Shown here in pieces: positions 1 to 64,000 of a stretch of DNA of 64,000 nucleotides; within the stretch, counting starts at the first letter, position 1; each line of letters opens with the position of its first letter. This DNA is from Methanofollis aquaemaris (GTDB taxonomy: Archaea; Halobacteriota; Methanomicrobia; Methanomicrobiales; Methanofollaceae). The notes beneath the pieces are model-generated. The model was not told where the DNA came from and ran no database searches. It worked only from the letters and a program-made list of their open reading frames with translations. The position numbers and the translations under genes were made by a program. The stretch is taken from contig NZ_CP036172.1 of assembly GCF_017357525.1 (NCBI RefSeq), forward strand, positions 1,648,561 through 1,712,560. Reading direction: 5' to 3'.

Positions 1-1
1 C

Positions 2-775
2 AACCAGATGGGCTCTCTCATCGGTACGCTCGGCGCGGTGCTCGGGATCGCGATGGGCTTCGACCTCGTGACGAAGGAGAAGGAGAGCAAGTCGCTCAAA
101 CTCCTCCTCTCCCATCCGGTGTATAGAGACGAGGTGATCAACGGCAAGACACTCGGCGGCGCCGCGGCCATCGCTCTTGCGATGGCGATCGTGCTCATCC
201 TCTCGCTTGCCGTCCTCCTCATCGCGGGGGTCGTCCCCTCGTTCGAGGAGAGCGTGCATATCCTCCTCTTCAGCGGACTCTCGTTCCTGATGATCTTCTC
301 CTTCTTCGTCCTCGCCCTCTTCTTCTCGACGGTCGCGCCGAACAACGGGAGCGCCCTGGTCTCGGCGTTCATCGTCTTCATCACCCTCTCTTCGCTGACG
401 TCGCTGATCATCTCCACCCCGGCACTCAACCTGCTCATCGGCGACTACCCCACCGGACCGCCCCGGAGTGACAGTATGTTGAGTCCTGAGGAACAGATCG
501 AAAAAGATAGGCTGTGGGAGGAATACCGGACTCAGAAGATCGCCCACGAACAGAAGCGTCAGGCGGTCAAAGATACGCTTTCTCTCTTCTCGCCAGACAA
601 AAATTACCAGAAACTCACCGGTGCCGTCACCGCCCCCCACGTATCAGAAGACAATCATCGGACTCTTGCCGATCTCTTCGGGATGCTTGCCGGACACATC
701 GTCGTCTTCTTTGTCTTCCCGGCGGCCTTCTTCGGGCTGGCATGGGTGCGCTTTGCACGGGAGGATATCAGATGA
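2..775 (+). CDS. ABC-2 type transporter permease, 5' end outside the window
   Basis: The reading frame is open from the first bases, so this gene begins upstream. The visible part has several hydrophobic segments and ends in FFGLAWVRFAREDIR. It is a paralogue of the next gene: both share the block MGFDLVT(K/R)EKESKSLK followed by YRDEVI(N/T)GK, which in ABC-2 (NosY-like) permeases lies on a cytoplasmic loop after the second membrane segment. By comparison with the paralogue roughly 80 residues are missing. A charged region of about 70 residues near residues 150-220 probably forms an outside loop. The cognate ATPase is expected upstream and is not seen. The stop overlaps the next start (ATGA), so the two permeases are probably co-translated and may form a heterodimer. 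Substrate unknown. Confidence 0.85.
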   Translation, partial: NQMGSLIGTLGAVLGIAMGFDLVTKEKESKSLKLLLSHPVYRDEVINGKTLGGAAAIALAMAIVLILSLAVLLIAGVVPSFEESVHILLFSGLSFLMIFSFFVLALFFSTVAPNNGSALVSAFIVFITLSSLTSLIISTPALNLLIGDYPTGPPRSDSMLSPEEQIEKDRLWEEYRTQKIAHEQKRQAVKDTLSLFSPDKNYQKLTGAVTAPHVSEDNHRTLADLFGMLAGHIVVFFVFPAAFFGLAWVRFAREDIR

Positions 776-1806
776 GGGTCCAGACGCTCAGGACTATCGC
801 GGGCAAGGAGTTCCGCGACCATGTCAGGAGCAGACGGTTCCTCGCGCTCCTTGCCGTCATCCTGATCATCACCGGGACGGGAACATTCTCAGGCATGGTC
901 CAGTTCCATAAGAGCCTCGATAGATACCACGACGCACTGACTGTCGTCTCCGGGGAGGACGAGCCCTTCGGTACATCGACCTCCTCAAAACCCTCGATCA
1001 TGTGGGTCTTCCATATGATCGAGATGACGACGGCGACTCTCAGCGCCTTCATGGGGATCGCAATGGGTTTCGATCTCGTGACCCGTGAAAAAGAGAGTAA
1101 ATCGCTGAAGATCCTCCTCTCCAACCCGATCTACCGCGACGAGGTGATCACCGGCAAGGCACTCGGCGGGGTCGCGGCCATCGCCCTCGCCGTCGCGATC
1201 GCCCTCGGGGTGAGCTGCGCCGTCCTGCTCATCGGGGGGATCGTCCTCAGCCCAACCCAGATGATACGAACGCTTATCTTCGGCCTCTTCACCGTCCTCT
1301 TCATCGCCACCTTCTTCATGATCGCCCTCTTCTTCTCGACGATCGCATCGGAGAGCGGTACCGCCTTCATAGCCTCTGTCCTCGTCCTCGTCCTCATCGC
1401 CGTCATCCTCCCCTTCTTCGCCTACAATCCCATGGTTCTTGATGCCGTCCTCGGCGAACCGCCGGAATGTCCCGAAGAAGCCTATTCAACGGATATCTCA
1501 TATGAAGAGAGTCTTGCTCTCCTCGATGAGTATGATGCAGAGAATGAGGCCTACTGGAACACACGCAACACCCTGATCACCGCGGCGATGATCTCCTCGC
1601 CCGCGTGGATCTATAATGCGGCCACCGCTGCGGTGACGGCACTTCCTCCCGCCGACGACGGCGTGCAGGACTATAGTCCCGGAACCATCCTCTCGACCCT
1701 CCTGAACTCCTGGTATATCTTCGCCGCCCTCGTCGCCATGCTCGTCATGCCCGCGTTCTTCTTCGGGCTCGCGTGGGTAAAATTCGCGCGGATGGACCTG
1801 CGGTAA
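772..1806 (+). CDS. ABC-2 type transporter permease, second tandem copy
   Basis: 344 residues. The start ATG at 772 overlaps the previous stop; longer open frames upstream run through the neighbour and are not used. The N-terminus (MRVQTLRTIAGKEFRDHVRS) is typical of ABC-2 permeases: a short cytoplasmic helix, a first membrane segment (about 27-43), a roughly 40-residue outside loop, then a cluster of hydrophobic segments (about 82-100, 133-160, 172-196, 203-220) and a final one near 305-330. It ends FFGLAWVKFARMDLR like its partner. It is probably the other half of a heterodimeric exporter. Substrate unknown. The pair looks like a gene duplication that diverged mainly in the outside loops. 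Confidence 0.87.
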   Translation: MRVQTLRTIAGKEFRDHVRSRRFLALLAVILIITGTGTFSGMVQFHKSLDRYHDALTVVSGEDEPFGTSTSSKPSIMWVFHMIEMTTATLSAFMGIAMGFDLVTREKESKSLKILLSNPIYRDEVITGKALGGVAAIALAVAIALGVSCAVLLIGGIVLSPTQMIRTLIFGLFTVLFIATFFMIALFFSTIASESGTAFIASVLVLVLIAVILPFFAYNPMVLDAVLGEPPECPEEAYSTDISYEESLALLDEYDAENEAYWNTRNTLITAAMISSPAWIYNAATAAVTALPPADDGVQDYSPGTILSTLLNSWYIFAALVAMLVMPAFFFGLAWVKFARMDLR

Positions 1807-1914
1807 GGGGCACATCTCCCCCATTTTTATCATCGGTTGATAATATTTCACCCGTCCGGGTCACCTCTTTGCCCCTGCAGGACCAACGCTGTCTCTTCAG
1901 CAGGTCCTGATACC

Positions 1915-2565
1915 ATGGCATGGTCAATGGAACGGAAATACGCCCTCCTCGCAGGGCTTTACATCGCAGCGCTCGTCGCCGCCAACCTCATCGGGAACAA
2001 GGTCGCCGTCATCGGGGGGGTCGTGGTCTCGGTGGCGATCTTCTCCTACCCGGTCACCTTCCTGGTCACCGACATCGTTGCCGAAGTCTTCGGAAAGAAG
2101 AAGACCACCGATCTCGTCGTCGCCGGCGTGGCCTCCCTCGTCTTCGTCCTCCTCCTCACGGCCCTCTCGGTGACCCTCCCCCCGGCCGATCGCTTCCCGT
2201 ACAATGAAGCGTACATCGACATCTTCGGGATGTCGACGCGGATTCTCATCGCGAGCATCATCTGCTTTGCCGCCAGCCAGACCCACGACATCTGGGCCTT
2301 CCACTTCTGGAAGGAGAAGACCCACGGGAAGCACCTCTGGCTCAGGAACAACCTCTCGACGATGGGCAGCCAGCTCATCGATTCCTTCGCCTTCATGTTC
2401 ATCGCTTTCTACGGGGCGGCGCCGGAGTACACCCTCGGCTTCGTCATCTCCATCACCATCCCGTACTGGCTGGTGAAGGTCGCGGTGGCGGCCGCGGACA
2501 CGCCGTTCTGTTATCTTGGCGTGCGGTGGATGCGGGGGGAAGAGAGACCCGAATCTACCCCCTGA
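1915..2565 (+). CDS. YhhQ/VUT-family transporter, putative queuosine-precursor (deazaguanine) transporter
   Basis: 216 residues from the ATG at 1915. An in-frame ATG at 1837 would add a 26-residue leader that does not look like a membrane-protein N-terminus. Six hydrophobic segments are visible. The family pattern is present: an early membrane helix with AANLIGNK, then FPVTFLVTDIVAEVFGKK-like sequence (here SYPVTFLVTDIVAEVFGKKK), and later SQLIDSFAFMFIAF. COG1738 (YhhQ) proteins take up 7-deazaguanine precursors for tRNA modification; in archaea the product would be used for archaeosine. That substrate is inferred from the family only. It stands as a single gene, convergent with the NSS transporter; a short A-rich stretch lies between them. 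Confidence 0.82.
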   Translation: MAWSMERKYALLAGLYIAALVAANLIGNKVAVIGGVVVSVAIFSYPVTFLVTDIVAEVFGKKKTTDLVVAGVASLVFVLLLTALSVTLPPADRFPYNEAYIDIFGMSTRILIASIICFAASQTHDIWAFHFWKEKTHGKHLWLRNNLSTMGSQLIDSFAFMFIAFYGAAPEYTLGFVISITIPYWLVKVAVAAADTPFCYLGVRWMRGEERPESTP

Positions 2566-2632
2566 AACAAAAAAACCAATTTATCGGCCTACAAGAAGGG
2601 TGCAGAAATAAAATATATGAGCCCTGAAGGAC

Positions 2633-4111
2633 TCAACCCCTTCTTTCCTTCTTCTGCACCGCCCGCGCGATCGCCACCGCAGCGATCGGAACGAAGAGCA
2701 CCAGAACCCACCCGAAGGCGTTGGCCCAGAGCGGATAGCCTCCGTACGGTTCGGCAAGTCCCTTCACCAGGCTGAAACCCAGCGCGGTGAAGAGGAGGAC
2801 CGGAGCGACGTACCTGATGCAGAGATCCCACCAGCGCCCGACGACGATCTCAGAGTTGGCGTTGATGAACCGCCGCATCAAGTCGGCGCCATAGAGGTGG
2901 CCGACCGCCACCGCCTCCAGGGCCCCGACCAAGACGAGGGCGAAGAAGGAGAGGTAGTGGTCGACGATATCCAGCCACTGGTATCCTGAACTGGTAGCAA
3001 AGAAGAGGCCGAGGAGGAAGCCCGAGATACAGACCGCCGGGACAACGAGGCGGCGCGGCAGGTTGGTCTGGTCAATGACGGCGCGGTTCACCGCCTCGAT
3101 CGTCGCAAAGGCCGAGGCGATCCCGAGCGCGAGGAGCATGAAGAAGAAGAGCACCCCGAAGACCGGTGCGCCGAAGGGCAGAAGCTGGATCGCCGCCGGA
3201 TAGGTGACGAAGGCCAGTTCGATCCCGCCCCGCACCACCTCGGTGACCGGGACTCCGGCCTGATGCGCCATATAGCCGAGGGTGGAGAAGACCGCAAGTC
3301 CGGCGACGATGGAGGTGACACTGTTGGCGACCGCGATGATCACGGCGTTCTTCCCGATATCACTTTTATCAGGCAGGTAACTCGCGTACGCGATCATCAC
3401 GCCCCACCCCAGCGAGAGGGTGAAGAAGATCTGGCCGTAGGCGGCAAGCCAGACCTGCGGGTCGAGGAGGACCGAGAAGTCGGGGGTGAGGTAGTAGGCG
3501 ATCCCGTCCATCGCCCCTGGGAGCGTGATCCCTCGCACCACAAAGAGGAGGATGAGGAGCCATGGCAGGACGACGGTGACATAGGCCATCTTCTCCACCG
3601 ACCTGACCCCCCTGATCACGGCGACATAGATCCAGAGCCAGGCGACGGCCGCCCCTGCAACGATGAGCCAATTAACATCGCCGAGGATACCCCTGCTCTC
3701 TGAGAGACCGAGGAAGTCGCCGAAGAAAAAGGCCTCGGGGTCGCCTGCATACGCAAGCGTGGTCGAGAAGACGGTGTAGTCCGCGGCCCATGCCAGGATG
3801 GTGCAGTAGTAGGTCATCGTCAGGAAACCGACCAGCACCGCCATCCACCCGATCCACTCCCAGCGTTCGCCCAGGAGTTTCCGGAAGGAGAGGGGAGCTC
3901 CGGCCTTCGCCTTATACCCGAGTCCGAACTCCATGATCAGGAGAGGGATCCCGGCGGTTGCGAGGGCGACGGTATAGGGGATGAGAAAGGCACCACCGCC
4001 ATTCGAGTAGGCCATGTACGGGAAGCGCCAGACATTGCCGATCCCGATCGCCGCCCCGATGGCAGCGAGGATGAATGCCAGGCGCGAACTCCAGAATGCC
4101 TTTTCATTCAC
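2633..4111 (-). CDS. Neurotransmitter:sodium symporter (NSS/SNF) family transporter
   Basis: 492 residues, about twelve membrane segments. The first helix carries the hallmark of the LeuT fold: RLAFILAAIGAAIGIGNVWR, followed by FPYMAYSNGGGAFLIPY, which forms the unwound part of helix 1 and contributes to the sodium and substrate sites. Helix 6 is seen as FFTLSLGWGVMIAYASY. Bacterial and archaeal members (LeuT, MhsT, TnaT types) carry amino acids with Na+; the exact substrate cannot be read here. The length fits the 11-12 helix subgroup. It is transcribed alone, with a 380-bp AT-richer region upstream. Confidence 0.9.
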   Translation of the reverse strand: MNEKAFWSSRLAFILAAIGAAIGIGNVWRFPYMAYSNGGGAFLIPYTVALATAGIPLLIMEFGLGYKAKAGAPLSFRKLLGERWEWIGWMAVLVGFLTMTYYCTILAWAADYTVFSTTLAYAGDPEAFFFGDFLGLSESRGILGDVNWLIVAGAAVAWLWIYVAVIRGVRSVEKMAYVTVVLPWLLILLFVVRGITLPGAMDGIAYYLTPDFSVLLDPQVWLAAYGQIFFTLSLGWGVMIAYASYLPDKSDIGKNAVIIAVANSVTSIVAGLAVFSTLGYMAHQAGVPVTEVVRGGIELAFVTYPAAIQLLPFGAPVFGVLFFFMLLALGIASAFATIEAVNRAVIDQTNLPRRLVVPAVCISGFLLGLFFATSSGYQWLDIVDHYLSFFALVLVGALEAVAVGHLYGADLMRRFINANSEIVVGRWWDLCIRYVAPVLLFTALGFSLVKGLAEPYGGYPLWANAFGWVLVLFVPIAAVAIARAVQKKERRG

Positions 4112-4490
4112 GGTAATCCAGATAACGTTGACCTGAGGTCTAAAATAATTATAGAATAAAAGAAGAGCAGGTTCGAACGGGATTTTCTATAATTTCTATA
4201 CGTGGCTGGCGGCCCTGTGTCCAGGCCCCCGTAGATTGAATGCACTCTATGACGCTAAGCCAATAGGTGTCTGAACAATTCAATCTCTCACATTCATCAG
4301 CATCTGTGCATCCTAACATCAATTGATTCCGAAAATAGTGAGAGCAAGAAAAAATAGCACTTTAGAAATCCTTTTGATGCCTTCCCGGCGCGATCGATCC
4401 GGGAAGGCAAGAGATTCACACTCATGTTCGGGATAAGGCGAGGGTTTCTACAGAGCTAAAAAATAGAATTCTAAAGAGAATCAACTCAGA
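4112..4490. other. AT-rich intergenic region with a perfect hairpin
   Basis: About 380 bases without a convincing gene, clearly lower in GC than the surroundings. It holds the upstream region of the NSS transporter (AT-rich 4140-4200) and the 3' side of the lipoprotein gene. At 4379-4408 a perfect inverted repeat has 10-bp arms (GCCTTCCCGG / CCGGGAAGGC) around a 10-nt spacer. On the minus strand it follows the lipoprotein stop by about 80 bases and is followed by a T-run (4350-4355 region), so it could work as a terminator. A GGTTCGAAC stretch near 4173 looks like a tRNA T-loop, but no cloverleaf can be folded around it. Confidence 0.6.
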
Positions 4491-5111
4491 TCACCCCATT
4501 TCTGCGTATCCAGCCCGAGATGATAAATCAATGTTATCTGTAGAGAGAACCAGATGCAAAGGTGCATCTGGTGATGCAGAATTCTCTTTCGATTTCAGCG
4601 ATTCAATCAAGATGATCTCCTCAGGAAGAACGATCATTCCAGAAACCTGGTCATCCTTTATTTCAAAATATGAACTCGAATTAATCTCGTCTCCAATCTC
4701 GCCGACATATGACAGAGCCCCGTCACTTTTTTCAGGACCCATCTTATCAAGCGTCATTTCATATTCGTCTCCATGAATTGTGATTTCCACGGCATTTGTT
4801 TTCTCTGAATCCAGATTGAAACTCCCAAATCGAACAAGATCATATCTCTCAATTGTTTCTGGCATTCCGTCGAGATCGTACGTATCAGCAATTTTCGCGG
4901 GGATTTCGTCATCTCGAGACATATTGGTCAGTACGATCTCTGTTGCCCCTTCCCATTCAAAAATTGGATGCGAAATCATTTTTTCTTCGTTCTGACCCTG
5001 CACACCATTCTGAGTCGCATCATTATCCGATTCATTCCCGATACAACCACCAATAATGATGGAAAAAACAATCAGAAGCGCGAACCATAATTGAGGGCGT
5101 AATTTATGCAT
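4491..5111 (-). CDS. Putative secreted lipoprotein, low GC, possibly a prodomain remnant
   Basis: 206 residues. The N-terminus is a lipoprotein signal: positive start (MHKLRPQ), hydrophobic core, then a lipobox-like IIIGGC near residue 22. The rest is acidic and soluble. The C-terminal half (YVGEIGDE...YFEIKDDQVSGMIVLPEEIILIESL...HLVLSTDNIDL) resembles from memory the inhibitory prodomains of exported archaeal reprolysin-like metalloproteases, but no HExxH catalytic region follows before the stop, so it may be a stand-alone or truncated domain. This is a weak inference. The gene's GC is visibly below that of its neighbours, which suggests recent acquisition. Function unknown. Confidence 0.6.
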   Translation of the reverse strand: MHKLRPQLWFALLIVFSIIIGGCIGNESDNDATQNGVQGQNEEKMISHPIFEWEGATEIVLTNMSRDDEIPAKIADTYDLDGMPETIERYDLVRFGSFNLDSEKTNAVEITIHGDEYEMTLDKMGPEKSDGALSYVGEIGDEINSSSYFEIKDDQVSGMIVLPEEIILIESLKSKENSASPDAPLHLVLSTDNIDLSSRAGYAEMG

Positions 5112-5252
5112 GGATATTTTTCAAACACAGAATACTATATCTTTTATGTTTTGATCAAGAATCCATTCATCGCACCCATAAAATCACTCTACAAAGTCAT
5201 TCATGAAAAAAGAGAGTGAAGCATTTATGATAGTCGTCCTCAAGGACCACAA

Positions 5253-5459
5253 TTACAATTTTGCCGCGTGGTACGCGTCGTACATTCCATAGATCCAGAT
5301 GACAAGGTAGAGGGGGATCCCGATCAGGAGGGCCATCAGAAGTGTGGAGATCACCGCGAGGACAAAGAGTCCGATCGCCTTCAGGAACTGACCGGTGTAG
5401 AACTGGCCGAGTCCCGGGATCAGGAAAGAGAGTATAAGGGCTAAAATTGGCGATGCCAT
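5253..5459 (-). CDS. Small TM2-like membrane protein
   Basis: 68 residues beginning MASPILALILSFLIPGLGQF. Two hydrophobic segments are joined by the motif PGLGQFYTGQ(F)LKAIG, a common feature of TM2-domain and related small membrane proteins, and the C-terminus has YGMYDAYHAAKL. An in-frame ATG 12 codons upstream (5495) and out-of-frame ATGs make the start uncertain; the chosen start fits family members. It is divergent from the ABC ATPase gene, with about 90 bases between starts. Function of such proteins is unknown. Confidence 0.72.
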   Translation of the reverse strand: MASPILALILSFLIPGLGQFYTGQFLKAIGLFVLAVISTLLMALLIGIPLYLVIWIYGMYDAYHAAKL

Positions 5460-5549
5460 CCATAAAAATAGACATTCCCGGTAAAAATACTTCATCCGAC
5501 CCCTGGCGAAAATTACAACTACCGTGGAGTACATCCCCGTGCGAGGGGG

Positions 5550-6458
5550 ATGCGAGAGGTCATCAGGGCGGAGAACCTGGAAAAACGGTTCGACGATTTT
5601 GTCGCCGTGAAGGAAGTCGACTTTTCTGTCGCCGAAGGTGAAGCCTTCGGCTTCCTGGGTCCCAACGGTGCCGGCAAAACGACGACGATGCGCATGGTGC
5701 AGTGCGTCTCGCCCAGGAGTGCGGGGTATCTCGAAGTCCTGGGAATGGACCCGACCACTCACGCGCGCGAGATCAAGGCCCTCCTCGGGGTCGTCCCCCA
5801 GGAAGACAATCTCGATCCCGAATTGACGGGTTATGAGAACCTCCGCACCTATGCCCGCTACTTCGGGGTCGCAAAGGACGTGGCTGAGGAGCGGATCGCC
5901 AGGCTCCTTGCGTTTGTAGAGATGGAGAAGAAAAAAGACGTCATCATCGAACATCTCTCTGGCGGGATGAAACGGCGACTGGTCCTGGCTCGCGCCCTGG
6001 TCAACGACCCCAGGATCCTTGTCCTCGACGAGCCGACCACCGGCCTCGACCCACAGGCCAGACACCTGATCTGGGATCAACTCCAGGGGCTCCAGGCCGA
6101 AGGAAGAACGATCGTCCTCACCACCCACTATATGGAAGAGGCGGAACGGCTCTGCGACCGCCTCGTCATCATGGACCACGGCGGAGTCCTCGTCGAAGGA
6201 TCTCCAGCCGATCTCATCGACCAGACGATCGGCCGCCATCTCCTCGAAGCCGAGGCAGTGCCTGCGGTCCTCTCCTGCCTCGATCGGCACGGGGTGGAGT
6301 ACGACCTGGTCGGCAGGTTGGTCCTTGTCCCGACCGACGACCCTGCGCGGATGACGAGCACCCTCCTCCAGGAATGCGGGTCGATCAGACTTGCAACCAG
6401 GCCCACGACCCTTGAAGACGTCTTTCTCAAACTCACCGGGAGGAGGTTGCGCGAATGA
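5550..6458 (+). CDS. ABC transporter ATP-binding protein (DrrA/NodI type)
   Basis: 302 residues. Walker A is GPNGAGKTT near residues 35-43, the signature is LSGGMKRR near 132-139, and Walker B is ILVLDEPTTGLDP near 152-164, followed by the H-loop TTHYMEEAERLCD. The C-terminal ~70 residues after the nucleotide-binding domain are typical of DrrA/NodI ATPases that pair with ABC-2 permeases. The next gene starts within its stop codon (ATGA), so the two form an exporter: this subunit hydrolyses ATP at the inner membrane face. Substrate unknown; drug, polysaccharide or lipid export are all possible for the family. Confidence 0.93.
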   Translation: MREVIRAENLEKRFDDFVAVKEVDFSVAEGEAFGFLGPNGAGKTTTMRMVQCVSPRSAGYLEVLGMDPTTHAREIKALLGVVPQEDNLDPELTGYENLRTYARYFGVAKDVAEERIARLLAFVEMEKKKDVIIEHLSGGMKRRLVLARALVNDPRILVLDEPTTGLDPQARHLIWDQLQGLQAEGRTIVLTTHYMEEAERLCDRLVIMDHGGVLVEGSPADLIDQTIGRHLLEAEAVPAVLSCLDRHGVEYDLVGRLVLVPTDDPARMTSTLLQECGSIRLATRPTTLEDVFLKLTGRRLRE

Positions 6459-7225
6459 GAGAGCAACTCAGCGGCCTGGCATGGGCGGTCTGGCGCAGAA
6501 ACCTCGACGTCTTCTCCAAGACCTGGCAGGTGAACCTCATCCCGCCGGCGATCGAACCGGTCCTCTACCTCCTTGCCCTGGGGTTCGGGGTCGGAGCATT
6601 CATCACCGAAATCGAGGGTGTCCCGTACATCAGGTTCATTGCCCCAGCCCTTTTTGCCGTCTCAGTGATGAACGCCTCCTTCTTCGAATGCACCTATGGG
6701 AGTTATGTCAGGATGTATTATCAGAAGACTTTCGACGCCATCGTCGCCACCCCGGTCACGATCGAAGAGGTGATCGCCGGGGAGATCCTCTGGGGAGCGA
6801 CCAGAAGCCTCATCTCCGCCGGGATCATCCTGCCGGTCCTCGTCCTCTTCGGGGTCGTCGACCTCCCCGGTTCTCTCCTCCTCGTCCCCTTCGCCTTCGC
6901 CGCCGGCCTCCTCTTCGCCTCCATCGGGATGTGCTTCACCGCCGTCATCCCGAACATCGAATCGATCAACTACCCGGCCTTCCTCTTCATCACCCCGATG
7001 TTTCTCTTCTCGGGCACCTTCTTCCCCCTCGACCTCCTGCCCGGCCCTCTCAAGGCCCTCGCCCTTGCCGTCCTGCCGCTCGCCCATGTCGTCAATGTCG
7101 CACGAGCCCTCACCCTTTCGACAGGATGGGATCTCCTTTTTCTCGGCCTCCTCTGGATCGGGATCGCCACTCCTCTCCTCTTTCTCCTCGCACTCAGACT
7201 GATGAAACGGCGGCTTATCGTGTAA
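6455..7225 (+). CDS. ABC-2 type transporter permease (DrrB/NodJ type)
   Basis: 256 residues with about six membrane segments (about 24-45, 60-80, 105-135, 140-165, 170-190, 225-245). ABC-2 features are visible: N-terminal amphipathic helix AVWRRNLDVFSK, the loop RMYYQKTFDAIVATPVTIEEVIAGEILWG, and the late motif MFLFSGTFFPLDLLP, which is characteristic of NodJ/DrrB-like permeases. The 4-bp overlap with the ATPase gene supports one operon and a transporter complex. The downstream TMEM175-like gene begins 50 bases later and may or may not be co-transcribed. Confidence 0.92.
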   Translation: MREQLSGLAWAVWRRNLDVFSKTWQVNLIPPAIEPVLYLLALGFGVGAFITEIEGVPYIRFIAPALFAVSVMNASFFECTYGSYVRMYYQKTFDAIVATPVTIEEVIAGEILWGATRSLISAGIILPVLVLFGVVDLPGSLLLVPFAFAAGLLFASIGMCFTAVIPNIESINYPAFLFITPMFLFSGTFFPLDLLPGPLKALALAVLPLAHVVNVARALTLSTGWDLLFLGLLWIGIATPLLFLLALRLMKRRLIV

Positions 7226-7274
7226 GACGAAGACCAGAGTGGTTAATACCCGGCACTGCGACATTCTGAGAAAG

Positions 7275-7934
7275 ATGAGCACAGACCCTGCACATGCCGG
7301 ATGGATCGGGTTTTCCAAGAACCGGTTTGAGGCACTCACCGACGGGATCTTCGGGATCGCCATGACCCTCCTCGTGGTAGGGCTCAGCGTTCCGACGGTG
7401 GAGACGATCACCACCACTGTCGAGATCGAGGAGACGCTTTCGTCCCTCTTCCCTGACTTCGTCCATTACTGCATCGCCTTTCTCATCCTCCACGGGATGT
7501 GGGTCTCCCACCATGCCCTCTCCCAGAAGATGGAGTTCATTGACCGCCGGTTCCTGGACCTCAACTCTTTCCTGTTGTTGAGCGTCGCGATCATCCCGTT
7601 CTCCACCTCATTTGCCGGTGATTTCCCTGAATCCCCCATTGCCGCAATGGTGCTCGAGATCAACCTTCTTGCTGTAAGCGGTTTTCTCCTCACTCAATGG
7701 ATCTACGTCACTTCCAACCCAGACCTGCTCAGGTCTGATTCCCGTCAGGACGACCTATCCCCTGGGGTACGGCTCGCAGCAGTCATCCCGGCCTTCTCGC
7801 TCCTCGGGATCACCGTCGCCCTGCTGGGATCGGTCTGGAGCACAGGGATCTATCTGCTGGTCCCGCTAGCCATATTCATGATAAAGCGGTTCTCCCATCT
7901 CAAAGAGAGTGAAAACAGCAGGTTTCCCGTCTGA
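7275..7934 (+). CDS. TMEM175-family (DUF1211) putative ion channel, copy 1
   Basis: 219 residues from the ATG at 7275; an upstream alternative start at 7239 adds residues not shared with the paralogue. The family signature of helix 1 is present as KNRFEALTDGIFGIAMTLLV (usual form RxxAFSDGVFAIAITLLV). About six membrane segments follow, with the conserved HGMWVSHHALSQKMEFID and LDLNSFLLLSVAIIPFST. Prokaryotic TMEM175 proteins form tetrameric potassium-conducting channels; function here is inferred from the family. A second copy follows after 127 bases. Confidence 0.86.
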   Translation: MSTDPAHAGWIGFSKNRFEALTDGIFGIAMTLLVVGLSVPTVETITTTVEIEETLSSLFPDFVHYCIAFLILHGMWVSHHALSQKMEFIDRRFLDLNSFLLLSVAIIPFSTSFAGDFPESPIAAMVLEINLLAVSGFLLTQWIYVTSNPDLLRSDSRQDDLSPGVRLAAVIPAFSLLGITVALLGSVWSTGIYLLVPLAIFMIKRFSHLKESENSRFPV

Positions 7935-8061
7935 ATAGGAGGCACATCCGTCAGATCCCCTCCTGGCACACCCACCCAGAAGAGGCCAGGTCAACACCTT
8001 CACGCTGATCCTCCTCCGCAGCCCAATCGCTTAAGAACAAACAGGTCGATCCGACCGAAGG

Positions 8062-8691
8062 ATGGACCGGACACAGGGCACCCGGATCGGATTTTCCAAG
8101 AGTCGTTTCGAGGCGCTCACCGACGGGATCTTTGCGATCGCCATGACCCTCCTTGTCCTGAGCCTCGGTGTCCCGACTGTCTCAAGGATCTCGACCGGGG
8201 CCGCGCTTGAAGACGCCCTTCTCGGGCTTTTCCCTGATTTCATCCATTATTGTATTGCGTTCCTCATCCTCCACGGGATGTGGGTTTCTCATCACATCCT
8301 CACCCGGATGATGGAGTACATCGACCGGTGGTTTCTCGACCTCAACACCATCCTCCTGATGGGCGTGGCGGTGATCCCCTTCTCAACCGCTTTTTCCGGA
8401 GACTTCCCCGACGCTCCTATCGCCGCAATGATCCTGGAAGGAAACCTCCTCGTCGTCGGCGGCCTCCTCCTCCTCCAGTGGATCTATGTGGGAAAAAACG
8501 AACACTTACTCAGATCTGAAATCACGAAAAAAGATCTCTCGTTGGGAAAAAGAATGATCACCGTTATCCCGGCCCTTTCAACCCTCGGGATCCTCCTCGC
8601 CCTGGCCGGATCCACATGGAGCACGGCGATCTATCTTCTCATCCCTCCCATCTTTTTCTGGATCAGATGGCGGCATCGATCCTCTGCATAA
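8062..8691 (+). CDS. TMEM175-family (DUF1211) putative ion channel, copy 2
   Basis: 209 residues, a clear paralogue of the gene just upstream: both share IGFSK(N/S)RFEALTDGIF(G/A)IAMTLLV, FIHYCIAFLILHGMWVSHH and the loop with YIDRWFLDLN. The signature RFEALTDG marks the pore-lining first helix. The two copies could form homomeric or mixed channels. The intervening 127 bases carry a possible promoter-like AT-poor region only, so this copy may be expressed from the upstream transcript. Confidence 0.86.
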   Translation: MDRTQGTRIGFSKSRFEALTDGIFAIAMTLLVLSLGVPTVSRISTGAALEDALLGLFPDFIHYCIAFLILHGMWVSHHILTRMMEYIDRWFLDLNTILLMGVAVIPFSTAFSGDFPDAPIAAMILEGNLLVVGGLLLLQWIYVGKNEHLLRSEITKKDLSLGKRMITVIPALSTLGILLALAGSTWSTAIYLLIPPIFFWIRWRHRSSA

Positions 8692-8790
8692 CCAGAACAA
8701 CCGGACAGATATCCAGAGGTGAGAGAGGCGTGCCGGTGAGCATCATCAGTCCGGCTTATGCCCCCTGCACCATCACGAGGCAGGCATCCT

Positions 8791-9159
8791 TCACCCCAGA
8801 ACTTCCTCGTCCCCTGCATCCCAGGCCGGGTCGACAACAGCGAAGATGACAAGATCGTCCTCGCCGGTGTTCTCGATACTCTGGACCGCACCGGCCGGGA
8901 TGTAGATCACCTGTCCGGCACAGACCGGTGCCGATTCATCGTCGATATGCATCAACCCCTCGCCTGAGAGGATATAGTAGGTCTCGGAAGAGGTCTTCAG
9001 CCGGTGGGGAAGGGAGGCCTCGCCGGGGCCAAGGAATGCATGGGCAAGTGAACACCGGTTCTTGCATTCCGGTTCGTTTTTTGGATGGAGGATTTCCCTG
9101 AGATGCGTGCGGTCTCCGGCGGTAAAGAGTGGAGTACTCCTGATGTCCCTGATCAGCAT
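8791..9159 (-). CDS. Small single-domain cupin protein
   Basis: 122 residues forming one cupin barrel. Cupin motif 1 is degenerate: GEASLPHRLKTSSETYYILSGEG, with one His (HR) and a Glu. Motif 2 is PAGAVQSIENTGEDDLVIFAV, in which the usual metal-binding His is replaced (PAGAVQS instead of PxxxxH). A four-Cys arrangement at the N-terminal side (ECKNRC) may be incidental. It may bind a metal weakly or none. Related proteins act as small-molecule isomerases or sensors; no specific function can be assigned. It is transcribed alone and convergent with the TMEM175 genes. Confidence 0.8.
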   Translation of the reverse strand: MLIRDIRSTPLFTAGDRTHLREILHPKNEPECKNRCSLAHAFLGPGEASLPHRLKTSSETYYILSGEGLMHIDDESAPVCAGQVIYIPAGAVQSIENTGEDDLVIFAVVDPAWDAGDEEVLG

Positions 9160-9262
9160 GGCTCTATACTGTCCGGGGCAGGAGAAATAGATCTGGATCA
9201 GTTTCAGAGAACCGATCGGAAAAGCAATAGTATGAAATCAGAATGATAAGAAAAAAAAGGGT

Positions 9263-11746
9263 TTATCGCCGCCTCACCATGAGGACGACAAAAACCACGC
9301 CCACCAGGGCCGCTAAAACTGCCACAAGCCCGAGAGACGAGGGCTGTGGTGTGGTTCCGGTCTCGGTGGCGTTCCCGGACGGTTCAGACGACACTGTCTC
9401 GGTCACGGTGGTCTCCACCGGTTCCTCTGATGTCGGTGTCTCCTCGGCATCGGCACCAACCTCTGGTGCCGTCTTCTCGGGGATGACCGTCATCCCTTCA
9501 CCTGCGGCGATCGCAAAGTACGAGAAGCCCGGTGTGACCGCCCGGTAATAAACCTTGGTCTCGGTTTCCTTGACCAGTTCAGTCCAGAGCGGGCGCCAGG
9601 CCCCGTTATGATACCGCCAGAGAACAAGGTCTCCGACACCGAGATTCTGTTTCTCAAGCCATGACCTGGGGAGATCGAAGAAGAAGACGATCTCATCGAG
9701 GGTATCCCCCTCGGCATAGGTCATGTTCGCAAGGAGATACTGGTAGACCGGGCTGTCAAGCCCTTCCGGTCCCCTGGAGATCTTTTCAAGGGAAACCCTG
9801 ATCCCGTCGATCTGGTCGGCGGCGGTTATCTCGATCTGTGAGACACCCAGCCCGCTGAACCGGAAGACTTTCGAATCACCGCTCTTCAGATCTCCACTGA
9901 CAACGACATTTGATCTGCCCCCTCCCCCGCCCGAACTGGAGCGGGGGGATGATGCGGTTGTGACTTTGATATAACCTGTGCGGGTCAGAGTGTCGTTTGT
10001 CGCACCGTCAGAGACGGTGAGAGAAACAGTGTATGTTCCTGCCTTCTTGTAGACATAGGTCGGGTTTTGGAGCGATGAAGTAGCCGCCCCGTCTCCAAAA
10101 GACCACTTCCACGCGGTTGCGTTCCCGGTCGAGGCGTCTTTAAAGTGCACGGTGAGCGGTGTCCTCCCGGAGGTCACGTCAACCGTGAAGTTTGCCGCAA
10201 GTGGTCCTGGCACCGGCCCGCCAACGACGACATAGTCCTCACGAGCCAGGGTGCTGTTTGTAGTGCTGTTCGAGACAGTGAGCGTGACATTGTAGGTTCC
10301 GGTCTCCTGATAGGCATGCACCGGATTCCGGAGTTCAGATGATTCGCCGTCACCGAAGTCCCACTCCCATCCGGTCGGGTTTCCTACCGAAAGGTCGAGA
10401 TACTCCACGACAAACGGCGCGGCGCCGGATGTCTCGTTCGCCGTGAAGTTCGCCGCAAGCGGCAGGGTCGATGGAGCGACATCGATATAGTCGGCTTTCA
10501 GGAGGGTGTCAGAGGTCGTCCCGTCAGAGACGGTGAGGCTGACGTTGTAGACGCCGGGCTTCTGGTAGTAATGAATCGGATCCTCGAGAGACGAGTTTCC
10601 GCCGTCACCAAAATCCCAGGTCCATGTGGTCGGGTCTCCGGTCGAGGTGTCGTTGAACTGCACCCTGAACGGTGCCTCGCCCGCGGTTATTTCAGTCGTG
10701 AAATTTGCCTTGATGGTTGGTGGGGCCGGTTCTTCGACTTCAATATACGCGGGGTACGTTTCTGTCTCCGTCCCCTCTCCTCTTATGATGGTGAGCGTGA
10801 CATCATAGGTGCCTGCGGTTTCGTAGACATGGACCGGGTTCTGTTCAGTCGAAATATTACCGTCACCAAAGTCCCACTCCCATTCCAGGGGGTTCCCGGT
10901 TGACCGATCGGCGAACTGCACGATAAGTGGTGCCTCACCCGAGGTCACGTCTGCCTCAAAGGCGACCTCGAGGGGAGACGGTGCAGGTTGGTCAAGAGAG
11001 AGCGGGAGGAAGTCGACGTTCACGTTGTTCAGAGTGTAAGACTCGTCACAGAACCCATCGTCATTACCATCAGCATGGGTATCCGACCATCCGTCACCGT
11101 CAGGTGTCGTCCAGACATTTCCGCCGATGAACGAACCGCCAAGGATGTTGGTTTTTGATGTGTTCGTCCTGTTCCAGAAGTTAGTATTAATAGCACCGCT
11201 GAAACCGACGTTCTTTGTGTTCTTGAAGTAGTTGTTTGTGATCAGGTTCAGGTTACCTCCGCTGATCTCCAGTCCGGTGCCTTTGTTATCGGTGATCCGG
11301 CAGCTATCAACCGTACATTCACTGGAACCTTCAAGTTTTATCCCCAATGATCCACAGTTAAAAGGATTTACGCCCCAGAGCGTAACCGCTGATCCCTCTT
11401 TGACCACGCAACCTTCTTCGAAATTGTTCAGATGGATACAGGCAATCGTGACATTCTCGGCCCTGTCCACCAGGATACCGGTGCCGGCAGGACTGCTGCC
11501 ATTGCTCTTGATCATCCATCCATGTCCATCAAGGACGACGTTATCAGCCTTTATCGTGATGAACGTCCCCTCATAGGGCCCGAAGAAAGAGTTGTTCAAA
11601 CAATAAATCCCAGGTTCTGTGATCTCAATCGGTCCGGTAATGTTCACCGGTTCTGCTGCTGCTGCAGATCCTGCACAGCAACAGAGGACCATCACGAGGC
11701 TGGCTACAAGATGCAGCCACCTCCTCTGTATGATCATACTCATCAT
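9263..11746 (-). CDS. Secreted surface protein: NosD-like beta-helix, four PKD domains, PGF-pre-PGF domain, C-terminal anchor
   Basis: 827 residues. A signal peptide (about 1-31, ending GSAAAAEP) leads into a right-handed beta-helix of the NosD type (about 35-260) ending in GGNVWTTPDGDGWSD and DGNDDGFCDESY, probably a calcium-binding Asp/Asn loop. Four PKD domains follow (about 262-345, 348-432, 436-520, 524-605), each with WxWDFGDG or WKWSFGDG. After a Ser/Gly linker comes a domain with SGDSKVFRF and VYQYLLANMTYAEGD, matching the archaeal PGF-pre-PGF domain. An acidic Thr-rich stretch precedes a membrane helix and the tail MVRRR, consistent with archaeosortase-type processing or simple anchoring. 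Many NxS/T sites suggest glycosylation. Likely a cell-surface or adhesion protein. Transcribed alone. Confidence 0.88.
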   Translation of the reverse strand: MMSMIIQRRWLHLVASLVMVLCCCAGSAAAAEPVNITGPIEITEPGIYCLNNSFFGPYEGTFITIKADNVVLDGHGWMIKSNGSSPAGTGILVDRAENVTIACIHLNNFEEGCVVKEGSAVTLWGVNPFNCGSLGIKLEGSSECTVDSCRITDNKGTGLEISGGNLNLITNNYFKNTKNVGFSGAINTNFWNRTNTSKTNILGGSFIGGNVWTTPDGDGWSDTHADGNDDGFCDESYTLNNVNVDFLPLSLDQPAPSPLEVAFEADVTSGEAPLIVQFADRSTGNPLEWEWDFGDGNISTEQNPVHVYETAGTYDVTLTIIRGEGTETETYPAYIEVEEPAPPTIKANFTTEITAGEAPFRVQFNDTSTGDPTTWTWDFGDGGNSSLEDPIHYYQKPGVYNVSLTVSDGTTSDTLLKADYIDVAPSTLPLAANFTANETSGAAPFVVEYLDLSVGNPTGWEWDFGDGESSELRNPVHAYQETGTYNVTLTVSNSTTNSTLAREDYVVVGGPVPGPLAANFTVDVTSGRTPLTVHFKDASTGNATAWKWSFGDGAATSSLQNPTYVYKKAGTYTVSLTVSDGATNDTLTRTGYIKVTTASSPRSSSGGGGGRSNVVVSGDLKSGDSKVFRFSGLGVSQIEITAADQIDGIRVSLEKISRGPEGLDSPVYQYLLANMTYAEGDTLDEIVFFFDLPRSWLEKQNLGVGDLVLWRYHNGAWRPLWTELVKETETKVYYRAVTPGFSYFAIAAGEGMTVIPEKTAPEVGADAEETPTSEEPVETTVTETVSSEPSGNATETGTTPQPSSLGLVAVLAALVGVVFVVLMVRRR

Positions 11747-12099
11747 ATCACCTCATCGGCAGAAGGGGCCTGACGCATGACCGGACCACAGGAGGCAAAT
11801 TATGTGGAGTGGGAAATGAGAGATACCCGCGGCCCGGAGATGCGATCTGAGCGATCCGCCCAGCAGGTATGAGATACCTTATACAATATATAACTTTTTT
11901 TATATTTTAACCTAGAAGTAAAAAACATCAGGAACAAAAAAAATCCTGGATCAAAACACGGATCTTTTATATAGATCTTCGGCTCTCTGCCGGGAGGAGG
12001 ACTTCATGACCTTCAAGCCTGTTTTCTTGATAGTGCCTCAGGAAACAACTGATACCAGAAACACTCTCTGAGTAGATCGCAACCCAAACACATCACCTA

Positions 12100-12222
12100 T
12101 TACGGAAAATGTCGCCCAATCTTCTCCATGATCTTCCACACAGGCTTCGGCACCTCGATGATCCCCACCCCGGTGAGAGATTGGTACAGGACAGGATCAC
12201 CCTCTGAACAATTCCTCTCTCT
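12100..12222 (-). pseudogene. Possible C-terminal gene remnant
   Basis: On the minus strand a frame of about 40 codons without a start codon ends in GVGIIEVPKPVWKIMEKIG, then five more residues and TAA. Its residue make-up looks protein-like, whereas upstream of it the frame runs into the R1 repeat. It could be the tail of a gene otherwise lost, perhaps when the repeat arrived. The family is not recognised and chance coding potential cannot be excluded. Confidence 0.3.
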
Positions 12223-12292
12223 GCCTTGCCGCCCCTATCTTCTCCCGGGGGTCCGGGGGCAACGCCCCCGGCGCGATTGATGGGGCAAGGTG
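12223..12292 (-). repeat. R1 dispersed repeat, short inverted copy
   Basis: This stretch matches the reverse complement of the central part of the R1 elements at 38923-39100 and 53313-53489: CTTGCC-CCCTATCTTC followed by GGGGTCCGGGGGC and the complementary GCCCCCGGCGC. The core forms an 8-bp G/C stem. It is non-coding and intergenic like the other copies. Confidence 0.75.
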
Positions 12293-12314
12293 TGAGATTT
12301 GAAGGGCCACTCCG

Positions 12315-12381
12315 TCAGAAGGACGAGGAATTCTCATCCGCTCTCTCGCACTGGTGGGAGATCCCCCGGACCCCTCCCACA
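12315..12381 (+). repeat. R2 dispersed repeat, copy 1
   Basis: The stretch TCAGAAGGACGAGGAATTCT, then CATCCGCTCTCTCGC and GGGAGATCCCCCGGACCCCT, aligns closely with the reverse complement of 53167-53231 and, less closely, of 51192-51250. It lies directly after an R1 element, as also happens near 53.2-53.5 kb where R2 and R1 are neighbours. Confidence 0.7.
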
Positions 12382-12431
12382 GCGAAGATAGGGGGGCAAC
12401 TCACCCCGGGAGAAAAGTCTGGGATGATCTC

Positions 12432-13469
12432 TTATTTAAAAAACAACCGTTCCTCGGGCCAGGGGAATAGACCGGGGCCCATTTCGATCTGTTTCAGGGC
12501 AAGTGCCCTTTTCTCGATGAGATTCCAGGAGAGGTAGGCGAGCGGGAAGGTCAGACTTATCGAGAGGAGACAGAAGAACCAGAGAGGAAGGGCAGTTCCG
12601 AGCAGAACCACAATCGCCTGCTGAACCGGATAGGCATAGATATACATCCCATAGGAGAAGTCACCCTTCTCCCCAAAATTGTTGAGGGGCGTTATCCTGA
12701 GATGGGCGACACACAGGACAATGTACGGCACGGCAAACAGAGCGACAAACTCATAGAGGGGACTTGAGGCGGCCATAACAAGAAGAGCGCCCAGGATACA
12801 GGCCATCACAGGATGGTACCGGTGGTCGGGATGATGTATGGCGAGATATGCTCCGATGAGAAAGTAGAGGGTAAACCTGATCTTCGAGAGGCTCGGATCA
12901 GGATAAAGAACAACCCATCCAAGGAAGTTTACCGCAATAAGACTCAGAATAAGCCATTTTTTCCGGAGGTACCCTGCGACCCCGAGGAGGGCGACGAGGA
13001 TGTACATCCCGAATTCCACGGGGATCGTCCAGAGCGAAGCGTTGACAAAAGTGACCGGGTTCTGATCGAAGAGCCCGATGCATGCACCGTTATAGAAGAA
13101 CGGCAATGAAATCAATGAACCTGGAGATAAAAGAGCCCCGAAATAATCATGAAGAGAGAAAGTCGTCGCAATCGGGCCGACAACAAACAAGGTGAAGATG
13201 ATCACAGGGATCAGGCCCGGGAACACTCTGAGGATTCTCTTCCACATAAAACGTTTGATATCGGGCTGATGAATCCAGCTCAGTGAGATCAGATAACCGC
13301 TGATCACAAAGAGAGACGCGAGGGCGGTGGTCCCGATGTATATCATCGGGTCATAGCGGTACATCGACTCATAACCGATCTGGAGCGCAAAAGCATGAGA
13401 TATGATGATGATCAGCGCCGAGGCAAGACGCAGGAAATCGAAATTGTTCTCATGCCGTGCAGAGGTCAT
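12432..13469 (-). CDS. Acyltransferase 3 family integral membrane protein
   Basis: 345 residues with about ten membrane segments. The N-terminal signature of the family is visible: NNFDFLRLASALIIIISHAF, with the His of the R-x10-H motif in the first helix, followed by VISGYLISLSW (family FFxISGYL). Later segments include ASLWTIPVEFGMYILVALLG, which corresponds to the SLW(S/T)LxxExxFY motif. These enzymes move acetyl or other acyl groups across the membrane to sugars of glycans or lipids; here an S-layer glycan or exopolysaccharide is a guess. It stands alone between two repeat-bearing intergenic regions. Confidence 0.88.
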   Translation of the reverse strand: MTSARHENNFDFLRLASALIIIISHAFALQIGYESMYRYDPMIYIGTTALASLFVISGYLISLSWIHQPDIKRFMWKRILRVFPGLIPVIIFTLFVVGPIATTFSLHDYFGALLSPGSLISLPFFYNGACIGLFDQNPVTFVNASLWTIPVEFGMYILVALLGVAGYLRKKWLILSLIAVNFLGWVVLYPDPSLSKIRFTLYFLIGAYLAIHHPDHRYHPVMACILGALLVMAASSPLYEFVALFAVPYIVLCVAHLRITPLNNFGEKGDFSYGMYIYAYPVQQAIVVLLGTALPLWFFCLLSISLTFPLAYLSWNLIEKRALALKQIEMGPGLFPWPEERLFFK

Positions 13470-14205
13470 CTAGAGGAAAGGTGCATCAGAAGAATATAAG
13501 CCCTCTCGCTCAGGATACCAGTGAGAACTCTCATTTCATACCTGAATCTGAACAAGACACTAGTGGCGCGTCAAGGACAAAATGTCGCCAACGCGATGCA
13601 ATTGAACGAGATCTCTCTCTCCTCGCGTGAAGAGAACGTAGGGAACGACACGATCCTCTTCATGATCCCCCCTATGCCTTTCCGGTTCAATCCCAATCCC
13701 GTGGGGTCCGGGGGCAGCGCCCCAGGCGCGTATGGTGTGGGAAGTCCTGTCTCCTTTCTTGCCCCTTTCGCAGGTGTACCAAGGGCTCACGAGGTCTTGC
13801 ACTACCTTCAGTCATACGGGGGCTCAGGAGGCGGGGAGAAACTCTGTTCCCTCGCCGGGTTGCATGAAAAAACGCGCCTATGGTTCGATCGGGATAGAAG
13901 TCCCAAATGACCCTGAATTCGGAGGGTTGCTCTTGAAACGGAGAGTAATATGACGGAATCTGAGGGTGGGTCGTACCTCTTTGCCCGTGCTGATCATCAT
14001 CCTCTGTGGAGTCCACCGCCCCCCGACAGGAGAAGAGTGGAAGGGGTTTGATTCATGCTCGCACCCGGAATAGGTGATGAATCCTACAGACACCGACAAT
14101 CCATAAACCCCCGGATAAAACGCCGCGGTCACGGAACACATGACTTCAACACCTGCACACCAGGAGAGGAACCTTTATGTTGTTTTGTTGTGACTGAAGC
14201 TTTGC
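13470..14205. other. Intergenic region with an R1-like core
   Basis: About 735 bases. An open frame at 13521-13910 has a composition unlike a protein (Gly/Ser/Arg mix, no homologous motif) and overlaps the repeat, so it is not called. The R1-like core is at 13703-13730. Just before gap, CTTTATG at 14173-14179 may be the TATA box. The rest shows no feature that I can name. Confidence 0.55.
13697..13735 (-). repeat. R1 dispersed repeat, core only
   Basis: GGGGTCCGGGGGC-AGC-GCCCCAGGCGC shares the G/C hairpin core of the R1 family, in the same orientation as the copy at 12.2 kb. One arm has a change (CCAGG for CCCGG), and the flanks match the full-length copies only weakly, so it is a degenerate member. 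Confidence 0.6.
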
Positions 14206-15225
14206 ATGATCAAGGTCGCAATCAACGGATACGGCACCATCGGCAAACGTGTCGCCGATGCGGTCGCCGCTCAGCCTGATATGGAGGTGATCGGGGTCTC
14301 GAAGACAAAGCCGAGCGCTGAAGCCTTCATCGCGAACCAGCGCGGATACCCCCTCTATATCGCCGAGATCAACCGCAAACCCCTCTTCGAGGAGGCCGGG
14401 ATCGAGGTCGCCGGCGACGTCATCGAGATGATCAAGCAGGCCGACATCGTCGTCGACGCTACCCCCGGAGGGATCGGGGTCAAGAACAAAAAACTCTACG
14501 AACTCCACGACGTCAAGGCGATCTGGCAGGGCGGCGAGGACCACGAGGTCGCGGGCTTCTCTTTCTGCTCGAGTTGCAACTATGAGGAGGCGAAAGGCCG
14601 CCAGTTCACGCGGGTGGTCTCCTGCAACACCACCGGACTCTGCCGGATTATCCATGCGGTGGACGAGGCCTTCAGGGTGAAGAGAGTTCGGGCGACGATG
14701 GTCCGCCGCGGCTCCGACCCCGGTGAAGTGAAGAAGGGACCGGTCGATGCCATCGTCCTCAACCCTGTGGAGATCCCGAGCCATCACGGCCCTGATGTCC
14801 AGAGCGTCCTCCCGCAGATCAACATCACGACCATGGCGATGATCGTCCCGACCACCTTCATGCACATGCACGCCCTCCAGATGGAGCTCGAAAAAGAGGC
14901 CACAAAGGAGGATATAATCGGGATCATCGAGGCGCACCCCCGGATGGGGCTGGTCAGGGGCGCCACCGGGATCAAGAGCACCGCGGAACTGAAAGAGTTC
15001 GCGCAGGACATGGGCAGGCAGCGCGCCGACCTGTACGAGAACTGCATCTTCGCCGATTCGGTCGGATTCGTCGGCAAGGAACTTTTCCTCTTCCAGGCCA
15101 TCCACCAGGAGGCCGACGTCGTCGTCGAGAACGTCGACGCGATCCGGGCGATGATGAACGGCGCCGCGGACGCCGCAACCTCGATCCAGATGACCAACGA
15201 GGCCCTCGGCTTCCATGCCATCTGA
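14206..15225 (+). CDS. gap: Archaeal phosphorylating glyceraldehyde-3-phosphate dehydrogenase (type II)
   Basis: 339 residues, the usual archaeal length. The N-terminal Rossmann motif is VAINGYGTIGKRVADAV (2-18). The catalytic cysteine lies in SCNTTGLCRI (about residues 139-148). It converts glyceraldehyde-3-phosphate with phosphate and NAD(P)+ to 1,3-bisphosphoglycerate; in a methanogen it probably acts mainly in gluconeogenesis. A TATA-like CTTTATG lies about 30 bases upstream of the start, consistent with a leaderless mRNA. A 35-bp gap separates it from tyrS. Confidence 0.96.
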   Translation: MIKVAINGYGTIGKRVADAVAAQPDMEVIGVSKTKPSAEAFIANQRGYPLYIAEINRKPLFEEAGIEVAGDVIEMIKQADIVVDATPGGIGVKNKKLYELHDVKAIWQGGEDHEVAGFSFCSSCNYEEAKGRQFTRVVSCNTTGLCRIIHAVDEAFRVKRVRATMVRRGSDPGEVKKGPVDAIVLNPVEIPSHHGPDVQSVLPQINITTMAMIVPTTFMHMHALQMELEKEATKEDIIGIIEAHPRMGLVRGATGIKSTAELKEFAQDMGRQRADLYENCIFADSVGFVGKELFLFQAIHQEADVVVENVDAIRAMMNGAADAATSIQMTNEALGFHAI

Positions 15226-15260
15226 AGAAGTTTAATCCTCATCGCACCCCAACTCTTTTT

Positions 15261-16202
15261 ATGGATCCCTACTCTCTTGCCACACGCAATACCGTCGAGA
15301 TCGTCACCGACGAGGAGCTGCGGGCACTCCTTGAAAAGCCTGTCAAGCGGGTCTACGCTGGCTACGAGCCGAGCGGCGAGATCCACCTCGGTCACCTGGT
15401 GACCGTCAACAAACTCATGGACCTCCAGAAGGCCGGGTTCGAGGTGACCGTCCTCCTCGCCGATCTCCACGCCTTCCTCAACCACAAGGGCACCCTGGAC
15501 GAGGTGCGGGAGATCGCGGAGTACAACCGCCGGTGCTTCGAGGCCCTGGGATTGAAAGGAGCGAAGTATGTGATGGGCACCGACCTCCAGCTCAACCCCG
15601 AGTATGAACTCCTGGTCCTCCAGCTCTCGCAGGAGGTCACGGTCAACCGGGCGCACCGCTCGATGGACGAGGTCGGGCGCGGGATGGACCACCCGGCCGT
15701 CTCGCAGATGGTCTACCCGATCATGCAGATGGCCGACATCGCCCTCCTCGGCGTCGACGCCGCCGCGGGCGGGATCGACCAGAGAAAGATCCACATGCTC
15801 GCCCGCGAGCACCTGCCGGGTATGGGCTACCCCTCACCGGTCTGCATCCACACCCCCATCCTCAACGGTCTGGACGGGAAGAAGATGTCCTCCTCTGCCG
15901 GCAACCTTATTTCAGTCGCGGACTCGGAAGATACGATCAGGAAGAGGATGAAGAAGGCTTTTTGCCCACCAGAGATCGAGGAGAACCCGGTGCTCCAGGT
16001 ACTCCAGTACCACATCTTCCCCCGCTTCGAGACGATCACCATGCACCGTCCTGAGAAGTTCGGCGGCGACCTGGAGTTCGCCTCCTATGCCGAGGCCGAG
16101 ACGGCATACGCAGGTGGCAAGATCCACCCGCTGGACCTCAAGAACATGACCGCCGACTACCTCGTCGAGATGCTCGCCGGGGTTCACGACGCGGTCGCAT
16201 AA
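15261..16202 (+). CDS. tyrS: Tyrosyl-tRNA synthetase, archaeal type
   Basis: 313 residues, matching the compact archaeal/eukaryotic class Ic TyrRS. The HIGH-like motif is EIHLGHLVTVNK (about 39-50) and the KMSKS-like motif is KKMSSSAGN (about 206-214). VNRAHRSMDEVGRGMDHPAVSQMVYPIMQM forms the tyrosine-binding region. It charges tRNA-Tyr in the cytoplasm. The gene has its own likely promoter (GTTTAATCC about 28 bases upstream of the start), suggesting a leaderless transcript, and is followed after 14 bases by rio1. Confidence 0.95.
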   Translation: MDPYSLATRNTVEIVTDEELRALLEKPVKRVYAGYEPSGEIHLGHLVTVNKLMDLQKAGFEVTVLLADLHAFLNHKGTLDEVREIAEYNRRCFEALGLKGAKYVMGTDLQLNPEYELLVLQLSQEVTVNRAHRSMDEVGRGMDHPAVSQMVYPIMQMADIALLGVDAAAGGIDQRKIHMLAREHLPGMGYPSPVCIHTPILNGLDGKKMSSSAGNLISVADSEDTIRKRMKKAFCPPEIEENPVLQVLQYHIFPRFETITMHRPEKFGGDLEFASYAEAETAYAGGKIHPLDLKNMTADYLVEMLAGVHDAVA

Positions 16203-16216
16203 CGTGAGAAAAACCC

Positions 16217-17011
16217 ATGGGCGCGGACAGAGACGGACGGGACTTTGACAGAAAGCTCGAGGAGCTGGGCGTCAGGATCAAGGATGAAGACGCCAGGAAG
16301 GTCAGGGGAGAGGTCTTCGACGAGGTGACCCTCCTCGCCCTGTACCGTCTTGTCCACAAGAAGAAACTCTCCTCGGTGGGTGGATCCCTCTCCACCGGGA
16401 AAGAAGCAAACGTCTTTCTGGGTGAGCGGAACGAAAAACTGGTCGCGATCAAGATCTACCGGATGCGGACGGCGAACTTCAAGGCGATGGCCGACTATAT
16501 CATCGGTGATCCCAGATTTGTGTCAGTGCGCCGGACACGAAAAGACATCGTCTTCACCTGGACGAGAAAGGAGTTTGCAAACCTCAAACGAGCATATGAG
16601 GCCGGGGTTCCGGTCCCTGAGCCCTATGCCTTCGACCGGAACATCCTGATCATGGAGTTCCTCGGCGAGGACGAGGTGCCGGCACCCCAGATCCGGTACG
16701 TCGACCTCCCCGACCCGAAAGCGACATACCGCGAGGTCATCGGATACATCAAAATGCTGTATCAGGAGGCCCGCCTCGTTCACGGTGACCTGAGCGAGTT
16801 CAATATACTCTGGATGGACAAACCCTATATCATCGACATGGGCCAGGCGGTCACCCGCGACCACCCGAATGCCGGCACCTTTCTGATCAGGGATATCAGG
16901 AATGTCAATCGTTTCTTCTCCTCTCTCTGCGATGTGGAGGACGAGGAAGTGTTGATGGACGAGGTGACCGGCGGAGCGATCAGACCGCTCCGAGAAAAGA
17001 AAGACTGGTGA
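16217..17011 (+). CDS. rio1: RIO1-type serine/threonine protein kinase
   Basis: 264 residues. The RIO fold motifs are clear: STGKEANVFLGERNEKLVAIKIYR (nucleotide-binding loop and the Lys), catalytic loop LVHGDLSEFNILW with Asp and Asn, and metal-binding IIDMGQAVTRDHPNA. The STGKEANV pattern and absence of an N-terminal winged helix point to RIO1 rather than RIO2. RIO kinases take part in late maturation of the small ribosomal subunit. Its stop overlaps the start of the KH-domain gene (GTGA), the classic archaeal pairing with the Dim2/Pno1-like protein, which works in the same process. Confidence 0.94.
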   Translation: MGADRDGRDFDRKLEELGVRIKDEDARKVRGEVFDEVTLLALYRLVHKKKLSSVGGSLSTGKEANVFLGERNEKLVAIKIYRMRTANFKAMADYIIGDPRFVSVRRTRKDIVFTWTRKEFANLKRAYEAGVPVPEPYAFDRNILIMEFLGEDEVPAPQIRYVDLPDPKATYREVIGYIKMLYQEARLVHGDLSEFNILWMDKPYIIDMGQAVTRDHPNAGTFLIRDIRNVNRFFSSLCDVEDEEVLMDEVTGGAIRPLREKKDW

Positions 17012-17559
17012 TTCATATGACTGTGCAGGAGATCAGGATTGGAGCACAACGGATCGGCGCCCTCATCGGAAAACGGGGAGCCATAAAGAGAAAGATCGAA
17101 GAGAATACCGGGAGTGCCATCAGGATCGACAGCGGCGAGGGCGACGTCTTCATCGAGGGTGAAGACGCTTTCGGAGTGCTGCGGGCCGCCGACGTGGTCA
17201 CCGCGATTGCACGCGGGTTCTCCCCTGAACGGGCCTTCCGCCTCTTCGAGGACGAGGACATGACCATCGAAGTCATCGATCTCTCCGAGATCGATCCCTC
17301 GCCCAAACAGCAGGAACGCCTGCGGGGAAGGATCATCGGTAAGGCCGGGAAAGGCCGCCAGCAGATCGAGGACATGACCAAGGTCGAGATCTCGGTACAG
17401 GGGAAGACGGTGGCCCTCATCGGCATGCCCGAGAAACTCAGAAACGCGCGCACTGCCATCGAGATGTTGATCAACGGTGCCCAGCACGAGACCGTCTTCT
17501 CCTTCCTTGAGAAGAAGCGGCGTGAGGAGCGCGAGGACATCCTGGGATACTACTACTGA
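17008..17559 (+). CDS. KH-domain RNA-binding protein, Pno1/Dim2-like
   Basis: 183 residues from a GTG that overlaps the rio1 stop (GTGA); an ATG at 17017 is an alternative. Two KH domains are seen: the first with IGALIGKRGAIKRKIEENTG (about 12-31) and the second with RGRIIGKAGKGRQQIEDMT (about 107-125), each containing a GxxG loop. This arrangement matches the archaeal homologue of eukaryotic Pno1/Dim2, which binds near the 3' end of 16S rRNA during small-subunit assembly. Coupling to rio1 supports that role. It also matches the family's usual length (about 180). Confidence 0.92.
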   Translation: MIHMTVQEIRIGAQRIGALIGKRGAIKRKIEENTGSAIRIDSGEGDVFIEGEDAFGVLRAADVVTAIARGFSPERAFRLFEDEDMTIEVIDLSEIDPSPKQQERLRGRIIGKAGKGRQQIEDMTKVEISVQGKTVALIGMPEKLRNARTAIEMLINGAQHETVFSFLEKKRREEREDILGYYY

Positions 17560-17634
17560 CCAGGATAATTGCTGGTGGAGAGAGATATACAATTTTCTCT
17601 ATATTTCTTTAGATCTGGAAACATATGACAAAGA

Positions 17635-17656
17635 GTGGAGTGGAAACAAAGGGGTC
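17635..17656 (+). promoter_or_regulatory. ORB-like element in the hel308 leader
   Basis: GTGGAGTGGAAACAAAGGGG followed by TC matches the archaeal origin recognition box core (TCCAxTGGAAACAAAGGGGT), as in the two copies upstream of cdc6. It lies 3 bases before the hel308 start and about 30 bases after a TATA-like CTATATTT (17599-17606), that is in the probable leader. No origin-like repeats accompany it. Confidence 0.7.
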
Positions 17657-17659
17657 TAT

Positions 17660-19852
17660 ATGAAGGTGATCGACCTCCCCATCCCAGAACCTCTCAAAAA
17701 ATCGTACACCGTGAGAGGTATCGAGGCCCTCTACCCCCCGCAGGATGAGGCCGTCAGGAGTGGTATATTCGAAGGGAAAAATCTCCTTTGCGCCATCCCC
17801 ACCGCCAGTGGGAAGACTATCGTCGCGGAGATGGCAATGCACCGGCAGGTGGCCGAGGGGGGCAAGTGTCTGTACATCGTCCCGCTCAGGGCGCTCGCCA
17901 CTGAGAAGTACGAAGACTTTTCAGGGAAAGGCCTCTCGGTCGGAGTGGCGACCGGAGACCTGGACCGGCGGGACGCCTACCTGGGCAGAAACGACATCGT
18001 CGTCGCGACCTCCGAAAAAGTCGACTCATTGCTCAGGAACAAGGCTCAATGGCTCGCTGAAATCACCCTGGTGGTCGTGGACGAGTGCCACCTCATCGGT
18101 TCAGAGGACCGAGGGGCGACCCTCGAGATGGTGATCGCCAAACTCAGACACAATAATCCTCAGATACAGGTGATCGCCCTCTCGGCGACGGTCGGAAATC
18201 CGGGAGCGCTTGCCGGTTGGCTGGACGCGGAACTGGTGACCAGTGAGTGGCGCCCCGTCGATCTGCGCGAAGGGGTCTACTGGCAGGGGCAGATCCACTT
18301 CGATAACCATACCCGCAAGATCCCAGCGGGCTCGAAGGACGATGATCTTAACCTCTGTCTGGACACTATTGCCGAGGGTGGGCAGTGCCTGGTCTTCGTA
18401 AACAGCAGACGAAACGCCGAGGCCTTTGCAAAAAGGGCCGCATCAAAATTGAAACTCTCCGAAACCACCCTTGAGTCGGCTGCAGACCGGATCGATCGGG
18501 GGGCATCGACTGAACTGGGCCGAACACTCGCAAGGTGCGTGAAAGGAGGGGCGGCCTTCCATCATGCAGGTCTTGCAGCGGCCGAGCGCCACGAAGTGGA
18601 GGACGGGTTCAGGAAGGGAGCGATCAAGGTCATCTCCTCGACCCCAACTCTGGCCGCAGGCCTGAACCTCCCTGCCAGACGGGTGATCGTGCGCGACTAC
18701 CTCAGGTTCAGCCAGGGGGGGATGGTCAGGATCCCGGTTGGCGAATACAAACAGATGGCCGGACGGGCCGGACGGCCGCACCTCGATCCATATGGGGAGG
18801 CGGTGCTCATCGCCAAACGGGAGAACGACCGTGAAGGTCTCTTCGAAACCTACATCGAAGCGCCGCCTGAAGAAGTCCACTCGCAGTGCAATGCCGAGAA
18901 CGCCCTCCGCTCCCATATCCTCTCATTGATCACCACCGGATTTGCAAGGAGCCGGACCGACGTGCTCGCCTTTATGGAGACAACCTTCTATGCCTACGAG
19001 CACCAGGGTCGCCGTTCCACCATCCAGGAGACCGTCGAACGGGTCGTCGACGACCTGGTCGCGGCCGAGATGATCGACGAACTCGATGGATGGCTCGAAG
19101 GGACCAAGTACGGGAATCTCGTCTCCAGACTATACATCGACCCGAGAACCGCCGAGGCGATCGTCGATGGACTCAGACAGCGGCCCCCATACGCCGATGT
19201 CGGGGTGCTCGAACTCCTCTGCGAGACCCCGGACATGCTCACCCTCTTCCTGCGCAAGGACGACTACGAGTTTGTTGACCGCTTCCTCGCGGAGCGCCGC
19301 GACGAACTCTGGACCGGCGTGCCGTACGGCTACGATGACCTCGAAGGTTTCTTCCAGAGTGTCAAGACCACCATGCTCCTCCTTAACTGGGCTGAGGAGG
19401 TGACCGACGAGATGATCTGCGAACGCTTCAATGTGGGACCAGGCGACATCCACAACAAGGTCGAGACGGCGGTCTGGCTCATCCATGCGACCTCGCGCCT
19501 CGCCCACCTCTTCTCGCCAGAACTCGAAGAACCGATCGCCGAACTGGAGATCAGGGTAAAACACGGGATCAAACGCGAACTCCTCCCGCTGATCAAACTG
19601 CGCGGGATCGGGCGGGTGCGGGCGAGAAGGCTCTTCAACGCGGGGCTTACCACTCCCGAAGACCTCAAGGCCGCCGGCGTCAGGAAACTCAGCCCTGTCC
19701 TCGGCGAGAAGATCGCGGCCAGGGTCGTCGCTCAGGCGGGCGGCAAGGTGGAAGAAATTCCCGACGCGGAGACAGTCGATGAACCTATCCCTGAAACTCC
19801 AGTCGAACACCAGACTTCTTTGAGTGCATTCGGAGGAACCGAGAATGAATAA
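17660..19852 (+). CDS. hel308: Hel308-type ATP-dependent DNA helicase
   Basis: 730 residues from the ATG at 17660; the frame is open further upstream but overlaps the previous gene. Superfamily 2 motifs in order: Q-motif region LYPPQDEAV, Walker A AIPTASGKT (about 49-57), DECH box VVVDECHLIG (about 137-146), motif III LSATVGNP, motif IV-like CLVFVNSRR, and motif VI QMAGRAGRP (about 364-372). The C-terminus holds the winged-helix/ratchet domains and a helix-hairpin-helix region (LRGIGRVRARRLFNAG). Hel308 unwinds lagging-strand DNA at stalled forks. The 3' end overlaps cgi121 by 8 bases. An ORB-like site sits in its leader. Confidence 0.93.
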   Translation: MKVIDLPIPEPLKKSYTVRGIEALYPPQDEAVRSGIFEGKNLLCAIPTASGKTIVAEMAMHRQVAEGGKCLYIVPLRALATEKYEDFSGKGLSVGVATGDLDRRDAYLGRNDIVVATSEKVDSLLRNKAQWLAEITLVVVDECHLIGSEDRGATLEMVIAKLRHNNPQIQVIALSATVGNPGALAGWLDAELVTSEWRPVDLREGVYWQGQIHFDNHTRKIPAGSKDDDLNLCLDTIAEGGQCLVFVNSRRNAEAFAKRAASKLKLSETTLESAADRIDRGASTELGRTLARCVKGGAAFHHAGLAAAERHEVEDGFRKGAIKVISSTPTLAAGLNLPARRVIVRDYLRFSQGGMVRIPVGEYKQMAGRAGRPHLDPYGEAVLIAKRENDREGLFETYIEAPPEEVHSQCNAENALRSHILSLITTGFARSRTDVLAFMETTFYAYEHQGRRSTIQETVERVVDDLVAAEMIDELDGWLEGTKYGNLVSRLYIDPRTAEAIVDGLRQRPPYADVGVLELLCETPDMLTLFLRKDDYEFVDRFLAERRDELWTGVPYGYDDLEGFFQSVKTTMLLLNWAEEVTDEMICERFNVGPGDIHNKVETAVWLIHATSRLAHLFSPELEEPIAELEIRVKHGIKRELLPLIKLRGIGRVRARRLFNAGLTTPEDLKAAGVRKLSPVLGEKIAARVVAQAGGKVEEIPDAETVDEPIPETPVEHQTSLSAFGGTENE

Positions 19853-20351
19853 GTGCGAGGTGAGGGAGGCGATCATCGAGGTGGACTCGCTGCCGGCCTT
19901 CCTGAAGGCGATGGCCAGGATCGCAGAGGCGCACCAGACCCATATCATCTGCTTTGACGCAGATGAGATGGCCGGACGCGGTCATGCCGAGAAGGCGGTC
20001 GACCATGCGGTGCGCTCATGGCGAGAAGAGCGGGCGATCTCCAGGTCTCTGGAGATGGAGGCCCTGCTCTATGCCGCAGGTACCCGACAGTGCCGGATCG
20101 GAACAGAAATCGGGCTTCACGAGGGTACGAACCGTTCCTATGTCTGCCTCTGCCCCCCCTCCCCGGCGGCCGCCGAGGCTCTTGCCGGTCTGGTCGACTG
20201 GACCGATGAGGACTGGGAGGAGATCGACCCCGCCAGGCAACAACGGTTGATGGACCGCTTCGGGATCACGGAGGAGGAACTCGAGGCCGCAGGCGGGCGG
20301 ATCAGACCCCTCGTCTATGAACGGGTGGCCCTTCTTGAGATAAACCGGTAG
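19845..20351 (+). CDS. cgi121: KEOPS complex subunit Cgi121
   Basis: 168 residues. The start ATG at 19845 lies inside the end of hel308 and follows a good ribosome binding site (GGAGGA at 19831-19836). The Cgi121/TPRKB pattern is visible: HTHIICFDADEMAGRGHAEKAVDHAVRSW, RSLEMEALLYAAGTRQCRIGTEIGLHEGTNRSYVCLCP, and a C-terminal DRFGITEEELEAAGG. KEOPS makes the universal t6A modification of tRNA; Cgi121 contacts Bud32 and the tRNA. The pairing with hel308 is a recurring arrangement in methanogens as far as I recall. Confidence 0.88.
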   Translation: MNKCEVREAIIEVDSLPAFLKAMARIAEAHQTHIICFDADEMAGRGHAEKAVDHAVRSWREERAISRSLEMEALLYAAGTRQCRIGTEIGLHEGTNRSYVCLCPPSPAAAEALAGLVDWTDEDWEEIDPARQQRLMDRFGITEEELEAAGGRIRPLVYERVALLEINR

Positions 20352-20356
20352 GCCGA

Positions 20357-20416
20357 CCTTCCCGGTCCTATTCTCATCTTTGGGATCCGGGCAGGGCCCC
20401 TGGCACGAGATGATCC
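20357..20416 (-). repeat. R1 dispersed repeat, degenerate copy
   Basis: CTTCCCGGTCCTATTCTCAT, then GGGATCCGGGCAGGGCCCCT and GGCACGAGATGA, follow the same order as the reverse complement of the full R1 element with several changes and a shortened G-stretch. It is the weakest member of the family. The remaining bases up to the moaB stop (20417-20588) hold nothing I can name. Confidence 0.45.
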
Positions 20417-20588
20417 CCCGGAACCTTCACAGTGAAAATTGACGGGAGTGGCACCACGCTCTTCACGATCTCTTTTTGACAACCGTACGACGGTACAGCC
20501 TCCGGCGCGAGGATCTGAGATGACGTGGGATCATAGTGTTACAAAAAAGTATGAGAGTCTCAACAGAACTGTAGAACTGTAGAGCGAT

Positions 20589-21077
20589 CTATCCACGCGC
20601 GTGTGAGATGATATGGAGCAGTTCGGGAACGATGATCTGTCCGGTGGCGAGGGTGACCGCACCGGTCGATCCGGGAAGGCAGAAGATCGCCTTCCCCCCG
20701 GCGACTCCGGCGGCGGCGCGCGAGAGAAGGGCCGAGGTTCCAATTTCTTCATATGAGAGCATCCTGAAGAGTTCTCCGAACCCTTCGATCTTCTTCTCAA
20801 AGAAGGGTTCCACCGCCTCGATGGTGCAGTCGTCAGGGGTCAACCCTGTACCTCCATTGTAAACAACAGCGTCGGCCACCGAGAGTGATTCGAAGAGTGA
20901 GGCCCTGATCGCCGAGGTGTCGTCTTTTACGATCATAGTGTGGATGACATGGTACCCTGCAGCCTCAAGGAGACCGCAGATCGCCTTTCCACTCGTATCG
21001 GTCTCCTCAGTCCGCGTCGAAGAGACAGTTACCACCGCGACGGTCACCTCGATGTCTTTGACATGTTCCGGTTTCAT
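20589..21077 (-). CDS. moaB: Molybdopterin adenylyltransferase-like protein, MoaB family
   Basis: 162 residues. The MoCF_biosynth fold signature is YNGGTGLTPDDCTIEAVEPFFEKKIEGFGELFR (about 93-125), which includes the GGTG substrate loop and the acidic residue; GGKAIFCLPGSTGAV forms the later loop. It activates molybdopterin by adenylylation before metal insertion, in methanogens for tungsten or molybdenum formylmethanofuran and formate dehydrogenases. It is single, transcribed away from the origin region, with an ORB-like site 61 bases upstream of its start. Confidence 0.93.
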   Translation of the reverse strand: MKPEHVKDIEVTVAVVTVSSTRTEETDTSGKAICGLLEAAGYHVIHTMIVKDDTSAIRASLFESLSVADAVVYNGGTGLTPDDCTIEAVEPFFEKKIEGFGELFRMLSYEEIGTSALLSRAAAGVAGGKAIFCLPGSTGAVTLATGQIIVPELLHIISHARG

Positions 21078-21137
21078 GGACAGTCCTCATTGAGTGATTG
21101 AACCTTTCCCCCAGATACCTCTTGTGGGAGGAGCGGC

Positions 21138-21168
21138 GAACCCCCACCCCTTCATTTCCACTGGAACA
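21138..21168 (-). promoter_or_regulatory. Origin recognition box (ORB), minus orientation
   Basis: Read on the minus strand this is TTCCAGTGGAAATGAAGGGG followed by TGGGGGTTC. It matches the ORB core and extends into the G-rich tail (GGGGTGGGGGT) also found in the copy at 22014-22040, pointing the other way. Orc1/Cdc6 contacts both the core and the G-string in studied archaea. Confidence 0.78.
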
Positions 21169-21488
21169 AGTGAAAGGAAGAGAGAAGAGAAAAGGAGAGA
21201 TAATGCACTCCTCTGCCTCCGGATCCCCTCCCGTACCCTCTGATGTTTTTACCGAATATCCCCGCACTTAAACAGATAAAACCTGCTTTACTCCCTTAAA
21301 TCCAGAATGGAGATCACCTGAGATCATCCTCATGATCTCTCCTGTACCCTCATTTTGTGCTCTCCGGATCAGTGCGATCGAGGAGGAAAAGGAGGGATCA
21401 AAAGAGGAGGAGGAGAGGATCAAAGGAGGATCAGACAGGATCAAAGAGAGATCAAAACCTGATCTGAGATTCTGGATCCAGGATCCGC

Positions 21489-21755
21489 GATCCCCTGATC
21501 AGAAATTCAGGATCAGAGATCCGCGATCCAGGAAGGGGTGATCTCGATCATGTCTGATCCGAGATCTCCGATCCCCTGATCAGGAATTCAGGATCAGAGA
21601 TCCACGATCCAGAGAGGGGATGATCTCGATCACGTCTGATCCGAGATCTCTGATCCCCTGATCAGGAATTCAGGATCAGAGATCCGCGATCCAGAGGGGA
21701 GATGATCTCGATCACGTCTGATCTGAGATCTCCGATCCCCTGATCAGGGATCTCC
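21489..21755 (+). repeat. About 82-bp tandem direct repeats, GATC-dense
   Basis: The string GATCCCCTGATCAG recurs at 21489, 21570, 21652 and 21734, giving periods of 81, 82 and 82 bases. Each unit also contains AATTCAGGATCAGAGATCC and GATGATCTCGATCACGTCTG in nearly the same form. Beyond 21755 the pattern continues in scrambled form. Hand counting gives about 55 GATC sites in 21367-21934, one per 10 bases, far above chance. Confidence 0.9.
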
Positions 21756-21984
21756 AATCCTTATGATCAGGAATTCAGGATCAGAGGAGAGCTGATCCAG
21801 ACTGGACTGGATCTGAAATCTCTGATCATCAGGATCATCGATGAGGGATCCGCGATCAGATCTCGCGCCGATCACGGATCATAGATCAAGTCTCGGTCAG
21901 ATCGACGTGATCTCTGATCTCTGATCAGATCGGATATATAGTACAAGTCGCGAACCATACAACAAGCTGTTTTTCACTGTTTAA

Positions 21985-22010
21985 AAAGAAAACAGGATCC
22001 TGTTTTCTTT
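21985..22010. repeat. 26-bp perfect palindrome near the origin
   Basis: The half-site AAAGAAAACAGGA is followed directly by its exact reverse complement, with GATC at the centre. It lies 3 bases before the ORB at 22014 and could be a cruciform or a dimeric protein site. Confidence 0.85.
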
Positions 22011-22013
22011 ACG

Positions 22014-22040
22014 ACTCCACTCGAAACAAAGGGGTGGGGG
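22014..22040 (+). promoter_or_regulatory. Origin recognition box (ORB), plus orientation, extended
   Basis: ACTCCACTCGAAACAAAGGG continuing GTGGGGGTG matches the ORB core and the G-rich tail. It pairs in opposite orientation with the copy at 21138-21168 across the GATC-dense repeats. Confidence 0.8.
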
Positions 22041-22094
22041 TGAACGCTCACGATCACGGCATATCTGGCTTGTTTTCTGAAAGAAAGGATCTGA

Positions 22095-22130
22095 TTTATA
22101 TAGTATCTCCAATGGAAACAAAGGGGTTAT
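22095..22130 (+). promoter_or_regulatory. cdc6 TATA box with overlapping downstream ORB
   Basis: ATTTATATAG at 22095-22104 is a TATA-like box. Starting 4 bases later, CTCCAATGGAAACAAAGGGG TT (22108-22129) is a near-perfect ORB, covering the position where transcription would start (about 25 bases after the TATA box). Binding of Cdc6 here would be expected to repress its own gene. Confidence 0.72.
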
Positions 22131-22184
22131 ATCTCCTCGCTCCCATGGATCAGTATTCGCTCTATTACACCTGCAGCTGATACT

Positions 22185-23468
22185 ATGTCTGAAAACGATG
22201 ATCAACCCCTTGGTCTTTTCCAGAAATTCCTTAGTAACAACCGTATCTTCAAGAACCGGGAGGTGCTCAGGCACTCGTACCGACCGCAGATCCTCCCTCA
22301 TCGGCGACCCCAGATCGATGCCATCGCTTCTATTCTTGCACCCGCTATCAAGGATGAGACTCCTTCGAACATTCTCATCTATGGGAAGACGGGGACCGGC
22401 AAAACTGCGTGCGTCCGGTATGTCGGGAGTGAACTAGAGAAGGTGGGCGCCGGGGTGGGGACCGGGTGTCGCGTGGTTCATCTCAACTGTGAGGTGATCG
22501 ACACCCAGTACCGGGTGCTCGCTCAGATTGCCAAGAGCCTTGAGGACCTGGATGCCACCCCGAGTGATCGCGCGCGCGCTCACATTCCGATGACCGGGTG
22601 GCCGACCGACCAGGTGTACACCGAACTCAAGAACCAGCTTGAAGCAACTGGTGGAGTGCTTGTCATTGTCCTCGACGAGATCGATAAACTTGTCAAGAAA
22701 AGTGGGGACGAGACCCTCTACAACCTCACCAGGATCAACGCAGACCTTCAGGGTGCGAAGGTCTCGATAATCGGGATCTCCAATGACCTCAGGTTCACCG
22801 ACTTCCTCGACCCCCGTGTCCTCTCCTCCCTTTCCGAGGAAGAGATCGTTTTCCCCCCATATAATGCCCCGCAACTCTGTGATATCCTTGCACAACGCGC
22901 CGAGATGGCCTTCGTTGAAGGAAGCCTCGAAGAGGGTGTGATCCCGCTCTGCGCAGCCTTCGCCGCGCAGGAACACGGCGACGCGCGGCGCGCCCTTGAC
23001 CTCCTCCGGGTCTCAGGCGAACTCGCGGACCGCGAGAACGCCGAACAGGCAAAGGAGAAGCATGTGCGCATGGCCCTCGATAAGATCGAGACCGACTCGA
23101 TGATCGAGTGTATCTCGACCCTTCCCACCCAGAGCAAGGTCGTGTTGTATTCGATGCTTCTCCTCGAGGAGATGGACAAGAAGATCTTCACTTCCGGTGA
23201 GGTGACCAGGGTCTATCGGGAGGTCTCGCGCATTGTGAACATCGACCCCCTCACCCACCGGCGGATCACCGACCTCATCTCTGAATTAAACATGCTCGGG
23301 GTGATCAACACCCGCGTCGTTTCGAAAGGACGATATGGGAGGACAAAAGAGATGTGGTTTGACAGCAACACGAAGAAAATACAGGAAGTCCTCGCGAAGG
23401 ATCCGAGGCTTTCTGAGGAACGTCTCGCCCAGGTTGACCTCAACCGCCTGAAGGCATCGTTTCGGTGA
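22185..23468 (+). CDS. cdc6: Orc1/Cdc6 replication initiator
   Basis: 427 residues, usual for archaeal Orc1/Cdc6. AAA+ motifs: Walker A IYGKTGTGKTA (about 66-76), Walker B VLVIVLDEIDKL (about 158-169), sensor 1 IIGISNDLRF (about 191-200), sensor 2 GDARRALDLLR (about 265-275). The C-terminal winged helix follows (about 300-410) with the wing region SKGRYGRTKEM. It binds ORBs, loads the MCM helicase and starts replication. The clustering of ORBs just upstream supports an Orc1-1-type role. The Lrp gene follows within 6 bases of the stop. Confidence 0.96.
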   Translation: MSENDDQPLGLFQKFLSNNRIFKNREVLRHSYRPQILPHRRPQIDAIASILAPAIKDETPSNILIYGKTGTGKTACVRYVGSELEKVGAGVGTGCRVVHLNCEVIDTQYRVLAQIAKSLEDLDATPSDRARAHIPMTGWPTDQVYTELKNQLEATGGVLVIVLDEIDKLVKKSGDETLYNLTRINADLQGAKVSIIGISNDLRFTDFLDPRVLSSLSEEEIVFPPYNAPQLCDILAQRAEMAFVEGSLEEGVIPLCAAFAAQEHGDARRALDLLRVSGELADRENAEQAKEKHVRMALDKIETDSMIECISTLPTQSKVVLYSMLLLEEMDKKIFTSGEVTRVYREVSRIVNIDPLTHRRITDLISELNMLGVINTRVVSKGRYGRTKEMWFDSNTKKIQEVLAKDPRLSEERLAQVDLNRLKASFR

Positions 23469-23473
23469 TTGCA

Positions 23474-23965
23474 ATGGATGACAAAGATCGTTTGGTCCTC
23501 CATATCCTGGAGGAAAACAGCCGCGTTCCGATTGAGGAACTGGCGACCATGGTAGAGCTCCCTGTACACGAGGCCGAGGACCGGATCAGGGCGTTGGAGG
23601 CAGCAGGGGCCATCAGGAAATACTCTGCAGTCATCGACTGGGAAAAGGCCGGGGACAGTGAGGTCACCTCGATCATCGCCCTGAAGGTCTCACCAGAGCG
23701 CGACTTTGGTTATGACAAGATCGCCGAGCGGATCGCGCGCTTCAGAGAAGTGAAGACCCTCCGTCTGGTCTCGGGGCGGTATGACTTCATCATCGTCGTC
23801 ACCGGACGGACGATGCAGGAAGTCGCCCGTTTTGTCTCCGAACACATCGCCCCCATGGAGCGGATCAACGAGACATCGACCCAGTTCGTAATGAAGACCT
23901 ACAAAGAGAACGGGACGCCATATGACGAGCGGATCGCGGGAGAACGCCTCCCTTACTCGTTCTGA
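23474..23965 (+). CDS. Lrp/AsnC-family transcriptional regulator
   Basis: 163 residues from the ATG at 23474, chosen because GGTGAT at 23462-23468 fits a ribosome binding site; a GTG overlapping the cdc6 stop is an alternative. An N-terminal helix-turn-helix (about 3-50: MDDKDRLVLHILEENSRVP...AEDRIRALEAAGAIRKYSAVI) is followed by the RAM/AsnC ligand domain (about 65-145). It has the two-domain plan of Lrp regulators that form octamers and bind amino acids. The next gene is an aminotransferase 8 bases away, so it probably regulates or responds to amino-acid metabolism, an arrangement common in methanogens. Confidence 0.92.
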   Translation: MDDKDRLVLHILEENSRVPIEELATMVELPVHEAEDRIRALEAAGAIRKYSAVIDWEKAGDSEVTSIIALKVSPERDFGYDKIAERIARFREVKTLRLVSGRYDFIIVVTGRTMQEVARFVSEHIAPMERINETSTQFVMKTYKENGTPYDERIAGERLPYSF

Positions 23966-23973
23966 GGTGCCGT

Positions 23974-25137
23974 ATGCGGGACTTTGTATCTAAGCGGGCG
24001 AGAGAGATTCCACCTTCAGGGATCAGGAAATTTTTTGACCTCTGTATCGGGATGGACGACGTAATCTCCCTCGGTGTCGGTGAACCGGATTATTCCACCC
24101 CCTGGAACATCAGTGAGGCGGGGATCTACTCGATAGAGCAGGGCGTCACCTCGTACACCTCGAACAAGGGGCTTCCGGCCCTGCGCGAGACGCTTGCAGC
24201 CGACCTTGCGCGTCGGTACAGGACAGACTACTCATCTGAGGACGAGATCATCATTACAACCGGGGTGTCAGAAGCGGTCGACATCGCGATCAGGGCGGTC
24301 ACCGATCCCGGGGACGAGGTGCTCGTCATGGACCCGAGTTATGTCAGTTATGCCCCGTGCGTCACTCTTACGGGCGGTCGACCGGTTCCTCTCCCCTGTC
24401 TGGAGAAGGACCGGTTCAAGATCACCCCCGAGGCATTGATGGAACGGGTCACTCCGAAGACCAAGGCGCTCCTGCTCAACTACCCCAACAATCCGACTGG
24501 CGGGGTGATGAATGCAAGCGACTATCGGGGGATCGCCGACATCCTTGTGGACCACGACATTCTCCTCATCTCTGATGAGGTCTACTCGGAACTGACCTAT
24601 GAGGGGACTCACTGCTCGCCGGCTTCCATTGAAGAACTCCGCGAGCGGACGATCACTCTTAACGGTTTTTCCAAGGCATATGCGATGACCGGATGGAGGA
24701 TCGGGTATCTGTGCGCCCCGAAAGAGATCTGTGACGCTGCCCTGAAGATCCACCAGTATGTCATGCTCTGTGCCCCGGTGATGGGCCAATTTGCTGCTCT
24801 CGCAGCCCTGAGGCAGGCCGAGGAAGATAAAAATGAGATGGTGCGTGAGTATCGCCTCCGCCGTAACCTCTTTGTCGAAGGGTTGAACAAGATCGGGTTG
24901 CAGTGCCACATGCCGCTGGGCGCCTTCTATGCCTTCCCCTCGGTGAAGGCGACCGGACTCTCGGATGAGGAATTTGCCGAGCAACTCCTGAAGGAGGAGA
25001 AGGTCGCGGTCGTGCCTGGCAGCGCCTTCGGCCCGGCCGGCGAGGGGCATATCAGATGTTCGTACGCCACGAGTCGTGAGGATCTCTCAGTTGCAGTCGA
25101 GCGGATGGGTGAGTTTGTGTCTCACCTCCGCGGCTGA
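23974..25137 (+). CDS. Pyridoxal-phosphate aminotransferase, class I/II (aspartate/aromatic type)
   Basis: 387 residues. Fold type I motifs: GVGEPDYSTPW (substrate loop), NYPNNPTGGVM (about 169-179), ISDEVYSELTYEG with the PLP-ring Asp and Tyr, and the catalytic lysine in NGFSKAYAMTGWRIGYL (about 230-246). The terminal region contains the substrate-carboxylate Arg in GHIRCSYATS. Members use aspartate, aromatic amino acids or alanine; the exact substrate is not clear. A good ribosome site (GAGGTG) precedes the ATG. It follows an Lrp-type regulator closely. Confidence 0.92.
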   Translation: MRDFVSKRAREIPPSGIRKFFDLCIGMDDVISLGVGEPDYSTPWNISEAGIYSIEQGVTSYTSNKGLPALRETLAADLARRYRTDYSSEDEIIITTGVSEAVDIAIRAVTDPGDEVLVMDPSYVSYAPCVTLTGGRPVPLPCLEKDRFKITPEALMERVTPKTKALLLNYPNNPTGGVMNASDYRGIADILVDHDILLISDEVYSELTYEGTHCSPASIEELRERTITLNGFSKAYAMTGWRIGYLCAPKEICDAALKIHQYVMLCAPVMGQFAALAALRQAEEDKNEMVREYRLRRNLFVEGLNKIGLQCHMPLGAFYAFPSVKATGLSDEEFAEQLLKEEKVAVVPGSAFGPAGEGHIRCSYATSREDLSVAVERMGEFVSHLRG

Positions 25138-25218
25138 GATCCGCGCGATCCCTTTTTTGTTTGTTCATTTGATCGCGATCTTTTGTGTATGACCTTTGTC
25201 TGACAATTCTGGCCTGCT

Positions 25219-25243
25219 GAACCCCTTTGTTTCCACTGGAGAT
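25219..25243 (-). promoter_or_regulatory. ORB-like element, minus orientation
   Basis: On the minus strand the sequence is CTCCAGTGGAAACAAAGGGG followed by TTC, the best match to the ORB consensus in the window. It is intergenic, 81 bases after the aminotransferase stop and 3 kb from the main cluster, pointing toward it. A T-run (25153-25158) just before it could end the aminotransferase transcript. Confidence 0.75.
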
Positions 25244-25423
25244 ATTGATATTTTTTGTTCCGTATTATCTTTGTCATATTTTATGGAGGATGGTCTCCGA
25301 CGATTTTTTCCAGACGTCCACACCCTTCTGAGGATGAAGGAATGAACTGCGATCTCGGAGAAAGTTCTCGCCGCGTCGGTTCCCTGGTAATGATATATAT
25401 CGGTAGAAGTCGCATGCCCTGCT

Positions 25424-25744
25424 ATGCAGAAAAGACAGATCAACGCCGTCATTGATCTTGCACTGCTTATAACTTTCTTGATCGTGGGTTTGACATCGGT
25501 AGTCCTCTTTTTCTTTCTTCCTTCGGGTGGAGGAGGTCTTGAGTGGGTTCATGCCGGAACCGGCGCCACCAACCTCAGGGTATTTCTGGGGGTGACGAGA
25601 GGGGAGTGGGTGGTTCTCCACAATATCACGGGTCTGGTTTTCATGGTGCTGATGGTCGTCCATATCCTCCTGCACATCCCCTTCTACCGTACCATCAGGC
25701 GGTGTCTCTCAGGTTCGGGAGACAAGAAGTGCGATCAGGAGTGA
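25424..25744 (+). CDS. Two-helix membrane protein, DUF4405-like
   Basis: 106 residues. Two or three hydrophobic segments (about 8-30, 60-80) with histidines at helix ends (WVVLHNITGLVFMVLMVVHILLHIPFY), a pattern seen in DUF4405 proteins, which resemble cytochrome b561 halves and may bind haem. The tail is positively charged (RTIRRC). The neighbours give no hint of a partner. Function unknown. A perfect inverted repeat lies 10 bases after its stop. Confidence 0.72.
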   Translation: MQKRQINAVIDLALLITFLIVGLTSVVLFFFLPSGGGGLEWVHAGTGATNLRVFLGVTRGEWVVLHNITGLVFMVLMVVHILLHIPFYRTIRRCLSGSGDKKCDQE

Positions 25745-25754
25745 GGGGTAGGGG

Positions 25755-25780
25755 CCTTGATGATATACTTTTATCATCAA
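25755..25780. promoter_or_regulatory. Inverted repeat over the purA promoter
   Basis: Perfect 10-bp arms CTTGATGATA / TATCATCAAG enclose TACTTT. The sequence GATATACTTT at 25761-25770 is TATA-like and would place the transcript start near 25790, about 20 bases before purA. The palindrome could therefore be an operator. It could also be a 3' structure of the upstream DUF4405 gene. Confidence 0.55.
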
Positions 25781-25808
25781 GTATCGCCCCAAATTACATG
25801 ATATAGAC

Positions 25809-26819
25809 ATGTCGTGCACCATCATTGTCGGAGGATTTTTTGGGGATGAAGGAAAGGGCAAGATCGTCGCGCATATTGCCCACCAGGACCATCCCTCTAT
25901 TATTTCAAGGGGAGGCGTAGGCCCGAACGCCGGACACACGGTGACGGTCGGGGACCAGAACTATGGCGTGCGGATGATCCCATCGGGTTTCGTCTATCCG
26001 AACGCAAAACTCTACATTGGGAGTGGAGTGCTCGTTGATCCGAGAGTCTTCCTCAGGGAGATCGGTCTCCTTGGCGTAGAAGGTCGGGTCTTCGTGGACG
26101 GACGTTGCGGAGTCATCGAGGAAGAGCATGTGGAACGGGACCAGAGCAGCGATCACCTGGCCAAGAAGATCGGTTCGACCGGCACCGGGTGTGGTCCTGC
26201 GAACTCCGATCGGGTGTTGCGGGTCTCCAGGCAGGCAAAGGATGTCCCTGAACTCTCTCCATATATTATCGATGTTGCGGAGGATGTTAATGCGGCCATC
26301 GATCGGGGCGATAATGTCCTTCTCGAAGGAACGCAGGGGTTCGGGATCTCCCTGTACTATGGCACCTATCCGTACGTGACGAGCAAGGACACCTCGGCCT
26401 CACAGATCGCGGCTGACAACGGGGTGGGTCCGACGAAGATCGACGATGTTGTCGTCGTCTTTAAGGCCTATCCGACCAGGGTCGGTGAAGGCCCCTTCCA
26501 GACTGAGATGTCTGAGGAAGAATCGAATACTCTCGGCTTCCAGGAGTTTGGAACCGTCACCCACCGGCTCCGCAGGATCGGTGGTTGGGACGCAAAGATG
26601 GCCAGGTACTCGGCGATGATCAACGGATGTACGATCGCCGCGATCACCGGGATCGACCACATCGATCCGGCCTGCTTTGGGGCGACTTCATACGACGAGC
26701 TCACCCCGAAGGCCATTGAATTCCTTAAGCAGGCAGAAAAGGATATCGGCGCTCCGATCGGCTTGATCTCAACCGGTCCGGAACTCTCCCAGATCATTGA
26801 CCTGAGGGATGAACTGTGA
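25809..26819 (+). CDS. purA: Adenylosuccinate synthetase
   Basis: 336 residues, the short archaeal form (bacterial enzymes are about 430). The P-loop variant GGFFGDEGKGK (about 8-18) and GGVGPNAGHT (about 36-45) carry the catalytic Asp and His. STGTGCGPAN and EGTQGFGISLYYGTYPYVTSKDTS are also typical. It joins IMP and aspartate using GTP in the first step of AMP synthesis. The stop overlaps the start of a Trm112-like gene (GTGA). A palindromic element covers its likely promoter. Confidence 0.95.
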   Translation: MSCTIIVGGFFGDEGKGKIVAHIAHQDHPSIISRGGVGPNAGHTVTVGDQNYGVRMIPSGFVYPNAKLYIGSGVLVDPRVFLREIGLLGVEGRVFVDGRCGVIEEEHVERDQSSDHLAKKIGSTGTGCGPANSDRVLRVSRQAKDVPELSPYIIDVAEDVNAAIDRGDNVLLEGTQGFGISLYYGTYPYVTSKDTSASQIAADNGVGPTKIDDVVVVFKAYPTRVGEGPFQTEMSEEESNTLGFQEFGTVTHRLRRIGGWDAKMARYSAMINGCTIAAITGIDHIDPACFGATSYDELTPKAIEFLKQAEKDIGAPIGLISTGPELSQIIDLRDEL

Positions 26820-26998
26820 AGCGCTCGCTCCTCCCCATCCTCTGCTGCCCGGTCTGCAAGGGAGACCTTGAACTCAGGGTGGTTGAGGAGAAAGAGGATG
26901 ATATCATCGAAGGATCCTTGCTCTGCGGTGCGTGTGGGGTCGAGTACCCTATCAGAGAAGGTATCCCCAACCTCCTCCCCCCAGCTGATCAGGACTGA
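26816..26998 (+). CDS. Trm112-like zinc-ribbon protein
   Basis: 60 residues from a GTG overlapping the purA stop. One zinc-ribbon is visible: CPVCKGDLEL at the start and CGACGVEYPIREGIPNLLPP at the end, the hallmark of the UPF0434/Trm112 family. In eukaryotes and haloarchaea Trm112 activates several methyltransferases of the translation machinery as a small obligate partner. No methyltransferase is next to it here. It is followed after 3 bases by a gene of unknown function, suggesting one transcript from purA through cbiB. Confidence 0.85.
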   Translation: MKRSLLPILCCPVCKGDLELRVVEEKEDDIIEGSLLCGACGVEYPIREGIPNLLPPADQD

Positions 26999-27001
26999 AG
27001 T

Positions 27002-27520
27002 ATGGACGTCCCCTGTGAGATCCGGCTCAACAGATATAGGATCAATTCTATAGACCTTCCGGAGTCTGTGGAAGTCGGACCAGGGGACACGCTCGTACTG
27101 AAACTTTTCAATGAGGGTTCCCCTCTCCATCTCACCATATCGGCTCCTGATGCCGCTCGTTTCACCGATTTTGTTCATGAAAATATTTTTCTGGAAGAGG
27201 ATGCAGAGATCCAGGTCTATCTCAGGAATGATGTCTTTCCGGGGACTTTCACCCTTCAGGTGATCACGGGCTATGGGGCAAACCGCTCTGATCTCCTGGT
27301 CTATGTCCGCGATCTTCCGGTTCCGAAGGAAGAAAAGTCGGTTGTGGTGCAGCAAGAACCGCAAGCCCCTCCGAAACTCCCGGTGGTTCCGTTTGCTATT
27401 GTAACTGTGGCGGTCCTTCTCTTCATAATCTACGTGGGGACCGGGCTCACCGCCTTTGAGGCCTCGGCCTTCCTTCTTCTCATTGCAGGGGTGCTCGCTG
27501 CGTGGTTCCTGCGGCCCTGA
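27002..27520 (+). CDS. Unrecognised protein with beta-rich N-terminus and two C-terminal membrane helices
   Basis: 172 residues. Residues 1-105 look like an all-beta domain (RYRINSIDLPESVEVGPGDTLVLKLFNEGSPLHLTISA), reminiscent of a small immunoglobulin-like or cupredoxin-like fold without visible metal ligands. A charged and proline-rich linker (EEKSVVVQQEPQAPPKLP) leads to two hydrophobic segments (about 128-146, 150-170). There is no signal peptide, so the soluble part would be cytoplasmic unless the helices invert it. Similar proteins of unknown function occur in methanogens and halophiles (I recall a DUF7524 type, not verified). The end overlaps cbiB by 19 bases. Confidence 0.75.
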   Translation: MDVPCEIRLNRYRINSIDLPESVEVGPGDTLVLKLFNEGSPLHLTISAPDAARFTDFVHENIFLEEDAEIQVYLRNDVFPGTFTLQVITGYGANRSDLLVYVRDLPVPKEEKSVVVQQEPQAPPKLPVVPFAIVTVAVLLFIIYVGTGLTAFEASAFLLLIAGVLAAWFLRP

Positions 27521-28422
27521 CCCTTTTTTTTGCCCTGGTTCTCGATCGGTTGTTCGGTGACCCCCACACGCCGTTCCATCCTGTCGCCCTCTTCGGGCGG
27601 TTTGTCGGGTGGTGGGGCCGCCCTGTGCGCTATCCAGTATATCTTCAGCGCGTGGTGGGGGTCGTTCTCTGGATCTTCTCGGTGCTGCTCTTTGCTTTTC
27701 CTTTCTGGATGGTCGAGTGTTATCTTCCGCCTCTCGTCCTCCTCCTCGTCTCCCCCTTCCTCCTCAAGGTAACCTTTGCCTGGCGCTCCCTTGAGGAGCA
27801 TGCTTTCGCCGTCGAGACGGCCCTCTCCAGTGGAGGCCTTGAAGAGGGTCGGCGGGCCGCCGGGATGCTGGTCTCGCGCGACACCGCCACCCTGAGTGCC
27901 GAGGAGATCCGCTCTGCGGCCTATGAGTCGGTGGCCGAGAACCTCTCCGACTCGGTCGTCGCCCCACTCTTCTGGTTCGCGGTCTTCGCCCCCTTTGGGT
28001 TGGGGCTCACGGCGGCGGCGGTGTATCGGGCGATCAACTGCATGGACGCGATGCTCGGCTATCCTGATGAGCGGCTCCGGTTGGGTTGGTGGGCCGCCAG
28101 AGCCGACGACCTCGCAAACCTCCTCCCTTCCAGGCTGACAGGGCTGGTGGGACTTGTCTACTTCGCGGTGAAAGGCCGGTTCGCGCCGGCGTTGCAGACG
28201 CTCCGCGCCGACCGGAGGAAGCGGCCCGGTCCCAACGGCGGATGGCCGATGAGTGTCATCGCCGGCGGGGCCGGGGTGAAGTTTGTCAAGCCGGGGATAT
28301 ACACCATTGGTCCCGGAGAGCGGAGCCTCGTTGACGGCGGTCCGGAAATTATTGGAGCTGTACGAGGTATTACGCTTGGATTTTGCTCGTTTGCGATCAT
28401 CGCACTATTTTTATTGGGTTGA
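27502..28422 (+). CDS. cbiB: Adenosylcobinamide-phosphate synthase (cobalamin biosynthesis)
   Basis: 306 residues from a GTG at 27502. The N-terminal motif LFFALVLDRLFGDPHTPFHPVALFGRFVGWW is characteristic of CbiB/CobD. Later ones are SAAYESVAENLSDSVVAPLFWF, INCMDAMLGY and RADDLANLLPSRLTG. It is an integral membrane enzyme with about five to six segments that attaches aminopropanol (phosphate) to adenosylcobyric acid. Methanogens need it for the corrinoids of methyltransferases. The other cobalamin genes are not in the window. The overlap with the preceding frame suggests translational coupling. Confidence 0.94.
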   Translation: MVPAALTLFFALVLDRLFGDPHTPFHPVALFGRFVGWWGRPVRYPVYLQRVVGVVLWIFSVLLFAFPFWMVECYLPPLVLLLVSPFLLKVTFAWRSLEEHAFAVETALSSGGLEEGRRAAGMLVSRDTATLSAEEIRSAAYESVAENLSDSVVAPLFWFAVFAPFGLGLTAAAVYRAINCMDAMLGYPDERLRLGWWAARADDLANLLPSRLTGLVGLVYFAVKGRFAPALQTLRADRRKRPGPNGGWPMSVIAGGAGVKFVKPGIYTIGPGERSLVDGGPEIIGAVRGITLGFCSFAIIALFLLG

Positions 28423-28442
28423 CTGTCCAATAGGTAGGAATA

Positions 28443-29339
28443 ATGAAACTTGAGGAACTGAGGTACGGCACCGAGCTCCTGAAGCGGGGCTTTGCGTCCA
28501 TGCAGAAGGGAGGGGTCATCATGGATGTGGTGAACGCCGAGCAGGCACGCATCGCTGAGGAAGCCGGCGCTGTTGCCGTGATGGCGCTTGAGCGGGTTCC
28601 GGCCGATATCAGGAAAGCCGGTGGAGTGGCGCGGATGGCCGACCCTGAGAAGGTCATCGAGATCATCGACGCCGTGTCCATCCCGGTGATGGGCAAGGTG
28701 CGGATCGGTCACTTTGTCGAGGCCCAGGTGCTTGAGACGATCGGCGTCGATATGATCGACGAGAGCGAGGTTCTCACCCCGGCAGACGAGGAGTACCATA
28801 TCGAGAAGATGAAGTTCACCGTGCCGTTCGTCTGCGGTGCTCGCAACCTCGGCGAGGCGATGCGCCGGATCAACGAGGGTGCGGCGATGATCAGGACGAA
28901 GGGCGAGGCCGGGACCGGCAATGTTGTCGAGGCGGTGCGGCACATGCGGGCGATACAGGGCGAGATCCGGGAGATTGCCGGTATGGACGAGCAGGAACTC
29001 CGAGCCCGTGCCCGCGCGATCGAGGCGCCATATGAGATTCTTGCCGAGACGGCGAAGATGGGCCGCCTCCCGGTTGTGAACTTCTCTGCGGGTGGGATCG
29101 CTACGCCATCCGACGCCGCGCTCATGATGCAGATGGGTGCGGACGGTGTCTTCGTTGGGTCAGGGATCTTCAAGTCCTCGAACCCTCAGAAGATGGCGAA
29201 GGCAGTTGTCGAGGCTGTTCACCACTACACCGACGCAAAGGTCATCGCCGAGGTGAGCCGCGGCATCGGTGACCCGATGAAGGGCCTGGACATCCATGAA
29301 CTCAAGGGAGAAGAGAGGCTGCAGGAGCGTGGCTGGTAA
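28443..29339 (+). CDS. pdxS: Pyridoxal 5'-phosphate synthase, synthase subunit
   Basis: 298 residues, normal for PdxS. Family motifs of the (beta/alpha)8 barrel: [15 protein letters not shown]-like [37 protein letters not shown], active-site lysines in [16 protein letters not shown] and [16 protein letters not shown], and the phosphate loop [27 protein letters not shown]. It condenses ribose-5-phosphate, glyceraldehyde-3-phosphate and ammonia to PLP. pdxT overlaps its 3' end. A short inverted repeat (TATTGG / CCAATA, 28412-28432) precedes the ribosome site TAGGAAT. Confidence 0.97.
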
Positions 29340-29898
29340 GAAGGTCGGCGTCCTCGCCCTGCAGGGGGACGTGAGCGAACATGTCCAGGCCTTTGAGGTC
29401 GCCCTTGGAGGGGACGGCGAGGTCGTGCCGGTCCGCATGCCGGCCGACCTCGAGGGCTGCGACGCCCTCGCCATTCCCGGCGGCGAGTCGACGACCCTTG
29501 CCCGACTGATCGCCGAGAGCGGTCTCCGTGAGGCGATCCGATCTTTCGAAGGCGGGATCTTTGCGACCTGTGCCGGGATGGTGCTGGTCGCGACCGAGAT
29601 CAACGATTCCAGGTTTGAACCTCTCGGCATCGTCGACATCACCATCGAACGAAACGCCTTCGGGCGGCAGCGCGATTCCTTCGAGGCCGACCTCGAGGTC
29701 GCAGGGCTTGATGAACCCTTCCACGCGGTCTTCATCAGGGCGCCGATGGCGACGGCCGCAGGCCCTGATGTCGAGGTGATTGCCAGGATAGACGAGGGGA
29801 TCGTTGCCGTCAGGCGAGGAAAGCATATGGTCCTCTCCTTCCACCCCGAACTCTGCGGCGATCTCAGATTGCACAGGATGTTCCTTGAGGCCCTCTGA
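29329..29898 (+). CDS. pdxT: Pyridoxal 5'-phosphate synthase, glutaminase subunit
   Basis: 189 residues from the GTG at 29329, which gives the family N-terminus (V)[17 protein letters not shown]; an ATG at 29296 would add 11 unusual residues. Glutaminase features: [12 protein letters not shown], nucleophile Cys in [13 protein letters not shown], and the late His/Glu pair in [10 protein letters not shown]. It releases ammonia from glutamine for PdxS, forming the 12+12 complex. It overlaps pdxS by 11 bases. A run of eight Ts at 29908-29915 just after the stop is a likely terminator. Confidence 0.95.
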
Positions 29899-29907
29899 GG
29901 AGGGATC

Positions 29908-29915
29908 TTTTTTTT
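29908..29915 (+). terminator. T-run terminator after pdxT
   Basis: Eight Ts, starting 10 bases after the pdxT stop and reaching the first base of the convergent kinase gene's stop. Archaeal RNA polymerase terminates at such runs without a hairpin. Confidence 0.6.
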
Positions 29916-32374
29916 CAATTTTTAGAGGGTGGGTCTGGAAAGAATACGGTAAATCGAGTTCTTTCATCGGTGTATGCCTCAAAAACGCCGCCAATCTGAT
30001 CGGAAAGAACGCTGACCAACCTTATCCCGAGTTTTCCCACATTGTCTGTGATAATATCTGGAGAAACCCCGATACCGTCGTCTTCCACGGTGAGGCACAA
30101 TGTCGCTGCTTTTTTGTGGAGGCCGACCTGAACTGTTCCTGTTTTCCTCCCGAGGAATGCATGTTTAATGGCGTTTGAAACAAGTTCGTTCACGATCAGC
30201 CCGATCGGAATCGCGGTGTCGAGATCGAGGGTGATATCGTCGATATCGGTCTTGATGACGAACTCTGAACTTGACGCGTAAGAATCATGGATCTCAGAAC
30301 AGAGGGTGGAAATATAGATCTTCACATCGATCGACGCCAGATTTTCTGACATATAGAGGTTCTCGTGGACGAGGGCCATCGCAATGATCCGGCTTTCGCA
30401 GTTTTTGAGTAGGTCGATAGCTTCGGGATCTCTGATGGTGGATCCCTGGAGAGAGAGGAGGCTTGCGATCTGTTGCATGTTGTTCTTGACGCGGTGATGG
30501 ATTTCCTTGAGCAGGACGTCCTTTTCTCTGAGAGAATTTTTCAACTTTGTCTCGTAATCCTTCTGAACAGTGATATCGACGAGCGATATCACGCTCTTCT
30601 TTGTTCCCGGGATGAGGGCGATGGTTACGATGACATTGTGGATCGAACCGCCCTTTGCGACAAAGCAGGAGGTATAAACCTGGGGCACGTCTCCGCCTTC
30701 TTTACATCTCTTCTGGTGGAACTCAAGCATTTGATCGAGATCCGCCCCGGTAAAGAAGTGTTCCCATCGAACAGTTCCCTCAATCTCGTTTTTCGCATAT
30801 CCCGAGAGTTCGGCAAAACCAGAATTGGCGAGGGAGATCATGAGATCCTCCTCGATGATCACTGTGGCGGCACCTGAAGCTTCGAACAGCGTCCGGTAGA
30901 GATTTTCTGACTGTCGCAGTTCTTCTTCTATCTTTCTCTCTGTGGTGATGTCGCGGAAAACGAACTGAATGGCCTGATGTCCCTGGTTGGTGGTCGGGAT
31001 CATTGTCGCTTCGACATACGGGCTCGTTCCGTCTGCCAGACAGAGTCTGACTTCGTTGAAATAGGAAGACCAGATTCCGGTGTGGATCTTCTGGAGTTCG
31101 TTCCGGACCGTTTCGTGAGATTCTGGGTGGATGTACGACCAGAATGAGCGTTCTCCAAATTCTTCGAGAGAGGTCACTCGCAGCACCTTCAGGGCTGCGG
31201 CATTGAGATGGATAATTTTACCTTCGCAGGTGATCCCGATCGCCTCTGGGGTCATGGTAATGAGGCGCCGGTAACATTCTTCAGTCTCTCTGAGGGTCTC
31301 AATTGTTTTCTTTTTCAGGGTAATGTCCTCTCCGGAGGCGAGTATTGAGTATATGTCTCCGTTTTCATCCTTTAAAGGGCGAAGATCCCATGAGATCTGA
31401 CGTTCGCTTCCGTCTCCGGTCAGGATTGGGTTCTCGAATTCTTTGATGCTTATCCGGGATCCAGAAAGGATGGTAAAACAGGCTGTTATTACTTTTCCCC
31501 TTGCATGGGTCGGCAGAAAGTGCTCAGTCCATTTCTTCCCGATGATCTCGGATTCAGGGTAGCCGAGGATTGAACAGCCTTTCTGGTTGATCATCCGCAC
31601 GACCATGTGATCGTCGATAACAAGGAGGATCACACCCGCCACATCGAGGTAGTGTCTTGTCCTGGCGCGTTCTTCCTGCTTTTCCCATTCTGCTCTCTTC
31701 ATTCTGCTGATGTCGACGACAGTGCAGACGATCTGTTCGTCTGGTGCCGGTCCTGCCGAGATCAGGACTGCAAGCAGGGTTCCGTCGCGGCATCGGAACT
31801 CAGTCTCGATCTCTTTATTTTCTCCACCTTTCATTGTCTGGTTAAAGAGTATGGTGGCCCTCTCGTCCTCCCAGATCTGGTCCAGACGTTGGAGGCTATC
31901 ATGATCGCGGTACCCGAGCATCGAGAGAAGGCGGTCATTTGCCTGAATGATCGCGCCGTCCCTTCTCAGAAGGAAGATCCCGGCGGCTGAGGCGTCATAG
32001 ATGCTGCGGAGTTTGCTCTCTTTGATACTCAGTCTGTGTGAGAGGATGGACGTGAGGGTGCCGATCCCGATGAGAACTGTTGCTTTGATGACAGCCACCG
32101 GGATCTCGGCCAGGTCTGGAAAATAGACCAGATTTAATAGCAGATATGAGGTGCCGACCAGAAACGAGAATTGAATGCCGTAGTTTGGTTGTCGATAGGC
32201 GATGAGAATAATGGGGAGGTACAGGACTACAGGAATTATGCTCTTTACACCGTTCAGAAACCCGAATATAACGATCCCGAAACTCAATACTGTCAAAAAA
32301 ATGGGGAAAATGGTCCAGAAATCGACTGCAGATCTGCAAGTCTGATGGATCTTCCGCCAATTATTCCCGGACAT
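29915..32374 (-). CDS. Membrane PAS sensor histidine kinase (HisKA_2 type)
   Basis: 819 residues. About four membrane segments (20-110) form the N-terminal part. Four PAS domains follow (about 118-235, 240-355, 360-480, 485-610). The dimerisation domain has the HisKA_2 motif LKEIHHRVKNNMQQIASLLSLQ (about 625-646), where His is the phosphate acceptor, followed by a HATPase domain with NELVSNAIKHAF and VEDDGIGVSPD. It should autophosphorylate in response to a cytoplasmic or membrane signal; the signal is not known. No receiver gene directly adjoins. GC is lower than the genome average seen here. CheW and a chemoreceptor lie just upstream on the same strand. Confidence 0.9.
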   Translation of the reverse strand: MSGNNWRKIHQTCRSAVDFWTIFPIFLTVLSFGIVIFGFLNGVKSIIPVVLYLPIILIAYRQPNYGIQFSFLVGTSYLLLNLVYFPDLAEIPVAVIKATVLIGIGTLTSILSHRLSIKESKLRSIYDASAAGIFLLRRDGAIIQANDRLLSMLGYRDHDSLQRLDQIWEDERATILFNQTMKGGENKEIETEFRCRDGTLLAVLISAGPAPDEQIVCTVVDISRMKRAEWEKQEERARTRHYLDVAGVILLVIDDHMVVRMINQKGCSILGYPESEIIGKKWTEHFLPTHARGKVITACFTILSGSRISIKEFENPILTGDGSERQISWDLRPLKDENGDIYSILASGEDITLKKKTIETLRETEECYRRLITMTPEAIGITCEGKIIHLNAAALKVLRVTSLEEFGERSFWSYIHPESHETVRNELQKIHTGIWSSYFNEVRLCLADGTSPYVEATMIPTTNQGHQAIQFVFRDITTERKIEEELRQSENLYRTLFEASGAATVIIEEDLMISLANSGFAELSGYAKNEIEGTVRWEHFFTGADLDQMLEFHQKRCKEGGDVPQVYTSCFVAKGGSIHNVIVTIALIPGTKKSVISLVDITVQKDYETKLKNSLREKDVLLKEIHHRVKNNMQQIASLLSLQGSTIRDPEAIDLLKNCESRIIAMALVHENLYMSENLASIDVKIYISTLCSEIHDSYASSSEFVIKTDIDDITLDLDTAIPIGLIVNELVSNAIKHAFLGRKTGTVQVGLHKKAATLCLTVEDDGIGVSPDIITDNVGKLGIRLVSVLSDQIGGVFEAYTDERTRFTVFFPDPPSKN

Positions 32375-32439
32375 TTAGTGTTATATATCGGTTTATGGAG
32401 AGTAATACCTTCTCTTTAAGAAATATGGTAGTTCATGGT

Positions 32440-32910
32440 TCAGATTTTTTTCACCTCTTCCTCAATGACCTTCTGGAGATCGATCCAGATGATGAGGTTC
32501 TCATCCTGCGTCTTTGTCACCTTTTCATCGGTACTCGCTCTGATAATCCCCTTGACATAGGCCTCTTTTGCCATCGTCTCATCCATCTGGACCACGTCGT
32601 CCCTGCCGACCCGCAGGACGGAATGAACATCGTCGACGATGATCCCGGTGTTCGACCCGTTTGCGGCTTCGGAGACCAGGATGATGATCTTTCTTGTTTC
32701 TGCATTTGTCTTTTCAGGGAGGCCGAGGAGCCTGTTCAGGTTCAGAATGGTGGTGATTTCGCCTCGAAGATTGATGATCCCGGCGATATGTGACGCCGCC
32801 CTTGGTATCGGCGTGATCGGCACCATCTCGACGATCTCCCGTGCGAGGTTGATGTCAAGGGCATAGTGGGTGCCCCCGATCTCAAACTCGACAACGTCTG
32901 TGATATCCAT
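32440..32910 (-). CDS. cheW: CheW-like chemotaxis coupling protein
   Basis: 156 residues forming one CheW domain: VVEFEIGGTHYALDINLAREIVEMVPITPIPRA, then HIAGIINLRGEITTILNLNRLLGL, and GIIVDDVHSVLRV. CheW links chemoreceptors to CheA kinase. It is 9 bases downstream of the chemoreceptor gene, so the two are co-transcribed. CheA is not in the window, so the pair must connect to a kinase encoded elsewhere. Confidence 0.93.
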   Translation of the reverse strand: MDITDVVEFEIGGTHYALDINLAREIVEMVPITPIPRAASHIAGIINLRGEITTILNLNRLLGLPEKTNAETRKIIILVSEAANGSNTGIIVDDVHSVLRVGRDDVVQMDETMAKEAYVKGIIRASTDEKVTKTQDENLIIWIDLQKVIEEEVKKI

Positions 32911-32919
32911 CTCGCTCGC

Positions 32920-35115
32920 CTATACCCTGAACTGTGCCATCGTCTCTTTCAGTCCATGTGCCATGGAACCGAGTTCGTTGGTGACACTCTCGATCTCTTC
33001 GGTCGAGGCGCTCGCCTCCTCGGCGAGGGCGGCAAGGTCGCTCACCTCTTTTTGCGTCTCCTGCGTCAGTCTCGTACCTTCATCGACGGTATGAACGACA
33101 GCATTACTCGTGTTTGCCTGGTCTTCGATGGCTTTCGCCATTTCGCTCATATCGTGGGTCACCGCCACGGCACCCTCGACGATCTTGTTCAAGGCAAGGA
33201 TCGCGTTGTTCACACTCTCGACACTTGCGGTGATCTCGTTGTTCGCAGACTTGATGGCTGTCGCTGTCTTCTCGCTCTTTGCCTGGATGGAGGTGATCAG
33301 GGTTTCGATGTCGTTCGTGGCCTTCTTTGATTCACCTGCAAGGTTTCTGACCTCGCCTGCGACGACAGCGAACCCTCTGCCATGTTCGCCCGCTCTTGCC
33401 GCTTCGATCGCAGCGTTCAGCGCGAGGAGGTTGGTCTGGTTTGAGATATCGGTGATGAGTTTGACGATCTTGTTGATCTCGTGCATCTCCTCGTTGAGTT
33501 GAGTGATATCGGTCACACTCTCGGTGGCGATCTCGTCGACTACGGCGATCTTCTCGTTTGCCTCCTTGCCGAGGCCCTGGGCGTCACTGCCCATCTTTGC
33601 CACATTTTCTGCTCTTCCGAGGACTTCCTGCGAGGTGCTTGCCATCTCCTCGTTCGATGCCGAGAGGTCGCCGATGCGGTGACTGATCTCTTCCATTCTG
33701 ATGAGGAGATCCCGGTTGAGGTCTGCACACCGCTGACTCGTGATTGCCACCTGTTCAGCGGCCTTTGAGATCTCGCCGGACCCCCTGCTCGCGTCCGAGA
33801 CTCCGGCCTCCACCTGCTCGACCGCCTGCTGGATCTGCCCCACCATGGCGGCAGACTTTGTGCCCAGATCGTTTAATGACTGTTTAAATTTCTGGAAATC
33901 GCCTGCTACAGAAATATCCTCGGAGAACCGAGTGGTATAATCGCCTTTTGCAAAGCACCCTGAGACTCGCATTGCTTCGTTAATCGGGGCAACGACGACA
34001 TCCATCAGACGGTTCATGCCCTCGATGACGTTGGCGTACTCCCCCTGATGTTTTGATGCGTCGGCCCGTTTTGAAAGTTCTCCCCGCCTGCCTACCTCTG
34101 CAAGCATTTCTGCGTCGTCCACGAGGGCGCGAAGATGCTCCGCCGTGGCGATGAAGGCCGGGATCATCTGGTCGTTCTCTGACTTCCGCCCGGCGCGCTT
34201 GAGGTCGTCAAGTTGTTCCAGGTTGCCTACACCGAAGGTGATCACACCTGCCTGGATGCGGAGGAGACTGCTCTGCACACCATTGATCGCCTCCGCGATC
34301 TTCGCAAAGCCACCCTGGTAGTTTCCTTCGACCTTCCGGGTGTAATCATTCTGTGCCATCCTCTGGAGGACGTCGTAACCCTCCTTAAGAGCTTCAAGAC
34401 CATCGGTGCAGTTGTTGAAACTCTCTGCGAGCTGTTTGAATTCCCCTTTGTAAGTTGAAGCATCAACTCTTTCAGGGATTATACCCTTGCCGATGAGTTC
34501 GACATCTTGTGCGGCGCGTTGGATGGGCACGATGACGGCTTCGAGGAGGGTGTTGACGCTTTTTGCGATCTCCAGGAAGTCGCCTTCGGCGTCGAGGCTG
34601 GCGCGGGTTGAAAGGTTCCCGTTCCGCGCCTCCTCGCCGACATGGAGAAGATCCTGCACGGTCTGCTTCTGGGCGGTGATGTCCGGGAAGTACTCGACCG
34701 CCCCGATGATCCGGCCATTTTCGTCGTGATGGGCCACACTGGTGCAGTTCTCCCACCGACCGTCATCATACAGAATGTCAATGCTGTTTGTCTTCCCGGT
34801 TTCCATAGCCACCCGGCCGGGACAGTTCCTTGATTTGCAGATATCGGCATTGTATAGGTCATAGCAGTGCTTCCCGAGGCACTCGCTCTCCTTCATCCCC
34901 AGTGCGGCTGCTGCAGCCTGATTGATGAAGAGGATCCTGTAATCCCTGTCGATGACATGAAGGGGAAGAGGGATGAGATCGATCCCCTCCAGCACCATCT
35001 CAGACCTATTGAGTTCTTCTTCTGGTTTTATATCCTCAGATACGTTTTCCTTGAATTCTGTGTCCTTTGCTTTCATTCTGATGCCTCTTGATGTTGTCGT
35101 GGTTTCTGCTGTCAT
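32920..35115 (-). CDS. Soluble chemoreceptor with Cys-rich PAS domain and HAMP-like repeats
   Basis: 731 residues and no membrane segment. A PAS domain (about 42-155) contains the cluster [20 protein letters not shown], with four cysteines, which may bind a metal or sense redox. Then come several HAMP-like units (about 160-430), recognisable by repeated patterns such as [45 protein letters not shown] and [20 protein letters not shown]. The signalling domain (about 440-725) holds the methyl-accepting hairpin with tip [30 protein letters not shown]. This is a cytoplasmic poly-HAMP receptor that would signal through CheW/CheA to the archaellum motor. The start could also be the Met at residue 14. 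Confidence 0.92.
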
Positions 35116-35290
35116 CAGCGGTTGCAGGACATCCGGGGATATCCCACAGGGTTATGACCATTGCCTATCAATATTGATAGGCAGATCTGATGACAGATTG
35201 TAAGTCGATTTTATATATATGTGTTTCCACTTGGTGTGCAGAGTTTATGGCTGGCTTTCGTAATACCTTTAATTTAGAAGGGTTTAAAAA

Positions 35291-36519
35291 TGGGAAAAGG
35301 GAAGGAAATTTGTTTGTCTCGATATCCTAATGGATCAGCCGGGGAGTGTTCACGGGTCATCGAACTTCTCCGTGAAGAACCGAGAGGTCTGTCCACCTCT
35401 GAAATCTCGCGAAGGCTTGGAATGAACCGGAACTCGGTGGCAAAATATCTGAACATCCTCGTCGTATCCGGACATCTTGAGATGCAGGAGGTCGCCGTCG
35501 CAAAGGTCTATTATCTCTCTCATCGGGTTCCTATCTCTGCCATGCTCGACTTTTCCTCGGATCTCATCCTCGTGCTCAACGGGGCGGGGAGAGTGGTGCA
35601 GTTCAATGACAACTTTCTCTCCTTCACTGGCATGGAACGAGAGGAGGTGCTTGGTAAGGATGTGCACCGACTCGACGCCCACTTCTTCTCACATCTTCGG
35701 GAAGGGGGGTTGATACGCGAAGCCCTCAGAGGAAAAAAGATGGTACAGGAATTGCAGTTTGAGAAGGATGGAGAGATCTTTTTCTTTGTGGCAAAACTTG
35801 TTCCGACTGTCTTCGAGGACGGTGATCCGGCCATGACGATCCTTTTTGAAGATGTCACCGCAGCGCGGCAAGCAGAGGTCGAACTCAGAGAGGCGCTCAC
35901 AGAGAAAGAGAATCTTCTTGCAAACATCCACCAGAGGGTGAGGAACAACCTCCAGATCATATCGAGTCTCCTTGCCCTCCAGGCATCCAGCATGGGAGAG
36001 GGAATAAATTCTGAGATCATTCGGAAAACCGAAGGGCGCATAGGGGCCCTGGCGCGGGTCCACGATCACCTCGACCGCTCTCCTGATCATGTCCGCGTCA
36101 ACCTCGGAGAGTACCTCGCCGATCTGGTTGAAGACCTCGCGAAGACCGCCTCATTCCCGACCGAACAGGTCTTCACTGTTGTCAACCCCCCTGAGATTCA
36201 TCTCAGGCTTGATGTTGCGATCCCTCTTGGTCTGGTCGTGAACGAACTCGTCTCAAATGCGCTCTCTCATGCCTACCCTGAAGACAGACCCGGCACAGTC
36301 AGAGTGGAAGGTGTGGTTGAGGGTGGGGATCTCACACTCCTGGTCCAGGACGAGGGTATCGGGATGCCCGGGGACTTTGACCCCGCCGCACCCGGGTCTC
36401 TTGGCCTCAATCTTGTCAGGACCATTGTCGAGGGTGAACTCGGGGGCTCGATGGAGATCTCTAACGACAACGGCGTGGGTCTCCGGGTCACCTTCCCTCT
36501 TGGGGGTGAGGCACCATGA
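35291..36519 (+). CDS. HTH-PAS sensor histidine kinase (HisKA_2 type)
   Basis: About 409 residues; the ATG is at 35290-35292. An N-terminal winged helix-turn-helix (about 20-75: RGLSTSEISRRLGMNRNSVAKYLNILVVSGHLE) precedes a PAS domain (about 85-200), the HisKA_2 domain with NIHQRVRNNLQIISSLLALQ (about 215-235) and a HATPase domain with NELVSNALSHAY and VQDEGIGMPGD. No membrane segment. Fusion of a DNA-binding-like domain with a kinase is unusual; the wHTH may sense or dimerise rather than bind DNA. The next gene is a response regulator with an ATGA overlap, so the two form a two-component system. Confidence 0.9.
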
Positions 36520-36905
36520 TCCCTCTGCGGGTGCTTGTCGTGGAGGACGCTGCAATCATTGCGCTTGATATTGCAAGCCGGGTGAAGCGACTCGGGCATG
36601 AGGTTGTCGGCGTCGCTTCGACAGCGGAGATGGCGTGCGAAAAGGCCTGTGAGGCCCATCCGGATCTGGTATTGATGGACATTAACCTCAAAGGAGAGCA
36701 GGACGGCATCGAGGCTGCGTCCCGGATCGTAGATGAACTCGGGATCAGGAGTGTTTTCATCACTGCATACTCGGACAAAGGGATGAAAGAACGGGCCCTT
36801 GCCACCCATCCTCTCGGGTATATCGTCAAGCCGATCAGGGAAGTTGACCTGGAGAAGGTGCTTGCACGGGTGGAAGAGGAGGTCCGGGAGGCCCGACGCA
36901 CCTGA
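36516..36905 (+). CDS. Single-domain response regulator
   Basis: 129 residues: one receiver domain. Acidic pair VVEDA near residue 8-12, phospho-acceptor Asp in LVLMDINLKGEQDG (about 51-64), Thr in VFITAYSD, and Lys in GYIVKPI (about 104-110). The INLKG...DGIEAA pattern is typical of receivers that pair with HisKA_2 kinases. There is no output domain, so it acts by protein contact. It overlaps the kinase gene by 4 bases. Confidence 0.93.
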   Translation: MIPLRVLVVEDAAIIALDIASRVKRLGHEVVGVASTAEMACEKACEAHPDLVLMDINLKGEQDGIEAASRIVDELGIRSVFITAYSDKGMKERALATHPLGYIVKPIREVDLEKVLARVEEEVREARRT

Positions 36906-37086
36906 TCTGATGGCGAGTCTGGAACAAGAGGTCGCCAGGAGCATGCACTTGAATGACAGAAATTTTTTGCCGTGAAGAAATTCTCTGTACTGGTTTTTGT
37001 GCGGGCGGCTGACCGCGCCCCGGTCCCCTGTGTGAAGAGCGTGATCTTGGGGCTCTCGGGTCAGTTATTTGAGGAATGACTGAGCA

Positions 37087-37680
37087 CTAGACCAGTCCTT
37101 CGATCCCCTCGGCGATGAGGGTGATCGCAAGAGCTGCAAGGACCATGCCGAAGACATTGGTCAGGACGCCGCTGGTCGTCTCGCCGAGCATCCTCTGGAT
37201 CGTCCCGGCATACCTGAGGGTGAACCAGGTGAAGGCGAGGGTGAGGAGGAGGGCCGGCAGGGTCACGAGAATGCCGCACTTGGTCGAGAGGAGGATCACC
37301 GTCGTGATCGCCCCCGGCCCGCAGATGAGAGGTGTGCCGATGATGACCCCGATGTTCTTCTGGTGGCCTGTTGTATCCGGAGAATACTCGATCCCGAGCG
37401 CCTGCTGCATCCCGATGATGAAGAGAAGAAGTCCGCCCGCCACCTCGAAACTCGGGAGGGTGATCCCGAGGAGATTGAAGATCGGAAGCCCGAGGACGAG
37501 GAAGGTGATCATCAACCCGCCTGCTACGGCTGTGGCGATGCCGGCTTGTCTTCTCTTTTCTTCACTCCCGTATCCCCTGGTGAGCCCGAGAAACGCCGGG
37601 ATCACCAGGAGCGGGTGGAGAATGATGAAGAGCGTGGCGAAGGCGTACAGAAAGGCAGTGACGGGGTCTTCCATCTTCAT
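37087..37680 (-). CDS. MarC-family integral membrane protein, copy 1
   Basis: 197 residues with six hydrophobic segments. The family pattern is visible: AFATLFIILHPLLVIPAFLGLT in helix 1, then RRQAGIATAVAGGLMITF, the central FEVAGGLLLFIIGMQ and GTPLICGPGAITTVILLS. The second half ends TFNAL-like with LAITLIAEGIEGLV. MarC proteins were once thought to be linked to antibiotic resistance; their real substrate is unknown. It is the downstream member of a tandem pair, 21 bases after copy 2. Confidence 0.88.
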   Translation of the reverse strand: MKMEDPVTAFLYAFATLFIILHPLLVIPAFLGLTRGYGSEEKRRQAGIATAVAGGLMITFLVLGLPIFNLLGITLPSFEVAGGLLLFIIGMQQALGIEYSPDTTGHQKNIGVIIGTPLICGPGAITTVILLSTKCGILVTLPALLLTLAFTWFTLRYAGTIQRMLGETTSGVLTNVFGMVLAALAITLIAEGIEGLV

Positions 37681-37701
37681 TCTCCGGTCGTGATCGCTCG
37701 C

Positions 37702-38298
37702 CTATCCGGCGAGCCCGGTCACCCCTTCGGCAATGAGTCTGACGGCGATCGCCGCGAGAAACATCCCGAGCACCTTTCCCATGATATCGGTGACGGTCTC
37801 GCCGAGGATGCGCATGATATCTGCGGCATACCGCAGAATAAGCCAGGTGACAGCGAGGCAGAGGACGAGAGCGGCGGCGGTGATGGGGATGCCGCACTTT
37901 GTCGAGAGAAGGGTGATGGTCGTGATCGCCCCCGGCCCGCAGAGCAACGGGGTGCCGATAAGGACTCCTGCGATATTTTGCTGTGCTTTCAGGTCGTGGG
38001 GCAACTCGACGCCAAGCGCCACCTGCAACCCGAGGATGAGCAGGAGGATCCCGCCCGCCACCTTGAAACTCGCCGGGGAGATCCCGAGGAGGTCGAAGAT
38101 TGCGAGGCCGAAGAAGAGGAAGACGGTAAGGATGGCACCGGCTACTCTGACTGCCAGCCAGGCCTGTTGTGCCTTCTCTTCAGGTCGACATCCCTCGGTG
38201 AGCCCGACAAAGATCGGGATGGAAAGGAGGGGATCGAGGATGATGAAGAGCGTGGCGAATGCATAGAAGAGGACAGAGAGGGGGGTGTCCATTATCAT
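37702..38298 (-). CDS. MarC-family integral membrane protein, copy 2
   Basis: 198 residues, a paralogue of the neighbour: shares YAFATLFIILDPLLSIPIFVGLT, ASFKVAGGILLLILGLQ, GTPLLCGPGAITTITLLSTKCGIPIT and a similar C-terminus (AVRLIAEGVTGLAG). A Met at residue 3 is an alternative start. In methanogens MarC genes often come as pairs, possibly forming a mixed dimer. Function unknown. Confidence 0.88.
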   Translation of the reverse strand: MIMDTPLSVLFYAFATLFIILDPLLSIPIFVGLTEGCRPEEKAQQAWLAVRVAGAILTVFLFFGLAIFDLLGISPASFKVAGGILLLILGLQVALGVELPHDLKAQQNIAGVLIGTPLLCGPGAITTITLLSTKCGIPITAAALVLCLAVTWLILRYAADIMRILGETVTDIMGKVLGMFLAAIAVRLIAEGVTGLAG

Positions 38299-38460
38299 CT
38301 GTACTCAAGATACGGAGAAATACTTTTCAGAGATCTGTTCCGCCTACCTCAGGGAGGGGCCGGGATATCTGTCCGATGTCGGGCTGGCAGGGAAAGAGCG
38401 CTCCCAACGGTGCAGGGTTCTGAGCGAATTTTTTCCCTTGTGTCCGCCAATAGAAGAGGG

Positions 38461-38862
38461 ATGATGCAGAACGAGCGTCTTCTGGTCCTTCTTGTCGATG
38501 ACGATCCCGAAGTGCTGGAGAGGACAAAACGGTGGTTTGAGGAGAGTGGGGAGTTTCTCTGTATCAGCGCCCCCTCCGCGGACGTCGCCCTCGACCTTCT
38601 GCCCGGCGGCGGGTTCGACGCCGTCGTCTCAGACTATCAGATGCCGGGGATGGACGGGGTCACCTTCTTCAGAACCCTGCGGGCGCAGGGTTCCCGGATC
38701 CCCGGTGTCCTGTACACCGGGATGGGTCGCGACTCGGTGCTTGAGGATGCGCTTGCTGCAGGTGCCTCATTCTATGTACGAAAAGGGGTGGGGACCAGGG
38801 CCGAACTGATCGAACTTGCTCATGCTGTCCGTGCGGCCGTGGTCCTTGGCGGGCGGATCTAA
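38461..38862 (+). CDS. Single-domain response regulator
   Basis: 133 residues from the first of two adjacent ATGs (38461, 38464). A purine-rich site (AGAAGAGGG) lies just before them and favours the second. One receiver domain: VLLVDDDPEVLERT (acidic residues), phospho-acceptor Asp in AVVSDYQMPGMDGVTFF, Thr in VLYTGMG and Lys in SFYVRKGV. There is no output domain. A much longer upstream open frame runs antisense through the MarC genes and is ignored. No kinase gene adjoins it, so its partner is elsewhere. Confidence 0.88.
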   Translation: MMQNERLLVLLVDDDPEVLERTKRWFEESGEFLCISAPSADVALDLLPGGGFDAVVSDYQMPGMDGVTFFRTLRAQGSRIPGVLYTGMGRDSVLEDALAAGASFYVRKGVGTRAELIELAHAVRAAVVLGGRI

Positions 38863-39330
38863 AGCATCTTTTTTTACGAACACCAGGGCGAGGAACATCA
38901 TCACGATATTGAGGTAATTTTGGGCCCTGTAGAAACCATCCTCTTTTCATCCCCTCAACCCCCCTATGACCTGAATTCATCGCCTTCCCTCATTCTTGCG
39001 CCGGGGGCGCTGCCCCCGGACCCCTGGGATGAAGATAGGGCCGGGAAGGCGCCATTGATGCACCTGAAGAGGGGGTTGTCGTCCTCGCCCCTATCCTGAT
39101 TATCAGGGGCTGACCACACCCTTGTTCCTGTGTGAACATCAGGTTCCTGGCTCGATGACATCAAGTCGCTCGACACATGTCCTGGGTTCGTCCCTGATGT
39201 TTCTTGAAGATCCGGAGCATGCCTCCTTTCCCTGACCGGTCCTGATCGCAGATGAAGGTGGTGGGATGCTCTGCTTTGATTTCGGGATCATCGTCCCTTT
39301 AATCAGGGATTTGAAAAGAAAAAAGAAAAA
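38863..39330. other. Intergenic region with a full-length R1 repeat
   Basis: About 470 bases. The centre is the R1 element at 38923-39100. The right part (39101-39330) shows no gene; it lies at the 3' end of hppA and the T/A-rich stretch at 39310-39332 on the minus strand could serve as the hppA terminator. Confidence 0.6.
38923..39100 (+). repeat. R1 dispersed repeat, full-length copy 1
   Basis: 178 bases from GGCCCTGTAGAAACCATCCT to GTCCTCGCCCCTATCCTGAT. It is about 94% identical by eye to 53313-53489 in the same orientation. In its middle GCCGGGGGC-GCT-GCCCCCGG forms a strong hairpin. It has no open frame conserved between copies and no terminal inverted repeats. Confidence 0.9.
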
Positions 39331-41373
<2,043 letters not shown>

Positions 41374-41559
41374 GTTTTTTCTATCCTCCGAGCGATGATT
41401 ATTCCATCAAAACCCGGTTGCTGTTCCTCTATGTATCTGACGTTCCAATGATAAAAAGAGAGCGATTTTATTGGTATGGGCGTTCGACGATCCCATACTG
41501 ACTGGCGACGGGGCCTCTATTTCTGCTGATATGAAGATATTTTTCGGGGCCGTGCCGAT

Positions 41560-42990
41560 TCAGGGTGGTGTGCCTGAAAAATCGAAGACTTCCGGCTCAA
41601 GACTCTGGAGGTCGAGAACGACCGCCTGTGCCGGGGTGGGCACCAGATTCATCTGTTTCTGGAAGGCGGTCTGAGACTGCCAGGTGCCTGCGTTGACCAT
41701 CAGAACACCCCGGTAGCGCTTTATTCCGGAAATATGGACGTGGCCGGTGTGGAGTACCTCAGGTACCGGATCGATGACGAGGCGGTCGTCTCTTCCCGGT
41801 GCGATGGGGGTCCGCAGACCATAGGTGGGGGCAAGGTGGCGGCGCTTCAGCATCTCTTCCATGATCTCCTCGGGGTGGCGATACGATGCCCCGGGGATCA
41901 TCCCGATCATGTCATCGTAGGACCGGCCATGGTACATCAACACCCGCACACCCTGGATGAGGACCATGGCCGGGTTCTCGACCCAGATGCAGTTTGGAGG
42001 GTACCCGTCCCTGAACTCCGGGGGGATGGCAGGCTGCGGTTCCGCGCCCCGCACCACGTCGTGGTTGCCTGGCGAGAGGACAATCTTGATCCGTTGCGGG
42101 AGCGCGGCGAGCATCTCGCCGAAGGCGCGGTATTGTTCGTAGATATTGGTGATCACCAGTTCTTTGTCCTGGTTGGGATAGATCCCGATCCCGTCGACCA
42201 TGTCTCCGGCGACGAGGAGATAGCCGACATCGTCCTGGTCTGAGAGCCAGTCGGCGAAGCGGTGCCAGGCGTCTTCAAGGAAGGTGTCGGAGCCGACGTG
42301 GACATCGGAGATCAGCACCGCCTTGCCCGGCCGCTCTGAACGAAAGGGTGCGTTGTTGATCGGGATGTCGGGTCTGATCAGGTTATCGGCGAAAAAGATG
42401 TTGCCGTCGTTTGAGAGTTTGCCCTTGACCCCGATCACCTCGTCGGGGAGGAGTTTCTCGGCTTCTTCGAAGCCGTCCCGAGATCTATTGAAGAGCACCC
42501 GCATCGTGGCGGTGGGATCTTCGAGTTCCACAATTTTGTTGCCTTTCGCGCTGTTTCGGATATCGGAAACCATCCCGGTGAAGGAGATCTCCTCCTCGCG
42601 GTACCGCCCGTTCCTCCCCAGGGCTTCGATGGGGATCGGCTGGATCCGGCTCCGCATGACAGCGGAGAGTTTGGTGTACCGGTCTTTGAAGTAGTTCACG
42701 TACTCCTCGAATTCTCTGATCCCTTTAGCCGTGTTTTCTTTGCCCTGGAGGACTTCGATCTCTGGATCGGCCAGGAACCGGATCCCGTCGCGCATCTTCT
42801 TCGGGGTTTCCGGGGTGGATGCCGGAGGTATTGAGGAGTGGTCTATCACAAAGGAATTGGTCGGCGCTCCGGCGATGATCCGATCGATGAGCGTGGGGTC
42901 GTCCTGTTCCTTTATGAAGTCCACCACGTCCTGAGTGACCTGAAAGGAGGCGTCCAGGAACCTGGCGACGATCTCCTCGTCGCAGAGCAT
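41560..42990 (-). CDS. dp1: DNA polymerase D (PolII) small subunit DP1
   Basis: 476 residues, at the short end for DP1. The N-terminal ~200 residues include an OB-fold (EISFTGMVSDIRNSAKGNKIVELED). The phosphoesterase domain follows with metal-binding motifs LISDVHVGSDTF, VAGDMVDGIG, LSPGNHDVVRG and, near the end, HTGHVHISGI. This subunit carries the 3'-5' proofreading exonuclease of the euryarchaeal replicative polymerase and binds PCNA and the large subunit DP2, which is not in the window. It is divergent from the DtxR-like gene. Confidence 0.95.
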   Translation of the reverse strand: MLCDEEIVARFLDASFQVTQDVVDFIKEQDDPTLIDRIIAGAPTNSFVIDHSSIPPASTPETPKKMRDGIRFLADPEIEVLQGKENTAKGIREFEEYVNYFKDRYTKLSAVMRSRIQPIPIEALGRNGRYREEEISFTGMVSDIRNSAKGNKIVELEDPTATMRVLFNRSRDGFEEAEKLLPDEVIGVKGKLSNDGNIFFADNLIRPDIPINNAPFRSERPGKAVLISDVHVGSDTFLEDAWHRFADWLSDQDDVGYLLVAGDMVDGIGIYPNQDKELVITNIYEQYRAFGEMLAALPQRIKIVLSPGNHDVVRGAEPQPAIPPEFRDGYPPNCIWVENPAMVLIQGVRVLMYHGRSYDDMIGMIPGASYRHPEEIMEEMLKRRHLAPTYGLRTPIAPGRDDRLVIDPVPEVLHTGHVHISGIKRYRGVLMVNAGTWQSQTAFQKQMNLVPTPAQAVVLDLQSLEPEVFDFSGTPP

Positions 42991-43085
42991 TGGTGATCAG
43001 TTGGGGATGCAGGGAGTTCATCCTTTGCATCTCTGAAGTTTGGCTGTGGGGAAAATTTTTTCCCGATCAGACCAGAGTATGAAGT

Positions 43086-43517
43086 ATGGTGGAGATCGAT
43101 GGGTCTGAACTCCCTGCGAGGAAGGCCGAATTTCTCAAAATCGTCTATCAAATGGGTGGGGTTGCCCACACCAACGACCTTGCAGCCACACTCGGGGTCT
43201 CTCCCTCGACCGCGACGAAGGCGGCCGCCGCACTCACCAGTGCCGGGTACCTCGAACACACCCCCTACCGGGGGTTCACGCTCACCAAAAGTGGAGAAGA
43301 ATATGCACGGTTCCTGGTCAGGAGACACCGTATCGTCTCCCTTGCCCTGAGTCGATTCGGACTCTCGTCCGAGGAGGCATGCCTTGAGGCGAGCAAGATC
43401 GAGTCCTGTGTTTCCAGAGAACTCGTCGACCGGATCTGCGCGTCCCTCGGTCACCCGATGATGAGCGGGTGCGGGCCCATTGAGCACGATCATTCCTGCT
43501 TCCCTGAAGAACTCTGA
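43086..43517 (+). CDS. DtxR/MntR-family metal-dependent regulator
   Basis: 143 residues. The N-terminal winged helix (about 8-65: RKAEFLKIVYQMGGVAHTNDLAATLGVSPSTATKAAAALTSAGYLEHTPYRGFTLT) is followed by a dimerisation domain with metal-binding residues (RRHRIVSLALSRFG, EEACLEASKIESCVS, and the C-terminal CGPIEHDHSC). The acidic, Cys and His cluster at the C-terminus could bind Zn or Mn. It lies 77 bases upstream of the metal ABC transporter, with a TATA box and an inverted repeat between, so it most likely represses that transporter. Confidence 0.88.
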   Translation: MVEIDGSELPARKAEFLKIVYQMGGVAHTNDLAATLGVSPSTATKAAAALTSAGYLEHTPYRGFTLTKSGEEYARFLVRRHRIVSLALSRFGLSSEEACLEASKIESCVSRELVDRICASLGHPMMSGCGPIEHDHSCFPEEL

Positions 43518-43530
43518 GCCGCGGAAGGCG

Positions 43531-43570
43531 TATATAGGGCGCCCGCAATATTTGGGTGCACACCAAATTT
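43531..43570 (+). promoter_or_regulatory. Promoter of the metal ABC transporter with an operator-like inverted repeat
   Basis: TATATAGGG at 43531-43539 is a TATA box. Around the expected transcript start, ATATTTGGGTGCACACCAAA followed by TTT forms an imperfect inverted repeat (arms ATATTTGG / CCAAATTT, 7 of 8 matching) centred near 43559. This matches the size of DtxR-type operators and sits just after the gene for such a regulator. Confidence 0.7.
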
Positions 43571-43594
43571 CAGGAGGAATCTCAGATATCAGGG

Positions 43595-44446
43595 ATGCGA
43601 TATGGGGGGCAGGCACTCTGTGGTGCAGTGCTTGTCCTATCTTTTATTTTTGTTGCAGGCTGCCTGGGGGAGGGAGATACCGGTGCAGATGGAAAGGTAT
43701 TGGTCGCCGTGACCATCCCGCCGCAGGCGGAATTTGTGGAAGCGGTCGGCGGCGACCGCGTGGACGTGATGGTTCTCGTCGGTCCGGGCGATAGCCCGCA
43801 CACGTACGAACCGACACCCGGGCAACTTGCCAGACTTGGCGAGGCGGCGATGTACGCCAGAGTCGGTTCTGGCGTTGAGGTCGAGAATGCCTGGATGAAA
43901 AAGATTGCAGGATTAAATCCGGATATGCTCGTCGTCGACTGCTCTGAAGGGATCGAGATCGTCGACGGCGACCCGCATATCTGGCTCTCTCCAAAAAATG
44001 CCGCCACGATGGTCAGAAATATCTGCGACGGCTTGAGTGCCGTCGATCCCGATGGGAAGGCGACCTATGAGGCGAACCGGGATCGGTATCTTGCCGAACT
44101 CCGGGCTCTCGACACCGAAATCGTCGCTTCCCTCGATGGCCATGAGGGGAAGGCTGTCCTCGTCTATCACCCGGCATGGGGATACTTTGCCAGGGACTAT
44201 GGGCTGGTGCTGATCCCGATCGAGGAAGAGGGCAAAGAACCGACCCCCCAGGGACTGCAGCACCTCATCGATCAGGCGCGGGCGGAAAATATCAGTGTCG
44301 TCTTTGCCTCGCCGGAGCAGTCGACGCGGAGTGCTGAAGTCGTTGCCGAAGAGATCAACGGTTCGGTCGTCCTGGTCAGTCCCCTGGATGAAAGATATCT
44401 TGAGAACATGCGAGATGTAGCCGGGGCATTTGCAGGATCGCCATGA
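43595..44446 (+). CDS. znuA: Metal ABC transporter substrate-binding lipoprotein (ZnuA type)
   Basis: 283 residues from the ATG at 43595. A GTG at 43556 is in frame but coincides with the expected transcript start, so it is unlikely to be translated. The signal peptide ends in the lipobox FVAGC (about residue 23 in this numbering). The cluster A-1 binding-protein family features are visible: VTIPPQAEFVEAVGGDRVDVMVLVGPGDSPHTYEPTPGQLARL with a His ligand, then DPHIWLSP and VYHPAWGYFARDYGL. Metal is probably zinc, with manganese possible. The stop overlaps the ATPase start (ATGA). Confidence 0.9.
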   Translation: MRYGGQALCGAVLVLSFIFVAGCLGEGDTGADGKVLVAVTIPPQAEFVEAVGGDRVDVMVLVGPGDSPHTYEPTPGQLARLGEAAMYARVGSGVEVENAWMKKIAGLNPDMLVVDCSEGIEIVDGDPHIWLSPKNAATMVRNICDGLSAVDPDGKATYEANRDRYLAELRALDTEIVASLDGHEGKAVLVYHPAWGYFARDYGLVLIPIEEEGKEPTPQGLQHLIDQARAENISVVFASPEQSTRSAEVVAEEINGSVVLVSPLDERYLENMRDVAGAFAGSP

Positions 44447-45219
44447 AGAGGGAACCTGTCATCGAACTCTCAGGCGTCACGGTCGACCTCGGGGGGAAGC
44501 GAGTCCTTGAAGATATCAGCCTTTCTGTTGAGAAAGGGGATTTCTACGCGATCATCGGCCCGAATGGTGGCGGGAAGTCCACCCTGCTCAAGACCATCCT
44601 CGGCCTGGTCAGGCCGGTGGCCGGAACGGTCAGGGTGATGGGAGGTGACCCGCAGGAGCGCCGTCATCTCATCGGGTATGTCCCGCAGTACCGCACCTTC
44701 GACTTCTCATATCCGGCAACCGTTCGAGAGATGGTGCTTTCCGGGCGGCTCGGTCATCTGCAGGGTTTTCCGAGACGCTACGGTCGTGATGACCAGGAGA
44801 TGGCTGAAGAAGCCCTGGACCTGATGGGGATCGCCGACCTTGCCGGGCGAGAGATCGGTCAACTTTCAGGAGGCCAGCAGCAGCGGGTGATCATCGCCAG
44901 GGCCCTTGCTGCCAGGCCCAGGGTCTTGATCCTCGACGAACCGACGGTCTACATCGACTCGCCCACCGAGGACCACTTCATGAAGACCCTGGACGCCCTC
45001 CGCAAGAGGATGACCATCATCTTCGTCACCCATGATATCGGCGCCCTCTCCTCCCGGGTGACCAGGGTTGCCTGTCTCAACAGGAGACTCTACACCCACG
45101 ACTCTCCGGAACTCACCCCTGAGATGATCGAGGCGGCCTACGGGTGCCCGGTCGATCTCATTGCCCACGGCGTCCCTCACCGGGTCTTTCCCGAGCACAG
45201 GCAGGAGGGCCGGCGATGA
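44443..45219 (+). CDS. znuC: Metal ABC transporter ATP-binding protein (ZnuC type)
   Basis: 258 residues. Walker A GPNGGGKSTLLK (about 39-50), signature LSGGQQQRV (about 141-149), Walker B VLILDEPTVYIDSPT, and the H-loop IIFVTHDIGALS. The sequence of the DE-to-PT region (DEPTVYIDSP) is of the type seen in Mn/Zn transporters. It powers the uptake of metal by the next gene product. Its stop overlaps znuB's start (ATGA), and its start overlaps znuA's stop, so all three are tightly linked. Confidence 0.93.
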   Translation: MKREPVIELSGVTVDLGGKRVLEDISLSVEKGDFYAIIGPNGGGKSTLLKTILGLVRPVAGTVRVMGGDPQERRHLIGYVPQYRTFDFSYPATVREMVLSGRLGHLQGFPRRYGRDDQEMAEEALDLMGIADLAGREIGQLSGGQQQRVIIARALAARPRVLILDEPTVYIDSPTEDHFMKTLDALRKRMTIIFVTHDIGALSSRVTRVACLNRRLYTHDSPELTPEMIEAAYGCPVDLIAHGVPHRVFPEHRQEGRR

Positions 45220-46025
45220 TCGAGATCTTTGCCTATGAATTCTTCAGAAACGCTTTGCTGGTCGGGTTGCTTGCCAGTGTTGCCTGCGGTGTGATCGGGA
45301 CCTACGTCGTTGTCAAGAGAATGGTGGCCCTCGCGGGAGGGGTCTCGCATGCGGCCTTCGGCGGGATCGGGCTTGGATATTTCCTCGGGATCGAACCTCT
45401 CCTCGGCGCCGGGGTCTTCACGGTGGGCGCCGCCCTCGGAATCGGCGAACTTTCCCTGCGCCGTCACCAGCACCTTGACACCCTTGTCGGGGCGCTCTGG
45501 TCCGCAGGGATGGCCCTCGGGATCCTCTTTGTCTATCTGGCGCCCGGCACCGCTCCAGATCTCTTTGGGTATCTCTTCGGGAACATCCTCCTCGTCCCCA
45601 CAGATGAGGTGCTGATCATGGCCCTCCTCGATCTGCTCATCCTCGGGACGGTCTTCCTGTTGTATCATGAATTCTTCGCCGTCACCTTCGACGAAGAGTA
45701 CGCACGGGTGATGAACCTCCCGGTCGAGCGGATCTATCTCCTCCTCCTGGTGCTCATCGCCCTGACGGTGGTGATGCTCATCCAGGTCGTCGGGATCATC
45801 CTGGTCATCGCCCTCCTCACCCTCCCGGCCGCGATCGCCCGGGAGGTCACCGCCAGGCTCTGGAAGATGATGGCCCTCGCTGTGCTCCTGGGTGCGGTCT
45901 TCACGAGCGGGGGGATTGTGCTCTCTTCGCTCCTCGATGTGCCTTCGGGGGCGACGGTGATCCTCATCAGTGTTGCGGTCTATGGGATGGTGATGGCCGG
46001 CAAGGCCCTCACGTCCCCGTCTTAA
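45216..46025 (+). CDS. znuB: Metal ABC transporter permease (ZnuB type)
   Basis: 269 residues from the ATG at 45216 within the znuC stop; an open frame 24 codons further upstream overlaps znuC and is not used. About eight hydrophobic segments with the ABC-3 family pattern: FFRNALLVGLLASVACGVIGTYVVVKRMVALAGGVSHAAFGGIGLG near the start and VLIALTVVMLIQVVGIILVIALLTLPAAIA in the middle. It forms the channel of the zinc/manganese importer. The transcript seems to end in the 264-bp gap that follows. Confidence 0.93.
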   Translation: MIEIFAYEFFRNALLVGLLASVACGVIGTYVVVKRMVALAGGVSHAAFGGIGLGYFLGIEPLLGAGVFTVGAALGIGELSLRRHQHLDTLVGALWSAGMALGILFVYLAPGTAPDLFGYLFGNILLVPTDEVLIMALLDLLILGTVFLLYHEFFAVTFDEEYARVMNLPVERIYLLLLVLIALTVVMLIQVVGIILVIALLTLPAAIAREVTARLWKMMALAVLLGAVFTSGGIVLSSLLDVPSGATVILISVAVYGMVMAGKALTSPS

Positions 46026-46289
46026 ATTCAGGATCGACGGGTTGTGTTGAAATCCTGATTCTGTAGAGCCGCTTCTGAAGCAAAGGTTGAGGCTGGTCTA
46101 AAAAGCCCTCAACAACCCAATGTTCTTTTTGCAGTGAAGGCGAGGATTGAATGCCATGATTTTTTTCAGGGCTTTCCCGGTGGCATGGCAGAGGAGGAAT
46201 CTGCTGCTCGGCCCACCGGTATGCTCTGAACCCTGAGCGATCTTGATCCTATATTTATATTATATGCCGGTCCTAACATCTCCCTACAG

Positions 46290-46958
46290 ATGTCTGACAG
46301 AGCGGCGAATAAACCCGGTTTGATCGAACAGATCAGGACAAGCAAGCATCCTGCCGTGGCCATCGCCAGGGATATCGCCTGGGCGGTCGCGGTTGTCGCA
46401 GGGATCGCCCTGGTCCTCTTCCTGGTCTCTGGCACCTGGCCGGCGGTGGTGGCGATCGAATCAGGGAGCATGATCCCGAATATGAATATCGGTGACCTGG
46501 TCTTTGTCTCCGCCTCCGACCGTTTTGGTGCCTTCCAGACATGGGAGGACGGCCAGGTCTCGGGGTACATGAAATACAATGACTATGGCGACGTGGTCAT
46601 CTACCGGCCGAATGGTGCCGATTCTGTCAACCCGATCATCCATCGTGCCATCATGTGGGTCGAAGCGAACCAGACGGTGATGTTGCCGCTCCAGAATGGG
46701 TACACCGCCGAATATACCGCTCCGCACGCAGGCTATATCACCATGGGAGATAACAACCCGGCACCCGATCAACTCTCTGTCTATCGTGAGGTCGGAGGGC
46801 AGATCGAACCGGTGAAGAAGGAGTGGGTGGTGGGCAAGGCCCTCTTTGCGATCCCCTTCGTCGGGTACCTCCCCCTCCATATCCTTGAGGTGGCCATCGT
46901 CCTCATCGTCCTGATGCTGGTCTACGACTTCCTGGTCGGGCGCCGAAAAGAAGAGTAA
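46290..46958 (+). CDS. Signal peptidase I, archaeal type
   Basis: 222 residues. One N-terminal membrane helix (about 28-50), the catalytic serine in VAIESGSMIPNMNIGDLVF (about 57-75), a His in PIIHRAI (about 114) that replaces the bacterial lysine, and the Asp-rich TMGDNNPAPD (about 153) typical of archaeal/ER type enzymes. A second membrane helix is at the C-terminus (about 195-215). It cleaves signal peptides of secreted proteins. The next gene, cofH, begins 19 bases later but is unrelated in function. Confidence 0.9.
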   Translation: MSDRAANKPGLIEQIRTSKHPAVAIARDIAWAVAVVAGIALVLFLVSGTWPAVVAIESGSMIPNMNIGDLVFVSASDRFGAFQTWEDGQVSGYMKYNDYGDVVIYRPNGADSVNPIIHRAIMWVEANQTVMLPLQNGYTAEYTAPHAGYITMGDNNPAPDQLSVYREVGGQIEPVKKEWVVGKALFAIPFVGYLPLHILEVAIVLIVLMLVYDFLVGRRKEE

Positions 46959-46977
46959 TAAACCGAGGGAACCCCCT

Positions 46978-48069
46978 ATGCCCAGAGATGAAATCAGAGT
47001 ACTACTCTCCGACACGCTTGCAGGCCACCGGATGACCGAGGAGGAGGCCCTCTCCCTCCTCACCGTGCGGGACCGGCGGGTGTGGGAGATCGCGGCGGCC
47101 GCCGACGGGGCACGGCAGGAACGTGCCGGGGAGACGGTCACCTATGTGCGCAACCAGAACCTTCACATCACCAACATCTGCAAGAACCTCTGTGGGTTCT
47201 GTGGCTTCGGGCGGAAGGCCGCCGCCCCTGGCGCCTACCTCCATGGGAGAGAGGAAGTGGAACGCCGCGCCCGTCTTGCCCGTGACCGTGATGTCAGTGA
47301 GATCTGTTTTCTCTCAGGTGTTCACCCGGCCTTTGACGTCTCTTCGTATGAGGAGATGATCAGGTGGGTGCATGCGATCCTCCCTGATGCCGACATCCAC
47401 ACCTGCAGTCCTGAGGAAGTGACTTTTGCCGCGGAGCGGAGCGGGATCTCCACAAAGGAGGTGCTCGAACGCCTTCGTGCCGCCGGGCTCGGCACCCTCC
47501 AGGGGACGGCGGCCGAGATCCTGGTCGACGAGGTCCGGCAGGTGATCTGCCCGCGGAAGGTGGATACCGCCACCTGGGTCCGGGTGATTACCGAGGCCCA
47601 TCAGATGGGGATCAGGTCGACGGCCACGATCATGTATGGGAGTTACGAGTCCGAGGCCGACCGGGTGCGGCACCTTGCGATCTTGCGTGGGATCCAGGAC
47701 GAGACCCGCGGTTTCACCGAACTTGTCCCACTTCCCTTCATCCACATCAACACTCCTCTCTATAAGGCCGGGATCGCGAGGCCGGGCACGACCGGGCGGG
47801 AGGACATGTTGATGTTTGCCGTTGCCCGTCTCTTCCTGGACAACTTAGCCAACATCCAGATCTCCTGGGGGAAGGTTGGAACCCGGATGGCGCAACTCGG
47901 GCTCATGGCCGGGTGCAATGACCTGGGTGGAACGATGTTCGATGACGAAGTCTCTGCCGACGCCGGGGCGGAGGACGCCGACTATCTCGATCCCTCGGCG
48001 ATGCGCCGGATCGCTGAAGATCTGGGGCGACCGTTACGGCAGCGGACGACGCTGTATGGACTGATTTGA
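46978..48069 (+). CDS. cofH: FO synthase subunit CofH (radical SAM)
   Basis: 363 residues. The radical SAM cluster motif is CKNLCGFCGFG (CxxxCxxC, near residues 64-71) preceded by NLHITNI. CofH-specific regions: LQGTAAEILVDEVRQVICPRK, TATIMYGSYESEADRVRHL and FTELVPLPFIHINTPLYKAG. It joins tyrosine-derived 4-hydroxybenzyl to 5-amino-6-ribitylamino-uracil, the first of two radical SAM steps to the F420 chromophore. The partner cofG is not next to it. In the same window frhA encodes an F420-using hydrogenase. Confidence 0.92.
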   Translation: MPRDEIRVLLSDTLAGHRMTEEEALSLLTVRDRRVWEIAAAADGARQERAGETVTYVRNQNLHITNICKNLCGFCGFGRKAAAPGAYLHGREEVERRARLARDRDVSEICFLSGVHPAFDVSSYEEMIRWVHAILPDADIHTCSPEEVTFAAERSGISTKEVLERLRAAGLGTLQGTAAEILVDEVRQVICPRKVDTATWVRVITEAHQMGIRSTATIMYGSYESEADRVRHLAILRGIQDETRGFTELVPLPFIHINTPLYKAGIARPGTTGREDMLMFAVARLFLDNLANIQISWGKVGTRMAQLGLMAGCNDLGGTMFDDEVSADAGAEDADYLDPSAMRRIAEDLGRPLRQRTTLYGLI

Positions 48070-48187
48070 GGGTGGCATCGCGTTCTTCGGGACTGATCCT
48101 CTGCCTTCCCGGCCCAATATTTTTCCACCTGTGACCCTGTTGTGAAGGGACTGATCGAGAGTTTCAACACAGCCGTTTCTTCTTTTC

Positions 48188-48739
48188 TCAGTCACTCGGC
48201 TGGAGAAGATTGACGATCCTCCGTGCGACCCCATCAGCCTTCTTCACCGCTCTCGCGTCGGTCATGATCTCGCCGGGAGCGTAGGCCTTCCCGCAGACAT
48301 GACCAAGGTACGAGAAATGGTGAGTGTTCAAAAAGCCCTCGATCGTTTCGAGCGACCGTTCACACCCGCGGTCGGCGCAGACGGTCACCGCCACCGCATT
48401 CCGCCCCGCAAGTTTTCTGTCGTGGAAGAGCGAGTAGGTCCGGTCGATGAAGTTCTTCATCTGGCCGTTGACATCATAATAATACGTCGGTGAACCGACG
48501 ATGACCACCTCGGCCTCAAGCATCTTCCTCGCAAGGTCGGCCCAGTCGTCGCCCTCGACGACACACCACTTCGTTTCCTTGCACTGCTCACACCCGGTGC
48601 AGGGTTTGATCGTCATACCTGTAAAAGAGACAAATTCGGTCTCGATTCCGGTCGCCTGAACCTTTGCGAGGATGTACCTGACAAGTTGGGCGGTGTTCCC
48701 GTCCTTTCTCATGCTCCCTGAGATGCCGAGGACCTTCAT
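48188..48739 (-). CDS. Iron-sulfur flavoprotein (Isf family)
   Basis: 183 residues from the ATG at 48739, which overlaps the stop of the upstream gene (ATGA). FMN phosphate loop GSMRKDGNTAQL (about 8-19) and the compact cysteine motif CTGCEQCKETKWC (CX2CX2CX5C, near 43-55) match the Isf family of Methanosarcina, whose [4Fe-4S] cluster and FMN pass electrons. Then GSPTYYYDVNGQMKNFIDR. In methanogens Isf-type proteins help against oxygen and peroxide. It seems to be the last gene of a unit with the DUF123 and MBL genes. Confidence 0.88.
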   Translation of the reverse strand: MKVLGISGSMRKDGNTAQLVRYILAKVQATGIETEFVSFTGMTIKPCTGCEQCKETKWCVVEGDDWADLARKMLEAEVVIVGSPTYYYDVNGQMKNFIDRTYSLFHDRKLAGRNAVAVTVCADRGCERSLETIEGFLNTHHFSYLGHVCGKAYAPGEIMTDARAVKKADGVARRIVNLLQPSD

Positions 48740-49191
48740 ACATTGAGATGGCATCCCACCATATTGGTCTTTTTGATATGGGGGTCAAGCCCGATCGAGG
48801 TGAAGGCGTCGGCAACCCCGGTGAATGGGTCGTCGGGCCGGTAAAAGAGATGAGAAAAGCACCGGCAGTCGCTGCATCCGAAACCTTCGATCGCCTCCCC
48901 ACCGATCGCGGCGGCAAGTCGGCACTCAAGATCGTCTTCAGTCGCTCCACAGACCACTCCTCTGAGGACGAATGTCTCCGAGAGGAGGAGGCGGTCGACA
49001 TGCCAGCGTGGATTCCGGTCCCTTTTCTCTGCAAGGCGGACATGGCGACCAACCCTGGCACCGAGCCCGCCGGGCCCCTGGGCCGACCCGACATAGAGGT
49101 GCCACCCCTCTCTGAAGGCCACCTCACCGAGGGCCCCGACCCTGAGGGTGGCGGCCCGGTTCTGGAAGACCAGACAGTAGATCCCTCTCAT
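48736..49191 (-). CDS. DUF123 (GIY-YIG-like) protein
   Basis: 151 residues from the ATG at 49191, touching the stop of the MBL gene; a TTG one codon earlier is possible. Motifs: GIYCLVF near residue 3-9, HLYVGSAQGPGGLGARVGRH (the YVGSA corresponds to YIG), and PRWHVDRLLL. This fits DUF123, related to the GIY-YIG nuclease fold; the family sometimes occurs fused to endonuclease III. Activity is uncertain. A second half carries Cys pairs (GCSDCRCF). Overlap with neighbours on both sides indicates one operon. Confidence 0.85.
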   Translation of the reverse strand: MRGIYCLVFQNRAATLRVGALGEVAFREGWHLYVGSAQGPGGLGARVGRHVRLAEKRDRNPRWHVDRLLLSETFVLRGVVCGATEDDLECRLAAAIGGEAIEGFGCSDCRCFSHLFYRPDDPFTGVADAFTSIGLDPHIKKTNMVGCHLNV

Positions 49192-49787
49192 CAACTGCCC
49201 CGCAGGGCGATGGCCGCCGCCCTGACGTGACGTCCGCCTCCTTCCTGCACCGGGGTGCCGTGACCTGGGTACAGCCCCTCCACCTCGAGGGCCGCGAGCC
49301 GCTCGACCGACCTGGTCAGCGCGACGCGGTCGCCGCCAGGGAAGTCGTAGCGCCCGAAGGAACCACCGGGGAAGACCGTGTCCCCGCAGAAGAGGGCCTT
49401 CTCATTCCGGTTGTACAGCGAGATCCCGCCTGGCGTGTGTCCGGGGGTGTGAATGATCTCAAGGCCGCCGATCAGATCCCCGTCCTTGAGCAGACGGTCA
49501 GGAGCGATCCCCGGGGGCCTGGCCACGAAGAGCGGGGCAAGACTCGGGCCGTCGTCGGTGAGTCCTCTGACATCGAGGGAATGGACGCAGACCCCGGCAT
49601 GACAGAGGTCTCTGAGCTCTTTCAGGTGAGCGATGTGGTCGTAGTGCGTGTGGGTGAGCACGATTGCGGTGATCTCTTCGGCATAGGGCGCGACCGCCAT
49701 GGGGAAGACCCCGGCGTCGACGAGCACCCCACCGCAGACATAGCTGTTCGCGAGGAACCCCTCTCCTGGCAACCAGACGACTGGCAT
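49191..49787 (-). CDS. MBL-fold metallo-hydrolase
   Basis: 198 residues from the ATG at 49787; an upstream open frame runs antisense to thiC and is excluded. Metal-binding motifs of the beta-lactamase fold: LTHTHYDHIAHL (about 54-65), HTPGHTPGGISLY (about 111-123), FCGDTVFPGG (about 130-139) and YPGHGTP near the end. It is of the glyoxalase-II-like kind with broad hydrolase roles. It is divergent from thiC, with only 34 bases between the starts. Confidence 0.92.
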   Translation of the reverse strand: MPVVWLPGEGFLANSYVCGGVLVDAGVFPMAVAPYAEEITAIVLTHTHYDHIAHLKELRDLCHAGVCVHSLDVRGLTDDGPSLAPLFVARPPGIAPDRLLKDGDLIGGLEIIHTPGHTPGGISLYNRNEKALFCGDTVFPGGSFGRYDFPGGDRVALTRSVERLAALEVEGLYPGHGTPVQEGGGRHVRAAAIALRGS

Positions 49788-49821
49788 GCAGAATAATAAG
49801 GAACACCGACAGATGTGTCTT

Positions 49822-51102
49822 ATGCAAACCCTGATCAAGGAGTGCCTCAACGGTGTCCCTCCCGAGGTCGAGGCGATCGCACGGGACGAAGGGCTTTCAC
49901 CCAGACAGGCGGCCCGTGCGGTGACGCGAGGGCGGATCACGGTTGCTGCAAATCCTCGCCGTCCGCACCGCCTCTGTGCCGTCGGCGAAGGGTGCAGCGT
50001 CAAGGTGAACGTGAACATCGGCACCTCGGCGGAACGGTGCGACCCAGACCTTGAGATCGAGAAGGCGAAGGTGGCGCTTGCCAACGGCGCCGACACCCTG
50101 ATGGACCTCTCGACCGGGGGAGACCTTCAGGCGATCCGGAAACGGATCCTGGAACTGGACGCACCCCTCGGGACGGTCCCGATCTACGAGGCGGTGCGGC
50201 GGGCCGGTTCGGCCGCAGACGTCACCGCCGATCTTCTCTTCAAGGTCATCAGGGAGCACTGTCAGCAGGGAGTGGACTTCCTCACCCTCCACTGCGGGGT
50301 GAACCAGGACGCCTTCGCCGACCTCAAGGCCGACCCAAGGATCATGGGCGTGGTCTCCAGGGGCGGGGCTTTCCATGTGGCCATGATGGCGGCGACCGGG
50401 GAAGAGAATCCGCTCTATAAGGAATACGATTATCTTCTGGAGATCCTGGAGGAAAGCGACGTCGTCATCTCGCTCGGCGACGGGATGCGGCCGGGATGTA
50501 TTTACGACGCCGAACGTCTTGCCAAGGCGACCGAGTACATCACGCTCGGCCGTCTCTCGCGGCGTGCGCTCTCTGCGGGGGTCCAGCGTTTCATCGAGGG
50601 GCCGGGACATATGCCCATCGACGAGATCGGGTATAATGTCAAGATGATCAAAGAGGTCTGCGACGGGGCACCGCTGTACCTCCTCGGTCCCCTGGTCACC
50701 GACATCGCCCCCGGCTATGACCATGTGGTCGGGGCGATCGGCGGGGCGGTAGCGGCGATGCACGGCGCCGACTTCCTCTGTATGGTCTCGCCGAGCGAGC
50801 ACCTCGCCCTGCCCGACATCGACGATATCGCCGAAGGCACCAGGGTGGCACGGGTCTCCGCCCATGCGGGCGACATTGTCAGGCTTGGAGAAGGGGCCTC
50901 CTCGGCGGCCGACCTCAAGATGGCCCAGGCACGCCGGCGCATCAACTGGGAGGAGCAGTTCGAGGCGGCGATGTTCGGCGACCTGGCCCGCAAGGTCCAT
51001 GAGCGTGACGGAGAACTCGATACCTGCTCGATGTGCGGCGACCTCTGTGCGATCAAGATGGTGCGCGAGGCCCTGGAAGGGGAAGAAGAAAAGAAGGACT
51101 GA
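49822..51102 (+). CDS. thiC: Phosphomethylpyrimidine synthase ThiC
   Basis: 426 residues from the ATG at 49822; an ATG at 49813 is equally possible. Family motifs: KVNVNIGTSAERCDPDLEIEKAK, GADTLMDLSTGGDL, VPIYEAV, DFLTLHCGVN, SRGGAF, ALSAGVQRFIEGPGHMPIDEI, LYLLGPLVTDIAPGYDHVVGAIGGA and the C-terminal cluster CSMCGDLCAIK. Its spacing is CX2CX3C, one residue shorter than the bacterial CX2CX4C. It turns aminoimidazole ribotide into the thiamine pyrimidine with a radical mechanism. The N-terminus is close to a divergent promoter shared with the MBL gene. No thiamine riboswitch is seen. Confidence 0.95.
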   Translation: MQTLIKECLNGVPPEVEAIARDEGLSPRQAARAVTRGRITVAANPRRPHRLCAVGEGCSVKVNVNIGTSAERCDPDLEIEKAKVALANGADTLMDLSTGGDLQAIRKRILELDAPLGTVPIYEAVRRAGSAADVTADLLFKVIREHCQQGVDFLTLHCGVNQDAFADLKADPRIMGVVSRGGAFHVAMMAATGEENPLYKEYDYLLEILEESDVVISLGDGMRPGCIYDAERLAKATEYITLGRLSRRALSAGVQRFIEGPGHMPIDEIGYNVKMIKEVCDGAPLYLLGPLVTDIAPGYDHVVGAIGGAVAAMHGADFLCMVSPSEHLALPDIDDIAEGTRVARVSAHAGDIVRLGEGASSAADLKMAQARRRINWEEQFEAAMFGDLARKVHERDGELDTCSMCGDLCAIKMVREALEGEEEKKD

Positions 51103-51191
51103 GGGATCTGTTGAAATCCCTCGATTCCTCTCCTCATAACAGGGAGAGTGACAGGAACGGAGCGCCGCGTCGCCCTTCGACTATCTTTGCC

Positions 51192-51250
51192 GTGAGGGAT
51201 CCGGGGCTCTCCCACCGGCGCGAGAGAGCGTCTTAACTCTCCTTCTCATT
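51192..51250 (-). repeat. R2 dispersed repeat, copy 3
   Basis: GTGAGGGATCCGGGGCTCTC, then CCACCGGCGCGAGAGAGCG, follows the same order as 53167-53231. It lies between thiC and the amino acid permease gene. Confidence 0.6.
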
Positions 51251-51290
51251 ATTTTTGGGCGTCCCTCTGATCTCGCATCCCCCTTCCTGG

Positions 51291-52574
51291 TCAGGCACTC
51301 CCCGGCGCCTGCCATCGATACGAGAGAGCGATCCCGGCCCCGGCCAGAAGGAGGCCGAGGAAGTATATTCTCGTTTCGAGTTGCGCCAGGAGAAAGAGGG
51401 AGAAGAGGATCCCGAGGACAGGGACGAGGGGGACCGGTCCGATCGAGAGCGGGATCCTGAAAGGTCGGGGGGCGTCGGGCATCCGCAGTCTGAGGACGAT
51501 GGCCGTGGCATTGATGAGCACGAAGGTAAGGAAGAGGGCGAAGTTGGTGAGGTTGGCGACGAAGGCGATCTCGCCGGCGAGGGTGAAGGCCGCGGCGACG
51601 GCGCCCACCCCCATCACCGCGACCCACGGCGTTCCGAAACGCGGGTGGACTGTTGCGAGCCCGGCCGGAAAAGATCCCGCCGCCGCCATCCCGTATGCGA
51701 GTCGGGACGCGGCGACGATGAGAAGGAGGGTGGTGTTGGCCGTCGCAAAGAGAGCGACGATCGTGAGGGCGGCGAAGGCGTTCGCGCCCAGGGCGGCCCC
51801 GGCGATCTCGGCGAACGGCGCCCGGGAACCGGCAAGCCCCTCCCATCCCATCACCGAGACGGCGCTGAGGGTCACGAGCATGTACAGGACGACGACGATA
51901 CCCAGGGCGAGGATGACCGCTCTCGGGATCGTCTGTTCCGGCCTCTTCGTCTCCTCGGCGAGTTTCACCATCTCCTCAAAACCCATATAGGCGAAGAAGA
52001 CCAGGGCCGCCCCCTGGAACACTCCCGGAAAACCGAGCGGCGCCTCCAGATAATCCACCTCCCCGAGGTGGGGGAGGCCGATGAGGACGATGGCGACGAT
52101 CCCCCCGACTTCGATCATCGTCATGGCGATGGCAAAGAGGGCGGTCTCGCGGATCCCCCGCACAGAAAGAGCGGAGAGCCCGACGATCAGGATGACCGCC
52201 GTTGCGAGTGCCGGGAAACGGGTCGCCTCTCCGAAGTACCCGCCGAAACCGAGGGCGACCGTCGCCGCCGAGAGGACGCCGGAGAGGAGGATCAGCCATC
52301 CGATCACAAACCCCGCCCGGCCCCCGAAGCCCTCCGAGACATACGCATACTCGGCCGAGGCCCGCGGGAACATGGAGGCGAGTTCGGCATACGCAAGGCC
52401 CGTGCACGAGGCCATCACCGCCGAGAGCCCGAAGGAGGCCCAGACGGCGTTGCCCGCCAGACCGGCCGCCTCCCCGAGGAGTGCGTAGATCCCGGCCCCC
52501 AAAATGATCCCGACGCCGGTGAGGGTGACCTCCGCCAGACCGAGTTCCCGGCGCAGCCTCCTGCCTCCGTTCAT
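51291..52574 (-). CDS. APC-family amino acid permease
   Basis: 427 residues and about twelve membrane segments. The helix-1 motif VTLTGVGIILGAGIYALLGE (about 16-35) is the APC signature for binding of substrate in an unwound helix. Others: YAELASMFPRASAEYAYVSEGFG and FFAYMGFEEMVKLAEETKRPEQTIPRAV, typical of the amino acid/polyamine/cationic transporter subgroup. It imports amino acids with H+ or Na+; the substrate cannot be read. Codon use is very GC-rich. The gene is single, with R2 repeats at its 3' side. Confidence 0.93.
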   Translation of the reverse strand: MNGGRRLRRELGLAEVTLTGVGIILGAGIYALLGEAAGLAGNAVWASFGLSAVMASCTGLAYAELASMFPRASAEYAYVSEGFGGRAGFVIGWLILLSGVLSAATVALGFGGYFGEATRFPALATAVILIVGLSALSVRGIRETALFAIAMTMIEVGGIVAIVLIGLPHLGEVDYLEAPLGFPGVFQGAALVFFAYMGFEEMVKLAEETKRPEQTIPRAVILALGIVVVLYMLVTLSAVSVMGWEGLAGSRAPFAEIAGAALGANAFAALTIVALFATANTTLLLIVAASRLAYGMAAAGSFPAGLATVHPRFGTPWVAVMGVGAVAAAFTLAGEIAFVANLTNFALFLTFVLINATAIVLRLRMPDAPRPFRIPLSIGPVPLVPVLGILFSLFLLAQLETRIYFLGLLLAGAGIALSYRWQAPGSA

Positions 52575-52635
52575 ACGTTCTCATGATCCCGGTGGCCAAT
52601 ATAAAGGCCGGACCCCGACCCCCCGGTACCCATAT

Positions 52636-52668
52636 CTATATACTCTCCTGCTCACCACCTATCTTTAC
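52636..52668 (+). promoter_or_regulatory. rpoL promoter, leaderless
   Basis: CTATATACT at 52636-52644 is a TATA box, about 30 bases before the rpoL ATG at 52669. Transcription would start within a few bases of the ATG. Confidence 0.6.
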
Positions 52669-52947
52669 ATGGATATCAAGATCCTGGAGCGTGAAGAGGA
52701 CAAGGTGCGGATGGTCCTGAAGGGGCAGGGCCATACCTTCATGAACGCCCTCGCCGAGGAACTGCTTTCTGACCCCTCGGTCGACGTGGCCAAATATACG
52801 ATTTTGTTCCAGTTCTCGGAGCCCGAGCTCTTCGTCACCACCAGAGACGGTAAGGATCCGATCGTCGCGGTCCAGGAGGCCTGCGCCCGCCTCACCTCCC
52901 AGTGCGACGAACTCCTCGAACAGGTCCGGGCACAGAGCACGGCGTGA
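52669..52947 (+). CDS. rpoL: DNA-directed RNA polymerase subunit L
   Basis: 92 residues, matching archaeal Rpo11 (RpoL). The sequence starts MDIKILEREEDKVRMVLKGQGHTFMNALAEELL, the family pattern (GExHTFxNxLREEL) of the alpha-like dimerisation domain. It pairs with subunit D to start polymerase assembly. The start at 52669 fits the family and the TATA box position; a longer in-frame sequence upstream contains the promoter and is not translated. Confidence 0.95.
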   Translation: MDIKILEREEDKVRMVLKGQGHTFMNALAEELLSDPSVDVAKYTILFQFSEPELFVTTRDGKDPIVAVQEACARLTSQCDELLEQVRAQSTA

Positions 52948-53166
52948 ACGATGCCGCGGGACGCAACCCGCGTCGTCACTCTTCTTTATACTCCCTTTCC
53001 GGGCCGGGTTGGACCGGGCACACTGAGTGAACCTTAACGTCGGTCCCGGCCTTCGCGGGGCCGCTGTCGCAGAACCCCCGGGTATGGGCTCTGTTGAATC
53101 GCTCATGAAACGAAAGCGCGCCTCAAGCGTACCGCATGAACATTGTTCTGAGGAGATCGTCGGGAT

Positions 53167-53231
53167 GTGGAGGGATTCGGGGGTTCTCCCCCCGGCGCGA
53201 GAGAGCAGATGAGAATATCTCATCCTTCTGC
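53167..53231 (-). repeat. R2 dispersed repeat, copy 2
   Basis: Read on the minus strand the sequence is CAGAAGGATGAGATATTCTC, then ATCTGCTCTCTCGCGCC and GGGAGAACCCCCGAATCCCT, which follows 12315-12381 closely. It lies 80 bases before an R1 copy. Confidence 0.7.
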
Positions 53232-53312
53232 CGATCCGTTACGCAGGGGCGGGGGTGTGCTCGGCCCCTGATGTTCACTCCAGAAAAGGTATTCGACAGA
53301 GTTCCATTTTTC

Positions 53313-53489
53313 GGCCCTGTAGAAACCATCCTCTTTTCATCCCTTCAACCCCCCTATGATCGAATCCATCGCCTTCCCTCATTCTTGCGCCGGGGGCGCT
53401 GCCCCCGGACCCCCGGGATGAAGATAGGGCCGGGAAGGGGCCATTGATGCACCTGAAGAGGGGGTTGTCGTCCTCGCTCCTATCCTGAT
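53313..53489 (+). repeat. R1 dispersed repeat, full-length copy 2
   Basis: 177 bases, the same as 38923-39100 apart from about ten changes or small gaps. It also begins with GGCCCTGTAGAAACC and ends with CTCCTATCCTGAT, with the GCCGGGGGC-GCT-GCCCCCGG hairpin inside. Confidence 0.9.
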
Positions 53490-53736
53490 GCGGGGGGTCC
53501 GGGGGGCGGCCAGCCCCCCGCAAAGATACCCCTCCAGAGCATTTCTACAAAGCCCATTTTTCATTCGATGAGATCAGAAAGGTCGGTCCGTAAAAGAGAA
53601 GATCTCTGCAGAGGTGCGGGGGAGAGATCCCCCCGGACGAGGACGTCGCGTGATGGAGTGGGTGGCCGCCGCCCTCGCCTGTGCCGGTCTCCGCAACCCC
53701 CGGATAAAATGGAAGAGACCGGGTTCTGGGTTGAGA

Positions 53737-54348
53737 TCAGACCCGTTCGGTGAAGACGATCGAGCCCGAGACCCTGGTGATGCGCACCTTCACCGTCTGG
53801 CCCGGCTTTGCCTTGGAGACATACATGATGTACTTGCCGATCTTGACGACGCCGTCTCCACGCCTGGAGATGGACCCGATGGTGACGTCCATTTCCGAGC
53901 CTTCTTCCAGCTGGTTCGTGGCTTCCTCGGTGCGTGCCCGGCGCTTCCTCACCGGCCGGTGCCCGCCGCAGGCGTCGCACCTGAGCAACAGCACCCGCCC
54001 GTCCTTGACCAGCCTTGTGTCAGGCCGGCCGCACTCAGAACAGATCACATAGTCCTCGACGTATTTCTTGATCGCCGAGGTGATCATCGTCTCGTCGAAC
54101 TTTCCGTTGAAGACGGCGCGGGTCCCCTCGATCTTCCCCGCCGTCCCGAGTTCGCCGACCAGGGCCTTCATCAGTTGATCAGGCTCACGCCTGATGTAAC
54201 TGGCGATATCGGTGAAATTCTCGATGACCGTGGTCTTGCCCTCAAGATAGACCTTCGCGTCCGGGATATGGAACCGCTCGGAGTTGTCTCCGATCTCGGT
54301 GATATTGGCGTAGGCCTTTTTCAATAACTCTTCATAGGGATCTGCCAT
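53737..54348 (-). CDS. eif2b: Translation initiation factor aIF2 beta with C-terminal TRAM domain
   Basis: 203 residues from the ATG at 54348 (family start [15 protein letters not shown]; the ATG at 54357 adds three residues). aIF2-beta core: [71 protein letters not shown], and zinc ribbon CSECGRPDT...LRCDACGG. The last ~65 residues ([48 protein letters not shown]) form a TRAM RNA-binding domain, an extension not found in all archaea. It helps bring initiator tRNA to the ribosome. A TATA-like TTATAAC about 30 bases upstream suggests a leaderless mRNA. Confidence 0.95.
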
Positions 54349-54403
54349 GACGTACATTATTGCCGGGAGGGGTTATAAGAGATGGCTCCTTCCCCCTGAG
54401 ATG

Positions 54404-54436
54404 GATATATAGTCCTCGAAACCCACCTGTGAGTAC
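54404..54436 (+). promoter_or_regulatory. purL promoter, leaderless
   Basis: GATATATAG at 54403-54411 is a TATA box about 28 bases before the purL ATG. The start of transcription should coincide with the start codon. The aIF2-beta promoter points the other way in the same 88-bp gap. Confidence 0.65.
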
Positions 54437-56509
54437 ATGCTGTCTGCCGATGACCTTGGGTTCATCACCGGAAAACTGGGCCGCGACCTCACCGATGTGG
54501 AGGCTGCGTGCTTTGAGAACCTGTGGAGCGAACACTGTTCATATCGTTCGACCAGGTCTGTTCTCAAGACCCTTCCGACCGAGGGGAAGGACGTCATCCT
54601 CGGACCCGGGGACGACGCTGCGGTCGTCCGGTTCTCCGAAGACCTCGCCGTTGTGGTCGGGATGGAGAGTCACAACCATCCGAGTTATGTCGACCCGCAC
54701 GACGGGGCGGCGACCGGGGTCGGCGGGATCGTCCGTGACATCATTTCGATGGGTGCCCGACCCATTGCCCTGATGGATCCCTTATACTTTGGTTCGCTCG
54801 ACGAGGAGAAGACTCGCTACCTCTTCGAGCACATCATCGGGGGTATCGGTGACTATGGCAATTGCATCGGCGTCCCGGTGGTGCGGGGCGAGACGGTCTT
54901 CGACCCCTCGTATCAGGGCAATCCCCTCGTCAACGTCGTCTGTGTCGGCGTCGTGGACCCCGACCGGTTCCTCACCGCACGGGTGAAGGCGCCGGGGAAC
55001 CGTCTGGTCCTCTTCGGTTCGTCCACCGGACGCGACGGTCTCGGCGGGGCCTCGTTCGCTTCACGCGACCTCTCCGAGGACTCTGAGGCCGCCGAGCGGA
55101 CGAGCGTTCAGATCGGTGATCCCTATACCGAGAAACTGCTCATCGAGGCGACCTGCGAGATGGCCGAGACCGGCAAGGTGCTCTCCTGCCGCGATCTCGG
55201 GGCCGCCGGACTTGCCGGGGCCTCTTCGGAGATGGCGAGCACCTTCGGGGCACGGATCGTCGCAGACAGGGTCCACCTCAGGGAAGAGGGGATGAACGCC
55301 GTCGAGATCATGCTCGCCGAGTCCCAGGAACGGATGCTCGTCGAGGTCGCCCCCGAGGACGTCGCCCTCATGGGATCGATCGCCGAGAAGTACGACCTGC
55401 ACTGGAGCGAGATCGGCGAAGTGATCGCCGAGCCGCGCTACATCGTCGAGTTCCACGGCGACGTGGTCTGCGACCTGCCGGTCGGCCTCCTGGTCGAGGG
55501 GACGCCGGCGTGTGCCCTGCCAAAGACGCCGAGGACACCCGACACCACCTACACTCCTGTCGAGGGTGCGCTCAAAGACCTGGCCCTCGCTGTCCTCTCG
55601 CACCCTGACGTCGCCTCCAAGGAATGGATCGTCGAGCAGTACGACCACCATGTGCAACTGCGGACCGTCTCCACCGAGCACGACGCGGGCGTCCTGCGCC
55701 TCGGCGACGCCGCCCTGGTCCTCTCCTGCGGGTGCAACCCGCGCCAGATCGCCCTGGCGCCGTACGAGAACGCCGCCAACGCCGTCTACGAGAACGCCGC
55801 GAACCTCGCCTGTCTCGGCGCGAGGCCGCTCTGCATCGTGAACTGCCTCAACTTCGCCAGTCCCCTCCACCCCGAGGTCTACTGGGAGATGGAGCAGAGC
55901 GTACTCGGCCTCGGTGACATGGCCCGCACCCTCGGTGCGCCGGTCGTCGGCGGGAACGTCTCGATGTACAATGAGAGCGACGAGTTCGGGACCGAGATCA
56001 GACCGACCCCGACGATCGGGATGGTCGGGAAGGGTCCGGTCCGCCGCTGGCTTAGCCCTGCGGTCGGCGACCGCCTCGCCCTGGTCGGGTCGACCGGTGA
56101 GCATCTCGGCGGCTCGGTCCTGGACGCCGTGACCGGGTGCGGCGGTGCGGCTCCCTCGAAGGCCGACCCGGCGGTTCTGGAGAAGGTGAGAGATCTGGTG
56201 GCGGCCGACGCCCTCACCGGGGCGACCGACCTCTCGAAGGGCGGGCTGATCGCCGCCCTGGCAAAACTCGCCCCCAACGCCGGGGTTACGCTCACGGGCG
56301 ATCCCCTTGTCGCCCTCTTCTCCGAGACCTACGGCCGGTTCCTCGTCGCGTTCAAGGACGAATCAGTCCTCGAAGGTCTGGAGTATCAGGTCATCGGCAC
56401 CGTCGGCGGCGAAGGACTGCGCGTGGCGGTCGGGGACGAGACGTTTGTCCTCTCTCCCGATGAGATCGAGGACGCCCGCACCTCGATCACGCGCTTGATG
56501 CGCTTCTGA
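54437..56509 (+). CDS. purL: Phosphoribosylformylglycinamidine synthase subunit PurL
   Basis: 690 residues, the small-PurL type that works with PurQ and PurS. Motifs: [10 protein letters not shown] (catalytic His, about 32-41), [59 protein letters not shown], and the second half with NVSMYNE and TPTIGMVG. It makes FGAM from FGAR using ammonia and ATP in purine synthesis. PurQ/PurS are not in the window. Its 3' end overlaps the convergent flavodoxin gene by 23 bases. Confidence 0.96.
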
Positions 56510-56969
56510 TCACCTCGGCCAGTCCTTCCGGCCCCTCCCCTTTTTTCAGGTCTTTGTCTGAGACATGGAAAGTGCCGGCGACGATCATCCCGCGTCCTTC
56601 GAGTTTTGCCGAGAGTTTTTCGAGGGTACTGCCCGGCATGCCGCCGCTCGTCGCAAAGGCCACCGCCCGTTTTCCTTCGCAGTTTCTCAGGGCGGCAACG
56701 ATCGCGTTCGCGGCGGGCGTCGGACTCCAGGCCCAGACCGGCGTCCCGACGACGACGAGATCATACGCGCCGACATCGATCTCGGCAGGCTCGATCTCGG
56801 CCTCCTCCCCGCGGCGCGCCTTCGGCGCCCCTTTGAGATACATCATCGACTTCGAGTAACCGGCGAGGTCTCGCACCTCCACCAGATCGGCCCCGACGAT
56901 CCCGGCCGCGGCGGTGGCCAGGGTCCGCGTCTGTCCGGTGCCCGAGTAAAAGATCATACAGGTCTTCAT
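56487..56969 (-). CDS. Flavodoxin-like protein
   Basis: 160 residues from the ATG at 56969; upstream alternative starts add a non-flavodoxin leader. FMN phosphate loop [11 protein letters not shown] (about 7-17) and [19 protein letters not shown] (about 73-91), with a later [16 protein letters not shown]. It is a long-chain type flavodoxin domain, probably an electron carrier or a flavodoxin/nitric-oxide-synthase-like family member; partner unknown. It is convergent with and overlaps purL's end by 23 bases. Confidence 0.9.
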
Positions 56970-57042
56970 GGAGAAGTGCTCAACCGGTGCGGGTATGAGC
57001 GTTGCGGCACGGCACGCTCGCACAAAAAAAGGGGACGGTGTC

Positions 57043-58068
57043 TTATGACTTTTTGAACTGGGGCATCAACGCCCTGATCTCCGCCCCGACCACTTCGAGG
57101 TCGTGCTCCTCGTCGGCGCGGGTCAGGGCCGAGAAGACCGGACGGTTCACCTGGTTCTCCAGGATCCACTCCTTTGCGAACCGGCCGTCCTGGATCTCTT
57201 CGAGCACCTCCTGCATCGCCACATAGACCTCGGGCCCGATGACGCGCGGCCCGCGCGTCAGGTCACCGTACCGTGCGGTGTTCGAGACGACCTCGCGCAT
57301 CTTCGAGAGACCTCCCTCGTAGATGAGGTCGACGATGAGTTTCAACTCGTGGCAGACCTCCAGATAGGCCATCTCCGGCGCATACCCGTTGGCGACCAGG
57401 GTCTCGAACCCGGCCTTGATCAGGGCCGAACACCCGCCGCAGAGCACCGCCTGCTCCCCGAAGAGATCGGTCTCGGTCTCCTCCCTGAAGGAAGTCTCGA
57501 AGACCGCCGCCCGCGTCGCCCCGATACCTTTTGCATAGGCGAGGGCGATGGCCCTTGCGTTCCCGGCAGCGTCCTGTTCGATGGCGATGAGTGCCGGAAC
57601 ACCCGCGCCTTCCTCATACAGCCGCCTGACCAGATGACCGGGACCTTTCGGCGCGACCATCGCGACATTCACGTCGGGTGGGGGTGTGATCTGCCCGTAA
57701 TGGATGTTGAACCCATGGGAGAACATCAGGGTCTTGCCGGCGGAGAGCCCCGGCCTGATGGATTCCTGATATGTCCGCGCCTGGTCCTCGTCAGGGAGGA
57801 GAACCTGGATGACGTCGGCCTGCTGCACGGCGTCAGAGACCTGGAAAACCTCGAGCCCGTCTTTGATCGCACTCTCCCAGCTCTTTCCCGGCCGCACCCC
57901 GATGATCACATCGAGTCCCGAGTCCCTGAGGTTCAGTGCCTGCCCGCGCCCCTGGGAACCGTAGCCGATGACCGCGATTCGTTTTCCGGCCAGCACGCCC
58001 AGGTCGGCGTCTGCGTCATAGTACTTCTCAACCATCTGCACCACGCGCTTAGTGCTATCGAAGTCCAT
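57043..58068 (-). CDS. ilvC: Ketol-acid reductoisomerase (class I)
   Basis: 341 residues, class I length. NADPH-binding loop [19 protein letters not shown] (about 33-51), then [41 protein letters not shown], metal ligands in [12 protein letters not shown] (Asp/Glu) and [20 protein letters not shown]. It converts acetolactate and acetohydroxybutyrate for valine, leucine and isoleucine. ilvB/N are not close. It is divergent from mptA across 102 bases. Confidence 0.96.
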
Positions 58069-58170
58069 AAATAACTATAGCGGGTACCTAAAACTACTAC
58101 AGATTGGCGCTTTTGGATTTTCTGGACTGCGTCAAATCGTAAATGAACTTACATTCCAGCGACGAGGGTA

Positions 58171-59112
58171 ATGAGAATGGATCTGCCTGATGTACAGTCG
58201 ACGTGTCCGGATGTCAGAATCAACCTGACGCGTGTCGGCGTAAAAAATGTGAAGAAGCTCGTTGAAGTCTCCCGCCCCGATAAGCGTCCTGTCGTTTTTA
58301 TCTCTAATTTTGACGTTTATGTCGACCTCCCCGGAAGCCTGAAGGGTGCGAATCTCTCTCGCAACTTCGAGGTGATCGACGAGGTACTCCAGGAGGCCAT
58401 CGACGGAAAGGTTAGCGAGATCGAGGAACTCTGCAGCGTTGTCGCCCGGAAACTCCTTGACCATCACGAGTATGCAGAAAGGACCGAGATCCAGATGCGC
58501 AGCGAGTTTATGGTTCGCCGCGAGACCCCGGTCTCCAAGACCTGGTGTCATGAAGTGGTGAAGGTCTATGCTCGCGCTGTTGCGAAGAGGAACGGGGAAC
58601 ACCCGATCATCAGAAAGAGCATCGGTGCCGAAGTAACCGGCATGACGGCCTGTCCGTGCGCTCAGGACATCATGAAGGACCATGCCATCCATGTGATGCA
58701 GGATCTCAAGGTCGAACCCGAGAAGATCGACGCCTTCTTCGAGCAGGTGCCGATGGCCACCCACAACCAGCGCGGTCGGGGCTTCCTCTGCATCGAGACC
58801 GACGACGACTCCCACGTCTCCCTTGAGGCGATCATCAACGTGCTCAAGGCCTCGATGAGCGCCTCGATCTTTGAACTTCTCAAGCGCGGCGACGAGAACT
58901 ATGTCGTGATGCAGGCACACTCCAACGCGCGCTTTGTCGAAGACTGTGTCCGCGAGATGGCCAGAAGGGTGGTCCAGGAGTTCGGCGACCTGCCGGGCGA
59001 CTCGGCGCTTCTCCTCAGACAGACGAACGAGGAGAGCATTCACCAGCACGATGCCTACGCTGAGCGGAAGGCGACACTCGCCGAACTCATCTGCGAGTTG
59101 AACGCCGATTAA
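58171..59112 (+). CDS. mptA: GTP cyclohydrolase MptA (methanopterin biosynthesis)
   Basis: 313 residues. It begins MRMDLPDVQSTCPDVRINLTRVGV, and includes VFISNFDVYVDLPGSLKGANLSRNFE, EYAERTEIQMRSEFMV, VTGMTACPCAQDIM (Fe(II)/Zn ligand Cys) and MATHNQRGRGFLCIE (metal His), all typical of the MptA/FolE2 superfamily. It turns GTP into 7,8-dihydroneopterin cyclic phosphate, the first step to tetrahydromethanopterin. GAGGG six bases before the ATG is a ribosome site. The 3' end overlaps the convergent sensor gene by 4 bases. Confidence 0.95.
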   Translation: MRMDLPDVQSTCPDVRINLTRVGVKNVKKLVEVSRPDKRPVVFISNFDVYVDLPGSLKGANLSRNFEVIDEVLQEAIDGKVSEIEELCSVVARKLLDHHEYAERTEIQMRSEFMVRRETPVSKTWCHEVVKVYARAVAKRNGEHPIIRKSIGAEVTGMTACPCAQDIMKDHAIHVMQDLKVEPEKIDAFFEQVPMATHNQRGRGFLCIETDDDSHVSLEAIINVLKASMSASIFELLKRGDENYVVMQAHSNARFVEDCVREMARRVVQEFGDLPGDSALLLRQTNEESIHQHDAYAERKATLAELICELNAD

Positions 59113-61961
59113 GAAATTTCTTCTTTTTTCTGCGGCCCATACGTACCCCGCCGACTTTCTGGCCGCGCCAGAGCCACTCCGAGGACCGCCGGGCCCTTGC
59201 CTTTCCAGTCCCGAAGCGGGATAAGCCATCTCTCCTCCCCGTCCGCGATCTCCTCTCTGGTCGGACGTCCGCTCTCCAGGGCTTCTCTGATCGTTTCGGC
59301 GTTCTGAGTTGCCGGGCATATCTCTTCGGGTCTGACCACGAAGGTACGGGAGGCGCTCAACTCCAGCACCTGTGCAATGCTCTCCATGTCGAGGTGTGCC
59401 GTCTCCAGCGCCTTTTCCAGATCTTTTCTCCCGGTGATCTCGTTGCCGATGCAGGTCACCCCTTTGAGCGTGCCATCTGGAGCGTACACCGCCCGGTTGG
59501 TCCAGGAGAACCAGAGACGCCTCCCGTCCCGGGTGATGTTCTCGTACTCGCAGGTCTGGAACTGGTCCGGGGCGGTGCAGATCGCCCGCACAAGTGCCCG
59601 CAGGTCGCGGCCTGAGGACTCGGTCTCAGGGATGATCAATCCGAGCACACTTCTACCGATCGCATCCTCTCCGGTGTAGCCGAAGCACTCCTCGGCAACG
59701 GTGTTGAGGGACGTGACCCGGCCCCCAAGGTCGAGGGAGAGGATGACCGAAGTGGTATGCTCGACCAGTGTCCGATACTGCTCTTCGCTCCTGCGAAGAG
59801 CCAGATCTGTCTCGACGATCGGGGTGACGTCTCTGACCACTTCGATCGCACCGATCAGATCGCCGGTATCGTCGAAGAGTGCCGAGGCCTTCCCCCATAC
59901 GTACGCTCCGTCCCCCGCCTTTGCCGCCGGACAGTGAGCCCTCCCGACGACGACATCTTCCAGACGCTCGAAGTGGAGATAACCGGGTGGAGGATCGACG
60001 TCGGTCCCGACCAGATCGAGGAGGACCGGGCGGCGTTCGCCATAGAAGGGGATAGCGTACGCGTGGTCCCCCTCTCCGATCATCTCTTCTTTCCTGACCC
60101 CGGAGATCTCCTCCATCGCCCGGTTCCAGGCGATGACCTGCCCGCCGGTATCGACGATGACGGCGGCATCCGGGAGAAATTCGATGATGTCCGCGAGTTG
60201 TCGGTTCGTCCGCCTGCTCTCTTTCTGTGCCTCCCGTTCGGTGGTGACGTCTCTGAAGAACGTGGCGATCTCATATACAATTTCGTCCACGACCCTGACC
60301 GGGGTCATGGAGACCTCGAAGGTCTTCCCGCAGGCCCGCACCTCGCCTCTGGCAGGACGTCCCTCTCTCAGGACGCCCTCCCGCAACCCGTCAAGGACGA
60401 TGTGCAGGGCTTCGACACGCTCTTTTCCAGTCCGACTGAAGAACCGGTCTGCCCGTTCGTTGACGGCGAGCACCTCTCCTTCAGCATTGGTGAGGACCAC
60501 CAGGTCGAAGGAAGCGTCAAGGAGGGTACGTGCCCGTTCCCGACTCCGTTTCAGGGCCAGGCGGGCGTGCCGCCGGTGGAGAGCGACAGCCGATTGACGT
60601 ATGAACGCCTCGATCAGTTCTCTGTTCTCTTTCACCTGCCCGTTCCCCGGCAGGACGACCACGTCCCCGAAACATGTCTCATGAGAGATGAGTGGAGCGT
60701 AGATGCATCTCTCCCCTGCCCCCACGAATGCTGCGGCGGGATGGCCGACGAGGTTTACCTCATCGTACAGGCAGGTCTGTGCATATTCTCTGAGTCGCGG
60801 GGCCATCGGAACACGCGTTCCTGCACGTTCGCCTTCCAGCCTCTTCTCCTCTTCTCCGGCCACAACCGCCTTGATGCAGAGTTCATCCTGTTTGTGGTCA
60901 TAGGAAGAGACGACGACGGTTGAACCCGGGAGAAGTGTCCTGACCTGCCTGCCAATATATCCGAAGATCTCCTCGTCGTCTTCCATCTCCACAAAGGCCA
61001 TCGCCGTCTTTGAGAGGAACACTGTCTCCTCGGCGTGACGACGCTGCTCCTCTTCGGCATGCTTCTGGGCGGTGATGTTTCTGGCGATGGTGGAGGCCCC
61101 GACCACCCGTCCCTGTTCGTCTCTCACCGGCGAGACTGAGATGGCGACGTCGACCATGGATCCGTCCTTTCTGAACCTGATCGTCTCAAGTCGGTCTATC
61201 CCCCTTCCCGCTTCGATCTCCCCCTGAATCCTGGCGATTTCGACTGCCTTCTCCGGCGGGACAAGCGGGTCGAGGGTCTGCCCGATCATCTCTTCTCGCG
61301 TGTAGCCGTACAGCCGTTCGGCGCCCCGGTTCCATGACACCACTCTCCCGTCAAGGTCTTTGCCGATGACGGCATCTTCGGTGGACTCGACGATGTTGGC
61401 CAGAAAAGTCCGCATCCGCCAGGCCTTCTTTATCTCGGTGAGATCTTCCAGGATGATCGTCGTCCCCCTCCCCCCCTCCTCGAAGGTGGTCGGGAGGATC
61501 TTGGCCCTGAAGATATTCTCGTCTCCCCAGGCCACCTCGGGGACCACCACCTCGCCTGCCGGTTGATCGTCCAGGACCGAGAGCACCGCCGGTGAGGTGA
61601 CGACCGGGAGACCTGACGCAGAGATCTCCAGTCCCAGGAATTCTTCTTTGTTCTGTCCGGAGAATGAGATGAACGGGGCGTTGATCTGGAGGACTCGACC
61701 TTCGCCGTCGAGAACCACGATCAGATCGCTGGAATATTCGAGGAGTGCCGAGATGGGGAGGCGCTGAGAGGCGGTGTAGACCTTGGCGGCCCCGTAAGTC
61801 CGCATCTCCGCCTGGCCTGAGATGAGCAGCATCTCAAGGTACTTTGCGACCGAGTTGCGGTTCAACCCCACTTTTCGTGAGATGTCGGATATGCTCAGGC
61901 CCTTTGGATTCCGGCGCAATATTCGCCTGATCTCCCTGAGTTTTTCAGGTCCTTCCCCCAT
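59109..61961 (-). CDS. HTH-PAS-GAF multi-sensor protein without kinase domain
   Basis: 950 residues from the ATG at 61961, chosen because TTTAAAT near 61988-61994 would give a leaderless transcript; a GTG at 61985 is the alternative. The N-terminal winged HTH (KGLSISDISRKVGLNRNSVAKYLEMLLISG) is very like that of the 35.3-kb kinase. Domains: PAS (about 70-185), PAS (190-315), GAF (320-475), PAS (480-600), PAS (600-735), PAS (740-860), then about 80 residues that seem a truncated GAF/unknown domain. There is no histidine kinase, ATPase or output domain and no membrane segment, so the HTH may be the output. It lies between mptA and frhA, divergent from the latter. Confidence 0.87.
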   Translation of the reverse strand: MGEGPEKLREIRRILRRNPKGLSISDISRKVGLNRNSVAKYLEMLLISGQAEMRTYGAAKVYTASQRLPISALLEYSSDLIVVLDGEGRVLQINAPFISFSGQNKEEFLGLEISASGLPVVTSPAVLSVLDDQPAGEVVVPEVAWGDENIFRAKILPTTFEEGGRGTTIILEDLTEIKKAWRMRTFLANIVESTEDAVIGKDLDGRVVSWNRGAERLYGYTREEMIGQTLDPLVPPEKAVEIARIQGEIEAGRGIDRLETIRFRKDGSMVDVAISVSPVRDEQGRVVGASTIARNITAQKHAEEEQRRHAEETVFLSKTAMAFVEMEDDEEIFGYIGRQVRTLLPGSTVVVSSYDHKQDELCIKAVVAGEEEKRLEGERAGTRVPMAPRLREYAQTCLYDEVNLVGHPAAAFVGAGERCIYAPLISHETCFGDVVVLPGNGQVKENRELIEAFIRQSAVALHRRHARLALKRSRERARTLLDASFDLVVLTNAEGEVLAVNERADRFFSRTGKERVEALHIVLDGLREGVLREGRPARGEVRACGKTFEVSMTPVRVVDEIVYEIATFFRDVTTEREAQKESRRTNRQLADIIEFLPDAAVIVDTGGQVIAWNRAMEEISGVRKEEMIGEGDHAYAIPFYGERRPVLLDLVGTDVDPPPGYLHFERLEDVVVGRAHCPAAKAGDGAYVWGKASALFDDTGDLIGAIEVVRDVTPIVETDLALRRSEEQYRTLVEHTTSVILSLDLGGRVTSLNTVAEECFGYTGEDAIGRSVLGLIIPETESSGRDLRALVRAICTAPDQFQTCEYENITRDGRRLWFSWTNRAVYAPDGTLKGVTCIGNEITGRKDLEKALETAHLDMESIAQVLELSASRTFVVRPEEICPATQNAETIREALESGRPTREEIADGEERWLIPLRDWKGKGPAVLGVALARPESRRGTYGPQKKEEIS

Positions 61962-61985
61962 ATGTGCCGGGACATAGAACGCCAC

Positions 61986-62450
61986 TCTTCATTTAAATTC
62001 TTTTTTTGATGTTCCGGTTTTTTGCCCTGCGCGTTTTCTGCAATACTCCCAATTTTTCTGCTTTTATTTGAACGCTTCCCCGAATCTTTCGGTGGCTATG
62101 GGGGTTCAAAAACGGTTTGCCCGGGTATTCCGGTTAAAAGGATCTGTTTCAAAAAAGGCCCGGGTAAAAGTATAAATTTAATTATCGTGCTGCTTTGAAG
62201 CGTGGGGGTGTGCATGTCGGGATAAAATATTTTTCAGTTCTCATGCCCCTGGTGCGCGAGATTGTTCAGATGAAGTCCACTTGTTTTGCGCGGTGATTTG
62301 TGGTAATCGGGTGTTAAATCGAAAGGTATAATTAAACCTGGGGGATAAGTGCTTCTAACGTACTTCTGTGGTACGTGTCACACCTATTGCACAGGTTCGA
62401 AATCATAGTATCGCTGTTTGAACAGTTCGAATCGAAATGAGGCGATATAT
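61986..62450. promoter_or_regulatory. frhA: frhA upstream region with TATA boxes and a stem-loop leader
   Basis: About 465 bases between the sensor gene and frhA, AT-richer than coding DNA. Two TATA-like boxes on the plus strand: GTATAAATTT near 62169 and GGTATAATTA near 62325. The second, preceded by a CGAAA (BRE-like), would start RNA near 62352, giving a leader of about 100 bases. In it ACGTAC / GTACGT (62358-62376) forms an exact 6-bp stem. The repeat GCCCGGGTA occurs at 62120 and 62158. The long leader is unusual here, where most genes look leaderless. Confidence 0.55.
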
Positions 62451-62451
62451 T
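62440..62451 (+). promoter_or_regulatory. frhA: frhA ribosome binding site deciding a TTG start
   Basis: GAGGCGAT at 62440-62447 complements the archaeal 16S rRNA 3' end (GGAGGTGAT type) with one mismatch, 3 bases before TTG at 62451. The protein from that TTG starts (M)[15 protein letters not shown], as in known FrhA; the earlier TTG at 62418 has no such site. Confidence 0.75.
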
Positions 62452-63818
62452 TGTCGAAAGTTGTAGAGATTTCCCCAACCACGAGGCACGAGGGACACTC
62501 CAAGCTTGTCCTGAAGGTAAATGACGAGGGCATCGTCGAGCGTGGTGACTGGCTTTCCATCACTCCGGTGAGGGGTGTTGAGAAGTTGGCCGTCGGCAAG
62601 TCGATGCACCAGGTGCCCAAGATTGCCTCCCGCGTGTGCGGTATCTGTCCGATTGCCCACACGCTCGCAGCAACAGAGGCCATGGAAGCGTCGGTCGGCT
62701 GTTACGTTCCTGAAGATGCAATGCTCCTGCGTTACATCCTCCAGTGTGCGAACAGGCTGCACAGCCACGCCCTGCACAACATCCTCTCCCTGCCTGATAT
62801 GTACCTGCCGGGTACCGACACCAAGATCAACCCGTTCACTCCCGAAGAGCCGGTCCGTTCGGTTGCCCTGCGGATCCAGCGGCTCCGTGAGATCGCTCAG
62901 ACCGTCGGTGAGATCGTTGGTGGCGAGGCCATCCACCCGTCCAACCCCCGTGTCGGCGGTATGTACAAGAACATCACCCCGCGGGCCCAGCAGAAGATCT
63001 ATGACCTCGCAAAAGAGGGCAGGATCCTTGCTCACGAACAGTCCGAGTTCATGATCGCGGTCTTCAAGAATTTCCAGAACCGCGACTGGGCAGAAGTGGC
63101 CGGCCGCCAGGTCCCGATCCCCGACGACCTCGGCTACCACAACCAGGGTTACATGGCCGCGGCTCCGATCTACGGCAGCAGCAGCCTTGACGACAACCCC
63201 ACCTGGTTCCCCGAGCGCTGGACCGAGGTCCGCCCCTGGGACTGGTACATGGGTGAGGAAGAGATCACCCTCGAAGACAAGGACTATCCCGTAGGCGGCA
63301 CCACCCCGGCAGGCGAGAAGGCCTGGCCGCAGATGCAGGCCTGCACCGGCGTGCCCCTGTACGACGGTCAGCCGGTCGAAGTCGGTCCGCGTGCCCGTAT
63401 GGTCCAGTTCAAGAACTACGACCTGAAGGGTGCCATGGGTCTCCAGATCGCCCGGCAGATGGAGTACGAGGCATGTGCCTACGGCATGATCGAGGCCGTC
63501 GACGCCCTCAACACCTCCGGCAAGGTCGTTGCCGACGAGATCCCGCAGGGCGACGGCACCCTCGGCTGGGCCGCCAACGAGGCCCCGCGTGGCTGTGACG
63601 TCCACCTGGCAAAGGTCAAGGACGGCAAGGTCGGCTGGTTCTCGATGCTTGTCCCGACCACCTGGAACTTCCCGACCTGCAGCCGCGCCCTCACCGGCGC
63701 CCCGTGGGAACTTGCAGAGGTCATCGTCCGGGCCTATGACCCGTGCGTCTCCTGCGCCACCCACATGCTGGTCGTCGACGAGAACAAGAAGATAGTGGCC
63801 CAGAAACTCCTCGAGTGA
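62451..63818 (+). CDS. frhA: Coenzyme F420-reducing [NiFe] hydrogenase, alpha subunit
   Basis: 455 residues from a TTG start with a strong ribosome site. Two nickel-binding motifs: [11 protein letters not shown] near residue 60 (L1) and [10 protein letters not shown] near residue 431 (L2). The tail after the last His (about 17 residues, [17 protein letters not shown]) would be cut off by the maturation protease encoded next. It holds the Ni-Fe site that splits H2 and, with FrhG and FrhB, reduces F420. FrhD begins 8 bases later, the usual frhADGB order; the rest lies beyond the window. The sequence is less GC-skewed in codon choice toward rare codons, consistent with a highly expressed gene. 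Confidence 0.96.
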
Positions 63819-63826
63819 GAGTGTTC

Positions 63827-64000
63827 ATGTTATACCCGGAAATCGTGATTGTAGGATGCGGAAACCCCCTCTTCGCCGACGACGGCCTCGGCCCCGCGGT
63901 GATCGAGGAACTGGACCGCCTGCAGCTTCCCGACAACGTCAAAGTCATAGACGGAGGGCTTGGAGCCCCGCACTTTATTTTTACGCTGATCGATCCGGCG
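63827..64000 (+). CDS. frhD: Hydrogenase maturation protease FrhD, partial (3' end outside)
   Basis: 58 residues visible from the ATG at 63827; the frame is open to the end of the window. The HyaD/HycI signature is [29 protein letters not shown] in two visible parts: [12 protein letters not shown], with the metal-binding Asp, and later [13 protein letters not shown]. It cleaves the C-terminal tail of FrhA after nickel insertion. It follows frhA by 8 bases in the same operon. Confidence 0.93.

Follow-up and report, generated by a model that had tools for sequence, protein, structure and literature searches.

A conserved half-ORB in the leader of hel308 is a putative Orc1/Cdc6 operator in an order of methanogens

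The hel308 gene of Methanofollis aquaemaris is preceded by a single ORB core that, on comparative evidence, is very probably a cis-regulatory site for the replication initiator Orc1. The best explanation of the data as a whole, which we regard as likely, is an Orc1/Cdc6 operator in the form of a half-ORB that sits in the hel308 leader and probably represses the gene. This putative operator is most likely an old shared feature of Methanomicrobiales, the methanogen order to which the species belongs. The window, meaning the whole stretch of 64,000 nucleotides that was analyzed, spans 1648561-1712560 of the one contig that makes up the genome (2,746,416 bases); its features and related coordinates elsewhere are collected in Table 1.

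Table 1. Features of the hel308-orc1 region and related sites (window positions unless another reference is given)
Feature	Position	Strand	Remarks
KH-domain protein gene (arCOG04150)	17017..17559	+	constant upstream neighbor of hel308
TATA-like box CTATATTT	17599..17606	+	predicted hel308 promoter element; aligned in genus
Left dyad arm position	17635..17639	+	reads gtgga, not the ORB arm ttcca/ctcca
ORB core GTGGAAACAAAGGGGT (right dyad half + G-string)	17640..17655	+	4 nt 5' of hel308 ATG
hel308 (Ski2-type DNA helicase)	17660..19852	+	NCBIfam PRK02362 above cut-off; helicase_Hel308 model below cut-off
cgi121 (KEOPS subunit)	19848..20351	+	overlaps hel308 end
Origin ORB	21146..21161	-	17-mer match at 21145
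Origin ORB, CTCGAAAC variant	22020..22035	+	17-mer match at 22020
Origin ORB	22112..22127	+	17-mer match at 22112; 57 bases before orc1 start codon
orc1/cdc6 (main replication initiator)	22185..23468	+
Origin ORB	25221..25236	-	17-mer match at 25220; same 16-mer core as hel308 site
Orc1/Cdc6 paralogue L183	1173927-1175018 of genome contig
Orc1/Cdc6 paralogue L184	2276324-2277385 of genome contig
Isolated ORBs, genus g4	L102:1046, L103:1001, L105:970, L106:959
Isolated ORBs, genus g4	L104:1992, L107:2009	-

The core in front of hel308 is separated from the start codon by the tetranucleotide ctat and is identical, as a 16-mer, to the core of one of the ORBs at the nearby orc1 origin. A preliminary description had placed it 3 bases before the hel308 start; the site is real, and the distance is 3 only when counted from 17656, the gap from the core itself being 4 nt. 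Like an ORB, the site carries the right dyad half GGAAA and the G-string GGGGT in register. Since the left dyad arm YTCCA is replaced by a sequence that is not ORB-like, we refer to the site as a half-ORB plus G-string. Nor does it have the arrangement of an origin element, in which clustered or paired ORBs flank an AT-rich unwinding region: it stands alone in the leader with the nearest ORB 3.5 kb away, isolated from the origin repeats just as the preliminary description had stated. What it does share with initiator-controlled promoters, such as those of DnaA, is an initiator box whose position relative to a nearby gene start is fixed and which is conserved along with that gene.

The motif is rare in both the window and the genome. 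When up to 3 mismatches were allowed, the 17-mer matched 5 sites in the window compared to 0.21 expected, a number reached in 0 of 100 shuffles, and the 4 sites other than that at hel308 surround orc1 (Table 1). Across the whole genome, 4 sites come within 1 mismatch of GTGGAAAYNAAGGGGT, and all of them fall in one 7.6 kb stretch of this region, so the concern that the motif might occur at many random loci did not materialize. At 2 mismatches, 6 extra sites appeared, 1 at the origin and 5 elsewhere, the latter being about the control level (6 matches in all for the reversed pattern). The pattern GTGGAAACNNNGGGGT, with at most 1 mismatch, had 7 genome sites, 4 of them in the hel308-orc1 region. 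Among the weaker ORB-like sites elsewhere in the genome, those at 787053 and 1794917 have flanks in common and so resemble copies of a single repeat more than they do ORBs.

The Orc1 protein encoded in the window has as its nearest solved structures Sulfolobus Cdc6-1 (2qby_A) and 2v1u_A, the latter being the Aeropyrum protein on ORB DNA, and it is related to these ORB-binding proteins. Two further Orc1/Cdc6 paralogues are encoded in the genome, but they were set aside as candidate binders because each is only 27% identical to the window Orc1 while the motif equals that of the main origin. Between an origin ORB and orc1 lie GATC-rich tandem repeats (21458-21771), the largest of which has a period of 82, 3.2 copies and a 93% match (21488-21748). 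At the other end of the region, the overlap between hel308 and cgi121 suggests that the two genes are probably co-transcribed.

Of 98 genomes of the order, from six families, 88 have a matching core in front of hel308 (53/61 in the first set, 16/17 new genomes of family f2 and 19/20 new genomes of genus g16), so the preliminary description's worry that the site might not be conserved in front of hel308 in other species was not borne out. Sites were scored over the right half and G-string with a matrix built from 96 ORB sites (82 distinct) away from hel308, and this matrix was used for all three sets. Hel308 was located in 61/61 genomes of the first set, and the comparison drew on the hel308 region of 59 relatives; the gene of G033, present in the Hel308 search only as a fragment at a contig edge, had its region added later, and since it lacks the site the first set counts 53/61 genomes. 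Scores of at least 5 were obtained for 53/60 hel308 leaders compared to 23/2269 random 150-bp windows, and scores of at least 18 for 39/60 leaders compared to 0/2269 random windows, with windows close to strong ORBs omitted from this null. The f2 count leaves out G187, which gave no Hel308 match, and with its earlier members genus g16 reaches 24/25 genomes. Start codons were taken from tblastn alignments, so that in a few genomes the true start may lie some codons away; in three f2 genomes (L238-L240) the site lies 64-76 nt before the assumed start.

The site is absent in part of family f3 (G013, G018, G028, G033 and G043) as well as in G025, G045, G050, one f2 genome (L220) and one g16 genome (L203), and leaders L073, L086 and L091 hold only weak versions of the core. 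Within the window's genus, an alignment of 9 genomes shows that the flanks have diverged while the core has been kept. Outside the order, no ORB was detected in 60 hel308 leaders from 55 genomes of 16 families, these 55 being drawn from the 96 genomes with a hit among 101 outside the order (120 genomes of the phylum in total). The sole outgroup score above 5 (5.1, L156) corresponded to the gene's own start, ATGGAAC.., with no G-string, and the next best sense score was -1.2. Since outgroup leaders lack the ORB, the hel308-leader site is probably a novelty of this methanogen order.

ORBs are bound with polarity by Orc1 monomers, according to the available text of two reports (PMC7776575, PMC12141716). 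In the 60-locus set, the core was oriented sense to hel308, with the G-string towards the gene, in 53/53 sites, and two of the 60 loci carried an additional weak antisense match. In 34/53 sites exactly 4 nt separate the core from the first in-frame start codon, with genus g16 following a rule of its own (22-23 nt). This near-fixed 4-nt gap exceeds the need of a DNA operator and hints at a second role, for example in translation. GGGGT could pair with the 16S rRNA tail, and the G-string could on that account be a ribosome-binding site with the remainder of the motif being leader sequence. Although this pairing and the 4-nt gap would suit such a translation signal, we consider it very improbable, since it leaves both the conserved GTGGAAA half and the identity with origin ORBs unexplained and does not accommodate the longer gap of genus g16. 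Moreover, at distances of 1, 4 and 7 nt before other open frames GGGGT occurs 27, 20 and 14 times, respectively, with no clear peak at 4 nt, and a Shine-Dalgarno reading of the motif was found insufficient.

The left arm distinguishes hel308 sites from origin sites. Its CC was present in 14/53 hel308 sites compared to 134/137 origin and other strong sites, a comparison with unequal thresholds (scores from 5 for hel308 sites and from 15 for the others); among hel308 sites scoring at least 15, counted by hand, the proportion was 11/42. The arm reads TTCGA or GTGGA in the window's genus and mostly TTGCA in genus g4, the exception being genus g16, where every hel308 site found has a full left arm.

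The hel308 gene lies ~3.7-8.2 kb from orc1 in most genomes with both in one region, and this proximity, together with the ORB-rich titration regions of haloarchaea (in the portion of PMC3936714 available), would be compatible with a site that serves the chromosome, either as an outlying origin element or by titrating Orc1. We regard a chromosomal role as improbable because the site is single rather than clustered, because its left arm is degenerate whereas origin ORBs keep theirs, and because its orientation and place are fixed to hel308 even where the gene lies on the opposite strand or 10.8-42.9 kb away. The site is kept in sense to hel308 in G002 and G004 (10.8 kb from orc1 in both), G009 (22.7 kb), G057 (31.2 kb) and G042 (42.9 kb), with scores of 29.7, 29.7, 29.7, 11.9 and 19.3, respectively, and in the last three genomes hel308 and orc1 are on opposite strands. 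G045 (26.6 kb, opposite strand) has only a degenerate trace with a score of -1.3 and was counted as absent. In 60/60 loci the KH gene is the same-strand upstream neighbor of hel308, which indicates that the hel308 block moved together and that the site was retained afterwards.

The same evidence bears on the suggestion in the preliminary description that the site is a remnant of a wider ORB set. As an account of its present state this finds no support, because a remnant would not keep a fixed place and orientation relative to a gene; a wider ORB set may nevertheless be the source from which the site arose, given how close hel308 is to orc1 in most genomes. The weak leaders and the part of family f3 without a core would fit a chance likeness or a decaying remnant, but the retention of the site across the order and of the core amid diverged flanks leaves this explanation with hardly any credence: chance is refuted, and a remnant is contradicted by the fixed orientation and position.

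The motif is likewise no general mark of start codons near the origin, a possibility rejected after inspection of eight neighboring genes, which had 0-2 cores each except for orc1. No core was found in the leaders of GAPDH, tyrS, rio1, the KH gene, the aminotransferase or the 23465 ORF (0/37 to 0/60 each), and cgi121 leaders had one in 2/55. The orc1 leaders carried a sense core in 23/39 within 120 nt and in none within 40 nt, an arrangement that would allow autoregulation of orc1 through its leader ORB.

How Orc1 might act on hel308 can be gauged from the predicted promoter. The TATA-like sequence CTATATTT is conserved in the window's genus (alignment of 9 of its 12 genomes), and the usual archaeal TATA-to-start spacing predicts a transcription start near 17630, which would put the core, ~35 bases downstream of the box, at roughly +10 to +25. 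Proteins bound at such a place usually block transcription. Given this location, past the predicted transcription start but ahead of the start codon, bound Orc1 would most probably impede transcription, and we put repression at slightly better than an even chance. Alternatively, Orc1 could activate hel308 or time its transcription to fork passage or the initiator cycle; the position of the site relative to the transcription start is itself only a prediction, and other initiators, such as DnaA, act both ways (as far as the available text of PMC8203912 goes). However, the location of the core downstream of the TATA-like box speaks against activation, which we consider unlikely.

In the favored explanation, a repressing operator, Orc1 would recognize the right dyad half and G-string in the hel308 leader as it does at the origin, and bound Orc1 would hinder transcription initiation or promoter escape. 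Expression of hel308 would be kept down as long as the cell has ample free, active Orc1, and it would go up once the initiator has been consumed, degraded or inactivated. The preliminary description's proposal that hel308 may be responsive to Cdc6 is well supported by comparative genomics (conservation, orientation, position, relocation, outgroups and neighbors), while we infer Orc1 binding, the direction of control and the physiological signal from these patterns. A more ambitious scheme, which we view as doubtful, is that Orc1, the main replication initiator, commands a dedicated regulon consisting of little more than a single repair gene, that the deliberately weakened half-ORB reads the free Orc1 pool, and that failing or exhausted initiation would raise Hel308 and shift the cell to fork restart and recombination-dependent replication.

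Stalled forks and D-loops are sites of Hel308 action (available text of PMC7776575). In Sulfolobus treated with hydroxyurea, the portion of PMC5134839 available describes an association of Hel308 with origins that increases up to 22-fold and a Hel308 protein level that is unaltered, with Orc1-1 and Orc1-3 behaving otherwise. These data point to a functional link of Hel308 at origins; the unchanged amount of Hel308 means that they lend no support to an expression switch in that lineage, which is a different one from ours.

Origin cores vary in genus g16 (CTCGAAA, CTCGCAA and CTGGAAA/GTGGAAA). The origin ORBs of L076, L078, L080 and L081 have shifted from GTGGAAA to CTCGAAA or CTCGCAA, so the word that the initiator recognizes differs inside a single order. 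The core class in front of hel308 was also present at the genome's own origin in 14/20 g16 genomes, including joint shifts to CTCGAAA and CTCGCAA, and six genomes disagreed (G036, G046, G056, G166, G169 and G178). Classes were assigned by hand, and the comparison left out G163, G174, G175 and G180, in which no origin site was found, G177, which had none at hel308, and the one-mismatch sites judged off-origin in G031, G162, G165, G170 and G178. Because the permutation value of 0.049 ignores kinship, and with a lenient count in which any origin core of the same class sufficed, we take the covariation of hel308 and origin cores in g16 as suggestive only.

Six g4 genomes carry a second isolated ORB, TCTCCAGTGGAAATCAAGGGGTTTG, with a full left arm, away from both the origin and hel308 (Table 1); the stretch is conserved and continues with GAGATTCTCTCGATC in the alignment. 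It may mark a further promoter under Orc1 control or act as a titration site. Earlier listings already include isolated ORBs distant from orc1, for example downstream of ftsZ in Methanomassiliicoccales (available text of PMC4153887), and ORBs within the Thermococcales DP1 gene are mentioned in the accessible part of PMC2643942.

If the proposed operator is real, it would connect the replication initiator of archaea directly with fork repair, through the initiator's own origin word rather than a specialized paralogue. It would offer a one-site, one-gene system for asking whether archaeal Orc1 initiators also regulate transcription, and it would bear on the archaeal balance of origin-dependent versus recombination-dependent replication. 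It also cautions that, in this order, predicting origins from ORBs can pick up a site that is not part of an origin. In the literature searched, which covered few subscription papers and some sources in part, we found no paper describing an ORB ahead of hel308.

The hel308 half-ORB is a variation on the known theme of the initiator as transcription regulator. It resembles the archaeal ORB bound by Orc1/Cdc6 in its right half GTGGAAAC and G-string AAAGGGGT, which are identical to those of an origin site in its own genome, but it differs from an origin ORB in standing alone outside the origin, in being linked to a start codon and in lacking the left dyad arm in most genomes. Judging from the available portion of PMC9738581, the Sulfolobales Orc1-2 DNA-damage regulon likewise places an Orc1-family protein at promoters, as we propose here; however, Orc1-2 is a non-initiator paralogue that acts through ANTTTC in many promoters, whereas hel308 would be controlled through the initiator's own ORB and is the one evident target besides orc1. 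Regulation by DnaA, described for dnaA, uvrB and recN in the available text of PMC8203912, similarly relies on initiator boxes in promoters, including those of repair genes, but it is bacterial, has many targets and employs an unrelated binding domain and box. Finally, Haloarcula hispanica has an ORB-rich region downstream of oriC2-cdc6E whose ORBs likewise lie outside the origin proper and affect initiator availability (available text of PMC3936714), but that region is a cluster next to cdc6E, in contrast with the one oriented site that precedes a repair gene here.

Follow-up and report, generated by a model that had tools for sequence, protein, structure and literature searches.

Clusters of the recognition motifs of solitary DNA methylases have been described at several replication origins, namely GATC in gammaproteobacteria, TTAA in Arthrobacter, CTCGAG in Nocardia and CTAG in haloarchaea, and in four cases the presence of the cluster correlates with the presence of the methylase (Blow et al. 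2016, PMC4752239). The haloarchaeal CTAG clusters are located upstream of orc1/cdc6 in organisms that carry a solitary m4C CTAG methylase (PMC4752239). At oriC of Escherichia coli, replication leaves the GATC sites hemimethylated, and SeqA then prevents the origin from firing again (PMC6471742). In the archaeal order Methanomicrobiales, a solitary Dam-like GATC methylase, HG3, is reported to be persistent (15 of 19 complete genomes; PMC10609329).

The stretch of the Methanofollis aquaemaris genome analyzed here, hereafter the window (64,000 bp), contains a GATC array at positions 21312–21931 (no strand assigned) with 60 sites in 620 bp (97/kb); the count for 21312–21934 is likewise 60. The first-pass annotation had estimated by eye about 55 GATC in roughly 570 bases, for which the exact figure is 57 in 568 bp (21367–21934; 100/kb). 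The direct repeats of period 81–82 that it had noticed correspond to a tandem repeat of period 82 at 21488–21748 (+ strand; Tandem Repeats Finder, 3.2 copies, 93% matches), whose copies are spaced 81, 82 and 82 bp and which contains 29 of the 60 sites (111/kb). The left part of the array (21376–21456, + strand) is purine-rich (GAGGAGGA), with GATC every 9–22 bp and repeats of periods 21 and 11. Spacings between sites are mostly 5–16 bp, 7 and 14 being the commonest, and the overall frequency is approximately one GATC per helical turn. This density is specific to the locus, and an equally high density elsewhere, which the first-pass annotation had named as refuting its reading, was not seen: the window has a mean of 6.7 GATC per 570 bp, and its densest 570-bp stretch outside the array contains 14. 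Shuffles preserving base composition alone gave 2.1 GATC per 570 bp, with a maximum of 9 (n = 1000). GATC is mildly over-represented in the window as a whole, with 807 sites against 615 expected from dinucleotides. A search of the whole genome for three close GATCs returned 131 matches, more than 20 of which fall inside the array; among the matches listed (up to 1.95 Mb), no comparable cluster was found elsewhere, other places having one or two matches each.

The array lies upstream of the orc1/cdc6 initiator gene (22185–23468, + strand; Pfam Cdc6_lid and Cdc6_C) and is flanked by inverted ORBs. The left ORB (21146–21166, − strand) has a PWM score of 33.6 out of 36.8 and coincides with an inverted-repeat arm at 21140–21165. 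On the right, two ORBs detected both as direct repeats and as PWM matches are located at 22015–22035 (CTCCACTCGAAACAAAGGGGT) and, just upstream of orc1, at 22107–22127 (CTCCAATGGAAACAAAGGGGT), both on the + strand. All three matches score 33.5–34.1 out of 36.8, against a maximum of 9.3 for shuffled sequence, and the arrangement of inverted ORBs with a G-string adjoining orc1/cdc6 is the one by which archaeal Orc1/Cdc6-ORB origins are recognized. The left neighbor of the origin is a MoaB/MogA-like gene (20589–21077, − strand), identified by its MoCF_biosynth domain match. Immediately to the right of the array, an alignment of 11 species reveals a conserved block (21932–21975, + strand) with a TATA-like stretch ending TATAGTAC and TACAACAAGCTGTTTT; in all 11 species the TATA-like stretch runs to TATAGTA and is followed by TAC(A/C)ACAAGCTGTTTT. 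Farther right, ahead of the first right ORB, an inverted repeat, GAAAACAG-GATC-CTGTTTTC (21988–22007, no strand assigned), is found within an AT-richer stretch (GC 0.39–0.45). Its arms (AAAACAG-N4-CTGTTTT) are kept in 11 of 11 Methanofollis species and its GATC center only in the clade of M. aquaemaris; it looks like a candidate unwinding element or protein binding site. Judged by its anatomy, the locus is a standard archaeal Orc1 origin to which a GATC array has been added.

For comparison, we used 12 Methanofollis genomes (G000 being M. aquaemaris), 11 of which have DNA upstream of orc1; in G010 this DNA is only 456 bp long. The first-pass annotation had named absence of the array from this origin in sister species as a refuting observation; the array is there in all 11 testable species (15–46 GATC per 400 bp), in sequence that otherwise changes. 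Density is 37–88 GATC/kb in the ten complete inter-ORB regions of the genus, compared to a mean of 7/kb and a maximum of 37/kb (8 sites in 218 bp) at 92 other Methanomicrobiales origins. No other palindromic tetramer (AGCT, CTAG, GTAC etc.) comes near GATC in Methanofollis, and none dominates at the origins of the order. A comparable GATC array is also absent from 40 orc1 loci of the rest of the phylum, among which several haloarchaeal loci with 7–9 CTAG per 400 bp recovered the published clusters and served as a positive control. The array is confined to a single genus. Two apparent exceptions were examined and set aside. In Methanoculleus (G047, L043 721–1030), unrelated repeats, about 62 bp long and containing GATCCGATC, occur in the inter-ORB region; they yield 26 GATC/kb and were judged incidental. 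In the haloarchaeal genome G208 (L334 2692–2942), the 16 GATC per 400 bp come from a 36-bp repeat within the coding sequence for the Orc1 N-terminus, in which GATC happens to recur at intervals of 18 bp.

From one Methanofollis clade to another the repeat units are almost entirely different, and the arrays have hardly any 14-mers in common; the 82-bp unit is therefore local to M. aquaemaris, and the conserved element is the GATC word rather than the repeat unit. The three closest species (G001, G005 and G008) have arrays that align well, and there GATC bases are 95–100% identical compared to 82–89% for the other bases. The corresponding Fisher p-values for lower substitution at GATC bases (6e-14, 6e-10 and 0.009) assume independent positions and are indicative only; more distant species pairs were set aside because the alignment itself favors GATC there. 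We conclude that GATC itself is under visible selection in the array. GANTC, the CcrM-like motif, was rejected as the reason for the array, with 0–5 occurrences per array against 11–86 GATC.

M. aquaemaris encodes a solitary DpnA-type beta-class adenine methylase (G000:C1:396266–397051), a type found in 8 of the 12 Methanofollis genomes. These enzymes are 262–272 residues long, contain the motifs LSNGG, KGxWD and PNLSxRxFT, and are 42–50% identical to proteins whose genes lie between those of a Dam-type methylase and a type II restriction enzyme. The M. aquaemaris enzyme is 49% identical to that of the Lactococcus plasmid pSRQ700, where the gene has a DNA adenine methylase gene on one side and a type II restriction enzyme gene on the other; three more plasmid relatives have the same gene arrangement. 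The pSRQ700 record gives gene types only; the plasmid carries the GATC system LlaDCHI. CcrM, which recognizes GANTC, is 44–46% identical to the DpnA-type enzymes but has an extra C-terminal domain. In a tree rooted at the midpoint only, the archaeal enzymes group with those of GATC systems, apart from CcrM. Because of this grouping and of the missing CcrM C-terminal domain, the DpnA-type enzyme is likely specific for GATC. Genome G009 has a broken copy (L257 4739–5133, G009:C13) with an internal deletion and a frame shift, retaining residues 1–107 and then 237–261, next to a SIS-domain-like gene and an aminotransferase gene. Its array is the weakest of the genus (11 sites in 298 bp), and a Dam-class gene was not found in this genome, which is 88% complete. 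Broken gene and weakest array coincide in this single genome, and the assembly may be responsible.

Other methylase genes are present in the genus. A second PF01555 methylase of 339 residues with a lysine-rich tail (GRGRWSIEKMLKKLGVQSNGKRGRPKKKK) is encoded in M. aquaemaris (L190 1016–2035, G000:C1:581015–582034), and genes of similar size occur in all 12 genomes. An island at L191 1813–5963 (G000:C1:1077312–1081462), present in some species only, encodes a PF01555 methylase whose N-terminus resembles a zinc ribbon, along with two cytosine-5 methylases. We considered m5C methylases (PF00145) as a conserved basis for the array and discarded them, as they are present in just 5 of the 12 species.

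The Dam-like methylase for which the first-pass annotation had suggested a search is missing from M. aquaemaris itself, whose genome yielded no Dam/D12-class enzyme in searches with PF02086 and Dam-class proteins; G002, G004 and G011 carry a Dam/DpnM-class enzyme instead of the DpnA type, the closest solved structure being DpnM (E 3e-52). G009 belongs to the clade of these three species, and the tally for the 12 Methanofollis genomes is thus eight with the DpnA type, three with the Dam class and one with a broken DpnA copy. Among 159 Methanomicrobiales genomes, the DpnA type is found in 34 and the Dam class in 111, with both in 4 compared to 23.7 expected (p 8e-16, a value that ignores shared ancestry). 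Such near mutual exclusion is expected if both do the same job, and the two types behave as substitutes in this order; together with homology, it is the basis on which their GATC specificity is considered likely. The order-wide distribution is consistent with the published persistence of a Dam-like GATC methylase in Methanomicrobiales (PMC10609329). The DpnII nuclease (PF04556) was detected in 2 of the 159 genomes (L268 and L269, in G075 and G033, respectively) and is absent from Methanofollis. Both nuclease genes adjoin a Dam-class gene, which supports GATC specificity of the Dam class. One or the other methylase type is present in about 141 of the 159 genomes, and the array in Methanofollis only; presence of a methylase does not predict the array. 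Since nearly all relatives carry a GATC-type methylase without an array, the methylase probably predates the array, which Methanofollis would have added later.

Together, the array and methylases without a cutting partner suggest that this archaeon may time its DNA replication by methylation, much like E. coli. We favor a methylation-dependent brake or licence, in which the array would be a functional part of the chromosome origin where a solitary GATC adenine methylase finds its targets clustered and a hemimethylation cycle delays refiring, and we assign this reading a probability of roughly 0.6. The resting origin would be fully methylated, and its replication would produce about 60 hemimethylated sites at once; this state would hold the origin back from refiring until the methylase catches up, the block being exerted either by a reader protein or by altered duplex stability beside the Orc1 sites. 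In this scheme we infer the GATC specificity of the DpnA-type enzyme, methylation of the sites, control of initiation by their methylation state, and the way in which that state is read. In its favor we count the position of the array between inverted ORBs beside orc1, the arrays in the same place in 11 of 11 species despite unrelated units, the prominence of GATC among palindromic tetramers, the constraint on GATC, the solitary methylases and the near mutual exclusion of their two types, the lack of DpnII and the known pattern of motif clusters at origins. Against it we count that nearly all Methanomicrobiales carry a methylase and no array, that a SeqA homologue is absent, that the DpnA-type enzymes are also 44–46% identical to CcrM, so that GATC is only their likely target, and that G009 keeps a small array alongside its broken DpnA gene, a Dam-class gene not having been found in this 88% complete genome. 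More tentatively, and with the odds leaning somewhat the other way, Methanofollis may have evolved, independently of bacteria, its own once-per-cycle replication lock in which an archaeal protein would recognize hemimethylated GATC as SeqA does and the methylase families would be exchangeable.

In the main rival explanation, a DNA-binding protein blind to methylation (a nucleoid or segregation protein, or Orc1 itself) would recognize GATC as the core of its site, and the array would serve as a loading platform or a centromere-like element. Conservation of GATC alone amid changing surroundings is what such a protein would produce, as are the non-random bases flanking the sites in M. aquaemaris, where GGATCA is the commonest context and NGATCG is rare; moreover, a methylase without an array is the rule in the order, so that the array may exist for reasons other than methylation. 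The word is nonetheless identical to that of known Dam/DpnA methylases, which the genus possesses, the spacing is irregular (5–16 bp) without helical phasing, and 53 of the 64 NNNGATCNNN contexts in M. aquaemaris differ from one another, which is unusual for an ordinary protein site. We consider this explanation rather unlikely.

The array could also act through the physics of DNA, its short palindromes easing melting or hairpin formation, methylated or not, as an unwinding element. Part of it does fold as a single strand better than shuffled sequence (z −3.4), the AT-richer conserved block adjoins it, and adenine methylation at GATC lowers duplex stability. Non-GATC palindromes are not enriched, however, so hairpins alone fail to explain the word, and the GC content of the array is not low (about 0.50). 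We consider this reading improbable. Still less probable, in our view, is that a GATC-rich seed was simply copied by tandem duplication in unconstrained intergenic DNA. The 82-bp tandem repeat is real, array lengths vary between species, and other origins of the order with long inter-ORB stretches bear simple repeats of their own. Such a by-product is at odds with the non-tandem flanks, which are nearly as dense (74 and 97/kb), with the retention of GATC by clades whose units are unrelated, and with the stronger constraint on GATC bases than on the bases between them.

No description of a GATC array at an archaeal origin, nor any literature on the Methanofollis origin, was found in the open-access papers searched. 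Within these papers, the remark of the first-pass annotation that it knew of no such arrangement at an archaeal origin holds for GATC at this density. It needs qualifying for clusters in general, as haloarchaeal CTAG clusters are published and origins with clustered motifs of a solitary methylase form a recognized class (PMC4752239); solitary Dam-like methylases, too, are already reported as persistent in Methanomicrobiales (PMC10609329). What is new here is an archaeal Orc1 origin with GATC twice as dense as in E. coli oriC, together with turnover of the repeat units and a change of methylase family within a genus. To our knowledge, how archaea prevent a second origin firing is largely an open question. 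The Methanofollis origin has the densest GATC cluster met in this analysis, under visible selection, in a host with a GATC-type methylase and no cutter, and a direct test of methylation control of an archaeal origin becomes possible.

The Methanofollis array and methylases resemble described systems in part. HG3 and the order's Dam-class enzymes are probably members of one family; no mention of a GATC array at origins was found in that report, and our results add the DpnA-type substitute in lineages without a Dam-like enzyme (PMC10609329). Both Methanofollis methylase types are homologous to the two methylases of DpnII/LlaDCHI systems (DpnM, DpnA and DpnII), but each species has at most one of them and the DpnII nuclease is absent. 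The parallel to SeqA and Dam drawn by the first-pass annotation survives in part. Like E. coli, whose oriC has 11 GATC in 232 bp (47/kb), the genus combines a GATC cluster at the origin with a solitary GATC-type adenine methylase. Unlike E. coli, it relies on Orc1/ORB in place of DnaA, has 60 sites at about twice the density and, in M. aquaemaris, a DpnA-type enzyme rather than one of the Dam/D12 class; no SeqA homologue (PF03925) was found in any of the 12 genomes by a search that detected E. coli SeqA as a control. The haloarchaeal CTAG clusters are similar in lying at an archaeal origin, upstream of orc1/cdc6, in organisms with a widely kept solitary methylase lacking a restriction partner. 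They differ in word, in methylase class and in a density several times lower; in Methanofollis, moreover, the array is limited to one genus despite order-wide methylases, and the methylase family has been swapped within that genus. As in the clusters of Blow et al., the motif is enriched in a non-coding stretch of a putative origin, and the cluster recurs at the orthologous place in several organisms (11 of 11 Methanofollis with upstream DNA). The correlation between cluster and methylase fails (about 141 of 159 genomes with a methylase, the array in Methanofollis only), and we therefore regard the array as a variant of this kind rather than a described member. If methylation control is true, Methanofollis would join the haloarchaea with their CTAG clusters as the second such case among archaea, and the word of E. 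coli on an Orc1 origin would make a strong case of convergence.
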